A DNA stretch of 46,300 nucleotides from Candidatus Gastranaerophilales bacterium (lineage in GTDB: Bacteria; Cyanobacteriota; Vampirovibrionia; Gastranaerophilales; Gastranaerophilaceae), in assembly GCA_944323735.1 (NCBI GenBank), contig CALUTO010000015.1, positions 1 to 46,300 of the forward strand. Direction: 5' to 3'. Below are positions 1 through 46,300 of this stretch, one piece after another. Made by a program: the position numbers and the translations under genes. Each line of letters begins with the position of its first letter. Position 1 is the first letter of the stretch. The notes under the pieces are model-generated. The model saw nothing but the letters and a program-made list of their open reading frames with translations. It was not told the origin of the DNA and did not search any database.

Positions 1-695
1 TTGTCATGACCTGCAACATTGTTTTGATCCATTGATTCTAATTTTTCAATGATTCTGTCGAGGTATGAATTCAGGGATGCTTCAATGTTGCCCAGGATTT
101 CTAAAATCTGGCTGAGCATTTCTTTGTAGTTTATTTCTCCCTGCTGATATTGTTGCAGCAGTGCTTCCAGCAGTTCTGTAATAGAGGCATCACCGACAAT
201 GATGTTTGCATTGATGTTACCTAAAAGTTCAATAATCTTGTCAAAGAAAATCTGGTCGTCTATCTGACCATTTTTCAATTCTTCATACAAATTCAGTATC
301 TGTTCTGATATTGTTTCGTTGCCCACTACAACATTCTGGTTCAATTCTTCCAGTTTTTCGAATATCTTTTGCAGCAGGTCATTCATTACTGACATATCAA
401 TTGTTACTTCGTTTGTGATTACTACGTCTTTACCCTGATAGTCGTGTTCTACCGTACAGGAGGTAGGCATCATAGTTCCGGCTGCAAGTGTCGTTGCAAG
501 GGCGATTGATTTAAACCATTTTGCAATGGGATTTTGTCTGGTTTTTTTATTCTTAGTTGACAACTCTACAGAATCACCGCCATTATCTTTGTTATATACA
601 TAACGTGGTGTACCGCTGTTTTTTGCAGCATTAGTTTTCCCTAATTTTTTGATATTAGGGTCATTGTTGTCGAATGAATTAATTCCATTAGTCAT
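1..695 (-). CDS. Putative envelope protein with tandem amphipathic repeats (3' end outside window)
   Basis: The frame is open from an ATG at 693-695 to the left edge, so the C-terminus is missing; 231 residues are visible. A strong Shine-Dalgarno (AAGGAGA, complement of 701-707) sets the start. The first 57 residues are polar. A short hydrophobic stretch follows (about 58-76) and ends in P-T-S-C at residue 80, a poor lipobox that could still anchor the protein. The rest is acidic and predicted helical. Two units of about 41 residues with period 43 are visible: N-x-N-[VI]-[VI]-V-G at about 119 and 162, each ending in E-[LI]-L-G. A partial third unit repeats I-x-E-K-L-E near 215. I do not recognise a family. 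A coiled-coil surface or adhesion-stalk protein is possible. Confidence 0.72.
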   Translation of the reverse strand, partial: MTNGINSFDNNDPNIKKLGKTNAAKNSGTPRYVYNKDNGGDSVELSTKNKKTRQNPIAKWFKSIALATTLAAGTMMPTSCTVEHDYQGKDVVITNEVTIDMSVMNDLLQKIFEKLEELNQNVVVGNETISEQILNLYEELKNGQIDDQIFFDKIIELLGNINANIIVGDASITELLEALLQQYQQGEINYKEMLSQILEILGNIEASLNSYLDRIIEKLESMDQNNVAGHD

Positions 696-998
696 TTTTT
701 TCTCCTTTATCTTGACTATATAAATAATAAAAATATTAACTAGCGACTATTTGCACATAGATGTGTCTAGAGATTTTCTACACTGATGAATTAAAAAACA
801 CGAAAATGACGAAAAAAGTGCTAAAATTTTTATTTTTATTAAGTTATATTAAGTTTTGTCCTATTTAATATCCTTCATTAACAATCGCTTCTGAATTATT
901 ATTACCACGTTTTTAAAAATTTTAATCTTTTAATTTTAAATAAACAAACAAGCTTAACAATAAGCTAAGCTTGTTCAGGTAAAAATTATAAGCAATTA
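696..998. other. AT-rich intergenic region
   Basis: This gap of about 300 bases separates two minus-strand genes. It holds the ribosome binding site of the leftmost gene (701-707), a small palindrome CACATAGATGTG near 754-765, and the terminator at 947-975. I see no RNA gene and no convincing -35/-10 pair. Confidence 0.5.
947..975 (-). terminator. Terminator after accC
   Basis: A perfect 10-bp inverted repeat (AACAAGCTTA and TAAGCTTGTT) has a 9-base loop and lies 24 bases beyond the accC stop. Read on the minus strand it is followed by a T-rich stretch. The stem is AT-rich, so strength is uncertain. Confidence 0.6.
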
Positions 999-2381
999 TT
1001 AGACATTAGCCGGATTTACCGGATTATTTTTTTCTTCACTTTTGTTAACCATATGTTCAGCAATAAAACCTGTGTTAAAATTGCCGGATATAAACACTTC
1101 GTTTGATAAAATCTTTTTATGATAAGGGATTGTAGTTTTTATGCCGGTAATTACATACTCGCTTATTGCTCTGAGCATTCTTTTTCTTGCATCTTCCCTG
1201 TCTTTTCCCCAGCAGATAAGCTTGCCTATCATAGAATCGTAATACGGAGGAATTTTGTAACCGGTATATGAATGCGAATCGACTCTGACCCCAAAACCTC
1301 CAGGGGCAATATAACCTTTTATCTCTCCCGGGCAGGGCATAAAATCTTTGTCAGCATCTTCTGCATTTATACGGCATTCAATAGCATGTCCTCTTAACTG
1401 TACATCATCCTGTGTGAAAGATAATTTTTCACCGCAGGCAACTCTGATTTGTTCTTTTACAAGGTCAATTCCGGAAATCATTTCAGAAACACAATGTTCA
1501 ACCTGTATTCGGGTATTCATTTCCATAAAATACCAGCTGCCGTCGTGATCAAGCAAAAATTCTATGGTTCCGGCTCCTTCATAGTTTATTGATTTTGCCG
1601 CTGTAACAGCAGCTTCCCCCATAGCTTTTCTTGTTTTTTCATCAATAGCAGGAGACGGAGCCTCTTCAAGCAGTTTCTGATGACGTCTTTGAACAGAGCA
1701 GTCTCTTTCACCGAGATGAACTACGTTGCCATACTGATCTGCAATAATCTGAACTTCTATATGTCTCGGGTTAATAATATATTTTTCAATATAAACACCG
1801 GCATTGCCAAAAGCATTTTGGGCTTCTGTCTGGCACAGAGTAATAGCTTCTTCCAGTTCATCAGGGCTGTTGGCAATTCTCATACCCTTACCGCCGCCGC
1901 CGGCCGTAGCTTTAACAATAACGGGATAGCCGGCTGTTCTTGCAAATTCTTTTGCAGCATTCAAGTCATCAACTATATCAGTGCCGGGTGTTACAGGAAC
2001 ATTATGCGCAATCATTGTTTTTCTTGCGGTTGCTTTATCACCCATTTTTCTCATAGCGTCAGCCGTGGGACCGATGAATTTTATACCATGGTCAGAACAA
2101 ATATCAACAAAATCAGCACGTTCCGACATAAATCCGTATCCCGGGTGAATTGCATCTGCACCGCTGGTTAAAGCAACAGAAATTATTGCAGGAATATTCA
2201 GATAGCTTTTTGCGCTCTGAGCAGGTCCTATGCAATATGCTTCATCAGCAAGACTGACATGCAACGAATCAGCATCTGCCTGTGAATATACAGCAACTGT
2301 TTGTATACCGAGCTCTTTACAGGCACGGATAATTCTGATGGCAATTTCGCCTCTATTGGCTATTAAAACTTTTTTTATCAT
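999..2381 (-). CDS. accC: Acetyl-CoA carboxylase, biotin carboxylase subunit
   Basis: AccC carries out the ATP-dependent carboxylation of biotin on the carrier protein AccB, the first half-reaction of malonyl-CoA synthesis for fatty acids. At 460 residues it has the usual family length. The N-terminal biotin-carboxylase domain starts [14 protein letters not shown]. The ATP-grasp glycine loop is [10 protein letters not shown], followed by the [15 protein letters not shown] motif and [11 protein letters not shown] with the catalytic and metal-binding residues. The start ATG is preceded by GGGGAAA. Biotin carboxyl carrier accB, often directly upstream, is not adjacent here; the next gene upstream is a YitT-type membrane protein about 170 bases away. 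Confidence 0.96.
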
Positions 2382-2550
2382 TTATTTTCCCCAATGGTCT
2401 ATAGATAATGTTATTTTATCTCAAACTTTTTATTTTACATACTAATTGTATTTTTTTAAATTAACATTGTAAATTTTAAATATAAATGCAAACAAGTAAT
2501 ATAAACACATACAGATAAAAAAGCAAAAACAAAAAACAATAACAAAATAA

Positions 2551-3399
2551 CTAAATTCCTTTGTGGCTCTTTATTCTAACACCATCAACTTCATGGACAT
2601 TTTCAACAGCAATAAATGCGCTGGGGTCAATTGTTTTAACAAGTGCCTTTAATTTCATAATTTCAAGCCTGCTTATTATACAAAAAATCATACGTTTTTT
2701 CTGTCCCGAAAAACCACCCAGTGCGTCTATATAAGTAACGCTTACATCAAACTGTTCCATAATGGCAGAACCGATTTCCTGTGAAAGGTCGCTAATAATT
2801 CTTATGGATTTTGATTCATTTAAACCGTCAAGAACGATATCTATCACTCTGTACGTTATAAAATAAGCGATGATTGAATACATTGCACTCTGCCAGTTTT
2901 CAAAAACAACACCGGCTGCAGTAAAAATAAAAAGATTAAAAAACATAACAATCTCGCCGACTGAAAAGCCTAATTTTTTAGCAAAATGCAGTGCAACAAT
3001 CTCCGTTCCGTCAAGCGAGCCGTTGTTTCTGAGTATCAACCCGACCCCGAGTCCGAGTATTACACCACCGAATATACAAGCAAGAAACGGATCGCTTACA
3101 TGCCTGCCTCCAGTCCAAACCGGTATCATAGAAACACCTATTGAAAGCATTGCAACAGCATAAAACGTTGAAAGCACAAAAAGTTTTCCCATTTTTTTTA
3201 ATGCTAAAAATATAAACGGTAAATTCAAAACAAAAATATACATACCCAAAGGAAGATGGGTTTTGTAATTCATCATAATCGAAATACCGACTACGCCTCC
3301 GTCAATAATTTTATTAGGCACCAAAAAGCTTTCAATTGCAAATGCGGCAATAAAACCGCCAAGTGTCAAAAAAAACAGATGTGAAAAAAATTTCTTCAT
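2551..3399 (-). CDS. YitT-family membrane protein with C-terminal DUF2179 domain
   Basis: This is an integral membrane protein with about five or six hydrophobic segments in the first 200 residues. A cytoplasmic C-terminal domain follows, containing G-G-F-S-G-Q-K-K and the pattern S-R-L-E-I-x-K-L-K-x-L-V-K-x-I-D-P-S-A-F, which matches the DUF2179 domain typical of YitT/YpjC/YqfU proteins. The biochemical role of the family is not established. I chose the ATG at 3397-3399, giving 282 residues, because the longer frame would start at a TTG in a promoter-like stretch. Neither start has a clear Shine-Dalgarno. No terminator is visible between it and accC, so read-through is possible. Confidence 0.85.
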   Translation of the reverse strand: MKKFFSHLFFLTLGGFIAAFAIESFLVPNKIIDGGVVGISIMMNYKTHLPLGMYIFVLNLPFIFLALKKMGKLFVLSTFYAVAMLSIGVSMIPVWTGGRHVSDPFLACIFGGVILGLGVGLILRNNGSLDGTEIVALHFAKKLGFSVGEIVMFFNLFIFTAAGVVFENWQSAMYSIIAYFITYRVIDIVLDGLNESKSIRIISDLSQEIGSAIMEQFDVSVTYIDALGGFSGQKKRMIFCIISRLEIMKLKALVKTIDPSAFIAVENVHEVDGVRIKSHKGI

Positions 3400-3440
3400 A
3401 AATACTACTTTACTATACAAAATAGTATTTTAGCAAGAAG

Positions 3441-3470
3441 AAAAAACAGCCATTAACATGGCTGTTTTTT
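3441..3470. terminator. Bidirectional-looking terminator
   Basis: A perfect 13-bp stem (3441-3453 with 3458-3470, half-site AAAAAACAGCCAT) has a TAAC loop and A/T tails on both sides. It lies directly downstream of the small minus-strand gene ending at 3532 and insulates the YitT-type gene that begins just beyond. Confidence 0.85.
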
Positions 3471-3531
3471 ACATTAAAATTAGTAATCAATTTCATGCAG
3501 GCTGATAAAGTATCTGCAGCATTAAATAAAA

Positions 3532-3924
3532 TTATTCACCTTTTTTACCAATACCGATTTTTGCCGGCAGTGACTTAATCCAGTTCCAGCTTGCAGCTGC
3601 TTTTGTATTGATATATTCACCTGCCTGAGCAACATATCTCAGACCTTTATCATACCATTTTGCACCTTCAGCCGCAGCCTGTGTTAAATCAATGTTTTTC
3701 AATGCAGGTAAATATTTTCTGCCAAGACCTAATGCAGCACCTACAACAACAATAGCACCGACCGTCTTTAATAACCAGTTATTGCTTTTCTTTTTTGGCT
3801 CTTCACCGTTGATTGGTGTACTTGCGGCAGGCTGCTGTGCAGGCTGCTGAACAGTAAATTTAGGCGGACGTGAAATTGTTTCCTGTGACAATGGTACAAT
3901 TCCTGCTGGAAAGTTGATTGACAT
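3532..3924 (-). CDS. Small single-pass membrane protein, unknown
   Basis: The start is the ATG at 3922-3924, placed 8 bases after AAGGAG; a GTG in frame at 3933 overlaps that Shine-Dalgarno and is rejected. The product has 130 residues. A polar, Q/P/A-rich N-terminus (about 1-45) is followed by a hydrophobic, glycine-rich segment (about 50-68, V-G-A-I-V-V-V-G-A-A-L-G-L-G). An amphipathic alanine-rich C-terminus ends in a lysine-rich tail. It has its own terminator and stands alone between divergent genes, so it is probably well expressed. I recognise no family. Confidence 0.75.
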   Translation of the reverse strand: MSINFPAGIVPLSQETISRPPKFTVQQPAQQPAASTPINGEEPKKKSNNWLLKTVGAIVVVGAALGLGRKYLPALKNIDLTQAAAEGAKWYDKGLRYVAQAGEYINTKAAASWNWIKSLPAKIGIGKKGE

Positions 3925-4164
3925 AATAAACACTCCTTTTTTATCTTTTATTACATATTTTTAATATACCTTCACTGCAATAACATAAAACCAGAAAATG
4001 TTTTTTTATTGCTAAGAGACCAGTTTTTTTACACTAATGTGATACATTTCTTTACATTATAACACTAATTTATTTATTTTGGAATATTTTTTTTTGAAAT
4101 GTTATCTAAGTTAATAGAGTGATTTTTATATTACCCGTGCTTCACTCAAAGAGAGGTAAAAAGT

Positions 4165-4491
4165 ATGGAACCATACAAATCACTTGCGGTATTAGCCGCA
4201 CTTGAAAAGTTGTATTGCCTGGAGCAGCACATTGCAGAGTCTCCAAAAAACAGACACCCCTTTTTGAGTACGGAAGCCGGAAATAAAAAACAAAAGGATG
4301 GAGTTAATAATTACAAAAATTACTTAAACGAAAAATACAAACAAGCCGAAACTCTTACGAACTGTATTCAAAAACAAACCGGTTTAAATATCGAAAACAG
4401 GAAAAGAATTCCGTTTTTCAGACTTATTCTAAAAAAGATGGAAAAAGAATTTCCTCCGATACCGGAAGTCCAAGAATGGCGGGAAGTATAA
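4165..4491 (+). CDS. Small hypothetical protein at head of the sigma/anti-sigma block
   Basis: The product is a 108-residue, basic, mostly helical protein with no membrane segment and no recognised motif. GAGAGG lies upstream at a suitable distance. It is 31 bases upstream of the large anti-sigma-like gene on the same strand with no terminator between, so the two are likely co-transcribed. A role in the same signalling block is inferred only from position. Confidence 0.65.
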   Translation: MEPYKSLAVLAALEKLYCLEQHIAESPKNRHPFLSTEAGNKKQKDGVNNYKNYLNEKYKQAETLTNCIQKQTGLNIENRKRIPFFRLILKKMEKEFPPIPEVQEWREV

Positions 4492-4522
4492 TCGGCTCCG
4501 ATACACAGGAGGAGAGATATAA

Positions 4523-7201
4523 ATGCAAAAAGTGAATAAACTTGTTCTGGATAACGCAAAAAATCTGGCAATAAAATTGTCATCGGAAGAAATAAGAAAA
4601 AGAGTTTTCGTGCTCAGTGCGGCAGCTATGTCTGTCAGCGACCTTTTAGATGACGGTGACTTGAAATTAAAACATAAAAACAGTTTATTCAAAATAACGG
4701 CATTAGATGATGTTCTTGAGATAGCAGATTTATACTCCGATGATGTCAGAGTAGATGTTCGTGTAATTTATGACGGCAACACTTTCTATGTGCCAAAATC
4801 CCATGAAAAATTTTTTGCAATTCCTGAAATATATCTTGTAGTAAGAATGACTCATGATATTGAAAATATAGAACCAATCGGTTTTATAGAATCGGGTAAT
4901 CTGCCCAAAATACAAAGCAACACGGAATATTTTGAATACAATGTAGATATTTTAAAACCAATAGGCGAATTAAAAAATGCAATCAGCCGGATAGAAAAAA
5001 AACAACAAATTTTTTCAAAAGAAGCTCATGCAAAAATTGAAGAACTGGCCATTGCTTTTTTAGATAATGAAATTTCTGACAGTGAAAAAATCTATTTTAT
5101 ACAGCACCTGATGAAATGTCCGTTCTGCAGAGAAAAACTTTCAGAAATGAATGAATTCGATAATGTTGTAAAACAGTTGAACAAATATCCTGATCTTTTA
5201 AATGATCAGACACTTGATATTCTGACAGGAGCATTAACAAGAGCATACAGCCTGCCCGAAGCACAGCCTGTGTATCTGCCTGATGATGACGAGGAAGAAG
5301 CAGAAAACGAAAGTGCGGACATACTATCAGACGGCAATTTTTCCGGCAATGAAGAAAACAGTCAAGCACCGGAAGAAGAAACAGATGATGAAACAGAAAG
5401 TTTTCTGGTTGAAGACGATGAAGAAAAAATAAATGAATACGAGACCGATAGTTCCACGTCTGATGAAATATTATCAGGAGAACCCCTGCTTCAAACCGGG
5501 ATTTCAGAAGAACCGGGCGCATCAGAAATTGCCGGTTCTGAAGTTGCTGATGAAAACATTGAAGAATCATTAGATGAACAGCCTGCGGGTATAATTCAGA
5601 ACGCAATTCAAAATGAATACAAAATTATGCCAGCTGAAAAACCGGAAACAGATAATGAAACACTAATTTTGACTGAAGAAAATAAAGAAACTTCTGAAAC
5701 AAAAGACTCTAATGATGATGACGACTTTCTTCTTGACTTTGCAGATGAGGATGATTTATCAGAAACATCCGATGATGAAGAAAAAGATGAAATGCAGAAA
5801 GAACTAACATTTCAGGATACAGAAAAAAACACAGAAAACAATATCGAACCTGAAGATCTTGACTTCATTGACGAGAACAAAACTACCGCAAATAATCCGG
5901 AAAATCTTTCGACAGGAGAGACTGAAGAATTAACCGAAAAAAATCCTGAACAAGTGAATGACTCAAAAAATTCCGGAACAATAACAGAAGAAACTTTTGA
6001 TACAGAAACGAATAATGCAGAAGAAAACGAACCAATTAATATAAATGATGACACAGCGGAAAATTTAGAACTTGATACTCTAGACGATGACCTTCTGCTT
6101 TTAGAGGATAAAGACGATCTTGATATAAATATAGACAATTTGCACCTGGATACAGAACAAACATCAAATCTGTCCGATATAGAAGATATTCAACCTAAAA
6201 TAGAAGAAGAGTCAGAGCCGGCAGTTTCTTCTGCTGCCATTGCTGTTGATAACGGAAAAGCAGAAAATACCGATGAACTTGACAACAATGAATTAGAGGA
6301 TTTGCTGGATGATAATCTGAAAAATATTCTGGGCTTTAATGAATCTGATGATTTGACAAAAACAGAGAATACAACAGAAGATTTAAATTTAGAAAATCTC
6401 ATGGACGATGAACTAATTCAGCTGCTCGAAGACAATAATGCAGAAAATGTAAAAAAATCTTCAGTAACATCTGATTCAGTACCTAAACAAATTGCACAAA
6501 AATTATCACAAATTGATAATGACGAATCAATAGAAATGTTATATGACGAAACACCGCAGGGTGAAAACGGAGAAGCTCAAATAAATATACAGGAATCTCC
6601 TGTCGTGAAATCTGCAGTAAACAAAACTAAAAAAATAGCAGTATCTTTATTTTTGATACTGATACTGCTTGCAGGCGGAGCAACGACATATTTTATGAAA
6701 TTCGGAAAAACAACAAACAATGTCACCGGAGGAGATGATAATAGCGGAGATGAAAATGCATTGTTTGACTTTGCCAATAAACCGGCCGAAACTGAAGAAC
6801 CACCGGTTCCGCAGGATATCAACAAATCAATGACAAATGTATTCTCCGAACAGCCTGCCGCAATAACTATCACAAAAATTTCATGGAATGTAAGCGACAA
6901 ACTTGCACAAAATGAATCATTTAAAAATTATTTACAGGTTGCAGGAAAAAATCTGCAAATCAATCTGCAGAATGATCTGGCAAATACAACTGAATTTGCT
7001 TACAACAATAAAATTCACCTGAATTTCCAGGTCACAAAAAATAATGAAATTAAGAATTTGCAGGTTCTTGACTCCAGCGGTTCGGAACAAATTGACAACG
7101 TTGTGTTACGAAGTATTAAAGAAACTCTTAAATATGTCAATGCCCCTAATTTAAAAGATATTAAGGGTGATTATAACCTTTCTCTGGTAATAAATTTTTA
7201 A
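4523..7201 (+). CDS. DUF1822-like / zinc-finger anti-sigma-like membrane protein with TonB-like C-terminus
   Basis: This 892-residue protein has a clear modular layout. Residues 1-125 resemble, from memory, the cyanobacterial DUF1822 domain (I-A-D-L, then R-V-D-V-R-V, V-P near 90, ending in P-I-G-F-I). Residues 165-215 hold H195-x3-C199-x2-C202, the H-x3-C-x2-C signature of zinc-finger anti-sigma factors. Residues 255-690 are a very acidic D/E/N/T/S-rich linker. A single transmembrane helix lies at about 704-726. The C-terminal 115 residues look like a TonB/TolA C-terminal domain (V-L-D-S-S-G-S-E-Q-I-D then a terminal helix and strand). A sigma-factor gene follows 80 bases downstream. The inferred role is a membrane-anchored regulator that binds the sigma factor inside and senses or spans the envelope outside. 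Confidence 0.82.
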   Translation: MQKVNKLVLDNAKNLAIKLSSEEIRKRVFVLSAAAMSVSDLLDDGDLKLKHKNSLFKITALDDVLEIADLYSDDVRVDVRVIYDGNTFYVPKSHEKFFAIPEIYLVVRMTHDIENIEPIGFIESGNLPKIQSNTEYFEYNVDILKPIGELKNAISRIEKKQQIFSKEAHAKIEELAIAFLDNEISDSEKIYFIQHLMKCPFCREKLSEMNEFDNVVKQLNKYPDLLNDQTLDILTGALTRAYSLPEAQPVYLPDDDEEEAENESADILSDGNFSGNEENSQAPEEETDDETESFLVEDDEEKINEYETDSSTSDEILSGEPLLQTGISEEPGASEIAGSEVADENIEESLDEQPAGIIQNAIQNEYKIMPAEKPETDNETLILTEENKETSETKDSNDDDDFLLDFADEDDLSETSDDEEKDEMQKELTFQDTEKNTENNIEPEDLDFIDENKTTANNPENLSTGETEELTEKNPEQVNDSKNSGTITEETFDTETNNAEENEPININDDTAENLELDTLDDDLLLLEDKDDLDINIDNLHLDTEQTSNLSDIEDIQPKIEEESEPAVSSAAIAVDNGKAENTDELDNNELEDLLDDNLKNILGFNESDDLTKTENTTEDLNLENLMDDELIQLLEDNNAENVKKSSVTSDSVPKQIAQKLSQIDNDESIEMLYDETPQGENGEAQINIQESPVVKSAVNKTKKIAVSLFLILILLAGGATTYFMKFGKTTNNVTGGDDNSGDENALFDFANKPAETEEPPVPQDINKSMTNVFSEQPAAITITKISWNVSDKLAQNESFKNYLQVAGKNLQINLQNDLANTTEFAYNNKIHLNFQVTKNNEIKNLQVLDSSGSEQIDNVVLRSIKETLKYVNAPNLKDIKGDYNLSLVINF

Positions 7202-7223
7202 AATTTTTCTAATTTAAAAATCT

Positions 7224-7255
7224 ATGTTATTATAAAATCAACAGGTTATACCTGT
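7224..7255 (+). promoter_or_regulatory. Possible internal promoter with 15-bp dyad upstream of sigma gene
   Basis: A TATAAA-like -10 lies just left of an exact dyad, ACAGGT-TAT-ACCTGT (7241-7255), in the gap between the anti-sigma-like gene and the sigma gene. The arms are 6 bp with a 3-base centre and no T-run follows, so it looks more like an operator than a terminator. The -35 is weak (TTCTAA with about 18-base spacing). Confidence 0.35.
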
Positions 7256-7281
7256 GTTTATATAGAGATGGGTTAGGGAAA

Positions 7282-7893
7282 TTGGATACACTTGAAAAAC
7301 AACGGACAATTATAGAGAGACTTGTTAGATTAAACAATAAATACATCGGGAACGAAGATTTATTTGAGGACTTTTGTTCAGAAGCCTACAAGCGTTCGTA
7401 TACACTATTTGAAAACAACGAAATAAAAAATTTCGAAGGATATCTGGCTAAAGTAGTTAATACATCTATTCTCAATGTTTTAAGAACATCCGGACGCATA
7501 AGACGCCATTCAAATAAATATGTTTCGACCCATGAAGTTTTGATTGACCCTACACCGGCAAAACAGTTTCTTCCGGAAATAGCACCGGTGCCTGCCGTAA
7601 TAGAACCGGTCTTTTCGAGCAATGAGCCCGTAAGTTTGTACAATGTTTCTGATCCGAAAGACAATTTCGAAGAAAAAATTGTAAGAAAAGATTTGTTACA
7701 AAAAGTTGTTGATATTGTACTCGTTGCACATAGAAATAATCCAAATAAAGAATATTTAAGAATTTTCTTTTTGAGATATGTAAAAGAGAAAAAACAGCGT
7801 GAAATTGCTGAAATAACCAATCTTTCACAATCTGAAATCAGTAAAAGACTTCTTGAAATAGCTGAAATCGTAAAATTTCATTTCAATAAATAA
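7282..7893 (+). CDS. Sigma-70 family (ECF-like) RNA polymerase sigma factor
   Basis: The product is 203 residues. The N-terminal part (about 20-75: E-D-L-F-E-D-F-C-S-E-A-Y-K-R, then F-E-G-Y-L-A-K-V-V-N) fits sigma region 2. A proline-rich linker spans about 85-125. The C-terminal helix-turn-helix (about 165-195: K-K-Q-R-E-I-A-E-I-T-N-L-S-Q-S-E-I-S-K-R-L) fits region 4. It would direct RNA polymerase to a dedicated promoter set. The start is a TTG after TAGGGAAA; an ATG 14 bases upstream runs into a stop after two codons. Its position directly after a zinc-finger anti-sigma-like gene supports a cognate pair, and the low-efficiency TTG start may keep its level low. Confidence 0.82.
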   Translation: MDTLEKQRTIIERLVRLNNKYIGNEDLFEDFCSEAYKRSYTLFENNEIKNFEGYLAKVVNTSILNVLRTSGRIRRHSNKYVSTHEVLIDPTPAKQFLPEIAPVPAVIEPVFSSNEPVSLYNVSDPKDNFEEKIVRKDLLQKVVDIVLVAHRNNPNKEYLRIFFLRYVKEKKQREIAEITNLSQSEISKRLLEIAEIVKFHFNK

Positions 7894-7954
7894 TACAGAT
7901 TTTAAATTTTTATAATATAATAATTCTATAAATGTAATTAGTTGGTATATTATC

Positions 7955-10900
7955 ATGCATTGCATTCGATGCAAAAAAGAAATAGACTCGAAAAGTTTAA
8001 GATGTAACTTTTGCGGTGCAAAAGTGCAGACAGTTTGTCCTGTCTGTAAAACCTTAAATGCTATCACTGCAGAATACTGTTCAAACTGCAATTTACAGCT
8101 TTTAAAATATTGTCCGGCATGCAAAAGTGCAAACCTGCCGAATGCAGAAAAATGCAGAAAATGTTCTTACCAGTTCCCTGTAAAACAGCAGTCTCAAATT
8201 TCACAGAACAACACAGGAAAAACATACGACAGCAATGTTTCAGACAACAGCACTGCACCATCTATCGCAGAACCCAAGCCTTTTTCTCTCTTTCAGGAAC
8301 AAAAAATCGAACTCCATTCTTCACTTGACGAAACAGAAGAAATGAAAGACTTAAATTCTGCACAACCGCAAACAGAAGAATTACCTGAAATTTCAGTAAA
8401 AGACTCTGGCAATATTAACACAGATAAAATCGAAGAGCTTCAAGAAAGCGTTATTGAGGACGATTTTGCAGACGATTATGAAGCACTTCTCAAAAAACAG
8501 CAGGATGATGAATTTTCTGATGACGCAGTTGAAAACAAAACCGAGTCATTAGATACAGAAGAACAAAACGTTGCCGAAATTGATTATTTTGATTTAACAG
8601 CACTTGCAGATGAGGATGAATATTTTTACGGAGAGACCAATGAGCCTTCTGAGCCTGCTAACATACCGGAACCGACAATAAAGTCAGCAGTTGTTCCCAA
8701 TGAAGAGCAACAGCGGGCACAGGAAAAACCAACTCCAAAGACTGCACAGCTTCAGGAACAACAGATGCCGGTACAGGTAAAACCTGCTATACAGGCGGAT
8801 GAAAAAAAAAATGAACCTGTGGTTCAAAATTCTGGGGAAAAAATAGAAGAATCTGAAAACACAGAACAAACACAGGAACAAACTGTTCAGGGCTTTCTTG
8901 ATGAAGCAATGCCGGAGTTAGACCAGCTAAAATCAAAAAATTTAATGGTTGCAGCGGTTAAAAGCAATGACAAAAAAATAATCGGACTCAGCAGTGCAGA
9001 AGGACACGGAAAATCAACAGTCCTTAGATATTTGTTCAATGAACTCCAGCCTCTAAAATATGCATGGCTGTGGGGTGAATGCAGTGCTAATTCCCAAATC
9101 ACCCCGTTTGGTATTTTTCAGGAAATGTTCTTAACATTCTTTAACCTGCCGGATTATACAAATATGTCAAACGAGTTCCAGAAGGAGACAAAAAAATTAT
9201 TTCAGAAAATTGTTCCTGCACTGACAGAAGAAGAAAACAAAAATCTGTTTAACTTTCTTTATCCGTCTTTAACTGCTCATTTTGAAGAAATTCTTGTTAA
9301 TAAAGAATATACATTCAAACTGCTCGAAAAAGTTATTCTTGAAATATCAATGCATTCAAAATTGATTATTGTAATAGACGATTTTGACATGATTGACGGT
9401 GCTTCTTATGAATTTTTGATGAATTTTATTAATGAGGATTACCTTTCAGAAAATATAAAATTAGTTGTTGCATATAAAGACAAAAGAATATCACAGGGCT
9501 ATTTTTACTCTGAAAAAATAGCAGAAAATGAATATCAGGATGTATTCCTCTCTAATTTAACGCTTGAGCATGCACTAAATTTAACAAAATTGTTCATGAA
9601 TGGCAGAAATCCTATTCCGGAACCTATCTTTCAGAAAATATACACAAATTCCGGCGGAAACAGTGCGTTTATAGAACAAATTCTTGTATTGCTTAATGAA
9701 AATGACGCATTTGACACAACTAACAATGAAATAAAATACAAATCCACACCGCTGGAGCTCAATCTGCCGAAAAATCTATATGAAATATTGACAAAAAGAC
9801 TTGATTTTCTTAAAGAAAAATTCCCGACCGTATACAGAACCCTCTGTACAGCAGCTATTATGGGAAACAAGTTCAATATAAAACTACTGGAACACGTCAT
9901 GAAAATCAGTTTTGACGATTTTAGAAATATTATACAGCTGCTTGTAAACTATGCGTATATCAGCCAGTTTAATGACAATATGTTCGCATTCAAAAACACA
10001 TTGATGTGGAAATTTGTCTATGAACGGGCAAAGATAAGCGAAGATTTTACATTGCTGAACGAAAGAATTTTTGACGTAATCAACAACTACACATTATCCA
10101 GTAATGCGTTAAAAGCACTGGTTGCACAGAATTTGAACCAGAAACTTCTGGCAATGAATATATGGACAGACAATATAAAATTGTGTGCATATCTTGGCGA
10201 CGAACATCTCTGGGCTCTATCCCAGAAACAGTGTCTGAAAATTGCGCAGGAAATAAATCCTGAAAATAACAATCTCGTCATAACAAACATTCAGGAAAGA
10301 CTCGGAAAACTCCTCTATCTCTCAAAACCGTCTGAAGCAATGAACTATCTGTCCAATGCCCTGTCTACAGCGGTAAAACTCGGTAATAAACCCAAAATCA
10401 TTGAACTTGCCGGATATTTATCAAAAAGCTGTGATGCAATCGGAAACTATCACGGTGTAATAGAAACCGTAGACACTGTTTTAAAACTGATTGATTACCC
10501 TGAATACAAACTTGAATGTGCGTTAATTAAATATAAAAAGCTGAAGGCGATTTTAAGCATCGGAAATTCAGAAGAAATATACAATATGGCAAGCAACGAA
10601 ATTATTCCGGTTATAGAACAGGCAATTGCGCAATCAATCCCGACAAAAGACATACCGGTGGATATAATCTACGAAACGTGGCTGGAATGTAATTTGATTG
10701 TTGCAAATGCTTTGATATTACAGGGAAACAAAAAATGTTTGAATGTTTTGAGCTTTATTGATGAAATTATCTCAAAAAATCATATTAACAATAAAAATTA
10801 CCTAATAAGAGTCGCCCTGTCAAAAGCTCTGGCATACACTATGCTGGGTATTATCAAAAAATCCGAAGGTATTTTAATAGAAATTTCGCAAAAAACAGCA

Positions 10901-11626
10901 AATGATATTGTCGACCCTGAAATAATATCCCAGTGGAACTTTATAAATATACTCAATAAAATAATGAAACGTGACCTTGTAAATATAAAAGAAGAGCTTT
11001 TCTCTGTCGTCACATTTGCCAATAACTACAATGATGTTCTCATCAAAAACCTGCTAAAAACATTTCTGGGTAAAGTTCTGCATGAGGAAGGAAATCTTTC
11101 AAAAGCTCTGGATATTTATAATGAACAGGTTGCTATTTTTGCAAGAGAAAAAATTGCAGTGGGCGCACTGCTTTGCTGGTATTACATTGCAAAAGTTACA
11201 CTCGTTACAGACGGAACAGACAAAGCTCTTGATATTACCCAGAAAGCTCTTGATGTAGCCAAAAATCCGAAGATAAATAATTACTATTTTATGGTGCTCT
11301 ATAAACGCTTAATAGCTGAAATTTATATCATAAAAGGCGATATGGAAGCAGCCAGAATGTATATTGAAAAAGCACTACTTATTGTGAAAACTTATGGTAT
11401 GAAACTGCATAAAGTTATGCTGTACGAACTTTATGCGAAATATCTTGAAGAGATGATGCACAAGAAACCCCAGAACAAAAACAGCTATGCACAAAAAATT
11501 ACAGAAACTTACAAAAAAGCCCTTGTAATGATAAAAGATATGGAAATACCGAATATAGAAGCAGAAATTCAAAACGACTTTGCATCATTCAAAGCATACT
11601 GTCAGCTGAACGATATCAGACTTTAG
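7955..11626 (+). CDS. Triple zinc-ribbon / STAND-type ATPase with C-terminal TPR-like repeats
   Basis: The 1223-residue protein starts with three consecutive four-cysteine zinc ribbons (C3/C6-C17/C20, C28/C31-C42/C45, C53/C56-C67/C70). An acidic linker covers about 76-305. An AAA/STAND-like NTPase follows, with Walker A E-G-H-G-K-S-T near residue 350 and Walker B I-I-V-I-D-D-F-D near 470. About 500 residues of helical TPR-like repeats complete the protein, as in signal-transduction ATPases. No kinase, cyclase or DNA-binding output domain is apparent. It begins 61 bases after the sigma gene on the same strand, so it is probably part of the same regulatory block. There is no clear Shine-Dalgarno before the ATG. 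The protein is probably cytoplasmic. Confidence 0.85.
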   Translation: MHCIRCKKEIDSKSLRCNFCGAKVQTVCPVCKTLNAITAEYCSNCNLQLLKYCPACKSANLPNAEKCRKCSYQFPVKQQSQISQNNTGKTYDSNVSDNSTAPSIAEPKPFSLFQEQKIELHSSLDETEEMKDLNSAQPQTEELPEISVKDSGNINTDKIEELQESVIEDDFADDYEALLKKQQDDEFSDDAVENKTESLDTEEQNVAEIDYFDLTALADEDEYFYGETNEPSEPANIPEPTIKSAVVPNEEQQRAQEKPTPKTAQLQEQQMPVQVKPAIQADEKKNEPVVQNSGEKIEESENTEQTQEQTVQGFLDEAMPELDQLKSKNLMVAAVKSNDKKIIGLSSAEGHGKSTVLRYLFNELQPLKYAWLWGECSANSQITPFGIFQEMFLTFFNLPDYTNMSNEFQKETKKLFQKIVPALTEEENKNLFNFLYPSLTAHFEEILVNKEYTFKLLEKVILEISMHSKLIIVIDDFDMIDGASYEFLMNFINEDYLSENIKLVVAYKDKRISQGYFYSEKIAENEYQDVFLSNLTLEHALNLTKLFMNGRNPIPEPIFQKIYTNSGGNSAFIEQILVLLNENDAFDTTNNEIKYKSTPLELNLPKNLYEILTKRLDFLKEKFPTVYRTLCTAAIMGNKFNIKLLEHVMKISFDDFRNIIQLLVNYAYISQFNDNMFAFKNTLMWKFVYERAKISEDFTLLNERIFDVINNYTLSSNALKALVAQNLNQKLLAMNIWTDNIKLCAYLGDEHLWALSQKQCLKIAQEINPENNNLVITNIQERLGKLLYLSKPSEAMNYLSNALSTAVKLGNKPKIIELAGYLSKSCDAIGNYHGVIETVDTVLKLIDYPEYKLECALIKYKKLKAILSIGNSEEIYNMASNEIIPVIEQAIAQSIPTKDIPVDIIYETWLECNLIVANALILQGNKKCLNVLSFIDEIISKNHINNKNYLIRVALSKALAYTMLGIIKKSEGILIEISQKTANDIVDPEIISQWNFINILNKIMKRDLVNIKEELFSVVTFANNYNDVLIKNLLKTFLGKVLHEEGNLSKALDIYNEQVAIFAREKIAVGALLCWYYIAKVTLVTDGTDKALDITQKALDVAKNPKINNYYFMVLYKRLIAEIYIIKGDMEAARMYIEKALLIVKTYGMKLHKVMLYELYAKYLEEMMHKKPQNKNSYAQKITETYKKALVMIKDMEIPNIEAEIQNDFASFKAYCQLNDIRL

Positions 11627-11636
11627 GTTTTAGAAT

Positions 11637-11843
11637 TTAACGTTGAAAAGGGTTGTTTGAGCTTTTGTCCAAATCTTTCCGGTGAATTATTATTCCGCAT
11701 TTTGTACAGGCAAGCACCTCATTTGTACTGTCCAGAGGCAGAAAAACATGCTCGCACTTTTCATATTCTTTTTCCTGCTGCGGAAGTTTGCGTTCTTTAT
11801 CTTTTTTATTTAACAGCTTGTAAATCAGCTCAATTATATACAT
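11637..11843 (-). CDS. Small zinc-finger-like protein
   Basis: The 68-residue product contains K-C-E-H near residue 30 and C-T-K-C about 17 residues later, a likely zinc site of two cysteines plus C/H. The N-terminus is weakly hydrophobic and the middle is very basic and acidic (K-K-D-K-E-R-K). I took the ATG at 11841-11843; a longer frame would extend across a promoter-like sequence (TTGTAC, 18 bases, TATTAT) whose expected start point falls on this ATG. It converges on the STAND ATPase gene with a 10-base gap. A same-region frame on the plus strand (11657-11893) lacks any motif and is regarded as its shadow. Confidence 0.5.
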   Translation of the reverse strand: MYIIELIYKLLNKKDKERKLPQQEKEYEKCEHVFLPLDSTNEVLACTKCGIIIHRKDLDKSSNNPFQR

Positions 11844-11879
11844 ATGACTATAATAAAATAATATTGACTTTATGTACAA
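11844..11879 (-). promoter_or_regulatory. Promoter positioned for a leaderless transcript
   Basis: Reading the minus strand, TTGTAC is followed by an 18-base spacer and TATTAT, with only 6 bases between the -10 hexamer and the ATG at 11843. No Shine-Dalgarno is present. The arrangement is the same as at recF and comF in this window. Confidence 0.4.
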
Positions 11880-11936
11880 TACGGTTATTATAAGAATATA
11901 ATATTATAAAATTAATATGGATATGGGGAAAGGTTT

Positions 11937-12200
11937 ATGTCTATTACACTTGTTCAAAAGCTGAAACAATATGAAAAACAGATAGTTTTTCTGCGCTGGG
12001 GCTCTACTGCTGAATACGGCAAAATAAAATATGTCGGAATAGATTTTGTAGAGTTTGAAGTGCTTGACATAGACACAATGGAATACACAGAAACAGTCAT
12101 TATAAACAATCAGATAATACTGGAAATGGTAGCAGGCGGATATGACATCTCGAGAATCATTGCAGAATATTCCTCTAAACTGTCACCTGAACAAAAATAA
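11937..12200 (+). CDS. Small hypothetical beta-rich protein
   Basis: The 87-residue product has a Shine-Dalgarno-like GGGGAAAGG upstream. The pattern of alternating short strands (I-V-F-L-R-W-G, then K-I-K-Y-V-G-I-D-F-V-E-F-E-V-L-D, then T-V-I-I-N-N-Q-I-I-L-E-M) would suit a small five-stranded beta-barrel of the Sm/SH3 type, followed by a short C-terminal helix. This is a structural guess from sequence pattern and no family is recognised. It stands alone with its own terminator. Confidence 0.7.
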   Translation: MSITLVQKLKQYEKQIVFLRWGSTAEYGKIKYVGIDFVEFEVLDIDTMEYTETVIINNQIILEMVAGGYDISRIIAEYSSKLSPEQK

Positions 12201-12201
12201 A

Positions 12202-12227
12202 AGGTCTTAAACTTACGTAAAAGACCT
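12202..12227. terminator. Probable terminator shared by convergent small genes
   Basis: A 7-bp stem (AGGTCTT with AAGACCT) with a 12-base loop follows the stop of the plus-strand gene immediately, with GTTTTG after it. It also lies about 50 bases beyond the minus-strand gene ending at 12275 and could serve both. Confidence 0.55.
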
Positions 12228-12274
12228 GTTTTGACAAACAATTTTTATATTAAATAAGCTACACGATGATTATG

Positions 12275-12655
12275 TTATTCAACCATTCTTGCTGCTAAAT
12301 CCAGTTTTGCAGCGTCTGAAAGATTGTCACCAAATTCTTCGTTAATACGTACCAGACCTTGTGCTACTTCATTTTCAAAACTGGTCATAAAACCTGCAAT
12401 GCGTGCGGCCTGCTCGGGAGTTACATATTTGCTGACATCATATTTTCCGGCAACAAGATTTACCGGCTTATTATAAACAGCTGTCTGAGCCAAAAATGTC
12501 AGCACATCATCAGGATTTAACGGTGTATTTTGCGCCTGTCCCGCAGGAACTTCCGGAGTGTTTTCTTCCGGTTTTGCACCATCTTTTCTTGTGTGAGCAG
12601 GGTATCCGTTTACTCCGCCAGTGTTGAGTCCGATTCCATTTACATTGTTTGTCAT
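12275..12655 (-). CDS. Small hypothetical protein, disordered N-terminus and helical C-terminus
   Basis: The 126-residue product starts at an ATG 6 bases after AGGAGA. The first 50 residues are rich in N, G, P, E and T and probably disordered. Residues about 50-126 are predicted helical and acidic (T-P-E-Q-A-A-R-I-A-G-F, then L-S-D-A-A-K-L-D-L-A-A-R-M). There is no signal peptide or membrane segment. Its first residues, M-T-N-x-x-N-G-I, recall the start of the partial protein at 1-695 (M-T-N-G-I-N), which may be coincidence. No family recognised. Confidence 0.7.
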   Translation of the reverse strand: MTNNVNGIGLNTGGVNGYPAHTRKDGAKPEENTPEVPAGQAQNTPLNPDDVLTFLAQTAVYNKPVNLVAGKYDVSKYVTPEQAARIAGFMTSFENEVAQGLVRINEEFGDNLSDAAKLDLAARMVE

Positions 12656-12767
12656 AACTTTTCTCCTGTTTGACCGGTTTAGTACTTACATACTATATAT
12701 CGGCTTACAGTTTAATAAACTTTAGCGAAAAGTCAGATTTTCTGGTATTTTTTTACAATACTTAACA

Positions 12768-15035
12768 TTAACGTACAATTTTAAAAATCTTAAATTGCGC
12801 CGGCTCCAGCCTGTCAAAAGTCATTTCTGTCTCCGGTGCGCTAAATTTTATTTCAGTAAAGTCCTTAATTTTTTCATCGTAGATAAACTCGGATACTATC
12901 TGATAATCACATGGCAGTTTTACACTCTTATTAAATACCGGATGTCCTTCTTTTATATAAGAGCCTGAGTCATTCCTGATTTTTTCTGTAGGTGCATTAT
13001 AGTTAGCAAGAATCAAAAGAGACTCTTTCAACGGGTCTTTTGAAACAATCCATGCACAAAAACCGTCATCGTGCTGTACAAAAATTTCTGCCTCTCCGTC
13101 CCGTGTAAGTTCTGAATTAAGTGCAAACCTTGCTATCGCATCAAACCGTTCGTAGAAATCATAATCTTTTGAGCGTTTCATAGCTATTTCCGCACCTATA
13201 ACGCTTTCTATACCGGTTTTTGTAAAAGACTCATCCCCGTCAATGTACATAACAGGACGCTGCGCATTTTTACCTCCGGGTAAAAATTTGTATTTAAACC
13301 ACTTGAATAAAGCTCCATCTCTGCCCAGTTGTCCGGGGTACTGGCTTATATCCCTGAACTCCCCGTCCTGATTATTATATGTTTTTAAGATTGAGAGGTT
13401 TGATATATCAGGATTTTTCGCATTATAATCAGCAAGCTCATGATTGTTATTCATAATTGTTTCAGGAGTTTTGGACGATTGTGCAATAATATCATCACCC
13501 CATAAAATATCGAATTGCATATCCTCATGATATTCTCTGTAAAATCTGTCCCAGAGCATATATTCAGCCATTGCTGCAAAATGAGGAACAGTTTTTTTCA
13601 GTATTTCGTTTGCTTTCCCAAGAACGCTCCTCGGAGCACGATAACTGATGGGAACTCCGTCTTTTTCCGACACTTCGTCTACAATATGGTCTATATGATC
13701 AACCCTGAAGCCATCAAAATTATAGTCCTTTTGAAGTTTTTTTAGATAATCCGTATATGCGTCAACAGCTTCTTTGTTGTACTTTCCTGATTCAAGATAG
13801 ACAAAATAATAAGGAGTCTGGCAGTCTAAATTAGCAAAATGAGTCACATCGGTACATTTAAAATCATAATGCTTAAATACCGGATATTCACTGTGTTCAG
13901 CCATTTTATCAAATACAGGAACTCCGGCAGAACACCATGCACCGCCTGGAGCCGGCCAAAATCCTTCGTCTATGAGCTTTCTTATAATTTCACCCTGTTT
14001 TGTTATGTCCTTTTCTTCGAGTCTCTTTGATATATTAATTCCAAGAATATCAGCAATAATCTTTTTCACATTCCTGTGAATTTTTTCCTGCTCTTCTTTT
14101 GCCAGCATTTTTTCTGAAAGCTCTTTTTTCTTTTCCTTCAAGAGTTCTTCAAGCTTTTCATATATAGTTTTGTAGTGTTCGCTAAAATCACAGGAACCGT
14201 TTTTCAGAGCCGACTTGTAAATATCAGAAACGATTTTTGCATCTTCCTGTCCAAAATCCTCTGCCAATATTTCAAATACTTCATCCACACAATTTTCTAT
14301 ATCCGAGATAAGTTTATTTATATCATACCAGCGGGCTATTGACGGGTTAGCAAGCACAATCTTAGAAAATCTGCCGGTCTGGGGCAAAACGTCATAGATT
14401 ACCGGATGACCTGCAAGCTGCGCAAGTTCTATAAAAAGCTGCACCTGTCCCTTTGCATCCAACCCCGACTCCTCTTTCAGCTCCTTATCTTCGAGCTGCG
14501 GGCTCACTTCAGAACTGGTAGGCAGATATGCACACCCGAATTCACGAGGATGAAACGGTATAAGATAAATTGTTGTTCCCAGAATACCTTCTTCAGGCAA
14601 ACCTGCAGGAAGTATCAAGAGCTGGGTAAGCCAGTTTATTAGTTTTGCGGGATTAGTTGATTTGTTTCCGTCTGAAAGAGCTGCGAGATTTATCAGTTTT
14701 ATATTATGCTGCTCACGGCATATCCATTCGGAATTTTTTATGCCTGCTCTTGCAACAGGACTAACCTCACTGTTCTCAAAATGAAATTCTCCGTCTGAAA
14801 ACACTTTATTCTGTTTGAATTTTATTTCCAGACCGAACAAAACCTCAGCCGGAGTGAGTTCTTCCAGTGCTTTAATAAAAGGATATCTGAGATAACCGTA
14901 TTTTTCGATTTCTTCTGTCAAATATTTTTTTCTATCCACTGACACTTCACCGGAATATATCTTTTTTAAACCGTTATATAGCTTATTGATTTTTGTGTAT
15001 TCAGGTTCTGATTTTTTTTGTAAAAAAGAAAACAT
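12768..15035 (-). CDS. GH13 (alpha-amylase superfamily) glycosidase of unknown specificity
   Basis: The product of 755 residues carries the GH13 signatures. D-G-F-R-V-D-H-I-D near residue 442 holds the catalytic nucleophile Asp. A-A-M-A-E-Y near 490 holds the probable acid/base Glu. Y-N-N-Q-D near 553 holds the third conserved Asp. The conserved N-terminal barrel part appears interrupted by a charged, coiled-coil-like helical insertion (about residues 270-340). The C-terminal 100 residues look like the usual beta-sandwich. No signal peptide is seen, so it is likely cytoplasmic and acts on glycogen or oligosaccharides. The start at 15033-15035 is supported by GGAGAGAG; a longer frame from 15083 would place that Shine-Dalgarno inside the gene. 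Substrate and subfamily cannot be fixed from the sequence alone. Confidence 0.82.
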   Translation of the reverse strand: MFSFLQKKSEPEYTKINKLYNGLKKIYSGEVSVDRKKYLTEEIEKYGYLRYPFIKALEELTPAEVLFGLEIKFKQNKVFSDGEFHFENSEVSPVARAGIKNSEWICREQHNIKLINLAALSDGNKSTNPAKLINWLTQLLILPAGLPEEGILGTTIYLIPFHPREFGCAYLPTSSEVSPQLEDKELKEESGLDAKGQVQLFIELAQLAGHPVIYDVLPQTGRFSKIVLANPSIARWYDINKLISDIENCVDEVFEILAEDFGQEDAKIVSDIYKSALKNGSCDFSEHYKTIYEKLEELLKEKKKELSEKMLAKEEQEKIHRNVKKIIADILGINISKRLEEKDITKQGEIIRKLIDEGFWPAPGGAWCSAGVPVFDKMAEHSEYPVFKHYDFKCTDVTHFANLDCQTPYYFVYLESGKYNKEAVDAYTDYLKKLQKDYNFDGFRVDHIDHIVDEVSEKDGVPISYRAPRSVLGKANEILKKTVPHFAAMAEYMLWDRFYREYHEDMQFDILWGDDIIAQSSKTPETIMNNNHELADYNAKNPDISNLSILKTYNNQDGEFRDISQYPGQLGRDGALFKWFKYKFLPGGKNAQRPVMYIDGDESFTKTGIESVIGAEIAMKRSKDYDFYERFDAIARFALNSELTRDGEAEIFVQHDDGFCAWIVSKDPLKESLLILANYNAPTEKIRNDSGSYIKEGHPVFNKSVKLPCDYQIVSEFIYDEKIKDFTEIKFSAPETEMTFDRLEPAQFKIFKIVR

Positions 15036-15150
15036 AATAAACTCTCTCCGCATAATTTCTAATATCGGATTTAATTTTAACATGAAGAAAATACAAAGAT
15101 AATAGTTAATTGATAATACTCAGGCAGTAAAATTTTTTTCTATATTACAA

Positions 15151-15183
15151 AGAAATACCCTGATAAAAAATCAGGGTATTTCT
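15151..15183 (-). terminator. Terminator after metK
   Basis: A perfect 14-bp stem (half-site AGAAATACCCTGAT) with a 5-base loop lies 28 bases past the metK stop. It also separates metK from the GH13 gene on the same strand. Confidence 0.85.
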
Positions 15184-15210
15184 GTTAAAAATTGTGCGCT
15201 GCTTTTATAT

Positions 15211-16482
15211 TTAGCAGGAACAGCAATTTGTTTGAGACTGTTCTTTAAGAGCAGCAGCTTTGTCTGTTTTTTCCCACGGTACATCAATATCAGTACGTCC
15301 CATATGTCCGTATGCTGCAAGTTTTTGATAGAATTTTCCGCCGTTTTTGGCAGGCAATCCTCTTAAATCAAACTGTTTGATAATTGCAGCCGGTCTCAGG
15401 TCAAAATTCTTTTTAATGAGTTCTGCGATATCATCATCTGAAATTTTTCCGGTACCGAATGTATCTACCATAACTGACACAGGTTCAGCAACCCCGATTG
15501 CATAGCCGAGTTCTACTTCGCATTTTGAAGCCAGACCTGCTGCTACAATATTTTTTGCAACATATCTTGTTGCATAAGCCGCAGAACGGTCAACTTTTGT
15601 GGGGTCTTTTCCGGAAAACGCACCGCCGCCGTGTCTTGAATAACCGCCGTAAGTGTCTACAATAATTTTTCTTCCCGTAAGACCCGCATCACCCTGCGGT
15701 CCGCCTATGACAAATCTTCCTGATGGATTGATTAAATATTTTGTTTTTTCATCAGGTTTAATATTGCAATCTTCAAAAACAGGGTTTATTACCTTTTCAA
15801 TCAAATCCTGCCTGATAATATCCTGAACTTCTTTATTATCAGAAACACCGTTAATTTCAGGGTCATGCTGGGTTGAAAGTACTATTGTGTCAATTCTTGA
15901 GGGTTTTCCGTCTACATATTCAACAGTTACCTGCGATTTTCCGTCAGGTCTTAGATAACCCAGAGAACCGTTTTTTCTAACCTGCGCAAGTCTGTATGCA
16001 AGTCTGTGAGCAAGGCTTATCGGCAAAGGCATAAGCTCCGGAGTTTCATCACATGCATATCCAAACATAATACCCTGATCGCCCGCACCAACGTTTTCTG
16101 TTTCCTGTGAAGAAGTATCAGCATTGTTGTTTCTGGATTCAAGTGCTTTGTTAACACCGCCGGCAATATCAGCAGACTGCTCATCTATAGAGGTCAGAAC
16201 AGCACAGGTTTTATAGTCAAAACCGCCGCCTTCTTTTCCGTTGTAACCTATATTTTTAATAGTATTTCTAACAACAGACGGTATATCAACATAGCAGTCT
16301 GACGTAATTTCTCCGCATACAAGAGCCATGCCCGTTGTAACAGTAGTTTCTGCAGCAACTCTCGAGTGGGGATCTTTTGTCAAAAATTCATCCAGAATTG
16401 CATCTGAAATCTGGTCACAAACTTTATCAGGATGACCTTCAGTTACAGATTCGGATGTGAATAAGAATCTTTTTGAAGCCAT
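15211..16482 (-). CDS. metK: S-adenosylmethionine synthetase
   Basis: MetK makes S-adenosylmethionine from methionine and ATP. The 423-residue product has the N-terminal [13 protein letters not shown] motif, [12 protein letters not shown], the [14 protein letters not shown] phosphate-binding segment and [16 protein letters not shown]. The ATG at 16480-16482 is preceded by GGGAAG and gives the usual N-terminus; the longer frame is rejected. It is slightly longer than typical family members and ends in the unusual tail Q-T-N-C-C-S-C. It lies 94 bases downstream of kdsA on the same strand, with a short AAAAG repeat in the gap. Confidence 0.97.
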
Positions 16483-16525
16483 TTTTTTACTTCCCTTTCT
16501 AACATTATCAACAAGATAGTAAATC

Positions 16526-16549
16526 AAAAGAAAAGAAAAGAAAAGAAAG
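16526..16549 (+). repeat. (AAAAG)n simple sequence repeat upstream of metK
   Basis: About five uninterrupted AAAAG pentamers, the last one imperfect, lie 44-67 bases upstream of the metK start. Such tracts can change length by slippage. They would alter only the spacing between kdsA and metK, or between a promoter and the metK start, not a reading frame. Confidence 0.75.
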
Positions 16550-16576
16550 GTTAGTTTTACGCTTTACATAGCTTAA

Positions 16577-17395
16577 TCATGCATTGCGCACAAGCTCAAA
16601 AATGTCGTTACACGTCTTAAATAATTTTTCCGCATTATCTAAGTAAAGCATATTAGGTCCGTCACAAAGTGCTTTTTCCGGATCAGGATGAACTTCAAAG
16701 AACAGCGCATCAGCTCCGGCAGCAATCGCTGCTTTGGCCAGTGTAGAAACAAATTTTCGTTCCCCTCCGCTGCAATCACCGGCACCTCCGGGCAGCTGCA
16801 CACTGTGGGTAGCATCAAAAACAACGGGATAGCCTATCTGCTGCATTACCGGTATAGCTCTCATATCCACAACCAGATTGTTATACCCGAAGCTTACTCC
16901 TCTGTCGGTAAAAAGTATATTATCATTTCCAGATTCAAAAACTTTTTGAGCAAGAGGTGCCATTTGTGCAGGAGCAAGGAATTGACCTTTTTTTATATTT
17001 ACTATTCTGCCAGTTTTAGCTGCTGCTACAAGTAAGTCCGTCTGCCGGCACAAAAAAGCGGGTATTTGCAAAATATCAGCAACTTCAGCCGCAATTTTTG
17101 CCTGTGAAGGTTCATGGATATCTGTCACTACCGGAATTTTAAATTCTTTTTTTGCCTCGCTTAAAATTTCAAGCCCCTTTTCTATCCCGGGTCCTCTGTA
17201 TGACTTTATAGAACTTCTGTTCGCTTTATCAAATGACGATTTAAAAACAAAATTTATGCCAAGTTTTTCTGTAATAGTTTTGAGCTTTTCAGCCGTAGTA
17301 AAAACAATATCTCTGCTTTCAATAGCACAGGGGCCTGCAAGTATTGTTAATTTGCGAGAACCGATTTCGAAATTTCCAAGTTTTATTATTTTCAC
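16577..17395 (-). CDS. kdsA: 3-deoxy-8-phosphooctulonate synthase (KDO-8-P synthase)
   Basis: KdsA condenses phosphoenolpyruvate and arabinose-5-phosphate into KDO-8-phosphate for lipopolysaccharide, so it implies an outer membrane. The 272-residue product has A-G-P-C-A-I-E-S near the N-terminus, F-K-S-S-F-D-K-A-N-R-S-S, D-I-H-E-P, and C-D-G-P-N-M-L near the C-terminus. The Cys in the G-P-C motif (residue 23) matches the metal-dependent class, whereas metal-independent enzymes have Asn there. The start is a GTG preceded by a strong GGAGGAG. It is divergent from pilT and heads a likely kdsA-metK transcript. Confidence 0.96.
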   Translation of the reverse strand: MKIIKLGNFEIGSRKLTILAGPCAIESRDIVFTTAEKLKTITEKLGINFVFKSSFDKANRSSIKSYRGPGIEKGLEILSEAKKEFKIPVVTDIHEPSQAKIAAEVADILQIPAFLCRQTDLLVAAAKTGRIVNIKKGQFLAPAQMAPLAQKVFESGNDNILFTDRGVSFGYNNLVVDMRAIPVMQQIGYPVVFDATHSVQLPGGAGDCSGGERKFVSTLAKAAIAAGADALFFEVHPDPEKALCDGPNMLYLDNAEKLFKTCNDIFELVRNA

Positions 17396-17419
17396 GTTAA
17401 AAACTCCTCCAGATGTACT

Positions 17420-17448
17420 TTGACAAGATTTCAGGTAAAATGTAATAT
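17420..17448 (+). promoter_or_regulatory. Sigma-70-type promoter for pilT
   Basis: A perfect TTGACA at 17420-17425 is followed by a 17-base spacer and TAATAT at 17443-17448. The expected start point is near 17455, giving a leader of about 35 bases that carries AAAAGGAG before the pilT ATG. Confidence 0.7.
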
Positions 17449-17489
17449 GTATTGTACACTAAATAAAATATAATTAAAAGGAGAATGGA

Positions 17490-18572
17490 ATGTTAATAGA
17501 GGAATTGCTGGAAGAAGCCGTATCAAAAGGGGCAAGTGATATTCATATTTCATCAAATTTACCCCCTGTTTTTCGTATTGACGGCAATCTGGTCAGAACA
17601 AATCTTGCACCTCTTACATCTGATAACGTTGAAACACTTGTTTTTCCGATTTTGAACAATGAACAGAGAAGAAAACTTGAACAGGATTGGGAACTGGACA
17701 TGAGCTACGGCATTCATGGTATCGGCAGATTCAGGGTAAATATTTATAAAAACAGAGGCACTTTTGCTGCCGCTTTCAGAACAATTAATACAGAAGTTCC
17801 GTCTTTTGAATCTCTCGGGCTTCCTGATATTGTAAGAAAAATTACAGAAAAGCCAAGAGGTTTAATACTTGTCACAGGCCCTACCGGAAGCGGCAAATCA
17901 ACGACTCTCGCATCAATGATTGATTACATCAACGAAAACAGAAATGAACATATTTTAACAATTGAAGACCCGATAGAGTTTTTGCACAAATCCAAAAAAA
18001 GTGTCGTTCACCAGAGAGAACTCGGACAGGACACTCGTTCATTCTCTAATGCTTTAAGAGCCGCATTAAGAGAAGATCCGGACATAATTCTTGTCGGTGA
18101 GCTGCGTGACCTTGAAACCATTGCTCTTGCTATCACGGCTGCAGAAACAGGACACCTTGTTATGGGCACACTTCACACATCTTCAGCCAGCCAGACAGTT
18201 GACCGTATTGTTGACGTATTTCCTGAAGCACAGCAGCAGCAAATACGTATACAGCTTTCAAACAGTCTTGTTGCTGTATTTTCACAGACATTGCTTCAAA
18301 AAACAGAAAGAGACGGTACGAAAAAAGGTCGTGTAATGGCACAGGAAGTTCTGGTAGTCAATGGAGCAGTTGCGAACCTTATAAGAGAAGGAAAAACAGC
18401 TCAAATGTATTCTACAATACAAACCGGCTCGCAGTATGGTATGCAGACACTTGAAAGTGCGCTGGCTGACCTGTATCACAGAGGATTGATTACAGCTCAG
18501 GATGCTATTTCAAAATCCAGTCGTCCTGATGAACTAAAAAGAATGATAGGTTCACAGGCTAAGGTTTATTAG
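17490..18572 (+). CDS. pilT: Type IV pilus retraction ATPase PilT
   Basis: PilT is the hexameric cytoplasmic ATPase that depolymerises type IV pili for twitching motility and DNA uptake. The 360-residue product has the normal family length. Walker A is G-P-T-G-S-G-K-S-T (130-138). The Asp box region is T-I-E-D-P-I-E-F, Walker B is D-P-D-I-I-L-V-G-E-L-R-D (196-207), and the His box is H-L-V-M-G-T-L-H-T (222-230). The N-terminal A-S-D-I-H-I-S motif is typical. The gene is monocistronic, with a strong promoter and an AAAAGGAG ribosome binding site. Its 3' end overlaps the convergent matrixin-like gene by 14 bases. No other pilus gene is in the window. Confidence 0.96.
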   Translation: MLIEELLEEAVSKGASDIHISSNLPPVFRIDGNLVRTNLAPLTSDNVETLVFPILNNEQRRKLEQDWELDMSYGIHGIGRFRVNIYKNRGTFAAAFRTINTEVPSFESLGLPDIVRKITEKPRGLILVTGPTGSGKSTTLASMIDYINENRNEHILTIEDPIEFLHKSKKSVVHQRELGQDTRSFSNALRAALREDPDIILVGELRDLETIALAITAAETGHLVMGTLHTSSASQTVDRIVDVFPEAQQQQIRIQLSNSLVAVFSQTLLQKTERDGTKKGRVMAQEVLVVNGAVANLIREGKTAQMYSTIQTGSQYGMQTLESALADLYHRGLITAQDAISKSSRPDELKRMIGSQAKVY

Positions 18573-19371
18573 GCGGTTTTTTTCTGTTTTTCATGGACAT
18601 ATTCTTTTTGATATAGTCCTGAACCTCAGAGGATACCTGTATGTTTTGAAGTCCGATATTGTATTTTTTCAATTCGGCAATATTTTGCTGCTCCTCCAGC
18701 AAATCCTTTCCTTGCATTTTAATAGAATTTTTTACATTTTCAAATTCAGAAGGACTATTTTTTTTAGATAATTGGAATATAATATCATCAATATTGTTAG
18801 ATTGAATACCGTATTTTCCGGCTATTTCGTCCACAGTGCTTCCGTACGGAAGTTTATAGAGCCACTGTATAGAATATTTATCATTTTCTGAAAGGTTAAT
18901 TACACCGTATCTATGGGGAGTATACATAATATCGGAAGTATACGGGCTGTGACCGAGCCCGAGGGCATGTCCTATTTCATGTAAAATGGTATGATACACC
19001 TCATTTTCATCCTGATATCTGGCATGTATCGTTCCGTCTGAAAGCCCTATCTGAACTTCTGCAGAATATAGTCTGCCTGAATTATCAAAATTAAAATAGC
19101 AATGTCCGAGAGCCTGTCTGTCTATACGTTTCCAGTCCAGGTTCACCTGTGATTCCAGCAGTGTATTAACAATTGTAAATCTGACTCTGCCGTTACTTGC
19201 CCTCTCCCAGGCTTCAAGTGCCCTTTTTACTAATGACTGATATTTATATCCTTCATTTTGCGCTTTATAAAATCTGAACGGAGCAATATAAAACTTTAAT
19301 GGAAAACTGTTATCCATCCAGCGTATAAGTTTATTTTCTTTTACATTGCTTTGTAGATAAGTCCTTTGCAT
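18559..19371 (-). CDS. Matrixin-like zinc metalloprotease (metzincin)
   Basis: The 270-residue product has the metzincin zinc site H-E-I-G-H-A-L-G-L-G-H (H131, E132, H135, H141) and a Met-turn S-D-I-M-Y-T-P (M149). The upstream region A-W-E-R-A-S-N-G-R-V-R-F fits the matrixin fold. Unlike most bacterial matrixins it has no visible signal peptide. After the protease domain, Y-G-S-T-V-D-E-I-A-G-K-Y-G-I weakly resembles a LysM repeat, and the C-terminus is basic and helical. AGGAC precedes the ATG. It follows rseP by 18 bases on the same strand and is likely in the same transcript. It overlaps the end of pilT. Confidence 0.85.
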   Translation of the reverse strand: MQRTYLQSNVKENKLIRWMDNSFPLKFYIAPFRFYKAQNEGYKYQSLVKRALEAWERASNGRVRFTIVNTLLESQVNLDWKRIDRQALGHCYFNFDNSGRLYSAEVQIGLSDGTIHARYQDENEVYHTILHEIGHALGLGHSPYTSDIMYTPHRYGVINLSENDKYSIQWLYKLPYGSTVDEIAGKYGIQSNNIDDIIFQLSKKNSPSEFENVKNSIKMQGKDLLEEQQNIAELKKYNIGLQNIQVSSEVQDYIKKNMSMKNRKKPPNKP

Positions 19372-19389
19372 ATTAAGTCCTGCAGGATA

Positions 19390-20760
19390 TTAGATTTTTT
19401 TTGTAATTAGTGCGAAAATATCATTAAAAATAATCAAAAACATTAATATTAATAAGAAACTGAAGCCAATATTTCCTATTTTTTCAATAGTTTTTTCATC
19501 AAGCGGTTTTCCTTTTATTTTTTCAATTGTAAGGAATAAAAGATGCCCCCCGTCAAGAGCCGGTATAGGCAAAAGGTTAATTATAGCGAGGTTTAAGCTG
19601 ATTATTGCAGTCAAAAGAAGTCCTTTAAAAAGCCCCTGATGCTCTATCACGTCCCCGCCGAGCTTTGTTATGGCGACTATACCGTGTAAATCCTGCATAG
19701 GGATTTGTCCTGTAAACAGTTTTACAAGCCCTACTATCATAAGCTCGGTATTTGTCCAAACATAATCACAAGAAGCTGTAATTATTTTTCCGGGGGTTTT
19801 TGTCGGAATAAGAACTTCTGTGATTTTTTGCTGAATCCCGATTGTACCGTTTTCATCAGAATAAATGGGTTTCAGATTTATTTCCCGTCCATTTCTTATT
19901 ACAGTAAAATTCATTGGTCTTTTTGTATCAGAAAGTGCATAAGCAATATCAGAAAGACTCGTGGCACCGTCTGAGACAAATTCCTTTTTGCCCTGTATGG
20001 AGTCTCTTAGTTTTATTTGTTTTGTATCTAAAGTCAAAAGTTTTTCTTTATATTTACCCAGCCCCATAAGTACATCCTGTGAAAGATGAAGAGCTGGCTC
20101 ATCTTTTACAGCTGTCAACTGAATTTTTACACCTTTTTTCAGCGGCTCATTTTCTGATTTTATATTTGTATTTATTTTTTTAAGATTTTCCAGTGTTTCA
20201 GCATATGTCCCGGGTGATATTTTTCCGTCATACTTTTTGCTTAAAGCTGCATATTTGTTAACCTGATACGGCAGAGTGATAAGAGAACCGTTAATTTTGT
20301 ATATTTTATCTTCTTTTTGGAGTCCGGATTTATGAACAGCTGCATCTTTCGGTGCAATGATTTTTGCAATTTCTATATCATATTTTCCGGCAGGCAGCTT
20401 TTGCCATATTAAAGCAGTCAGCATAACAAGAAAAATTGCACATATAACATTAGCGACCACCCCTGCAGAAACAACTATAGCTTTTTGATAAACAGGTTTG
20501 TTTTGAAAACGCTCCGGTGAATCTTCGGGGAGTTCAGAATTTACGTCATCATCAGGGAAACTGACATACCCGCCCAGCAAAAGTGCATGTATCAAAAACT
20601 CTGTTTCTCCAATCTGTTTTCTGAACAGAACAGGACCGAACGGCAGCCCGAATCCGAATTTGTCTACTTTTATCTTAAAAGCTTTTGCAGCCATAAAATG
20701 TCCGAGCTCATGGATTAAAATAAGAAAACTGATAAGCAATATCATTATAATTATATTCAT
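19390..20760 (-). CDS. rseP: Site-2 intramembrane metalloprotease RseP/YluC family
   Basis: This family cleaves anti-sigma factors or remnant signal peptides within the membrane. The 456-residue product has the first transmembrane helix with H-E-L-G-H (H17, E18, H21) and a central periplasmic region with a PDZ-like segment. The second metal-ligand motif L-D-G-G-H lies near residue 400, followed by the last transmembrane helix. The ATG is preceded by AAAGAG. It is the only candidate in the window for processing the membrane-anchored anti-sigma-like protein at 4523-7201, but no linkage between them is shown. It is followed closely by the matrixin-like gene. Confidence 0.93.
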   Translation of the reverse strand: MNIIIMILLISFLILIHELGHFMAAKAFKIKVDKFGFGLPFGPVLFRKQIGETEFLIHALLLGGYVSFPDDDVNSELPEDSPERFQNKPVYQKAIVVSAGVVANVICAIFLVMLTALIWQKLPAGKYDIEIAKIIAPKDAAVHKSGLQKEDKIYKINGSLITLPYQVNKYAALSKKYDGKISPGTYAETLENLKKINTNIKSENEPLKKGVKIQLTAVKDEPALHLSQDVLMGLGKYKEKLLTLDTKQIKLRDSIQGKKEFVSDGATSLSDIAYALSDTKRPMNFTVIRNGREINLKPIYSDENGTIGIQQKITEVLIPTKTPGKIITASCDYVWTNTELMIVGLVKLFTGQIPMQDLHGIVAITKLGGDVIEHQGLFKGLLLTAIISLNLAIINLLPIPALDGGHLLFLTIEKIKGKPLDEKTIEKIGNIGFSFLLILMFLIIFNDIFALITKKI

Positions 20761-20827
20761 ACAGACTCTTTCTTTTTCTTTGTATCTCTCTATATTTTTT
20801 ATTTTAGCATGTAAGCTTAATTCATAC

Positions 20828-20839
20828 TATAATTATTAT
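20828..20839 (+). promoter_or_regulatory. -10 element placed for a leaderless comF transcript
   Basis: A consensus TATAAT at 20828-20833 ends 6 bases before the comF ATG, and no Shine-Dalgarno is present. The -35 region (near 20805) is weak. A start point at or next to the ATG is expected. Confidence 0.45.
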
Positions 20840-21514
20840 ATGCAAAGAATACTAAAACAATTATCCGGTTTGCTGGATTTTTTATACAAAAAGCGGTGCT
20901 ATTTTTGTCATTCATCAAAAGAAAACACAAAAATGTGCAATAAATGTTATGAAACAATAGAATTAAATCCACCCGCTCCAGTAATAAAAATTCTAGGAAA
21001 AGAGGTATACAGTGCATCTGTTTACACAAAAAACCTGCAGAAACTAATCAGAGCTATAAAATATCATAATCAGACAGAACTTGCATATTTTCAGGCAAAA
21101 ATAATGTATGACTACTGGCAGACACTCCCGATATCTGACGAAAAATTTGTAATTGTACCGGTTCCTCTTCACAAAAACAGACTAAAAGACAGAAAATATA
21201 ATCATATGGAGCTTGTTGCAAAAGAATTTTCAAAGCTAACCGGCTATGATTTGAATAACAGCTTAATTTACCGCATAAAAGAAACAAAACCACAGTACCG
21301 GCTGAGCATAAAAGAACGAGAAGAAAATTTAGAAGGTGCTTTTCTTGTAGACAAAACATCCTACGATGAAGAAAAATTGCTTATTATAGATGATATTCTT
21401 ACAACCGGGAGTACAATAAAAGCTATGTTTCAGGCATTTTTCAAAAAAGACATGCACAAAGTTACAGCATTTACAACAAGCTGCACCGAATCCCATATAA
21501 TCAAAATGAAATAA
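20840..21514 (+). CDS. comF: ComF-family phosphoribosyltransferase-like protein
   Basis: ComF proteins are needed for DNA uptake or later processing in naturally competent bacteria. The 224-residue product has an N-terminal zinc site C-Y-F-C ... C-N-K-C (residues about 20-41). A helical segment follows with I-R-A-I-K-Y-H. The PRTase part holds V-P-V-P-L-H-K-N-R-x-K-x-R-x-Y-N-H and the PRPP loop I-I-D-D-I-L-T-T-G-S-T. I started at the ATG at 20840; an upstream in-frame ATG at 20660 would add 60 hydrophobic residues and overlap the start of rseP. With pilT it suggests competence. It is followed by a second gene whose product carries a PRTase-like domain. Confidence 0.9.
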   Translation: MQRILKQLSGLLDFLYKKRCYFCHSSKENTKMCNKCYETIELNPPAPVIKILGKEVYSASVYTKNLQKLIRAIKYHNQTELAYFQAKIMYDYWQTLPISDEKFVIVPVPLHKNRLKDRKYNHMELVAKEFSKLTGYDLNNSLIYRIKETKPQYRLSIKEREENLEGAFLVDKTSYDEEKLLIIDDILTTGSTIKAMFQAFFKKDMHKVTAFTTSCTESHIIKMK

Positions 21515-21645
21515 AGTCAAAAAGTCAAAATGAGATGAGTTTGTTCTATTGAAAATCAAAACTAAGCCAAAAAATTTCACGGGCAAAAAAAATTTTGTTC
21601 ATACCTTCAATATATTAGATATAAAACAGGAACAAATTTTTATTT

Positions 21646-24015
21646 ATGGAAATAAAGACTCAATATACCTTATACAAACAAAAATCTCTTCCATTCAAAT
21701 CCAGCGGTGTAAAAAATATGGCGCAGTGGGCCGGCAGTTTTGAACAATGGCAGAAAGGTGATGATGACAGATTTATACGCACCGTTAAACAACCCTGCTA
21801 TACAGATTTAGACCACGCACTTAAAAAACTTGTGTTCGCAAGCACACCTGACGAAAAACACAATATATTAAACAAATTTCTTGAACTGCCGGGATATCTT
21901 CCGGAAAATCTCATTAAAATAAGCAGACACAAAACAGGCGAGCTCAATTATCTGCAAAAGCTGGCAGGAGAAAGCGATATGCTCGGACATTTACGCATAC
22001 CTGCACATTTGATTGACTTATATTCTGATATTCCGATAGAGGACATTGAAAAAGTTGAAACAATTTTACTGTCAAAAAACGACCTCGGTTTATGGAATTA
22101 CGAACCCGAATATATAACAGAGCTGATAAAATTAGATGAAAATCAGCTTTATACTTTTAATAAACTGGCAAAAGCGCATGTTGAAGCAAAAAATATTGCA
22201 GGCATTATAAAAAACAGAAATTTGAACTGGACAAAAACAATTGAAAAAGCCGAAAGTTTGAACAGACTCTACGGAGAAGATTTAAGAGAAATTTCGTTCT
22301 ACAGCAACACAAAAGGAGAAAATTTTATCAGTGCCGACATACAACTCCCCCATAGAGATGACAAACCTGACTGGCTTAATTTTAAAAGAATTACCGCAAA
22401 ACTGGATGATGACACAAACCCTTTTCACTTCAACAATTCAAGCCCGAATATTAAAGAAAATGTAGAAAATATTTATCAAACAATCCAAAAGCAGCTGTAT
22501 GTTTTTACAGAAAAAGATTTAGATAAAATATTAGAAAATATAAAAACAGAAATACCAAATGTAAGTGAACAGGAAATATTACAGGTTATGCAGCGTCTCA
22601 CAGCATTTGCAAATTATCCGTCGCTGAAAACTCTTGCTTCTTTGCTTGAGAAACATAATATAATCGGCTTTGTTGATGAAGGTGTACCGAATATCTATTT
22701 TAAATATTTTAACCATAACAAACAAATCCTGCCGCTTAAATCTGACGATAACGGGAAATTTGCATACATAGTAACAAAATATACACTCAATAATCCTGAG
22801 GAAAATGAAAAAATCAAAAAATATATAAAAGACAAAAATGTTATTTTTATAAATCTTGACGGCTGGTCTGACGGTGTAAACCTTTTCTCTGATGACAAAA
22901 AGCTTGAAGAATTAACAAAAAGAACACTGGTTAAAGCCAAACTGATAAATAAAAATAATCCGGATATGACTTTTGATGAGTCAATAAGCGAGGTTTTAAA
23001 CAAAGAAATAATAGAAAAAATGAAAAAAATCGGAACCGGAGTCACTACTGTTCGGATAAAAAATCCGCCTTTAAAAAGTATGATAACAGAACAAATGAAA
23101 CCGTATATGCCGTCTAAAAATTTAATAAAATCAACTATTGAATCCGTTTCAAATTATTATACAAAAAAGGACAAATCTTTCTCTGACCTGTGCGAAAGAA
23201 TATCAAAGTATTACGCAGAAAACATCAATGCATACTCAAAACAGAGTATAATAGAAAGCCTCAAAGTTTTACACAGCAAAATAAATGATTATTTGAGAAA
23301 AAATAATCTGCAGGAAAACAATGTATATATAGCAATGCCGGATACTGACGGTGTTCATAAATCATTTGAAATTATTACAAAAATGTACACTGATTTATTC
23401 AGGGTGCCGGAAGAAAAAATTATAAAAATCAGCGACATATCAGATATTGAGCAATATCCTGAAAATTCGGTTTTTGTTATACCTGATGATGTGGTTGCAA
23501 GCGGTAAATCAATACTAATGACAGGCGAATATATGTTCAATGCCTTTGATTTGCCGGAGGATAAGCATATACTTTTTGCACCCTTAACCGCATCGAATAA
23601 CGGGATAAAATATATAAAAGACTTTATAAAAGAAAACGAAAGAGAAAATATAGACGATATTATTTTTGCATGCTCAAAAGACTACAAAGATATAAAAAAA
23701 GTTTTTACTAATTCTGAAAAAAAATCAAATAAACATGTCTCTGATGCTTTTGGAGAAGAGGGATACGGGAAAAACGGGATGTGTACAGTTTTTCCGTATA
23801 TGGATCCTGACAACAACTCATCACTCGCAGGATATATAACAAAATTCTTTGTTCCTGACACCAGCTGTCTGAAAAGCAAAACAGAGCTTATTCCGGTAAT
23901 AGAAGAAAAAACCTATATATATGATATTTTCGGAATAAACAATGAAGCATCGGAAAATTATCCCAATAAAATCAACAATATTCTATCTGCAATAAAAAAC
24001 CTGATAAAAAAATAA
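21646..24015 (+). CDS. Large protein with C-terminal phosphoribosyltransferase-like domain, unknown
   Basis: The product is 789 residues, cytoplasmic by appearance and mostly helical. The N-terminus holds the short motif L-P-F-K-S-S-G (residues 15-21). Residues 25-540 give no recognisable domain. They are asparagine- and lysine-rich, with F-I-N-L-D-G-W-S-D-G near 405. The last third has A-M-P-D-T-D-G and then V-I-P-D-D-V-V-A-S-G-K-S near residue 615, which fits the PRPP-binding loop D-D-V-V-x-T/S-G-K-S/T of type I phosphoribosyltransferases. No typical substrate-specific hood is recognised. The ribosome binding site is weak (AGGA, 14 bases from the ATG). It lies 131 bases downstream of comF. 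An overlapping small frame starting at a TTG (21549) is considered spurious. Confidence 0.75.
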   Translation: MEIKTQYTLYKQKSLPFKSSGVKNMAQWAGSFEQWQKGDDDRFIRTVKQPCYTDLDHALKKLVFASTPDEKHNILNKFLELPGYLPENLIKISRHKTGELNYLQKLAGESDMLGHLRIPAHLIDLYSDIPIEDIEKVETILLSKNDLGLWNYEPEYITELIKLDENQLYTFNKLAKAHVEAKNIAGIIKNRNLNWTKTIEKAESLNRLYGEDLREISFYSNTKGENFISADIQLPHRDDKPDWLNFKRITAKLDDDTNPFHFNNSSPNIKENVENIYQTIQKQLYVFTEKDLDKILENIKTEIPNVSEQEILQVMQRLTAFANYPSLKTLASLLEKHNIIGFVDEGVPNIYFKYFNHNKQILPLKSDDNGKFAYIVTKYTLNNPEENEKIKKYIKDKNVIFINLDGWSDGVNLFSDDKKLEELTKRTLVKAKLINKNNPDMTFDESISEVLNKEIIEKMKKIGTGVTTVRIKNPPLKSMITEQMKPYMPSKNLIKSTIESVSNYYTKKDKSFSDLCERISKYYAENINAYSKQSIIESLKVLHSKINDYLRKNNLQENNVYIAMPDTDGVHKSFEIITKMYTDLFRVPEEKIIKISDISDIEQYPENSVFVIPDDVVASGKSILMTGEYMFNAFDLPEDKHILFAPLTASNNGIKYIKDFIKENERENIDDIIFACSKDYKDIKKVFTNSEKKSNKHVSDAFGEEGYGKNGMCTVFPYMDPDNNSSLAGYITKFFVPDTSCLKSKTELIPVIEEKTYIYDIFGINNEASENYPNKINNILSAIKNLIKK

Positions 24016-24040
24016 TTTTAAAAAATTACCTGCATGTGTC

Positions 24041-24068
24041 TTTGAATATTTTGCAAAGCTATTATAAT
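24041..24068 (+). promoter_or_regulatory. Probable hcp promoter
   Basis: TTTGAA at 24041-24046 and a consensus TATAAT at 24063-24068 are separated by 16 bases. A start near 24075 would give a leader of about 20 bases containing the CAGGAG ribosome binding site. No obvious regulator dyad is seen. Confidence 0.5.
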
Positions 24069-24096
24069 ATTAAACAAATTACACAGGAGAAAAAAT

Positions 24097-25641
24097 ATGA
24101 ATATGTTTTGTTTTCAGTGCGAACAGACCGCCGGACAAAAAGGCTGCACAGTAACCGGTGTTTGCGGTAAAAATGCAGACACAGCAAACCTGCAGGACAG
24201 CTTAACCAATGCTCTTATAGAACTTGCAAACTGCGGTGACAAAAATGAAGAAAATACGGAATTACTTATTGACGGACTGTTTACAACCGTAACAAATGTC
24301 AATTTTGACAATACTTCAATCTCTGATTTAATTTCAAAAGTGAAAAATAATATCCGCTGCGCCGGCTCTTTTGATATAAATTCAGTCTGGAATACAGATG
24401 AAGATACAAGAAGTTTAAAATCTCTTATTCTTTTCGGACTGAAAGGGACAGCAGCCTATGCTCACCACGCCAGAATACTCGGATATAAAGATGAAACGGT
24501 GGACAATTTCTTTTATGAAGCACTGCAGGCGATTTCAAAAAATCTTAAAACAGATGAACTTTTAGACCTTGTTCTAAAAACCGGCGGGGTAAATCTAAAA
24601 TGTATGCAGCTTCTGGATAAAGCCAACACAGAAACATACGGTCATCCCGTACCGGTAAAGGTTACATCTAACATTGAACCCGGACCGTTTATTGTAGTCA
24701 CGGGACATGACTTAAAAGATTTGGAACTATTGCTGGAGCAAACAAAAGACAGGGGTATAAATATATACACGCACGGTGAAATGCTACCCTGCCATGCATA
24801 TCCGGAACTAAAAAAATATCCGCACCTGAAGGGAAATTTCGGAACAGCATGGCAAAACCAGCAAAAAGAATTTGCAAACCTGCCCGCCCCAATTCTTTTT
24901 ACAACCAATTGTATAATGCCGGTAAAAGATGACTACAAAGACCGTGTATTTACCACATCCGTGGTTTATTATCCTGAAATACCACACATAGAAAAAGACA
25001 AAGACGGACATAAAGATTTTACACCGGTTATTGAAAAATCACTTGAACTCGGAGGATACAACGAGGAACAGAAAATGACAGGGATAAACGGCGGAGATAC
25101 AATGACAGCCGGCTTCGGACACAACACTGTTCTGTCACTCGCTGACAAAGTAATAGACGCAGTAAAATCAGGAGACTTAAAACACATTTTTCTTGTAGGG
25201 GGCTGCGATGGGGCAAAACCGGGAAGGAATTATTACACGGAATTTGTTAAACTGACTCCTGAGAATACTATAGTGCTTACTCTTGCCTGCGGAAAATTCA
25301 GATTTAATGATATGGATTTAGGAGAAATAAACGGTATTCCCAGACTTCTTGATATGGGACAGTGCAATGATGCATTCTCCGCTGTAAAAGTCGCTCTGGA
25401 GCTATCCAAAGCATTTAATTGCAGCGTAAACGAGCTGCCGCTCTCGCTTGTTCTCTCATGGTATGAACAAAAAGCTGTATGTATACTTTTAACACTTTTG
25501 TATCTGGGCATAGAAAATATCCGATTAGGACCGACCTTGCCGGCGTTTGTTTCAGAAAATGTTTTGAATATTCTTGTTGAAAAATACAAAATAAAACCGA
25601 TTTCCACACCGGAAGCAGATTTAAAAGAAATTCTCGGATAA
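24097..25641 (+). CDS. hcp: Hydroxylamine reductase / hybrid-cluster protein
   Basis: Hcp contains a cubane cluster and an Fe-S-O hybrid cluster and reduces hydroxylamine or NO, protecting anaerobes against nitrosative stress. The 514-residue product begins with C-F-Q-C-E-Q-T-A-G-Q-K-G-C-T-V-T-G-V-C, giving cysteines 5, 8, 17 and 23 (spacing 2-8-5), as in the strict-anaerobe type. Hybrid-cluster regions are visible as G-E-M-L-P-C-H-A-Y-P, F-T-T-N-C-I-M-P, G-G-C-D-G and L-A-C-G-K-F-R. CAGGAG precedes the ATG. No hcr reductase gene is adjacent, which suits the anaerobe type. It has its own promoter and terminator. Confidence 0.95.
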   Translation: MNMFCFQCEQTAGQKGCTVTGVCGKNADTANLQDSLTNALIELANCGDKNEENTELLIDGLFTTVTNVNFDNTSISDLISKVKNNIRCAGSFDINSVWNTDEDTRSLKSLILFGLKGTAAYAHHARILGYKDETVDNFFYEALQAISKNLKTDELLDLVLKTGGVNLKCMQLLDKANTETYGHPVPVKVTSNIEPGPFIVVTGHDLKDLELLLEQTKDRGINIYTHGEMLPCHAYPELKKYPHLKGNFGTAWQNQQKEFANLPAPILFTTNCIMPVKDDYKDRVFTTSVVYYPEIPHIEKDKDGHKDFTPVIEKSLELGGYNEEQKMTGINGGDTMTAGFGHNTVLSLADKVIDAVKSGDLKHIFLVGGCDGAKPGRNYYTEFVKLTPENTIVLTLACGKFRFNDMDLGEINGIPRLLDMGQCNDAFSAVKVALELSKAFNCSVNELPLSLVLSWYEQKAVCILLTLLYLGIENIRLGPTLPAFVSENVLNILVEKYKIKPISTPEADLKEILG

Positions 25642-25642
25642 G

Positions 25643-25671
25643 AAAAGAGGATGGTGCTCCCATCCTCTTTT
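25643..25671. terminator. Terminator shared by convergent hcp and cupin genes
   Basis: A perfect 11-bp stem (AAAAGAGGATG with CATCCTCTTTT) and 7-base loop start at the hcp stop codon. A-runs and T-runs at the ends allow function in both directions. Confidence 0.88.
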
Positions 25672-25690
25672 AACTTTATACAGATTATAT

Positions 25691-26164
25691 TTATTTAATC
25701 TGATTGTATTCACTGTCAGTAACAGGATTAAGCCATGTCGTTTCGTTGTCGGGGAGATTCGGTTCTATTGATATATGAGCAAACATAGAATCCGGAGCAG
25801 CACCGTGCCAGTGTTCAACTTCCGGAGGAATTTTCACAACATCTCCTTTTTTCAAAATTTGAATTTCTTTACCCTTTTCCTGATAACGCCCGTTTCCTGC
25901 TGTCACAAGTAAAATTTGACCGCCTGAATGTTTGTGCCAGTTTGTTCTTGCACCGGGGTAAAATGTCACATTGCAGATTGAAGAATTCCAGACATTATCC
26001 TTTGCTACCAGTCTGTGTAAATGTGTTGTGCCTGTAAAGAATTCGTTGTAGGGATTTATTTCCCCCTTAGCAAACGGCTGTTCCAATTCAGAATTTGCCA
26101 TAACTGCCGCACCTCCTAAAAGCATTACTGCACTTAACAAAAAACTAAAAAAAATCTTTTTCAT
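25691..26164 (-). CDS. Secreted cupin-domain protein
   Basis: The 157-residue product starts at the ATG at 26162-26164, 5 bases after GAGGT. An upstream in-frame TTG overlaps this Shine-Dalgarno and is rejected. A signal peptide is clear: M-K-K-I, a hydrophobic core, and a probable cleavage after V-M-A. The cupin motifs are G-A-R-T-N-W-H-K-H-S-G-G-Q with a metal-binding histidine pair, then P-P-E-V-E-H-W-H-G-A near residue 125. The closest known relatives are mandelonitrile-lyase-like and carboxymuconolactone-decarboxylase-associated cupins, but the substrate is unknown. It is placed in the periplasm or outside the cell. Confidence 0.88.
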   Translation of the reverse strand: MKKIFFSFLLSAVMLLGGAAVMANSELEQPFAKGEINPYNEFFTGTTHLHRLVAKDNVWNSSICNVTFYPGARTNWHKHSGGQILLVTAGNGRYQEKGKEIQILKKGDVVKIPPEVEHWHGAAPDSMFAHISIEPNLPDNETTWLNPVTDSEYNQIK

Positions 26165-26270
26165 AGTATACCTCAATTCTGTACAATAGATATTATAAAT
26201 ATTTAGAGCAGCTCTCAGTCAAGAGAGATATTCCCGAAAAAAATATTGAATGCCCGACCAGAAAATAGTG

Positions 26271-26279
26271 TGATATAAT
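26271..26279 (+). promoter_or_regulatory. Extended -10 promoter of the parvulin operon
   Basis: TGATATAAT is an extended -10 element (TG, one base, TATAAT). The expected start is about 26286, some 23 bases before the parvulin ATG, with GGAG in between. No good -35 is visible at the usual distance, which is common for extended -10 promoters. Confidence 0.55.
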
Positions 26280-26308
26280 AATTTTTGTTAGAAAGAATGG
26301 AGATTATT

Positions 26309-26590
26309 ATGTCAACAGTGAGAGCAAGCCATCTTCTTGTCAGTACAGAAGAAGAAGCTAAAAAACTAAAACAGGAAATTGAACAGGGCAAACCGTTCGC
26401 AGAAGCAGCAAAAGAAGTTTCTCTCTGCCCGTCCGGACAGGAAGGCGGAGACCTCGGGTATTTCGGAAAAGGTATGATGGTTAAAGAATTTGAAGATGCC
26501 GCATTCTCTATGAAAATCGGTGAGATTTCCGACCCGATAAAAACACAGTTCGGATGGCATTTAATTCAGCTTACAGACAGAAAAGACTAA
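26309..26590 (+). CDS. Single-domain parvulin peptidyl-prolyl isomerase
   Basis: The 93-residue product is a minimal rotamase like PpiC. It contains A-S-H-L-L-V near the start, F-A-E-A-A-K-E-V-S-x-C-P-S-G, G-G-D-L-G-Y-F-G-K-G-M-M-V-x-x-F-E, and F-G-W-H-L-I near the end. It catalyses cis-trans isomerisation of Xaa-Pro bonds. It has no signal peptide, so it is cytoplasmic. The ATG at 26309 has GGAG 7 bases upstream; an in-frame TTG at 26285 falls on the expected transcription start and is rejected. The stop codon overlaps the next start (TAATG), indicating translational coupling to the aminopeptidase gene, whose product acts on the same type of bond. Confidence 0.93.
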   Translation: MSTVRASHLLVSTEEEAKKLKQEIEQGKPFAEAAKEVSLCPSGQEGGDLGYFGKGMMVKEFEDAAFSMKIGEISDPIKTQFGWHLIQLTDRKD

Positions 26591-28224
26591 TGATTATACA
26601 AAAACTCAGAGAATTTTTAAAAAACAACAATATTGACTATCTGCTGGTAAATACAACTGATGAATTTCTGGTTGAATATAACGAACTGACAAATTCATCA
26701 CGGTATTTTGTGACTGGTTTTACGGGTTCAACAGGAGATGCCCTTTTATCTCAGGATAACCTCTGGCAATTCGCAGACGGACGATATCACGAACAGGCAG
26801 AACAAGAAGTTGATTCTTCTGTCACAACTGTTGTAAAAGTCCAACTCGGTGAAAGAGTGTCCGATTTAATGATGGAGCAGATAAAAGACGGTTCGTATGT
26901 CGGTATTGTGTCTAAGAAAATTTCTCTGGGTTTTTATAATTTACTGAAAACGAAACTCTCTGCAAAAGGCTGCAGTATAGTTGATTTAGAAAAAGATCCT
27001 GTTGAGTTATTTGCTGATTTCAAAACCTCGGGTGCTGACAAAACATGTGAAAAAATAGACGAAAACATCACTGGTATCAGTGCTGATAAAAAGCTAAAAA
27101 TATTTTTTAACCACATAAAAAATACCGTGTCATATCTGGAAACAAATCTGGAAAATATCGCTTATATAACAAATCTCAGACAGTACAAAACTCCATTTTC
27201 ATCGGTTTTTAAAGCAAAAGCCGTTTTTGAACACGGACATGCTTATATTTTTACAAACGAAAAAACTCCGGAAATAGGCGACAATTTTGATATACTGCCA
27301 CTAAATGAATTTAAAGATTTTATAAAAACAAGAGAAAATATTCTCTACAATCCGGAAAACATAAACAAAGCTGATTTTTCGCTTATAGAAGGAAGGGCAG
27401 ACGAAGCTGAATTCGATTTTATATCAATAATGAAAGCAATAAAAACTCATGCAGAAATCCGGCATTTGCAGTCATGTTTTGAACGCACAGACAGAGTGGT
27501 TGAAAAAATCGGAGATATAGTAAACTCAGAAACCCCTGTTACAGAACTTGAACTTTCCAATATTGTTTATAACGAATTTCTTGCACAGGGTGCACGGCAG
27601 CTTAGCTTCAAAACAATCCTTGCCGCAGGCGCAAACTCTTCTGTTATACACTATTCACACCCATCAGGAGAAACTGCGGTAAAAAACGGTGATTTTGTTT
27701 TACTGGACTGCGGAGGACATTTTGAAGGCGGATATTCTACCGACATAACAAGAACATTTTTAAGAGGAGAACCTGATAGTCTGCAAAAAAAAGTTTATAC
27801 TACTGTTTTAAAAATGTTTTTAAATGTCTACAATTACGACCTTGAAGAAGGTACAAACGGTCAAGAGCTAGATGCCCTGGCAAGAAAAATTGCAGATAGT
27901 TCAGGATTGATGAACGAATTCAACTTTAATCACGGACTCGGTCACGGCGTCGGAATAAATGTACACGAACATCCGCCGGTACTTTCAGGCGGGCCTGCCG
28001 GCAGAAATATTTTAAGAAAAAATATGGTTGTAACAATTGAACCCGGACTTTATAAATCCGGATTTGGCGGTGTGAGACTGGAAAATACGGTTTATGTCGA
28101 TGAAATTGATGGAAAAAATAGATTTCGTTCTTTTTCAAAAGTAAAATTTCAAGAAAATCTTATTGATGAAAGTCTGCTTACCGCTCAGGAAAAAATCTGG
28201 CTAAAAAACTGGCAGGAGAGCTAA
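26590..28224 (+). CDS. pepP: Xaa-Pro aminopeptidase (M24 family, three-domain type)
   Basis: The enzyme removes N-terminal residues preceding proline. The 544-residue product has two creatinase-like N-terminal domains (about 1-290) and a pita-bread M24 domain. The metal ligands are visible: L-L-D-C-G-G-H-F-E-G-G-Y-S-T-D-I-T-R-T-F (two Asp), the H-G-L-G-H-G-V-G region with its histidine, T-I-E-P-G-L-Y (Glu) and R-L-E-N-T-V (Glu). The three-domain size is that of the APP1-like group rather than the shorter E. coli PepP. Both its start and its stop overlap neighbouring genes by one base (TAATG), so the operon is translationally coupled. Confidence 0.93.
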   Translation: MIIQKLREFLKNNNIDYLLVNTTDEFLVEYNELTNSSRYFVTGFTGSTGDALLSQDNLWQFADGRYHEQAEQEVDSSVTTVVKVQLGERVSDLMMEQIKDGSYVGIVSKKISLGFYNLLKTKLSAKGCSIVDLEKDPVELFADFKTSGADKTCEKIDENITGISADKKLKIFFNHIKNTVSYLETNLENIAYITNLRQYKTPFSSVFKAKAVFEHGHAYIFTNEKTPEIGDNFDILPLNEFKDFIKTRENILYNPENINKADFSLIEGRADEAEFDFISIMKAIKTHAEIRHLQSCFERTDRVVEKIGDIVNSETPVTELELSNIVYNEFLAQGARQLSFKTILAAGANSSVIHYSHPSGETAVKNGDFVLLDCGGHFEGGYSTDITRTFLRGEPDSLQKKVYTTVLKMFLNVYNYDLEEGTNGQELDALARKIADSSGLMNEFNFNHGLGHGVGINVHEHPPVLSGGPAGRNILRKNMVVTIEPGLYKSGFGGVRLENTVYVDEIDGKNRFRSFSKVKFQENLIDESLLTAQEKIWLKNWQES

Positions 28225-28994
28225 TGGCAGACATTACCAGTACAAACAACAGGATGATAGTTGAAACAGTAAAGCTTCATCAAAAAAAATACAGAAATTC
28301 TAGCGGACTATTTTTGTTGGAAGGCAAAAAATCGATTGAAGAAGCTTTCAAGGCAGGAGTAGATATTCAAACAGTTTTTGTAAAGGAAGAAAATGCCGGA
28401 AAATTTTCATATCTGAAAGAAAAAATAAAAACTGTGAACGATGCTGTAATAAAAAAACTCTCAACAACAGACAGCCCTCCGGAGATTGCAGCTGTTGCCA
28501 GACAGGTCTGGAGTACAATAGAGGACATAAAAAGTCAGCATAAAATAGTTCTCTTAGAGAATATAAAAGATGCGGGCAACCTTGGAACAATTATACGCTC
28601 GGCTGCGGCTTTTAAAATGGATGCGATAATTTTATGCGGAGACTGTATTGATTTGTACAATCCAAAGGTAGTACGTTCAACAGCCGGAAACTTATTCAAA
28701 CTTCCTGTTGTAAAAACAGACTCAATAAAACAGATTGCCGAACATGCCGGAAATAGAACATATATTGCTACTGTTGTGAATTATTCCGGAGCAGTTCCAC
28801 CTGAAAAACTTGACTTTACAAAACCTTTTGTTTTAATGCTGGGTTCAGAAGCAGATGGCTTGACAAAGGATGCTGTAAAAATATCAGATGTTAAAACAAC
28901 CATTAAAATTTCATCTAAAGTTGAATCACTAAATTTAAGCATTGCTGCATCTGTTCTTTTTTATATTGCCGGAATGAACTCTCAGGTATTATAA
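28224..28994 (+). CDS. SpoU/TrmH-family RNA 2'-O-methyltransferase
   Basis: The 256-residue product has a substrate-binding N-terminal region (L-L-E-G-K-K-S-I-E-E-A) and the SPOUT catalytic domain. Motif 1 is D-A-G-N-L-G-T-I-I-R-S-A, motif 2 is L-M-L-G-S-E-A-D-G-L, and motif 3 is V-E-S-L-N-L-S-I-A-A-S-V, which together form the knotted SAM site. The family methylates ribose in rRNA or tRNA; the exact target (23S, as RlmB, or tRNA) cannot be fixed from the sequence. The start overlaps the pepP stop (TAATG). Confidence 0.93.
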   Translation: MADITSTNNRMIVETVKLHQKKYRNSSGLFLLEGKKSIEEAFKAGVDIQTVFVKEENAGKFSYLKEKIKTVNDAVIKKLSTTDSPPEIAAVARQVWSTIEDIKSQHKIVLLENIKDAGNLGTIIRSAAAFKMDAIILCGDCIDLYNPKVVRSTAGNLFKLPVVKTDSIKQIAEHAGNRTYIATVVNYSGAVPPEKLDFTKPFVLMLGSEADGLTKDAVKISDVKTTIKISSKVESLNLSIAASVLFYIAGMNSQVL

Positions 28995-29019
28995 TTGATT
29001 ATCGGAGGATGGAGAACTT

Positions 29020-30099
29020 ATGAAAAAAATTTTAAATATTGTAATGATATTAATATTTGCAGCTTCACTGACAAACGGATGTATAAAAAAAGAGACTATA
29101 CAGGAAAACATAGAAACATTAATACCTTTAAAAACAAAACAGGAGGCACAAAAAGAAGCTGAACAAAAAGACGAAATTGCACAGATAAAAGCAGATATCA
29201 GCCAGAAAAAAATGGAAAAGCTTTCCGAAAAAAAAGAAACTTTTGAAAAATTAAGCTACAAAGATGAATTCAAAGAAGCTGAAAATTCTTATAAAGCACA
29301 GAATTATACAGATGCAATTCTCGGATTTACAGATATTATAAAAACAAACCCGAAAAACTACAAAGCACACTGCATGCTTGCAATGAGCTATGCAAAAAAG
29401 GGAGAAAATCCAAGTGCAGAAATGGTTTTGACACGTGCTGTCGAACTTTTTCCCGATGAATGGAACGCATATACAATACTCGGCGATATTAAACGTTCAG
29501 AGCACAATTATGCTCTAGCTATTGAATATTATAAAAAAGCTCTTGCTTCACCCAAAATTCCGGATGAAGGCAAAGTGCATTATTTAAAAGAAATTGAAAA
29601 AGTAAAAGATGAACAAAACAACTGGGATAAAAAAGCCTCTAATCTCGGAATAATAACAAATTCAGTGGAGCTAAATCTGGATAAAGAAAAATGGGAGCTT
29701 GCATACAATGCAGGAAATGATAAAAACTGGATTGTTGAATACGGACTCAAAGGCGAGGATGTAATGAATTACAACTGGACACAGCTTGTAACTGTTCAGT
29801 TTTTTGAAAAAGATTTTTATAAAAAAACACCGGAAGAACATATCCTCAATCAGCTTTATGCAATTGAAAAAATGGCAATTAACACACAGAAAATGTTTCA
29901 AAAAAGTGTAATAAGCAACAAAACAACCGATATAGTCTACGAATGGTCTTTTGATAAAGGAAAAGAATCTGAAATTGCCAGAGTGTTTGTAACAGACAAA
30001 GGGATGTATCATCTTCATTATGCAAAAAAAGGCACAATTAGCACACAGGAAAAGACCCAATGGCTTGAAATTCTAAATAAAGCAAAAGTTAAAGAATAG
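29020..30099 (+). CDS. TPR-containing lipoprotein
   Basis: The 359-residue product has a lipoprotein signal peptide ending L-T-N-G-C, with the lipidated cysteine at residue 21. A charged helical stretch follows (25-75). At least two tetratricopeptide repeats follow (about 80-190: A-I-L-G-F-T-D-I-I-K-T-N-P-K-N, then A-I-E-Y-Y-K-K-A-L). The C-terminal domain of about 150 residues is unrecognised and aromatic-rich. GGAGGATGGAG precedes the ATG. It is the last gene of the parvulin-pepP-methyltransferase operon, 25 bases downstream. It is probably a scaffold in an envelope complex. No strong terminator follows. Confidence 0.85.
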   Translation: MKKILNIVMILIFAASLTNGCIKKETIQENIETLIPLKTKQEAQKEAEQKDEIAQIKADISQKKMEKLSEKKETFEKLSYKDEFKEAENSYKAQNYTDAILGFTDIIKTNPKNYKAHCMLAMSYAKKGENPSAEMVLTRAVELFPDEWNAYTILGDIKRSEHNYALAIEYYKKALASPKIPDEGKVHYLKEIEKVKDEQNNWDKKASNLGIITNSVELNLDKEKWELAYNAGNDKNWIVEYGLKGEDVMNYNWTQLVTVQFFEKDFYKKTPEEHILNQLYAIEKMAINTQKMFQKSVISNKTTDIVYEWSFDKGKESEIARVFVTDKGMYHLHYAKKGTISTQEKTQWLEILNKAKVKE

Positions 30100-30170
30100 C
30101 AGCTCAATTATACTAATTCAATAATATGTATTTGTTTTTAATAAAAACTCTTTATATTCCGGCATTTGTC

Positions 30171-30650
30171 TTACTGTGCTGTTTCTTCTTTAATAAATTC
30201 AGCTGTATTCATAGACGGCTGTATTCCTGATTCTTCATCAAGATAAAAAACACATTCACCGGCAGGAGAAGTCATACCGACATTCAATGAACAATTTTTC
30301 TTTTCTAATGAACAATCACCATCTTTTAGAACAAATGCAGTAAATTTGCCTTTTTCTCTAATCATATTACTGACATTTTCAGCATTTTTAAATCCGGAGG
30401 CAATAATTTTCGCAATATCAGAACTGTCCTTTGAATAAATATCACTTCCTTCTTTTTGTGTGAGGGTTAAAACAGTCTTTCCAACATAACGGCATTTATC
30501 TTTGTCCTTATCTATTGAAACAATGGCATTTGCAGAAAGTTCTTTGTTGTCAGCACCCATCAGAAGATACACGCCGGAAACGGCTGCAACCCCTATTGCA
30601 GCAAGAATTAAAAGTAATTTTCTCATTTTTTCAGGTTTATTATTATCCAT
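30171..30650 (-). CDS. Small membrane-anchored hypothetical protein
   Basis: The 159-residue product has a single hydrophobic segment at about 10-31 (L-L-L-I-L-A-A-I-G-V-A-A-V-S-G-V-Y-L-L), preceded by lysines and arginine, so it is probably N-in with the C-terminus outside. The outer part has four cysteines (in D-K-C-R-Y, G-D-C-S-L, K-N-C-S-L and G-E-C-V-F) that could form two disulfides. AAAGGA precedes the ATG. No family recognised. It is the last of three minus-strand genes. Confidence 0.75.
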   Translation of the reverse strand: MDNNKPEKMRKLLLILAAIGVAAVSGVYLLMGADNKELSANAIVSIDKDKDKCRYVGKTVLTLTQKEGSDIYSKDSSDIAKIIASGFKNAENVSNMIREKGKFTAFVLKDGDCSLEKKNCSLNVGMTSPAGECVFYLDEESGIQPSMNTAEFIKEETAQ

Positions 30651-30707
30651 ATTTTTTATCCTTTATCATATAATTATTTATTTTAAATATTATATCATTG
30701 AGAATTT

Positions 30708-31331
30708 TTATGAGTAAATTGTTAAGTTTTCTAATATTTGAAAAAATACTACGGCTATTTCTTTGTGAGCCTCCGGCTCATAATGCAGTCCGTCTTTTTC
30801 AGATACTTCTATATAATCGTTCAAATCAACAAAAGTACAGTTTTTTGATTTTGCAGCTTTTTTAAATATCGTCCCTATTTGTTTTGATTTTTCAATAGAA
30901 TTCTTATCAAACATTGACGAAAAATAGCCATTGAACAATGCATTCGTAATAACAGGAGGAGAAGCAACTATAATTTTTGCGTCAGGACATGTATCCCTTA
31001 CAATATCAATCAATTTTTCCATACCTGATTTTAATTCATAAAAAGAAGCATTATAAATAGTCTGCAAATCGTTTATACCAATAGCTAAAATTACAAAATC
31101 AGGTTTTTTACTAAGGTAAAGAGGGAGAATTTTATATCCGGTTTCTTTCATTCCTGCAGGATTGTCAAAAAATCCGGTTCTGTTATTGCAGCCGGCTTCT
31201 ATTATTTCAAATTTGCCCTCCGAGAGTCTCTGTAAAACTCCTGTCCATCTTGTATTTTCGTCATATCTTTGACCATTTCCGGGGATAAAGCCGTATGTGT
31301 TGCTGTCTCCAAAACATAAAACTTTCTTCAT
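30708..31331 (-). CDS. SGNH/GDSL-family hydrolase
   Basis: The 207-residue product is an esterase/lipase-like enzyme. Block I is C-F-G-D-S-N-T-Y-G with the nucleophile Ser. The Gly block is E-A-G-C-N-N-R-T-G, block III is A-I-G-I-N-D-L with Asn in the oxyanion hole, and block V is D-G-L-H-Y-E-P-E-A-H with the Asp-His pair. There is no signal peptide, so it is cytoplasmic, as for arylesterase-type relatives. The ATG at 31331 follows GAGGG; an in-frame TTG just before is not used. Substrate unknown. Confidence 0.9.
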   Translation of the reverse strand: MKKVLCFGDSNTYGFIPGNGQRYDENTRWTGVLQRLSEGKFEIIEAGCNNRTGFFDNPAGMKETGYKILPLYLSKKPDFVILAIGINDLQTIYNASFYELKSGMEKLIDIVRDTCPDAKIIVASPPVITNALFNGYFSSMFDKNSIEKSKQIGTIFKKAAKSKNCTFVDLNDYIEVSEKDGLHYEPEAHKEIAVVFFQILENLTIYS

Positions 31332-31406
31332 CAATTTCCCTCATTTTTTGCAAGAATATCACAAAAAGTTTTTATTTTGAATAGCATAATAAAATTTTGA
31401 ACATTT

Positions 31407-32150
31407 TTAAACACTTTCAAAAACATTACATAATCCGTTAACGCTTTTGAAACCTGCTGATTGCAGAAATCTTCCGGCTTCAACAGACCGGTCAAAATTT
31501 CCTGTTACCACCATGCAGTTTGTTTTTAATTTTTGTGCAAGCTGTTGCGCCAGTTTCTCTCTATTTATTTCAGGTAAAATATACGGCCAGAAATTTCTGC
31601 AAAAAACTATTGTATTCTCAGATGGCATACTGGTAATATCCTCCTTTATATCCGCAACTGAAAATTTTATATCTTTTTTTAAATCTTTGTTCACAATAAC
31701 CTGCAAAGACTGATCCTCAAAAATAGCTTTATAGGGGCTGAAATACTTATTATATTTTCCATTTGTAAATCTGTCGATAAGTCTTACATCCGGATAAAAA
31801 AGAGTCACATAATCTTGCTGCGCACGATAAACAACAGTTTTATCAATATCTTTTGCTAATACGGGAATAAATTTTTTATATTCCTCCGGAAGATGCTCTC
31901 TCAACAGCATAACAAGAGACATAGGCTCAGACCCGTCAGAGCAGGCATGGCAAATTACATTAACTTTTGGAGTATTTTGGTATTTATTCTTTATGTAATC
32001 CAAAAACTTCTTCCAGTCTAAGTCTTCCCGAAAAAAATTAGTTGTATTTCTGTAAAGAATTTTGCCCTGCTTGTCTCTTACCACTCTTGTGTTGCTATGA
32101 AAAGTGGGGCAGGAATTATAATTTAATGTTAATGCAGGTATAATTTGCAT
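31407..32150 (-). CDS. CheR-type methyltransferase lacking the usual N-terminal domain
   Basis: The 247-residue product has T-T-N-F-F-R-E, then C-H-A-C-S-D-G-S-E-P-M-S-L-V-M-L, and later I-V-F-C-R-N-F-W-P-Y-I. These align with the three CheR landmarks T-T-x-F-F-R, the SAM loop G-C-S-x-G-x-E-P-Y-S-L-A-M, and I-F-C-R-N-x-x-I-Y-F. The classical helical CheR N-domain is replaced by about 25 residues that include the short motif P-T-F-H-S-N (residues 15-20). It could methylate a chemoreceptor-like or other glutamate side chain, but no chemotaxis gene is nearby. The ribosome binding site is weak: GGAG lies 13 bases from the ATG. Confidence 0.78.
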   Translation of the reverse strand: MQIIPALTLNYNSCPTFHSNTRVVRDKQGKILYRNTTNFFREDLDWKKFLDYIKNKYQNTPKVNVICHACSDGSEPMSLVMLLREHLPEEYKKFIPVLAKDIDKTVVYRAQQDYVTLFYPDVRLIDRFTNGKYNKYFSPYKAIFEDQSLQVIVNKDLKKDIKFSVADIKEDITSMPSENTIVFCRNFWPYILPEINREKLAQQLAQKLKTNCMVVTGNFDRSVEAGRFLQSAGFKSVNGLCNVFESV

Positions 32151-32401
32151 ATTATTTTAAAAACTCCAAAATATTTTTTTTGCTAATAAAATAACTATAC
32201 AAAATGCAAAAAATATTTTTAGAAATTCAAAACTCTTTGAGTAAATACCTAATTTTCTATAAATTATGCCTGAAAGACATAATTAAAAATAGAATATAAG
32301 TATTTGCTATTTTTGGAACATAGTTAATAATAAAATATATAAGATAAAAATTGATAAAATTTTTCTCATCCTCAGATATTGTATAAAAACAGGAAGATTA
32401 T

Positions 32402-33199
32402 ATGGAATATCTAAAACTGAATAATAATCTTGAAATACCGGTTCTGGGTCTCGGGACATACTCACTGCACGGAGCAGAATGCGAAAGATGTGTGACAGAG
32501 GCGATTGAAAATGGATACAGACTGATTGATACCGCACAGATGTATGCAAATGAAAAATCAGTCGGAGATGCAATAAAACACTTCAACAGGAAAGATTTAT
32601 TTATTACAACAAAACTTTATTCTCCGGGCAGAAGCTATGAAAAGGCAAAATCTGATATTGAAAAATCACTGAATAATTTACAGACCGATTATATTGACCT
32701 GCTGCTTATTCATGAGCCGTACAAAGAAAGCCTTGATATGTATCGGGCAATGAAAGAAGCATATGCTTGCGGAAAAATAAAAGCTATAGGTATTTCAAAC
32801 TTTAACAAAAATCTCTATCTTGATTTCATAAGCAAGTGTGAAATTATTCCGGCAGTAAACCAGGTTGAGTGTCATGTATTTTACAGACAAAAAGATTTAC
32901 AGGAAATTCTGAAAAATCACGGGACTGTTATGCAGGCCTGGAGCCCTTTTGCATGCGGACGGAATAACTTTTTCTCAAACCCAGTACTGAAACAAATTGC
33001 AGAAAAATACAACAAAACATCAGGACAAATAGCTCTCAAATACCTGATACAATCAGGCGTTTCAGTAATTCCCAAAACATCTAAAAAAGAAAGACTCAAA
33101 GAAAATATAAATGTTTTTGACTTTTCACTTACAAATGAAGATATGACAAAAATACAAACTCTTGATACCGGAAAATCTCTTTTTGGCTGGTATAAATAA
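32402..33199 (+). CDS. Aldo/keto reductase
   Basis: The 265-residue product is an NAD(P)H-dependent oxidoreductase of the AKR superfamily. The catalytic tetrad is visible: Asp in L-I-D-T-A, Tyr in Q-M-Y-A-N-E, Lys in I-T-T-K-L and His in L-L-I-H-E-P. The motif I-G-I-S-N-F and the C-terminal cofactor region V-I-P-K-T-S-K-K-E-R-L-K-E-N fit. The size and motifs resemble the 2,5-diketo-gluconate reductase group, but the substrate is unknown. AGGAAG precedes the ATG. It is followed by an alpha/beta hydrolase 15 bases later, indicating an operon. Confidence 0.93.
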   Translation: MEYLKLNNNLEIPVLGLGTYSLHGAECERCVTEAIENGYRLIDTAQMYANEKSVGDAIKHFNRKDLFITTKLYSPGRSYEKAKSDIEKSLNNLQTDYIDLLLIHEPYKESLDMYRAMKEAYACGKIKAIGISNFNKNLYLDFISKCEIIPAVNQVECHVFYRQKDLQEILKNHGTVMQAWSPFACGRNNFFSNPVLKQIAEKYNKTSGQIALKYLIQSGVSVIPKTSKKERLKENINVFDFSLTNEDMTKIQTLDTGKSLFGWYK

Positions 33200-33213
33200 A
33201 AGAAAGGAGAAGT

Positions 33214-34248
33214 ATGAAACTGAAAAAATTTTTAAGTACATTAATTGTGTCAGTATTACTAATTACAGGAGGCGAACTAATGGGTGAAGCAAAAAATAAC
33301 AGCAGTGATAAAGTATTTCCCGAAAGTGATAAGGTGAAAGTAGAAAAAGTACATTTTACAAACAGATACGGTATAAATTTAACAGGAGACCTTTATACCC
33401 CTAAAAAAACAGATAAAAATAAACTTCCGGCAATCGCAATAAGCGGACCGTTCGGTGCAGTAAAAGAACAGGCTTCCGGTTTGTATGCACAAACACTAGC
33501 TGAAAGAGGTTTCATTACTCTTGCATTTGATCCTTCATACACAGGCGAAAGCGGAGGAGAGCCCAGAAATGTAGCCTCTCCTGATATAAATACAGAAGAT
33601 TTTTCTGCTGCCGTGGACTTTTTGAGTAATCAAAAAAATGTTGATGAAGATAAAATAGGCATACTGGGTATATGCGGTTTCGGAGGAATGGGACTTAATG
33701 CTGCAGCAATGGATACCAGAATTAAGGCAACTGTGACCTCGACCATGTACGATATGAGCAGGGTAAACGCAAACGGATATTTTGACTCAATGGATGAAAA
33801 AGCAAGATATGAACTGAAACAAACCCTGAATAAACAAAGAACAACAGATTTCAAAAACAAAACCTACGCTAAAGGTTCGGGACTTCCTGAAAAATTGACA
33901 GGAGACGAACCTCAGTTTGTGAAAGACTATTACGAATACTACAAAACAAAACGTGGATTTCACAAACGCTCGATTAACTCTAACGGAAACTGGAATATGA
34001 CATCATCCCTGTCGTTTATGAACATGCCAATACTTACATACAGCAATGAAATACAGAGTGCTGTACTGATGATACACGGCGAAAAAGCACACAGCAGATA
34101 TTTCAGCGAAGATGCATTTAAAAAACTGCAGGGTGACAACAAAGAATTATTGATAATAGACGGAGCAAACCATGTTGATTTATACGACAATTTGGAAAAA
34201 ATTCCGTTTGACAAAATAGAAGCATTTTACAAAGAATATTTAAAATAA
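33214..34248 (+). CDS. Secreted alpha/beta hydrolase, dienelactone-hydrolase-like
   Basis: The 344-residue product has an N-terminal hydrophobic signal sequence (K-K-F-L-S-T-L-I-V-S-V-L-L-I-T-G-G) with a probable cleavage near residue 24. The nucleophile elbow is G-I-C-G-F-G-G-M-G, with Cys in the nucleophile position as in dienelactone hydrolases. The acid is probably the Asp near the start of the final domain, and the His lies in G-A-N-H-V-D near residue 326. Substrate unknown. AAAGGAG precedes the ATG. It is the second gene of an operon with the aldo/keto reductase and is followed by a good terminator. Confidence 0.88.
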   Translation: MKLKKFLSTLIVSVLLITGGELMGEAKNNSSDKVFPESDKVKVEKVHFTNRYGINLTGDLYTPKKTDKNKLPAIAISGPFGAVKEQASGLYAQTLAERGFITLAFDPSYTGESGGEPRNVASPDINTEDFSAAVDFLSNQKNVDEDKIGILGICGFGGMGLNAAAMDTRIKATVTSTMYDMSRVNANGYFDSMDEKARYELKQTLNKQRTTDFKNKTYAKGSGLPEKLTGDEPQFVKDYYEYYKTKRGFHKRSINSNGNWNMTSSLSFMNMPILTYSNEIQSAVLMIHGEKAHSRYFSEDAFKKLQGDNKELLIIDGANHVDLYDNLEKIPFDKIEAFYKEYLK

Positions 34249-34287
34249 TTAGCCATTTAGAATAAATACATATAAAACCATTCAACG

Positions 34288-34321
34288 AAAAGCAGAAATA
34301 AAATCAATTATTTCTGCTTTT
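34288..34321 (+). terminator. Terminator after the hydrolase operon
   Basis: A perfect 14-bp stem (half-site AAAAGCAGAAATAA) with a 6-base loop ends in a T-run and lies 40 bases after the hydrolase stop. Confidence 0.88.
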
Positions 34322-34451
34322 TGCTTTTCCATGCCGGCAGCGGAAAAATTTTATACAAAATAACCGGAATTTTTTTTAAAAACGATATCTTCGATTACAA
34401 AATTTTTAAAAGTTCAAACTTTAGTATGGAAAAAACCAAACTAAATAAGAA

Positions 34452-34480
34452 TTAAGTTATTTTTGATGCAGGGTTATTAT
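34452..34480 (+). promoter_or_regulatory. Possible sigma-70-type promoter for flagellin
   Basis: TTAAGT at 34452-34457 and TATTAT at 34475-34480 are 17 bases apart. A start near 34487 would give a leader of about 110 bases. The match is moderate and other sites in this AT-rich stretch cannot be excluded. Confidence 0.35.
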
Positions 34481-34556
34481 AAATGTGTAAGGATGATTTT
34501 TTAAATTCGTCGTTATTGATAAAAATAAAAGTTAAAAACTAAAAACTGAATAGTAA

Positions 34557-34596
34557 ATTACAGGAAGTAATAGACAAAAGTCGAAAGGAGTACGAC
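34557..34596 (+). promoter_or_regulatory. Two GGA-loop hairpins at the flagellin ribosome binding site (CsrA-like target)
   Basis: Hairpin 1 is ATTAC (34557-34561), loop AGGAA, GTAAT (34567-34571). Hairpin 2 is GTCG (34580-34583), loop AAAGGAGTA, CGAC (34593-34596). The loop of hairpin 2 is the Shine-Dalgarno itself, and the ATG follows at 34598. CsrA binds A-N-G-G-A in hairpin loops, and flagellin of Bacillus is a known target with two sites, one covering the ribosome binding site. The function here is inferred. No csrA or fliW gene is in the window. Confidence 0.5.
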
Positions 34597-34597
34597 A

Positions 34598-35482
34598 ATG
34601 GCAATTATCGTTAACACCAACATGTCTGCACTTAAAACGCAGGCAAACTTGAACAATGCTACAAATTCTTTGAATACAGCATTAAACAGAATGTCAACAG
34701 GTTTGAAAATCAACTCGGCAGCAGATGACGCAGCCGGTATGTTCGTTGCTTCAAACTTAAACACGCAAATCAGGGGTTCAAAAGTAGCACAATCTAACGT
34801 AGCAACAGGGATAAACGTATTGCAAACAGCTGAAGGAGACTTCGGTGTAATTGAAGATAACCTGCTTCGTATCAGAGACCTTGCAACACAGGCAGCAAAC
34901 GGTGTCTATGATGAAAAATCATTGACAGCAATGGAAGATGAAGTTAAAGCCCGTGTAGAAGAAATTAACAGAATAGCAAAATCTTCAAACTTCAACGGTT
35001 TGAATCTTCTGGACGGTTCTATTGCAAAAACAGACCCGAGCGGTTTGAGACTGCAGGTAGGTGCAAACTCAGCCACAGAAACAAACGCTATTTATGTTGC
35101 ACCGGAAGTATTTGACAATGCATCAGCACAGGCACTCGGACTGTATGGTGCAAACAGCGTGAATAATTTCACTTCTATTGAAGAAGCATTTGAATTCGCT
35201 TCAACTGCAGCTAAATTCATAGCAGACGTTGATGTTGCACTGCAGAATGTAACAACAAGAAAAGCTACAATCGGTGCTGTACAAAACAGGCTCAATTCAG
35301 CAGCAGATTCGCTTGTAACAACAATTGAAAACGCAACATCAGCAAAATCAACGATTATGGACGCTGATATAGCAGAAGAAAGTGCAAACTATACAAAAGC
35401 ACAAATTCTTCAGCAAACATCAGCAACCCTTCTGGTTCAGGCTAACCAGCTGCCTTCACTGGCATTGAACCTGATTGGATAA
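34598..35482 (+). CDS. fliC: Flagellin (short form)
   Basis: Flagellin polymerises outside the cell into the flagellar filament. The 294-residue product keeps the conserved N-terminal D0/D1 part (V-N-T-N-M-S-A-L, L-x-R-M-S-T-G-L-K-I-N-S-A-A-D-D-A-A-G) and the C-terminal D1/D0 part (Q-N-R-L-N-S-A, E-S-A-N-Y-T-K-A-Q-I-L-Q-Q, ending L-P-S-L-A-L-N-L-I-G). The variable middle is short (about residues 150-205), so surface-exposed D2/D3 domains are largely absent. AAAGGAG precedes the ATG inside a hairpin loop. It is the only flagellar gene in the window, with its own strong terminator, so it is probably monocistronic. Confidence 0.96.
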   Translation: MAIIVNTNMSALKTQANLNNATNSLNTALNRMSTGLKINSAADDAAGMFVASNLNTQIRGSKVAQSNVATGINVLQTAEGDFGVIEDNLLRIRDLATQAANGVYDEKSLTAMEDEVKARVEEINRIAKSSNFNGLNLLDGSIAKTDPSGLRLQVGANSATETNAIYVAPEVFDNASAQALGLYGANSVNNFTSIEEAFEFASTAAKFIADVDVALQNVTTRKATIGAVQNRLNSAADSLVTTIENATSAKSTIMDADIAEESANYTKAQILQQTSATLLVQANQLPSLALNLIG

Positions 35483-35558
35483 TTAAAACAACAATAGACA
35501 TTTTAAATATAGTAGATAAGTTATTAGATAAGTTTACAATAATAGGTGATGGCAACTT

Positions 35559-35586
35559 GCCCGAAGGAAACTTCGGGCTTTTTTTT
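35559..35586 (+). terminator. Strong terminator after flagellin
   Basis: An 8-bp GC-rich stem (GCCCGAAG with CTTCGGGC) with the stable GAAA tetraloop is followed by eight consecutive T. Confidence 0.95.
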
Positions 35587-35598
35587 GTTTTATTTTAT

Positions 35599-35627
35599 TT
35601 GTACACATTAGCCTTTTTATATAAAAT
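35599..35627 (+). promoter_or_regulatory. recF promoter placed for a leaderless transcript
   Basis: TTGTAC at 35599-35604, a 17-base spacer and TAAAAT at 35622-35627 leave only 7 bases to the recF ATG at 35635. There is no Shine-Dalgarno, so transcription probably begins at or beside the start codon. Confidence 0.5.
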
Positions 35628-35634
35628 TAATATT

Positions 35635-36762
35635 ATGTTTATAAAGTCTTTAATTTTAAAAAATTACAGAAACTATAGCAATCTTAAACTGGATTTTCAT
35701 TCAAAAAAAATCCTTTTTATCGGGAAAAATGCACAGGGAAAAACAAATCTTCTTGAGTCTGTTTATTATCTTTCATGCCTTGGCTCGCCACGTGCAAAAA
35801 ACGACACCGACTTTATAAAATGGGGAGAAAATGCTGCTTTTGTGAGTGCAATTTTAGAAAAACCGGATTTTGAAACAGAATTATCAGTAAAAATAAATCC
35901 ACCCCAAAAAAAAGAATTAAAAGTTAATCAGGTAAAAAAATCAAAGTCTTCAGAATTCTGTTCTCACCTGTCTGTTGTTTCATTTTCAGTAAATGATTTG
36001 CTGCTTTTAAGAGGTGTTCCTGAAGATAGAAGAAGCTGGCTGGATCTTGCAATAAGCCAGATATATCCGGCATATCCGGACAGAATTTCAAAATACAACA
36101 AAATACGAACCCAGAAAAATAATTACCTTAAAGAAATTAAAGGAAATATATCCGCAAATACAGAACTTTTAGATGTTTGGAATTCACAACTGTGCGTGGC
36201 CGGCAGCAATATTATTTATCTGCGCCTGAAATTTCTTAATGAACTGCAAAAAATAGCAGTAGAAAAACACTTTCAAATAGCTGCAGATGAATATTTTTCT
36301 ATTCTTTATAATTCTACTGTTTCGGGTGATATAAACTTTGCAGCGGAACAAAATATTACAATAGAAAACATTGTACAGGACTTTCAAAAAAAACTGGAAG
36401 AAAGAAAAACTGAAGAAATAATAAGGGCACAGGCACTTGTCGGTCCGCACAGAGATGACGTTTCCTATTTTATTAATAATATAGAATCGAAAAAATTTGC
36501 ATCACAGGGACAGCAGCGAACTATAGTTCTGAGCCTAAAACTTGCCGAGCTTGAACTGATAAAACAAAAAATTAACGACAAACCTGTTCTTCTTCTGGAT
36601 GATGTGCTGGCCGAGCTTGATAACAACAGACAGAATTATTTGCTCAATGCAATAGGAAATGAAACCCAAACCATAATAACTTCAGTAGACACTGTTCTGT
36701 TCGGCAACGAATATTTAAAGGATGTAGAAGTCTTTACTGTAGAAAACGGAGCTATCGAATAG
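35635..36762 (+). CDS. recF: DNA replication and repair protein RecF
   Basis: RecF is an SMC-like ATPase that works with RecO and RecR to load RecA at gaps. The 375-residue product has Walker A I-G-K-N-A-Q-G-K-T-N near residue 32, the ABC signature S-Q-G-Q-Q-R-T near residue 289, and Walker B P-V-L-L-L-D-D-V-L-A-E-L-D near 322. The N-terminal L-I-L-K-N-Y-R-N-Y is typical. I chose the ATG at 35635. A longer frame from 35557 would encode the flagellin terminator hairpin and is rejected. It is not next to dnaA, dnaN or gyrB as in many genomes. Its 3' end overlaps the convergent unknown gene by 11 bases. Confidence 0.95.
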   Translation: MFIKSLILKNYRNYSNLKLDFHSKKILFIGKNAQGKTNLLESVYYLSCLGSPRAKNDTDFIKWGENAAFVSAILEKPDFETELSVKINPPQKKELKVNQVKKSKSSEFCSHLSVVSFSVNDLLLLRGVPEDRRSWLDLAISQIYPAYPDRISKYNKIRTQKNNYLKEIKGNISANTELLDVWNSQLCVAGSNIIYLRLKFLNELQKIAVEKHFQIAADEYFSILYNSTVSGDINFAAEQNITIENIVQDFQKKLEERKTEEIIRAQALVGPHRDDVSYFINNIESKKFASQGQQRTIVLSLKLAELELIKQKINDKPVLLLDDVLAELDNNRQNYLLNAIGNETQTIITSVDTVLFGNEYLKDVEVFTVENGAIE

Positions 36763-37570
36763 CACTTTGTGTTTCGCTTGCGATATTATCAAGATAGCCT
36801 ATTGCCCTTTTCATGTGTTCCATTTTCTCTTCTTTAAATACAGCAATTGCTTCATCCATTTCTTGTTCTTCTAAATTTGTACCTAATAATTTTTGCATTC
36901 TGTTCATCAGCCCCAAATAAGCCTGCCTGCCGTTATACAGTTTTGGTGCATAATTAATAGGATCAATAATAAAAGGATTGACATCATTATTTCCATCCAG
37001 ATAGAAGAGTGTTTTTGTCAGAACTTTATCTATATATTGAAAATCTCCGACAGGTCTGTTGGAAAGCTCTATAAGATCAGTATCAATTCTTTCATCCTTA
37101 AGGATTTCGTATTTTTCTCTTAAAAGTTTTTGTATATTTTTTAATGCAGTTCTGGCAGATTCTTTTCTCTCCTCAGGTTCCATTAAATCTACAATAACTT
37201 CTACACATCTAGGCACAAGTTTTTCCTGGGAAACTTCTTTATAATATATTTTTCCGTGTGCAGAATTATACCGTTCAGAACAGGTATAATCTTCAGGTAC
37301 ACCTCCTATCAGCAAATTTTTGTATCCATTAGGATGATGCTCCGGCAAAGACTTTATCATAATTTGTTCCAGTTTATTTTTAAAATCTACAACATCGGTT
37401 GTTGCCAGATCTTTTTTAATACCGACTTTGCCCAATGTATTATAAGCCAATCTAAAAAGCTCTTCATCCTGTTTTTTAGATGTGTGATAGGATTCAAGAT
37501 ATGTTGTTCGCCCCTTTGATTTGTCTATAACTGTTATTGTTCCCTTAAATCCGATTGGACTGACATGCAT
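36752..37570 (-). CDS. Hypothetical protein with N-terminal FKG motif
   Basis: The 272-residue product begins M-H-V-S-P-I-G-F-K-G-T. The rest is mixed helical and charged, with no membrane segment or signal peptide and no recognised domain. Visible stretches include L-P-E-H-H-P-N-G-Y-K-N and, near the C-terminus, a basic-acidic helical region (E-E-Q-E-M-D-E-A-I-A-V-F-K-E-E-K). AGGAG lies 7 bases before the ATG. It stands alone between recF (convergent, 11-base overlap) and recA (divergent). Its N-terminal motif is shared with two other unrelated proteins of the window. Confidence 0.75.
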   Translation of the reverse strand: MHVSPIGFKGTITVIDKSKGRTTYLESYHTSKKQDEELFRLAYNTLGKVGIKKDLATTDVVDFKNKLEQIMIKSLPEHHPNGYKNLLIGGVPEDYTCSERYNSAHGKIYYKEVSQEKLVPRCVEVIVDLMEPEERKESARTALKNIQKLLREKYEILKDERIDTDLIELSNRPVGDFQYIDKVLTKTLFYLDGNNDVNPFIIDPINYAPKLYNGRQAYLGLMNRMQKLLGTNLEEQEMDEAIAVFKEEKMEHMKRAIGYLDNIASETQSAIR

Positions 37571-37669
37571 ACTTTCGCTCCTGTGTTTTTACCTTTAATC
37601 ATATTAAATATGAACAAAAAAATTTTTGTTGATTTTTGATTTAATATTTACGTTTATTTACAAAATAAT

Positions 37670-37698
37670 TTGAATAAAATACACAAATAGGATATGAT
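37670..37698 (+). promoter_or_regulatory. recA promoter
   Basis: TTGAAT at 37670-37675 and TATGAT at 37693-37698 are separated by exactly 17 bases. The start would be near 37705, and AAGGAG (37716-37721) precedes the ATG. I see no recognisable LexA box, so SOS control is not supported by sequence. Confidence 0.6.
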
Positions 37699-37728
37699 TA
37701 TATTTAAAGCTAGACAAGGAGAATACAA

Positions 37729-38751
37729 ATGGCAGTTAAGGAAAAAGAAGAAGTTTCTGTATCTGAACAAAAAAGCAAAGCCCTTAAAATGGCAATTGAA
37801 AAAATAGAAAAAGATTTTGGCAAAGGTTCTATTATGAAACTCGGCGACAAAACAGCTGTCGCATGTGAGGTAATACCGACCGGAGCTCTTTCACTGGATA
37901 TAGCACTGGGCATAGGCGGAGTCCCGAGAGGAAGGGTTATTGAAGTCTACGGCCCTGAATCGTCAGGTAAAACAACTCTGGCACAACATATTGTTGCTGA
38001 ATGCCAGAAAAAAGGCGGCATAGCTGCATTTGTAGATGCAGAACATGCACTCGATCCTGAATATGCAAGAAATCTCGGAGTTAATGTTGACGAACTTCTG
38101 ATTTCACAGCCTGATACAGGTGAACAGGCACTGGAAATTGCAGAAGAACTTGTGCGCTCATCCGCAGTTGATGTTGTGGTAATTGACTCTGTTGCAGCTC
38201 TCGTTCCGAAAGCCGAAATAGAAGGTGCAATGGAAGACCAGCAAATGGGGCTTCAGGCAAGACTTATGAGTAAAGCCTTAAGAAAATTAACCGGTATTGT
38301 CGGAAAGACAAACACCACAGTCATTTTTATCAACCAGCTGCGCCAGAAAATAGGAGTTATGTACGGAAACCCTGAAACTACGACAGGCGGAAATGCACTG
38401 AAATATTACGCAAGTGTCAGACTTGATATCAGAAGAATAGAAACTATTAAAAAAGAAGACAAAGACATAGGAAACCGTGTCAGAGTAAAAGTTGTAAAAA
38501 ATAAAGTAGCACCTCCGTTTAAACAGGCTGAATTTGATATTATTTTCGGCCAGGGTATATGCAAGCTAGGCTGTATTCTCGATGTTGCAGTAAGCTTTGA
38601 TATTGTAAAAAAAGCCGGTGCCTGGTTTAGCTACAATGATGAAAAACTAGGACAGGGAAGAGAAAAAGCAAAAGAATTTCTTGAACTTAATCCTGAGCTT
38701 CTTGCAGAAATAGAAGCTAAAGTAAGAGAAAAACTTGCCAATAAAGAATAA
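37729..38751 (+). CDS. recA: Recombinase RecA
   Basis: RecA forms ATP-dependent filaments on single-stranded DNA for homologous recombination and repair. The 340-residue product has [10 protein letters not shown] near the N-terminus and Walker [10 protein letters not shown] near residue 75. The L1 region contains [17 protein letters not shown]. Also present are [14 protein letters not shown] and [14 protein letters not shown]. The C-terminus is short, without a long acidic tail. AAGGAG precedes the ATG. Together with comF and recF it gives a local set of DNA-uptake and recombination genes, though each has its own promoter. Confidence 0.98.
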
Positions 38752-38810
38752 TAAAGAAAAAGCTCAGGAAACGAACTATTTCTTACGCTTTTTATATACA
38801 AAAACCTATA

Positions 38811-38837
38811 AAAAAGCCCCGTTAAACGGGGCTTTTT
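38811..38837. terminator. Bidirectional terminator between recA and ppdK
   Basis: A GC-rich 11-bp stem (AAAAAGCCCCG with CGGGGCTTTTT) has a TTAAA loop, with A-run and T-run on the two sides. It lies between convergent recA and ppdK and can stop both. Confidence 0.95.
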
Positions 38838-38854
38838 AAATGCTTAATTAAAGA

Positions 38855-41524
38855 CTACTTGCAAGCGCAAGCTTCTTTGCATTTATTTTCTTCGATAACT
38901 GCCTGAGCAGCGGCAAGTCTGGCCTGCGGAACTCTGAACGGTGAGCAGGAAACATAGTTCAAGCCGATTCTGTGGCAGAACTTAACTGATTCCGGATCTC
39001 CGCCGTGTTCACCGCAAATACCACGTTTCAAATCAGGTCTTACAGGAAGTGCTTTTTCAAGCGCAATTTCCATTAACTGACCGACACCTTCCTGATCCAG
39101 TGTAGAGAACGGGTTAGCAGGAAGGATTTTGTTATCAACATATTTTTTGAGGAATTTACCTTCTGCATCGTCTCTTGAATATCCGAATGTCATCTGAGTC
39201 AGGTCGTTTGTTCCAAATGAGAAGAATTCTGCATATTCTGCAATTTTGTCAGCTGTTAAAGCGGCACGCGGGATTTCAATCATTGTACCAATTTTATATT
39301 CAACAGTTGTACCTTTTTCTTCCATTACTTCTTTTGCTACTTTTTCAACAACTGCTCTTGCTTCTTTGAGTTCGTTAACGTGTCCAACAAGAGGAATCAT
39401 TACTTCCGGTTTTACGTCAAGACCTTCTTTTTTCAAGTCACAAGCAGCTGAGAAGATAGCTCTTGCCTGCATTTCGTTGATTTCCGGCCATGTCAAACCG
39501 AGACGGCATCCACGTAGACCCATCATCGGGTTCAATTCAGACATAGATTCAACAAGGTGAAGCATTTCTTCATCTTTTTTGCAGTCTTCATTAAGTGCTT
39601 TCTTTCTTGCAACTGTAGCAATTAACTCTTCTTTTGAAGGAAGGAATTCGTGAAGCGGCGGGTCGAGTAAACGAATAGTCATCGGTTTGTCGCCCATAGC
39701 TTTGAACATATCGTAGAAATCCTGATATTGCATAGGAAGCAGGTGAGAAAGAGCTTCTTTTCTCTGTTCAACATTTTCTGCAATAATCATTTTTTGTACC
39801 CATGGCAGTCTTTCAGGAGCCATAAACATATGCTCTGTTCTGCAAAGCCCAACACCTTCTGCACCGAATTCAAGAGCTTTTGCAACGTCAGCCGGAGTAT
39901 CAGCGTTAGCACGAACACCGAGTCTTTTAACGTTGTTAACCCAGTGGAAGAGTTTCTGGAAGTTTTCATCCATCTTGGGCGGAATGAGGTGTACAGAACC
40001 GGCCATAACTTCGCCTGTACCGCCGTCAAGAGAAATGATATCGTTTTTGTGATATACCTGACCGCTTGCGTCAGTCAAAGTTTCATTTTTCAGGTCAATT
40101 TTCAGGTCTTCACAACCTGCAACGCAGGGTTTACCCATACCTTTTGCAACAACAGCTGCATGAGAAGTCATACCGCCTCTGAGTGTCAATACACCCTGAG
40201 AAGCAATCATACCGTGGATGTCATCCGGACAGGTTTCCAAACGGACGAGAATAACTTTTTCACCGGCATTACCACGCTGCGCAGCTTCTTCTGTATCGAA
40301 TACAACCTTACCAACAGCAGCACCGGGAGATGCAGCAAGCCCCTGAGCAATTCTGTGAGCTTCTTTTTTAGCAGCGGGGTCAAAGTCAGGAAGCAATACC
40401 TGATATAACTGGTTTGCATCAACAAGCTCAATTGCTCTTTCTTTTGAAATGATACCTTCTTCTGCCATTTCAACAGCAATTCTTACGCTTGCCTTAGCTG
40501 TTCTTTTACCGTTTCTGGTCTGAAGGATATAGAGTTTTCCTTTTTCAATTGTAAATTCCATATCCTGAACATCTTTGTAGCCTTCTTCAAGTTTTTTAGC
40601 TATTTCAACATACTGTTTGTACTGTTCAGGCATTTCTTTTTCAAGATCTGCAATCGGATGAGGTGTTCTGATACCTGCAACAACATCTTCACCCTGTGCA
40701 TTTGTTAAGTATTCACCGTAGAATTTGTTTTCACCGGTGGAGGGGTTTCTGGTAAAGGAAACACCTGTAGCACAGTCATCGCCCATGTTTCCGAATACCA
40801 TAGTTTGTACGTTTACAGCGGTACCGTAGTTGTGGTCAATTTTGTAGTGATTTCTGTATGCAACAGCTCTCGGAATATTCCAGGAACGGAATACTGCTTC
40901 GATAGCTTCTTCAAGCTGTACAAAAGGATCTTGAGGAAATTCTTTTCCTGTTTCTGCTTTAATCAGAGCTTTGTAAGGTTCGATTAATGATTTCCAGTCT
41001 TCCGCAGTCAATTCAGTATCGAGCTTGTATCCTTTTTCAGCTTTAATTTTGTCAATGAAGTCTTCGAATTTGCTTCTTTCAATGTCCCAGGCTACAGAAC
41101 CGAACATAGTTAAGAAACGTCTGTAAGAATCGTAGCAGAATCTCGGGTTGTTGGTAAGTTTAATCATACCTTCAACTGTCTGGTCATTCATACCGAGGTT
41201 GAGGATAGTTTCCATCATACCGGGCATAGAAAGTCTTGCGCCTGAACGAACTGATACAAGCAGAGGATTTTCAGCATCGCCGAATTTCTTTCCTGCTTTT
41301 TCTTCAACTTTTTTTAAAGCAGCTTTAACTTCGTCCATAACGCCTGCCGGCATTTTGTTGCCGTGGTTTATATAATCCATACAAGTTTCTGTAGTGATTG
41401 TTAACCCCGGAGGAACAGGAAGTCCCAAATTTGTCATCTCGGCAAGGTTTGCGCCTTTACCGCCAAGGAGGTTACGCATGTTGGCGTTTCCCTCTTCAAA
41501 TAACCATACTCGTTTTTCTGTCAT
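38855..41524 (-). CDS. ppdK: Pyruvate, phosphate dikinase
   Basis: PPDK interconverts pyruvate, ATP and phosphate with phosphoenolpyruvate, AMP and pyrophosphate, a reversible step of glycolysis or gluconeogenesis common in anaerobes. The 889-residue product has the normal length. The N-terminal ATP-grasp domain starts with G-G-K-G-A-N-L-A-E-M. The central phosphohistidine loop is L-T-L-R-G-G-M-T-S-H-A-A-V-V-A-K. The C-terminal PEP-utilising barrel has F-S-F-G-T-N-D-L-T-Q-M-T and G-I-C-G-E-H-G-G-D-P. AAAAGGAG precedes the ATG. The C-terminus ends in the unusual cysteine-rich tail N-K-C-K-E-A-C-A-C-K. Confidence 0.98.
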   Translation of the reverse strand: MTEKRVWLFEEGNANMRNLLGGKGANLAEMTNLGLPVPPGLTITTETCMDYINHGNKMPAGVMDEVKAALKKVEEKAGKKFGDAENPLLVSVRSGARLSMPGMMETILNLGMNDQTVEGMIKLTNNPRFCYDSYRRFLTMFGSVAWDIERSKFEDFIDKIKAEKGYKLDTELTAEDWKSLIEPYKALIKAETGKEFPQDPFVQLEEAIEAVFRSWNIPRAVAYRNHYKIDHNYGTAVNVQTMVFGNMGDDCATGVSFTRNPSTGENKFYGEYLTNAQGEDVVAGIRTPHPIADLEKEMPEQYKQYVEIAKKLEEGYKDVQDMEFTIEKGKLYILQTRNGKRTAKASVRIAVEMAEEGIISKERAIELVDANQLYQVLLPDFDPAAKKEAHRIAQGLAASPGAAVGKVVFDTEEAAQRGNAGEKVILVRLETCPDDIHGMIASQGVLTLRGGMTSHAAVVAKGMGKPCVAGCEDLKIDLKNETLTDASGQVYHKNDIISLDGGTGEVMAGSVHLIPPKMDENFQKLFHWVNNVKRLGVRANADTPADVAKALEFGAEGVGLCRTEHMFMAPERLPWVQKMIIAENVEQRKEALSHLLPMQYQDFYDMFKAMGDKPMTIRLLDPPLHEFLPSKEELIATVARKKALNEDCKKDEEMLHLVESMSELNPMMGLRGCRLGLTWPEINEMQARAIFSAACDLKKEGLDVKPEVMIPLVGHVNELKEARAVVEKVAKEVMEEKGTTVEYKIGTMIEIPRAALTADKIAEYAEFFSFGTNDLTQMTFGYSRDDAEGKFLKKYVDNKILPANPFSTLDQEGVGQLMEIALEKALPVRPDLKRGICGEHGGDPESVKFCHRIGLNYVSCSPFRVPQARLAAAQAVIEENKCKEACACK

Positions 41525-41676
41525 GTTTGTTCTCCTTTTAAATAAACTGAGTAAGTATTAAAAAACCATTTAAATACACAGTCAAACACTACCACAAAAA
41601 TGCATTTCTTTCAAATACTTTTTGTTGTGAAAATTCATATATATAAAGGATTTATAAGTTATTACACATCGCATAT

Positions 41677-42993
41677 CTAAATAATATTTGACGGAAGAAC
41701 CTCTTCATGAGCGTCTATACGCTTTTTCAGCTCGCCTGTCGGCATATAATAAGGTGTTACCGTCATTATTTTTGCAGCAATATCCGGATAATAATAAATA
41801 AACCTGAGTTCACTGTCTGTTAAAGGTTTCTGTGTATGAACGTTTGCATAACGTGCAAGTTCAAGAATATTTCTGGCTTCATCTTCGTCATGGAATTCTA
41901 ATTCCAGATTTTTATAAACGTTTCTAAAACCTCTGATACCGCCATATTCTCCGACAGTAATCATTCTTCCGGTTTCAACAATCTCCGGTTCTCCTCTTCC
42001 GAGTTCCTCAAAATCATACAGTTCATAGTTTCTTCTGTCTTTCAAAGCACCGTCTGCGTGTATTCCGGATTCATGCGCAAAAGCATTGCTGCCGACAGCA
42101 GGCTGGTTAATCGGAATAGGGACGCCAAAGGCATAGGCAGTGTATTTTGCAAGTTTCCAGGCTTTTGAAAGGTCAATTTTTTCATCAATTTTGTATTTAC
42201 CGGCAAAGCCGCTTGATTTAAGCACAGCCAGCAGACAGGATATAAGGTCGGCATTTCCGGCTCTTTCACCCATTCCGTTAACTGCAGTATTTATGTAAGC
42301 ATCTACTCCTGCGTCTATTGCAGCTTTAGCACCTAACACAGAGCAGCCTGTAGCCATGCCCAGATCATTATGGAAATGCATTTCCATATCCATTTCCGTT
42401 GCTTTTGCGATTTCAAAAATCCGCTGGTACGCAGAATGAGGGTCGTTATAACCAAGTGTATCGCAGTATCTGAAACGTTTTGCACCTGCTGCTTTTGTTT
42501 CTTTGGCAAATTTTATAAGAAAATCTAAATCAGTCCTGGATGCATCTTCAGCGTTTACACCTATTATTTCAGCACCGCAGGTCACAGCCGCCTCAACAGC
42601 TTCGCAGGTCATTTTCAATATATCTTCTCTTGTTTTTTTGCCGCCGAATTTTCCATTAATCATCTGGTCTGAAGTGGATTGCGAAAGATTAACATATTTT
42701 AGCCGGGGCACATTCTGGAAAGACTGTATTACATCACTTGCCATTGCTCTCATCCAGCCTGATAGTTTTGTTTTTGTAATGACTCCTCTATCTACAAGTT
42801 CTAAATTTCCGTTCAAATAATTCAGTTCATGCTTTGTGATAGGAAACCCGAATTCTGACTGGGTAATGCCCATATCATCCAGCATAAGATTAATGATGGT
42901 TTTTTGAAGTTTTGCAAGCCCGAGACGGGAAGTCTGTACACCATCTCTATTTGTTACGTCAACGAAATAAATCTTGTTTTCTTCAGTGCTCAT
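41677..42993 (-). CDS. HMGL-like (DRE-TIM) acyltransferase, resembling Re-citrate/homocitrate synthase
   Basis: The 438-residue product belongs to the family of homocitrate, isopropylmalate and citramalate synthases. Instead of the usual D-T-T-L-R-D-G-E-Q it has V-D-V-T-N-R-D-G-V-Q-T, which from memory matches the clostridial Re-citrate synthase branch, so a role in making citrate from oxaloacetate and acetyl-CoA is plausible. Metal-binding and core motifs are seen: H-F-H-N-D-L-G-M-A, N-T-A-V-N-G-M-G-E-R-A-G-N, and S-G-I-H-A-D-G. The C-terminal leucine-regulatory domain of LeuA is absent. The ATG at 42991-42993 follows AGGA; a frame from 43095 would add an unlikely N-terminus. The subfamily is uncertain, and homocitrate or citramalate synthesis cannot be excluded. 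Confidence 0.85.
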   Translation of the reverse strand: MSTEENKIYFVDVTNRDGVQTSRLGLAKLQKTIINLMLDDMGITQSEFGFPITKHELNYLNGNLELVDRGVITKTKLSGWMRAMASDVIQSFQNVPRLKYVNLSQSTSDQMINGKFGGKKTREDILKMTCEAVEAAVTCGAEIIGVNAEDASRTDLDFLIKFAKETKAAGAKRFRYCDTLGYNDPHSAYQRIFEIAKATEMDMEMHFHNDLGMATGCSVLGAKAAIDAGVDAYINTAVNGMGERAGNADLISCLLAVLKSSGFAGKYKIDEKIDLSKAWKLAKYTAYAFGVPIPINQPAVGSNAFAHESGIHADGALKDRRNYELYDFEELGRGEPEIVETGRMITVGEYGGIRGFRNVYKNLELEFHDEDEARNILELARYANVHTQKPLTDSELRFIYYYPDIAAKIMTVTPYYMPTGELKKRIDAHEEVLPSNII

Positions 42994-43176
42994 ATAATTC
43001 CTCATTACAAAAATAATTAATCTGATTATATCATAATTTTGCCCCGCCGCATAAATTGCCGGCAATGCATACCGAATTGCCCTCAAATTGAGCAAAAAGC
43101 GGAATTATTGTCGACAATATGAAAAAATACAAAAGATTAAACTCAAAGAGAAATCGGGCAATGATTAATATATTTT

Positions 43177-43240
43177 CTGTCATGCTGAAGCGGGAAACGG
43201 GTATTATTAGCAATAGGCGGGGATGTTCAGCATCTTCCCG
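43177..43240. repeat. Dispersed repeat, pair of inverted arms
   Basis: CTGTCATGCTGAAGCGGG at 43177-43194 is matched in opposite orientation by GTTCAGCATC at 43225-43234, giving an 8-bp stem (ATGCTGAA with TTCAGCAT) across about 36 bases. It belongs to the same family as the elements further right. Confidence 0.6.
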
Positions 43241-43355
43241 GTAGTGCAAATTTGATAAAATCAGGGCGCATTCTAATTCTCAATGATTATTAACTGCCCC
43301 CGATATTTTTAAGATCCTGAACATCAGCGATTATTTAACATTTTCACCATTCATC

Positions 43356-43389
43356 GCTTCAGGATGACATCTTTCTGTCATGCTGAAGC
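43356..43389. repeat. Palindromic repeat hairpin
   Basis: GCTTCAGGATGACA (43356-43369) and TGTCATGCTGAAGC (43376-43389) pair in 13 of 14 positions with a 6-base loop TCTTTC, forming a strong hairpin. Confidence 0.8.
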
Positions 43390-43427
43390 TGCCCCCGTCC
43401 GGACAGTACCCGCCTGTGGCTTAAAAA

Positions 43428-43451
43428 TTGTCATGCCGAAGCGGGGCAGGG
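43428..43451. repeat. Third copy of the TGTCATGCTGAAGC-type repeat
   Basis: TTGTCATGCCGAAGCGGGGC differs from the other copies by one transition in the core and ends just before the autotransporter stop codon. It could help end the autotransporter transcript. Confidence 0.65.
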
Positions 43452-43453
43452 AG

Positions 43454-46300
43454 TTATTTATCCCTGCCGACTTTCCATCTCAATCCGAAGCTGAATGATA
43501 TACCGTTTCTGCCGCCGTTATGAATCATTGCCTGACCGTATGCCAGAAACTTGTCTGTAAAGCGTTTTTGCAAACCTACACCATACTGTACATACGGTTT
43601 GATACTCATTTCTGGGAGTCTGACATCGTTTGCATACACCTCGCTTTTATCCAGCAGGTTCCAGACCATGTTAACTCCGAGATATGGCTGCCAGCCGTTT
43701 TTCGTGTTGGCAATCAGCTTAACACCCGGTGAGAGCTGGATTGCATGCATCGGGTCGGAGTTTATCTTTACTCCTGCTGCATTTGTGTAGTCGAAGGTAT
43801 TTACGAATGTATATGATATCAAGAAGTTTGGTTGCAGGATTACTTTTCCATCCATAAATTCAAAATTATAACCGGTTTTGTTTCCTATGCCGCTCAGGAG
43901 CATTGTATAGTTTTCCGAACCATACATTGTTGTAGCATCACCAACACTGGCACCGACAGAGAGGGTTGTAGCGTTGAAGAAGTTACCCTTATAAAAGGTT
44001 GTGGTTGCACCGATGAGACCGCCGTTCTGGTAGGCATCAACACCGGAGTATCTCTGGGAGGCTCCGTTGTAACCTATGTATCCTGTTATCACACGTTCAA
44101 AACCGTGATTAATTTTTTCAAGTTTTGTATCATAGCCGATTAAGGTTCCGTAGTTTATGTTGCTTACTTTAGGGCCGTTTTTCATTGGCACGTTTTCAAA
44201 GCTTGCGTATGGTTTTACCCAGAAGCCGGAAGATGGTTCTTTTGTCATCAGCGGGGAGAAAGTTCCGACGTCTGTCACATCTCCGGTGGGGGAGAGGGCG
44301 TACTGATTTTCTTTGCTGATTACGATTCGTTCTATATAGGGGATATTCATGAACGTATCCGCATGCTGGAAGGCGTAGTTAAACGTTTGAATTTGTGTTG
44401 TATATGCACCTGCCTGTGCGGCGACTGCCGGAGTAAGCACTGCCGGATTAAACATGTCGCTCGGGTTTGAGGGGATGATTGTTCCGCCGCCGTCCGGAGT
44501 TACAGGAGGGGTTACAGGAACATCAGGATCCGGCTCGGGGTCGGGTTGCGGCACTTCTCCCCGCAGGAAGTTGAACTCACCTGTTTCAGGTTTATAGCTT
44601 ACCTGATATTTATAGATAGGGGAGTAGGCTACGGGGCTTGCGCCCGTGTAGGAGACATTATTTTTCAGCTCTTCATCCGCAAATAGAATATCTGTATTAT
44701 TCTCTTTTGCATCGGAGAGGAGGATTATGTTGTTTACGTTTATTGAGCCGGTATCTTTTATGTTATAGTTGTCTGCAGTTATTCTGTCCATGGTTTTGTT
44801 TGCAAGGTCTGCGTCAACAGCCATACCCACTGCTCCGTTGAGGTTAAGTGCCGGGATATGCATTGAACCTGCCGCATTGTTTTGCATGTATACGGCTCCG
44901 GAGTTCAGGGTAAGTGATTGTGACCGGTCGAACACGTTTTCTCTACCTAAATAGAGGTTTGTTGTATCTAAACTGATATTTGCATTGACGACATCGTTGT
45001 TGATTATGACCTTTCCTGTACTGTCTCCTGTGACAGATAAAGAAAAAGCTGTTTCAGGTGTTTCAATCAGATTAAAGTTATCCTGTTGTAATTGTGCATA
45101 ATCCAGAGCTCCGCCTCTTATTGTGTCATCAATGCGTATGACACCGTTATTTTTTGCTTCGAGCTTAAGGCTTGCAGGATTTTCTTCTTGTACTGCATTG
45201 CCTGTTATATCGATAAATCCGGCAGAAACACCAACCTGCGCAGCAGCTTCTTCTGTTAAATATAATCCATACATACCAATAGCATTTTGCTCTTCTGTAC
45301 GTTTTTCTTCATCTGCACTATTCGAGATAGTTTTGTTGCCGGAGAATACAGATTCTCCGTTGTCTGCGACTATCTTGATATTTTGGGTACTGAATATTGC
45401 ACCGCCTGCTGCGCTACCATTTTTTGATTCTGTATAGTTATTTATGAACATTGAGTTAATAAAACTGCCCGTTTCTTTAGCAAAATCTTCATCTTTGAAA
45501 GGGTTTTCAGTTGAGACTTTTCCGGACTGTATGGCAGCGTTTAATTTCTTTTCGAAACTTTCCCATTGATCCGGCGAAATTACCAGAGAGACCGGGATAC
45601 CTGCCAGCTTGTATCCCTGTTCCAGTGCAGCATTTATTTCATTTAGATTACTCAAATCATAAATAGTAAACGTTTCGCCGGTATTTTGATTTGTAAATTT
45701 CATTATATAGTTAGAAATATCAACTAATTTGTCAAGAGGAACATCATAGCCGGTAATCATGCCCGAATTACAAATCGCTCCGCCAATGGCATAACGGTCT
45801 GACGATGTCGCATAGTTCCCGATAAAATCACCGGTTATTTCTCCAATTGTTCCATTGTTATAAATCGCTCCGCCATAAGCATAACCGCCTGACGATGACA
45901 CATAGTTCCCGATAAAATCACCGGTTATTTCTCCAATTGTTCCATCGGAGTTATTATAAATCGCTCCGCCATAAGCACCGCCTGACGATGTCGTATAGTT
46001 CCCGATAAAATCTCCGGTTATTTCTCCAATTGTTCTCTTGTTATAAATCGCTCCGCCATAAGCATTACCGCCTGACGATGTCGTCGCATAGTTCCCGATA
46101 AAATCTCCGGTTATTTCTCCAATTGTTCCCTCGTTATAAATCGCTCCGCCATAAGCATTACCGCCTGACGATGTCGTCGCATAGTTCCCGATAAAATCAC
46201 CGGTTATTTTCCCAATTGTTCCCTTGTTATAAATCGCTCCGCCATAAGCACCGTCATAAGCACCGCCATGTGATGACGACGCATAGTTCCCGATAAAATC
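43454..46300 (-). CDS. Autotransporter with beta-helix repeats (5' end outside window)
   Basis: The frame is open from the right edge (46298-46300 is a complete codon) to the stop at 43454, so 948 residues are seen and the signal peptide is missing. The first 180 visible residues are in-frame repeats of about 31 residues with the core D-F-I-G-N-Y, then S-S-G-G, Y-G-G-A-I-Y-N and G-T-I-G-E-I-T, as in right-handed beta-helix passengers. A longer passenger follows, with a proline/aspartate-rich linker near residue 600 (P-Q-P-D-P-E-P-D-P-D-V-P-V). The last 270 residues form an outer-membrane beta-barrel beginning W-V-K-P-Y-A-S-F and ending F-G-L-R-W-K-V-G-R-D-K. The end is unusual because the barrel lacks the common C-terminal aromatic residue. 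A GTG at 45901 is inside the repeats and is not the start. Confidence 0.9.
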   Translation of the reverse strand, partial: DFIGNYASSSHGGAYDGAYGGAIYNKGTIGKITGDFIGNYATTSSGGNAYGGAIYNEGTIGEITGDFIGNYATTSSGGNAYGGAIYNKRTIGEITGDFIGNYTTSSGGAYGGAIYNNSDGTIGEITGDFIGNYVSSSGGYAYGGAIYNNGTIGEITGDFIGNYATSSDRYAIGGAICNSGMITGYDVPLDKLVDISNYIMKFTNQNTGETFTIYDLSNLNEINAALEQGYKLAGIPVSLVISPDQWESFEKKLNAAIQSGKVSTENPFKDEDFAKETGSFINSMFINNYTESKNGSAAGGAIFSTQNIKIVADNGESVFSGNKTISNSADEEKRTEEQNAIGMYGLYLTEEAAAQVGVSAGFIDITGNAVQEENPASLKLEAKNNGVIRIDDTIRGGALDYAQLQQDNFNLIETPETAFSLSVTGDSTGKVIINNDVVNANISLDTTNLYLGRENVFDRSQSLTLNSGAVYMQNNAAGSMHIPALNLNGAVGMAVDADLANKTMDRITADNYNIKDTGSINVNNIILLSDAKENNTDILFADEELKNNVSYTGASPVAYSPIYKYQVSYKPETGEFNFLRGEVPQPDPEPDPDVPVTPPVTPDGGGTIIPSNPSDMFNPAVLTPAVAAQAGAYTTQIQTFNYAFQHADTFMNIPYIERIVISKENQYALSPTGDVTDVGTFSPLMTKEPSSGFWVKPYASFENVPMKNGPKVSNINYGTLIGYDTKLEKINHGFERVITGYIGYNGASQRYSGVDAYQNGGLIGATTTFYKGNFFNATTLSVGASVGDATTMYGSENYTMLLSGIGNKTGYNFEFMDGKVILQPNFLISYTFVNTFDYTNAAGVKINSDPMHAIQLSPGVKLIANTKNGWQPYLGVNMVWNLLDKSEVYANDVRLPEMSIKPYVQYGVGLQKRFTDKFLAYGQAMIHNGGRNGISFSFGLRWKVGRDK
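45811..46300 (-). repeat. In-frame tandem repeats in the autotransporter passenger
   Basis: The block carrying ATAGTTCCCGATAAAATC begins at about 45811, 45901, 45994, 46087, 46180 and 46282. The spacings are 90, 93, 93, 93 and 102 bases, all multiples of three. Copies are nearly identical at the DNA level but differ by small in-frame insertions, and the array continues past the window. Confidence 0.95.

Follow-up and report, generated by a model that had tools for sequence, protein, structure and literature searches.

Between positions 4165 and 11626 of the window, by which we mean the whole stretch analyzed here (46,300 nucleotides of contig CALUTO010000015.1 from a Candidatus Gastranaerophilales bacterium), four genes follow one another on the + strand, and the question that they raise is whether they make up one signaling circuit and, if so, what would switch it on. 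The preliminary description of the locus read it as a possibly undescribed envelope signaling system, and all four open reading frames are where it placed them. Gene A (4165..4491) encodes 108 amino acids, gene B (4523..7201) a single-pass, anti-sigma-like membrane protein of 892 residues, gene C (7282..7893, with a TTG start) an ECF sigma factor of 203 residues, and gene D (7955..11626) a 1223-residue triple-zinc-ribbon STAND-type ATPase with MalT-like TPR repeats. The gaps between them are 31 bp (A–B), 80 bp (B–C), and 61 bp (C–D). Because proteins encoded here are conserved across an order, the genes are far beyond what chance would give. The small protein of no known family is indeed present as A and matches no family, but its homologues were found only within the genus. 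Upstream lies a divergent gene for a small protein with one transmembrane helix (3532..3933, − strand), and most members of the window's own family have similar small divergent genes ahead of B, with BLAST homology for some of them only. The assembly of this genome comes to 2.06 Mb.

To see what kind of circuit this could be, we begin with the products of B and C. C matches TIGR02937 at 57 bits, above the cut-off of 42.9, and has the sigma2 and sigma4 regions, so the sigma factor that had been noticed in the block is of the ECF type. In B, residues 167–229 (5021..5209, + strand) resemble the anti-sigma domains of RsiW and RslA by both profile and fold: a profile built from 35 homologues matches RsiW at E 8e-5, the fold matches are RsiW at Z 6.6 and RslA at Z 5.4, zf-HC2 is matched by 11 of the 35 homologues, and the H-x3-C-x2-C zinc finger that had been reported is found in the window protein at H195. 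With a homologous domain, the Hx3Cx2C motif, and an adjacent ECF sigma gene, B groups with the class I (zinc-type) anti-sigma factors, and the predicted sigma/anti-sigma pair is supported by the RsiW-like domain, the ECF character of C, and the adjacency of the two genes. The zinc ligands are missing in many relatives of B, and zinc is therefore not essential; non-zinc anti-sigma domains are common, and known groups are mixed for zinc ligands (PMC7406223).

In front of the anti-sigma domain, residues 1–160 of B (4523..5002, + strand) had been called DUF1822-like, and this is supported through homologues rather than through the window protein, which by itself gives no match to the Pfam DUF1822 model (PF08852). 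The Pfam cut-off is exceeded in 57 of 146 relatives and in none of 14 controls, hhalign of the B family against cyanobacterial DUF1822 reaches 97.5 % at E 7e-12, and 32 of the 35 members of the B alignment match the DUF1822 profile, of which the N-terminal half only is covered. An AlphaFold2 model of residues 1–238 has a mean pLDDT of 89, and the fold matches of its N-domain fall mostly in the PD-(D/E)XK superfamily (Hjc, DpnI, I-Ssp6803I, Eco15I), with Z values of 8.0–8.5 at best and a Foldseek E of just 0.03. The catalytic (D/E)-x-K is absent from this domain; its likely equivalent, with the position assigned by inspection, is (V/I)-P-K, and a cyanobacterial DUF1822 example reads I-P-P there. 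Because of this replacement, we read residues 1–160 as a predicted PD-(D/E)XK-like, nuclease-fold domain that is probably catalytically dead. A search of the PDB returned no sequence relative of a cyanobacterial DUF1822. The model offers a likely fold, and sigma regulation a candidate function, for an uncharacterized family that is widespread in cyanobacteria.

The rest of B would connect these cytoplasmic domains to the envelope. The acidic linker that had been described occupies residues 230–694 (5210..6604, + strand), or about 470 residues with 32 % D/E; it is predicted to be cytoplasmic and probably disordered, and its motif L-x-x-[LM]-[LMF]-[DE]-[DE]-x-L is confined to close relatives. 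It is followed, again as described, by a single transmembrane helix at residues 705–725 (6635..6697, + strand), whose N-side is flanked by basic residues, which by the positive-inside rule puts the N-terminus of the protein inside. Residues 784–892 (6872..7198, + strand), predicted to be periplasmic, then form a domain of the TolA/TonB C-terminal type by fold and Pfam. Ranks 1–24 of its fold matches are all TolA or TonB (TolA at Z 9.9, TonB at Z 8.7), and the search for a TonB/TolA profile that had been proposed as a check found TonB_2 in 14/14 homologues tested, with a best E of 4e-8. These matches, together with the orientation of the helix, uphold the earlier placing of a TolA/TonB-like domain on B that faces the envelope.

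Gene order across relatives had also been proposed as a check, and B and C came through it well. Each is single-copy, and they are adjacent in 60 of the 78 genomes that have both, across six families (f1, f2, f3, f4, f5, and f7), with D usually, not always, linked to them. B and C stand apart in f6 and in some genera of f1, and some of these breaks are contig ends. Three near-complete genomes keep B with no C at threshold, and one near-complete genome of the window's own family is without B, C, and D. Two genera (L109, L111) have all of these genes unlinked, and their B proteins retain every folded domain but little of the acidic linker. When a single protein was used to query genome contigs, matches came from three Gastranaerophilales MAGs only.

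Next, we considered how the four genes would be transcribed. The divergent intergenic region holds, at 4081..4106 on the + strand and thus upstream of A-B-C-D, an ECF-type promoter, GGAATATTTT-N9-TGTNATC, which carries an ECF-like −35 GGAAT and keeps its length of 26 nt and its spacing unchanged across 18 distinct sites. The 59 relatives searched have 19 exact copies between them, 17 of which are directly upstream of B, at 24–414 bp, as are 5 of 38 copies with one mismatch. This location is partly by construction, since B promoters served to derive the motif, although it recurs in genomes that were not used for the derivation. Counted by genome, 22 of the 59 relatives have an exact or one-mismatch copy 24–414 bp upstream of B. 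Copies with two mismatches stand directly before B in f4 and f2, where about 0.0005 would be expected per 400 nt, and f6 has a one-mismatch copy before B. The window's own genome contains one exact copy and zero with one mismatch. It is the ECF look of this element and its position, and these only, that suggest that C reads it. Relaxed searches for sites with two or three mismatches gave a modest excess over a reversed-pattern control, and no common target genes beyond the operon were evident from site sequence in the genus. A generic sigma-70 promoter scan gave no excess over shuffles.

From these observations, we think it probable that the four genes form an autoregulated ECF sigma/anti-sigma operon, an estimate that applies to this core only; we are less sure of the sensor and output steps. 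In the mechanism that we propose, B would be an anti-sigma factor of class I that crosses the inner membrane once. Its RsiW-like domain, preceded by the DUF1822-related domain, would hold C inactive in the cytoplasm, and the periplasmic C-terminal domain of B, like the strand-binding domain of TolA/TonB, would read an envelope partner. A changed envelope contact, through proteolysis or a conformational change, could then release C from B, and the released C would transcribe mainly from the promoter before A-B-C-D, giving more B and C and, here, also D. Most simply, D would be a cytoplasmic output or modulator that is co-produced with the switch. Computation shows the domain identities, the linkage, and the conservation and near-uniqueness of the promoter; the binding of B to C, the use of this promoter by C, the direction of signaling, and the role of D are what we infer in this scheme. 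In its favor, the motif remains with B even in genomes where D is no longer linked (G011, G022), and sigma and DUF1822 are paired in photosynthetic cyanobacteria as well. Against it count the loss of the zinc ligands in many relatives, the genomes in which B and C are apart or B occurs with no C at threshold, and the unlinked D loci. With RsiW/SigW-type class I pairs, B would share the helical anti-sigma domain with H-x3-C-x2-C and the single transmembrane helix, and the operon shares the adjacent ECF sigma gene and an autoregulatory-looking promoter. Unlike those proteins, B has the extra DUF1822-related front domain, the linker of about 470 residues, and the TolA/TonB-type periplasmic domain, and in this operon the anti-sigma gene precedes the sigma gene and a STAND ATPase is included. 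More tentatively, and with the odds rather against the full picture, these parts might define transmembrane anti-sigma factors of a new class. There, the periplasm would be sensed by a strand-binding domain of the TolA/TonB type, the dead nuclease-fold (DUF1822) domain and the long acidic tether would modulate the grip on sigma, and the response would be carried out by a STAND ATPase that is expressed from this same promoter, which is nearly unique and self-activated. The circuit would be a concrete example of envelope signaling for a largely uncultured gut lineage, the Gastranaerophilales, in which little regulation is known.

The protein whose place in this scheme is least fixed is D. Its description as a triple-zinc-ribbon STAND-type ATPase with TPR repeats holds in every part: residues 1–72 (7955..8170) carry six CxxC motifs in three zinc ribbons, motif inspection finds an intact Walker A (SAEGHGKST, 8990..9019) and Walker B (KLIIVIDDFD, 9359..9388), and residues 1027–1165 (11033..11449) match a profile for TPR repeats, all on the + strand. 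D matches AAA_16/AAA_22 and MalT-like TPR, and it is the combination of a P-loop bearing Walker A/B with superstructure repeats that makes it a STAND ATPase; the Walker motifs are recognizable in nearly all homologues. D has the order of MalT-type STAND ATPases, an AAA_16-type ATPase and then MalT-like TPR, and differs from them in its three N-terminal zinc ribbons and in that a C-terminal DNA-binding domain was not detected. No sequence relative of D was found in the PDB. An assignment of D as a TOMM kinase/cyclase was rejected, the match being far below cut-off and covering the shared ATPase region only.

MalT-type STAND ATPases are signal-driven switches, and this lends itself to a scheme in which D is the upstream cytoplasmic sensor of an intracellular signal, its ATP- and ligand-driven assembly strips C from B, and the TolA/TonB domain is a mere anchor. 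The trio of B, C, and D is kept together in 77 of the 88 genomes of the order, even where it is unlinked, and D sits in the B-C operon in most of the window's own family, as would suit such a sensor. C and D are neighbors throughout most of f1, and also in f5 and in one f7 genome. However, D is unlinked from B-C in f2, f3, f4, and f6 and in several own-family genera, and the C-terminal domain of B shows a sequence conservation that would be superfluous in a mere anchor. We consider D as the sensor to be unlikely, though it is the strongest of the alternatives. The earlier suggestion that the ATPase acts on the pair is not supported, since D is unlinked in those families and genera and the unlinked D loci tested are without the promoter motif (those of g20 have no copy even with up to three mismatches).

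A second alternative takes the TolA/TonB-type domain of B at face value, with B mainly an energized envelope protein of the TonB/TolA type that is driven by ExbB/ExbD, and with the anti-sigma domain merely reporting its state. The C-terminal fold is that of TolA/TonB, the genome has ExbB-ExbD-ExbD genes, and ExbD occurs in 21/21 genomes tested. On the other hand, the motor-coupling motif SxxxH is absent from the transmembrane helix of all 21 B proteins, a lone regular-expression match falling outside the helix; the exbBDD operon comes with a TonB-like gene of its own (tonB-exbB-exbD-exbD), whose product does have SxxxH; the helix of B lies about 700 residues in and is not N-terminal; and no TonB-dependent receptor Plug domain was detected in the own genome or genus, with Plug domains in 4 of the 21 genomes tested. 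The name TonB-like is thus sound for the C-terminus of B as a matter of fold and profile and improbable in its motor sense, and an energized B is less likely again than D as the sensor. Because SxxxH is missing and no TonB-dependent receptor was detected in the genome, B is neither TonB nor a classical cell-surface-signaling anti-sigma factor. FecA/FecR signaling in its classical form was rejected, no plug domains having been detected in the own genome. Among the closest known systems is PUMA3 (VreA-VreI-VreR), an ECF sigma system that likewise involves a TolA/TonB-type C-terminal domain and lacks an outer-membrane receptor of its own (PMC2729926). In PUMA3, this domain is on a separate and mostly soluble protein, VreA, with an STN signaling domain (PMC2729926), whereas in the present operon it is built into the anti-sigma protein, and an STN domain was not detected. 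A TolA/TonB-type domain would be carried here by an anti-sigma factor, although for most of the lineage no TonB-dependent receptors have been detected.

The pairing of sigma and DUF1822 is not confined to this operon. Of 30 cyanobacterial DUF1822 loci, at least 17 have a sigma-like gene as the immediate neighbor of DUF1822, and ECF sigma genes next to DUF1822 have been noted in work about conflict systems, in EACC2/caspase neighborhoods that are proposed counter-invader systems (PMC8195603); for both reasons, we regard the pairing as old and partly noted. The claim that the system is undescribed therefore needs dividing: the sigma–DUF1822 pairing is already in print, but for the architecture of DUF1822, anti-sigma domain, transmembrane helix, and TolA/TonB domain we found no description among the open-licence literature. 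That the block is itself a conflict or defense module, like the cyanobacterial ECF sigma + DUF1822 + EACC2/caspase sets and the CRISPR type III-E Csx29-Csx30-sigma circuit, is the least probable of the alternatives and very improbable, since the published neighborhoods, the sigma/anti-sigma/protease logic of CASP (PMC10028731), and a CHAT gene that adjoins one cyanobacterial DUF1822 are set against the lack of any detected protease, active nuclease, or toxin domain in A–D, a PADLOC search without a credible match (just a weak Csm4 match to B), and a stable single-copy presence across the order that is unlike mobile defense loci. The cyanobacterial pairs resemble the operon in having the DUF1822 gene next to the sigma gene and a domain homologous to the N-domain of B. 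They differ in build: in the cyanobacterial example L098, the DUF1822 protein is full-length and has no other Pfam domain, whereas B keeps the N-terminal half only, fused to the anti-sigma, transmembrane, and TolA/TonB parts.

At two loci where the gene for B, the anti-sigma-like membrane protein, is unlinked, B is only 513–524 aa long (locus L109, 4652–6193; locus L111, 4369–5943), and in both cases all of the folded domains are kept while the acidic linker is almost absent. Because these unlinked proteins have nearly lost the linker with their folded domains intact, the length of the B linker may track operon linkage.

Among the relatives, only two exact matches to the B promoter do not precede B, one in genome G028 (contig C6, 46917–46942) and one in G094 (contig C91, 2882–2907), and these are possible extra targets. 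The intergenic region that holds the B promoter is shared with a divergent gene for a small protein with one transmembrane segment (window 3532–3933), and relatives repeatedly have small divergent genes of a similar kind.

The window's own genome encodes another ECF sigma factor with an anti-sigma protein on contig C4 at about 17.1–18.4 kb (locus L104, 3160–4448), the latter appearing to have one transmembrane segment and two zinc-finger-like modules. Elsewhere in L104 (16545–19434, also contig C4), a TonB/TolA-like gene is followed by ExbB and then two ExbD genes. ExbD is kept in every relative tested, yet TonB-dependent receptor plugs were mostly undetected. The sigma gene of a single genus (locus L203, 4842–6272) is lengthened to 476 aa, and this extended sigma has no Pfam match. 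Other class members encode soluble, stand-alone DUF1822-like proteins of ~405 aa (locus L199, 4346–5557; locus L200, 3819–5039), and in L200 the gene adjoins one whose product has a double zinc ribbon; domains of this type also occur at the N terminus of the STAND ATPase D.
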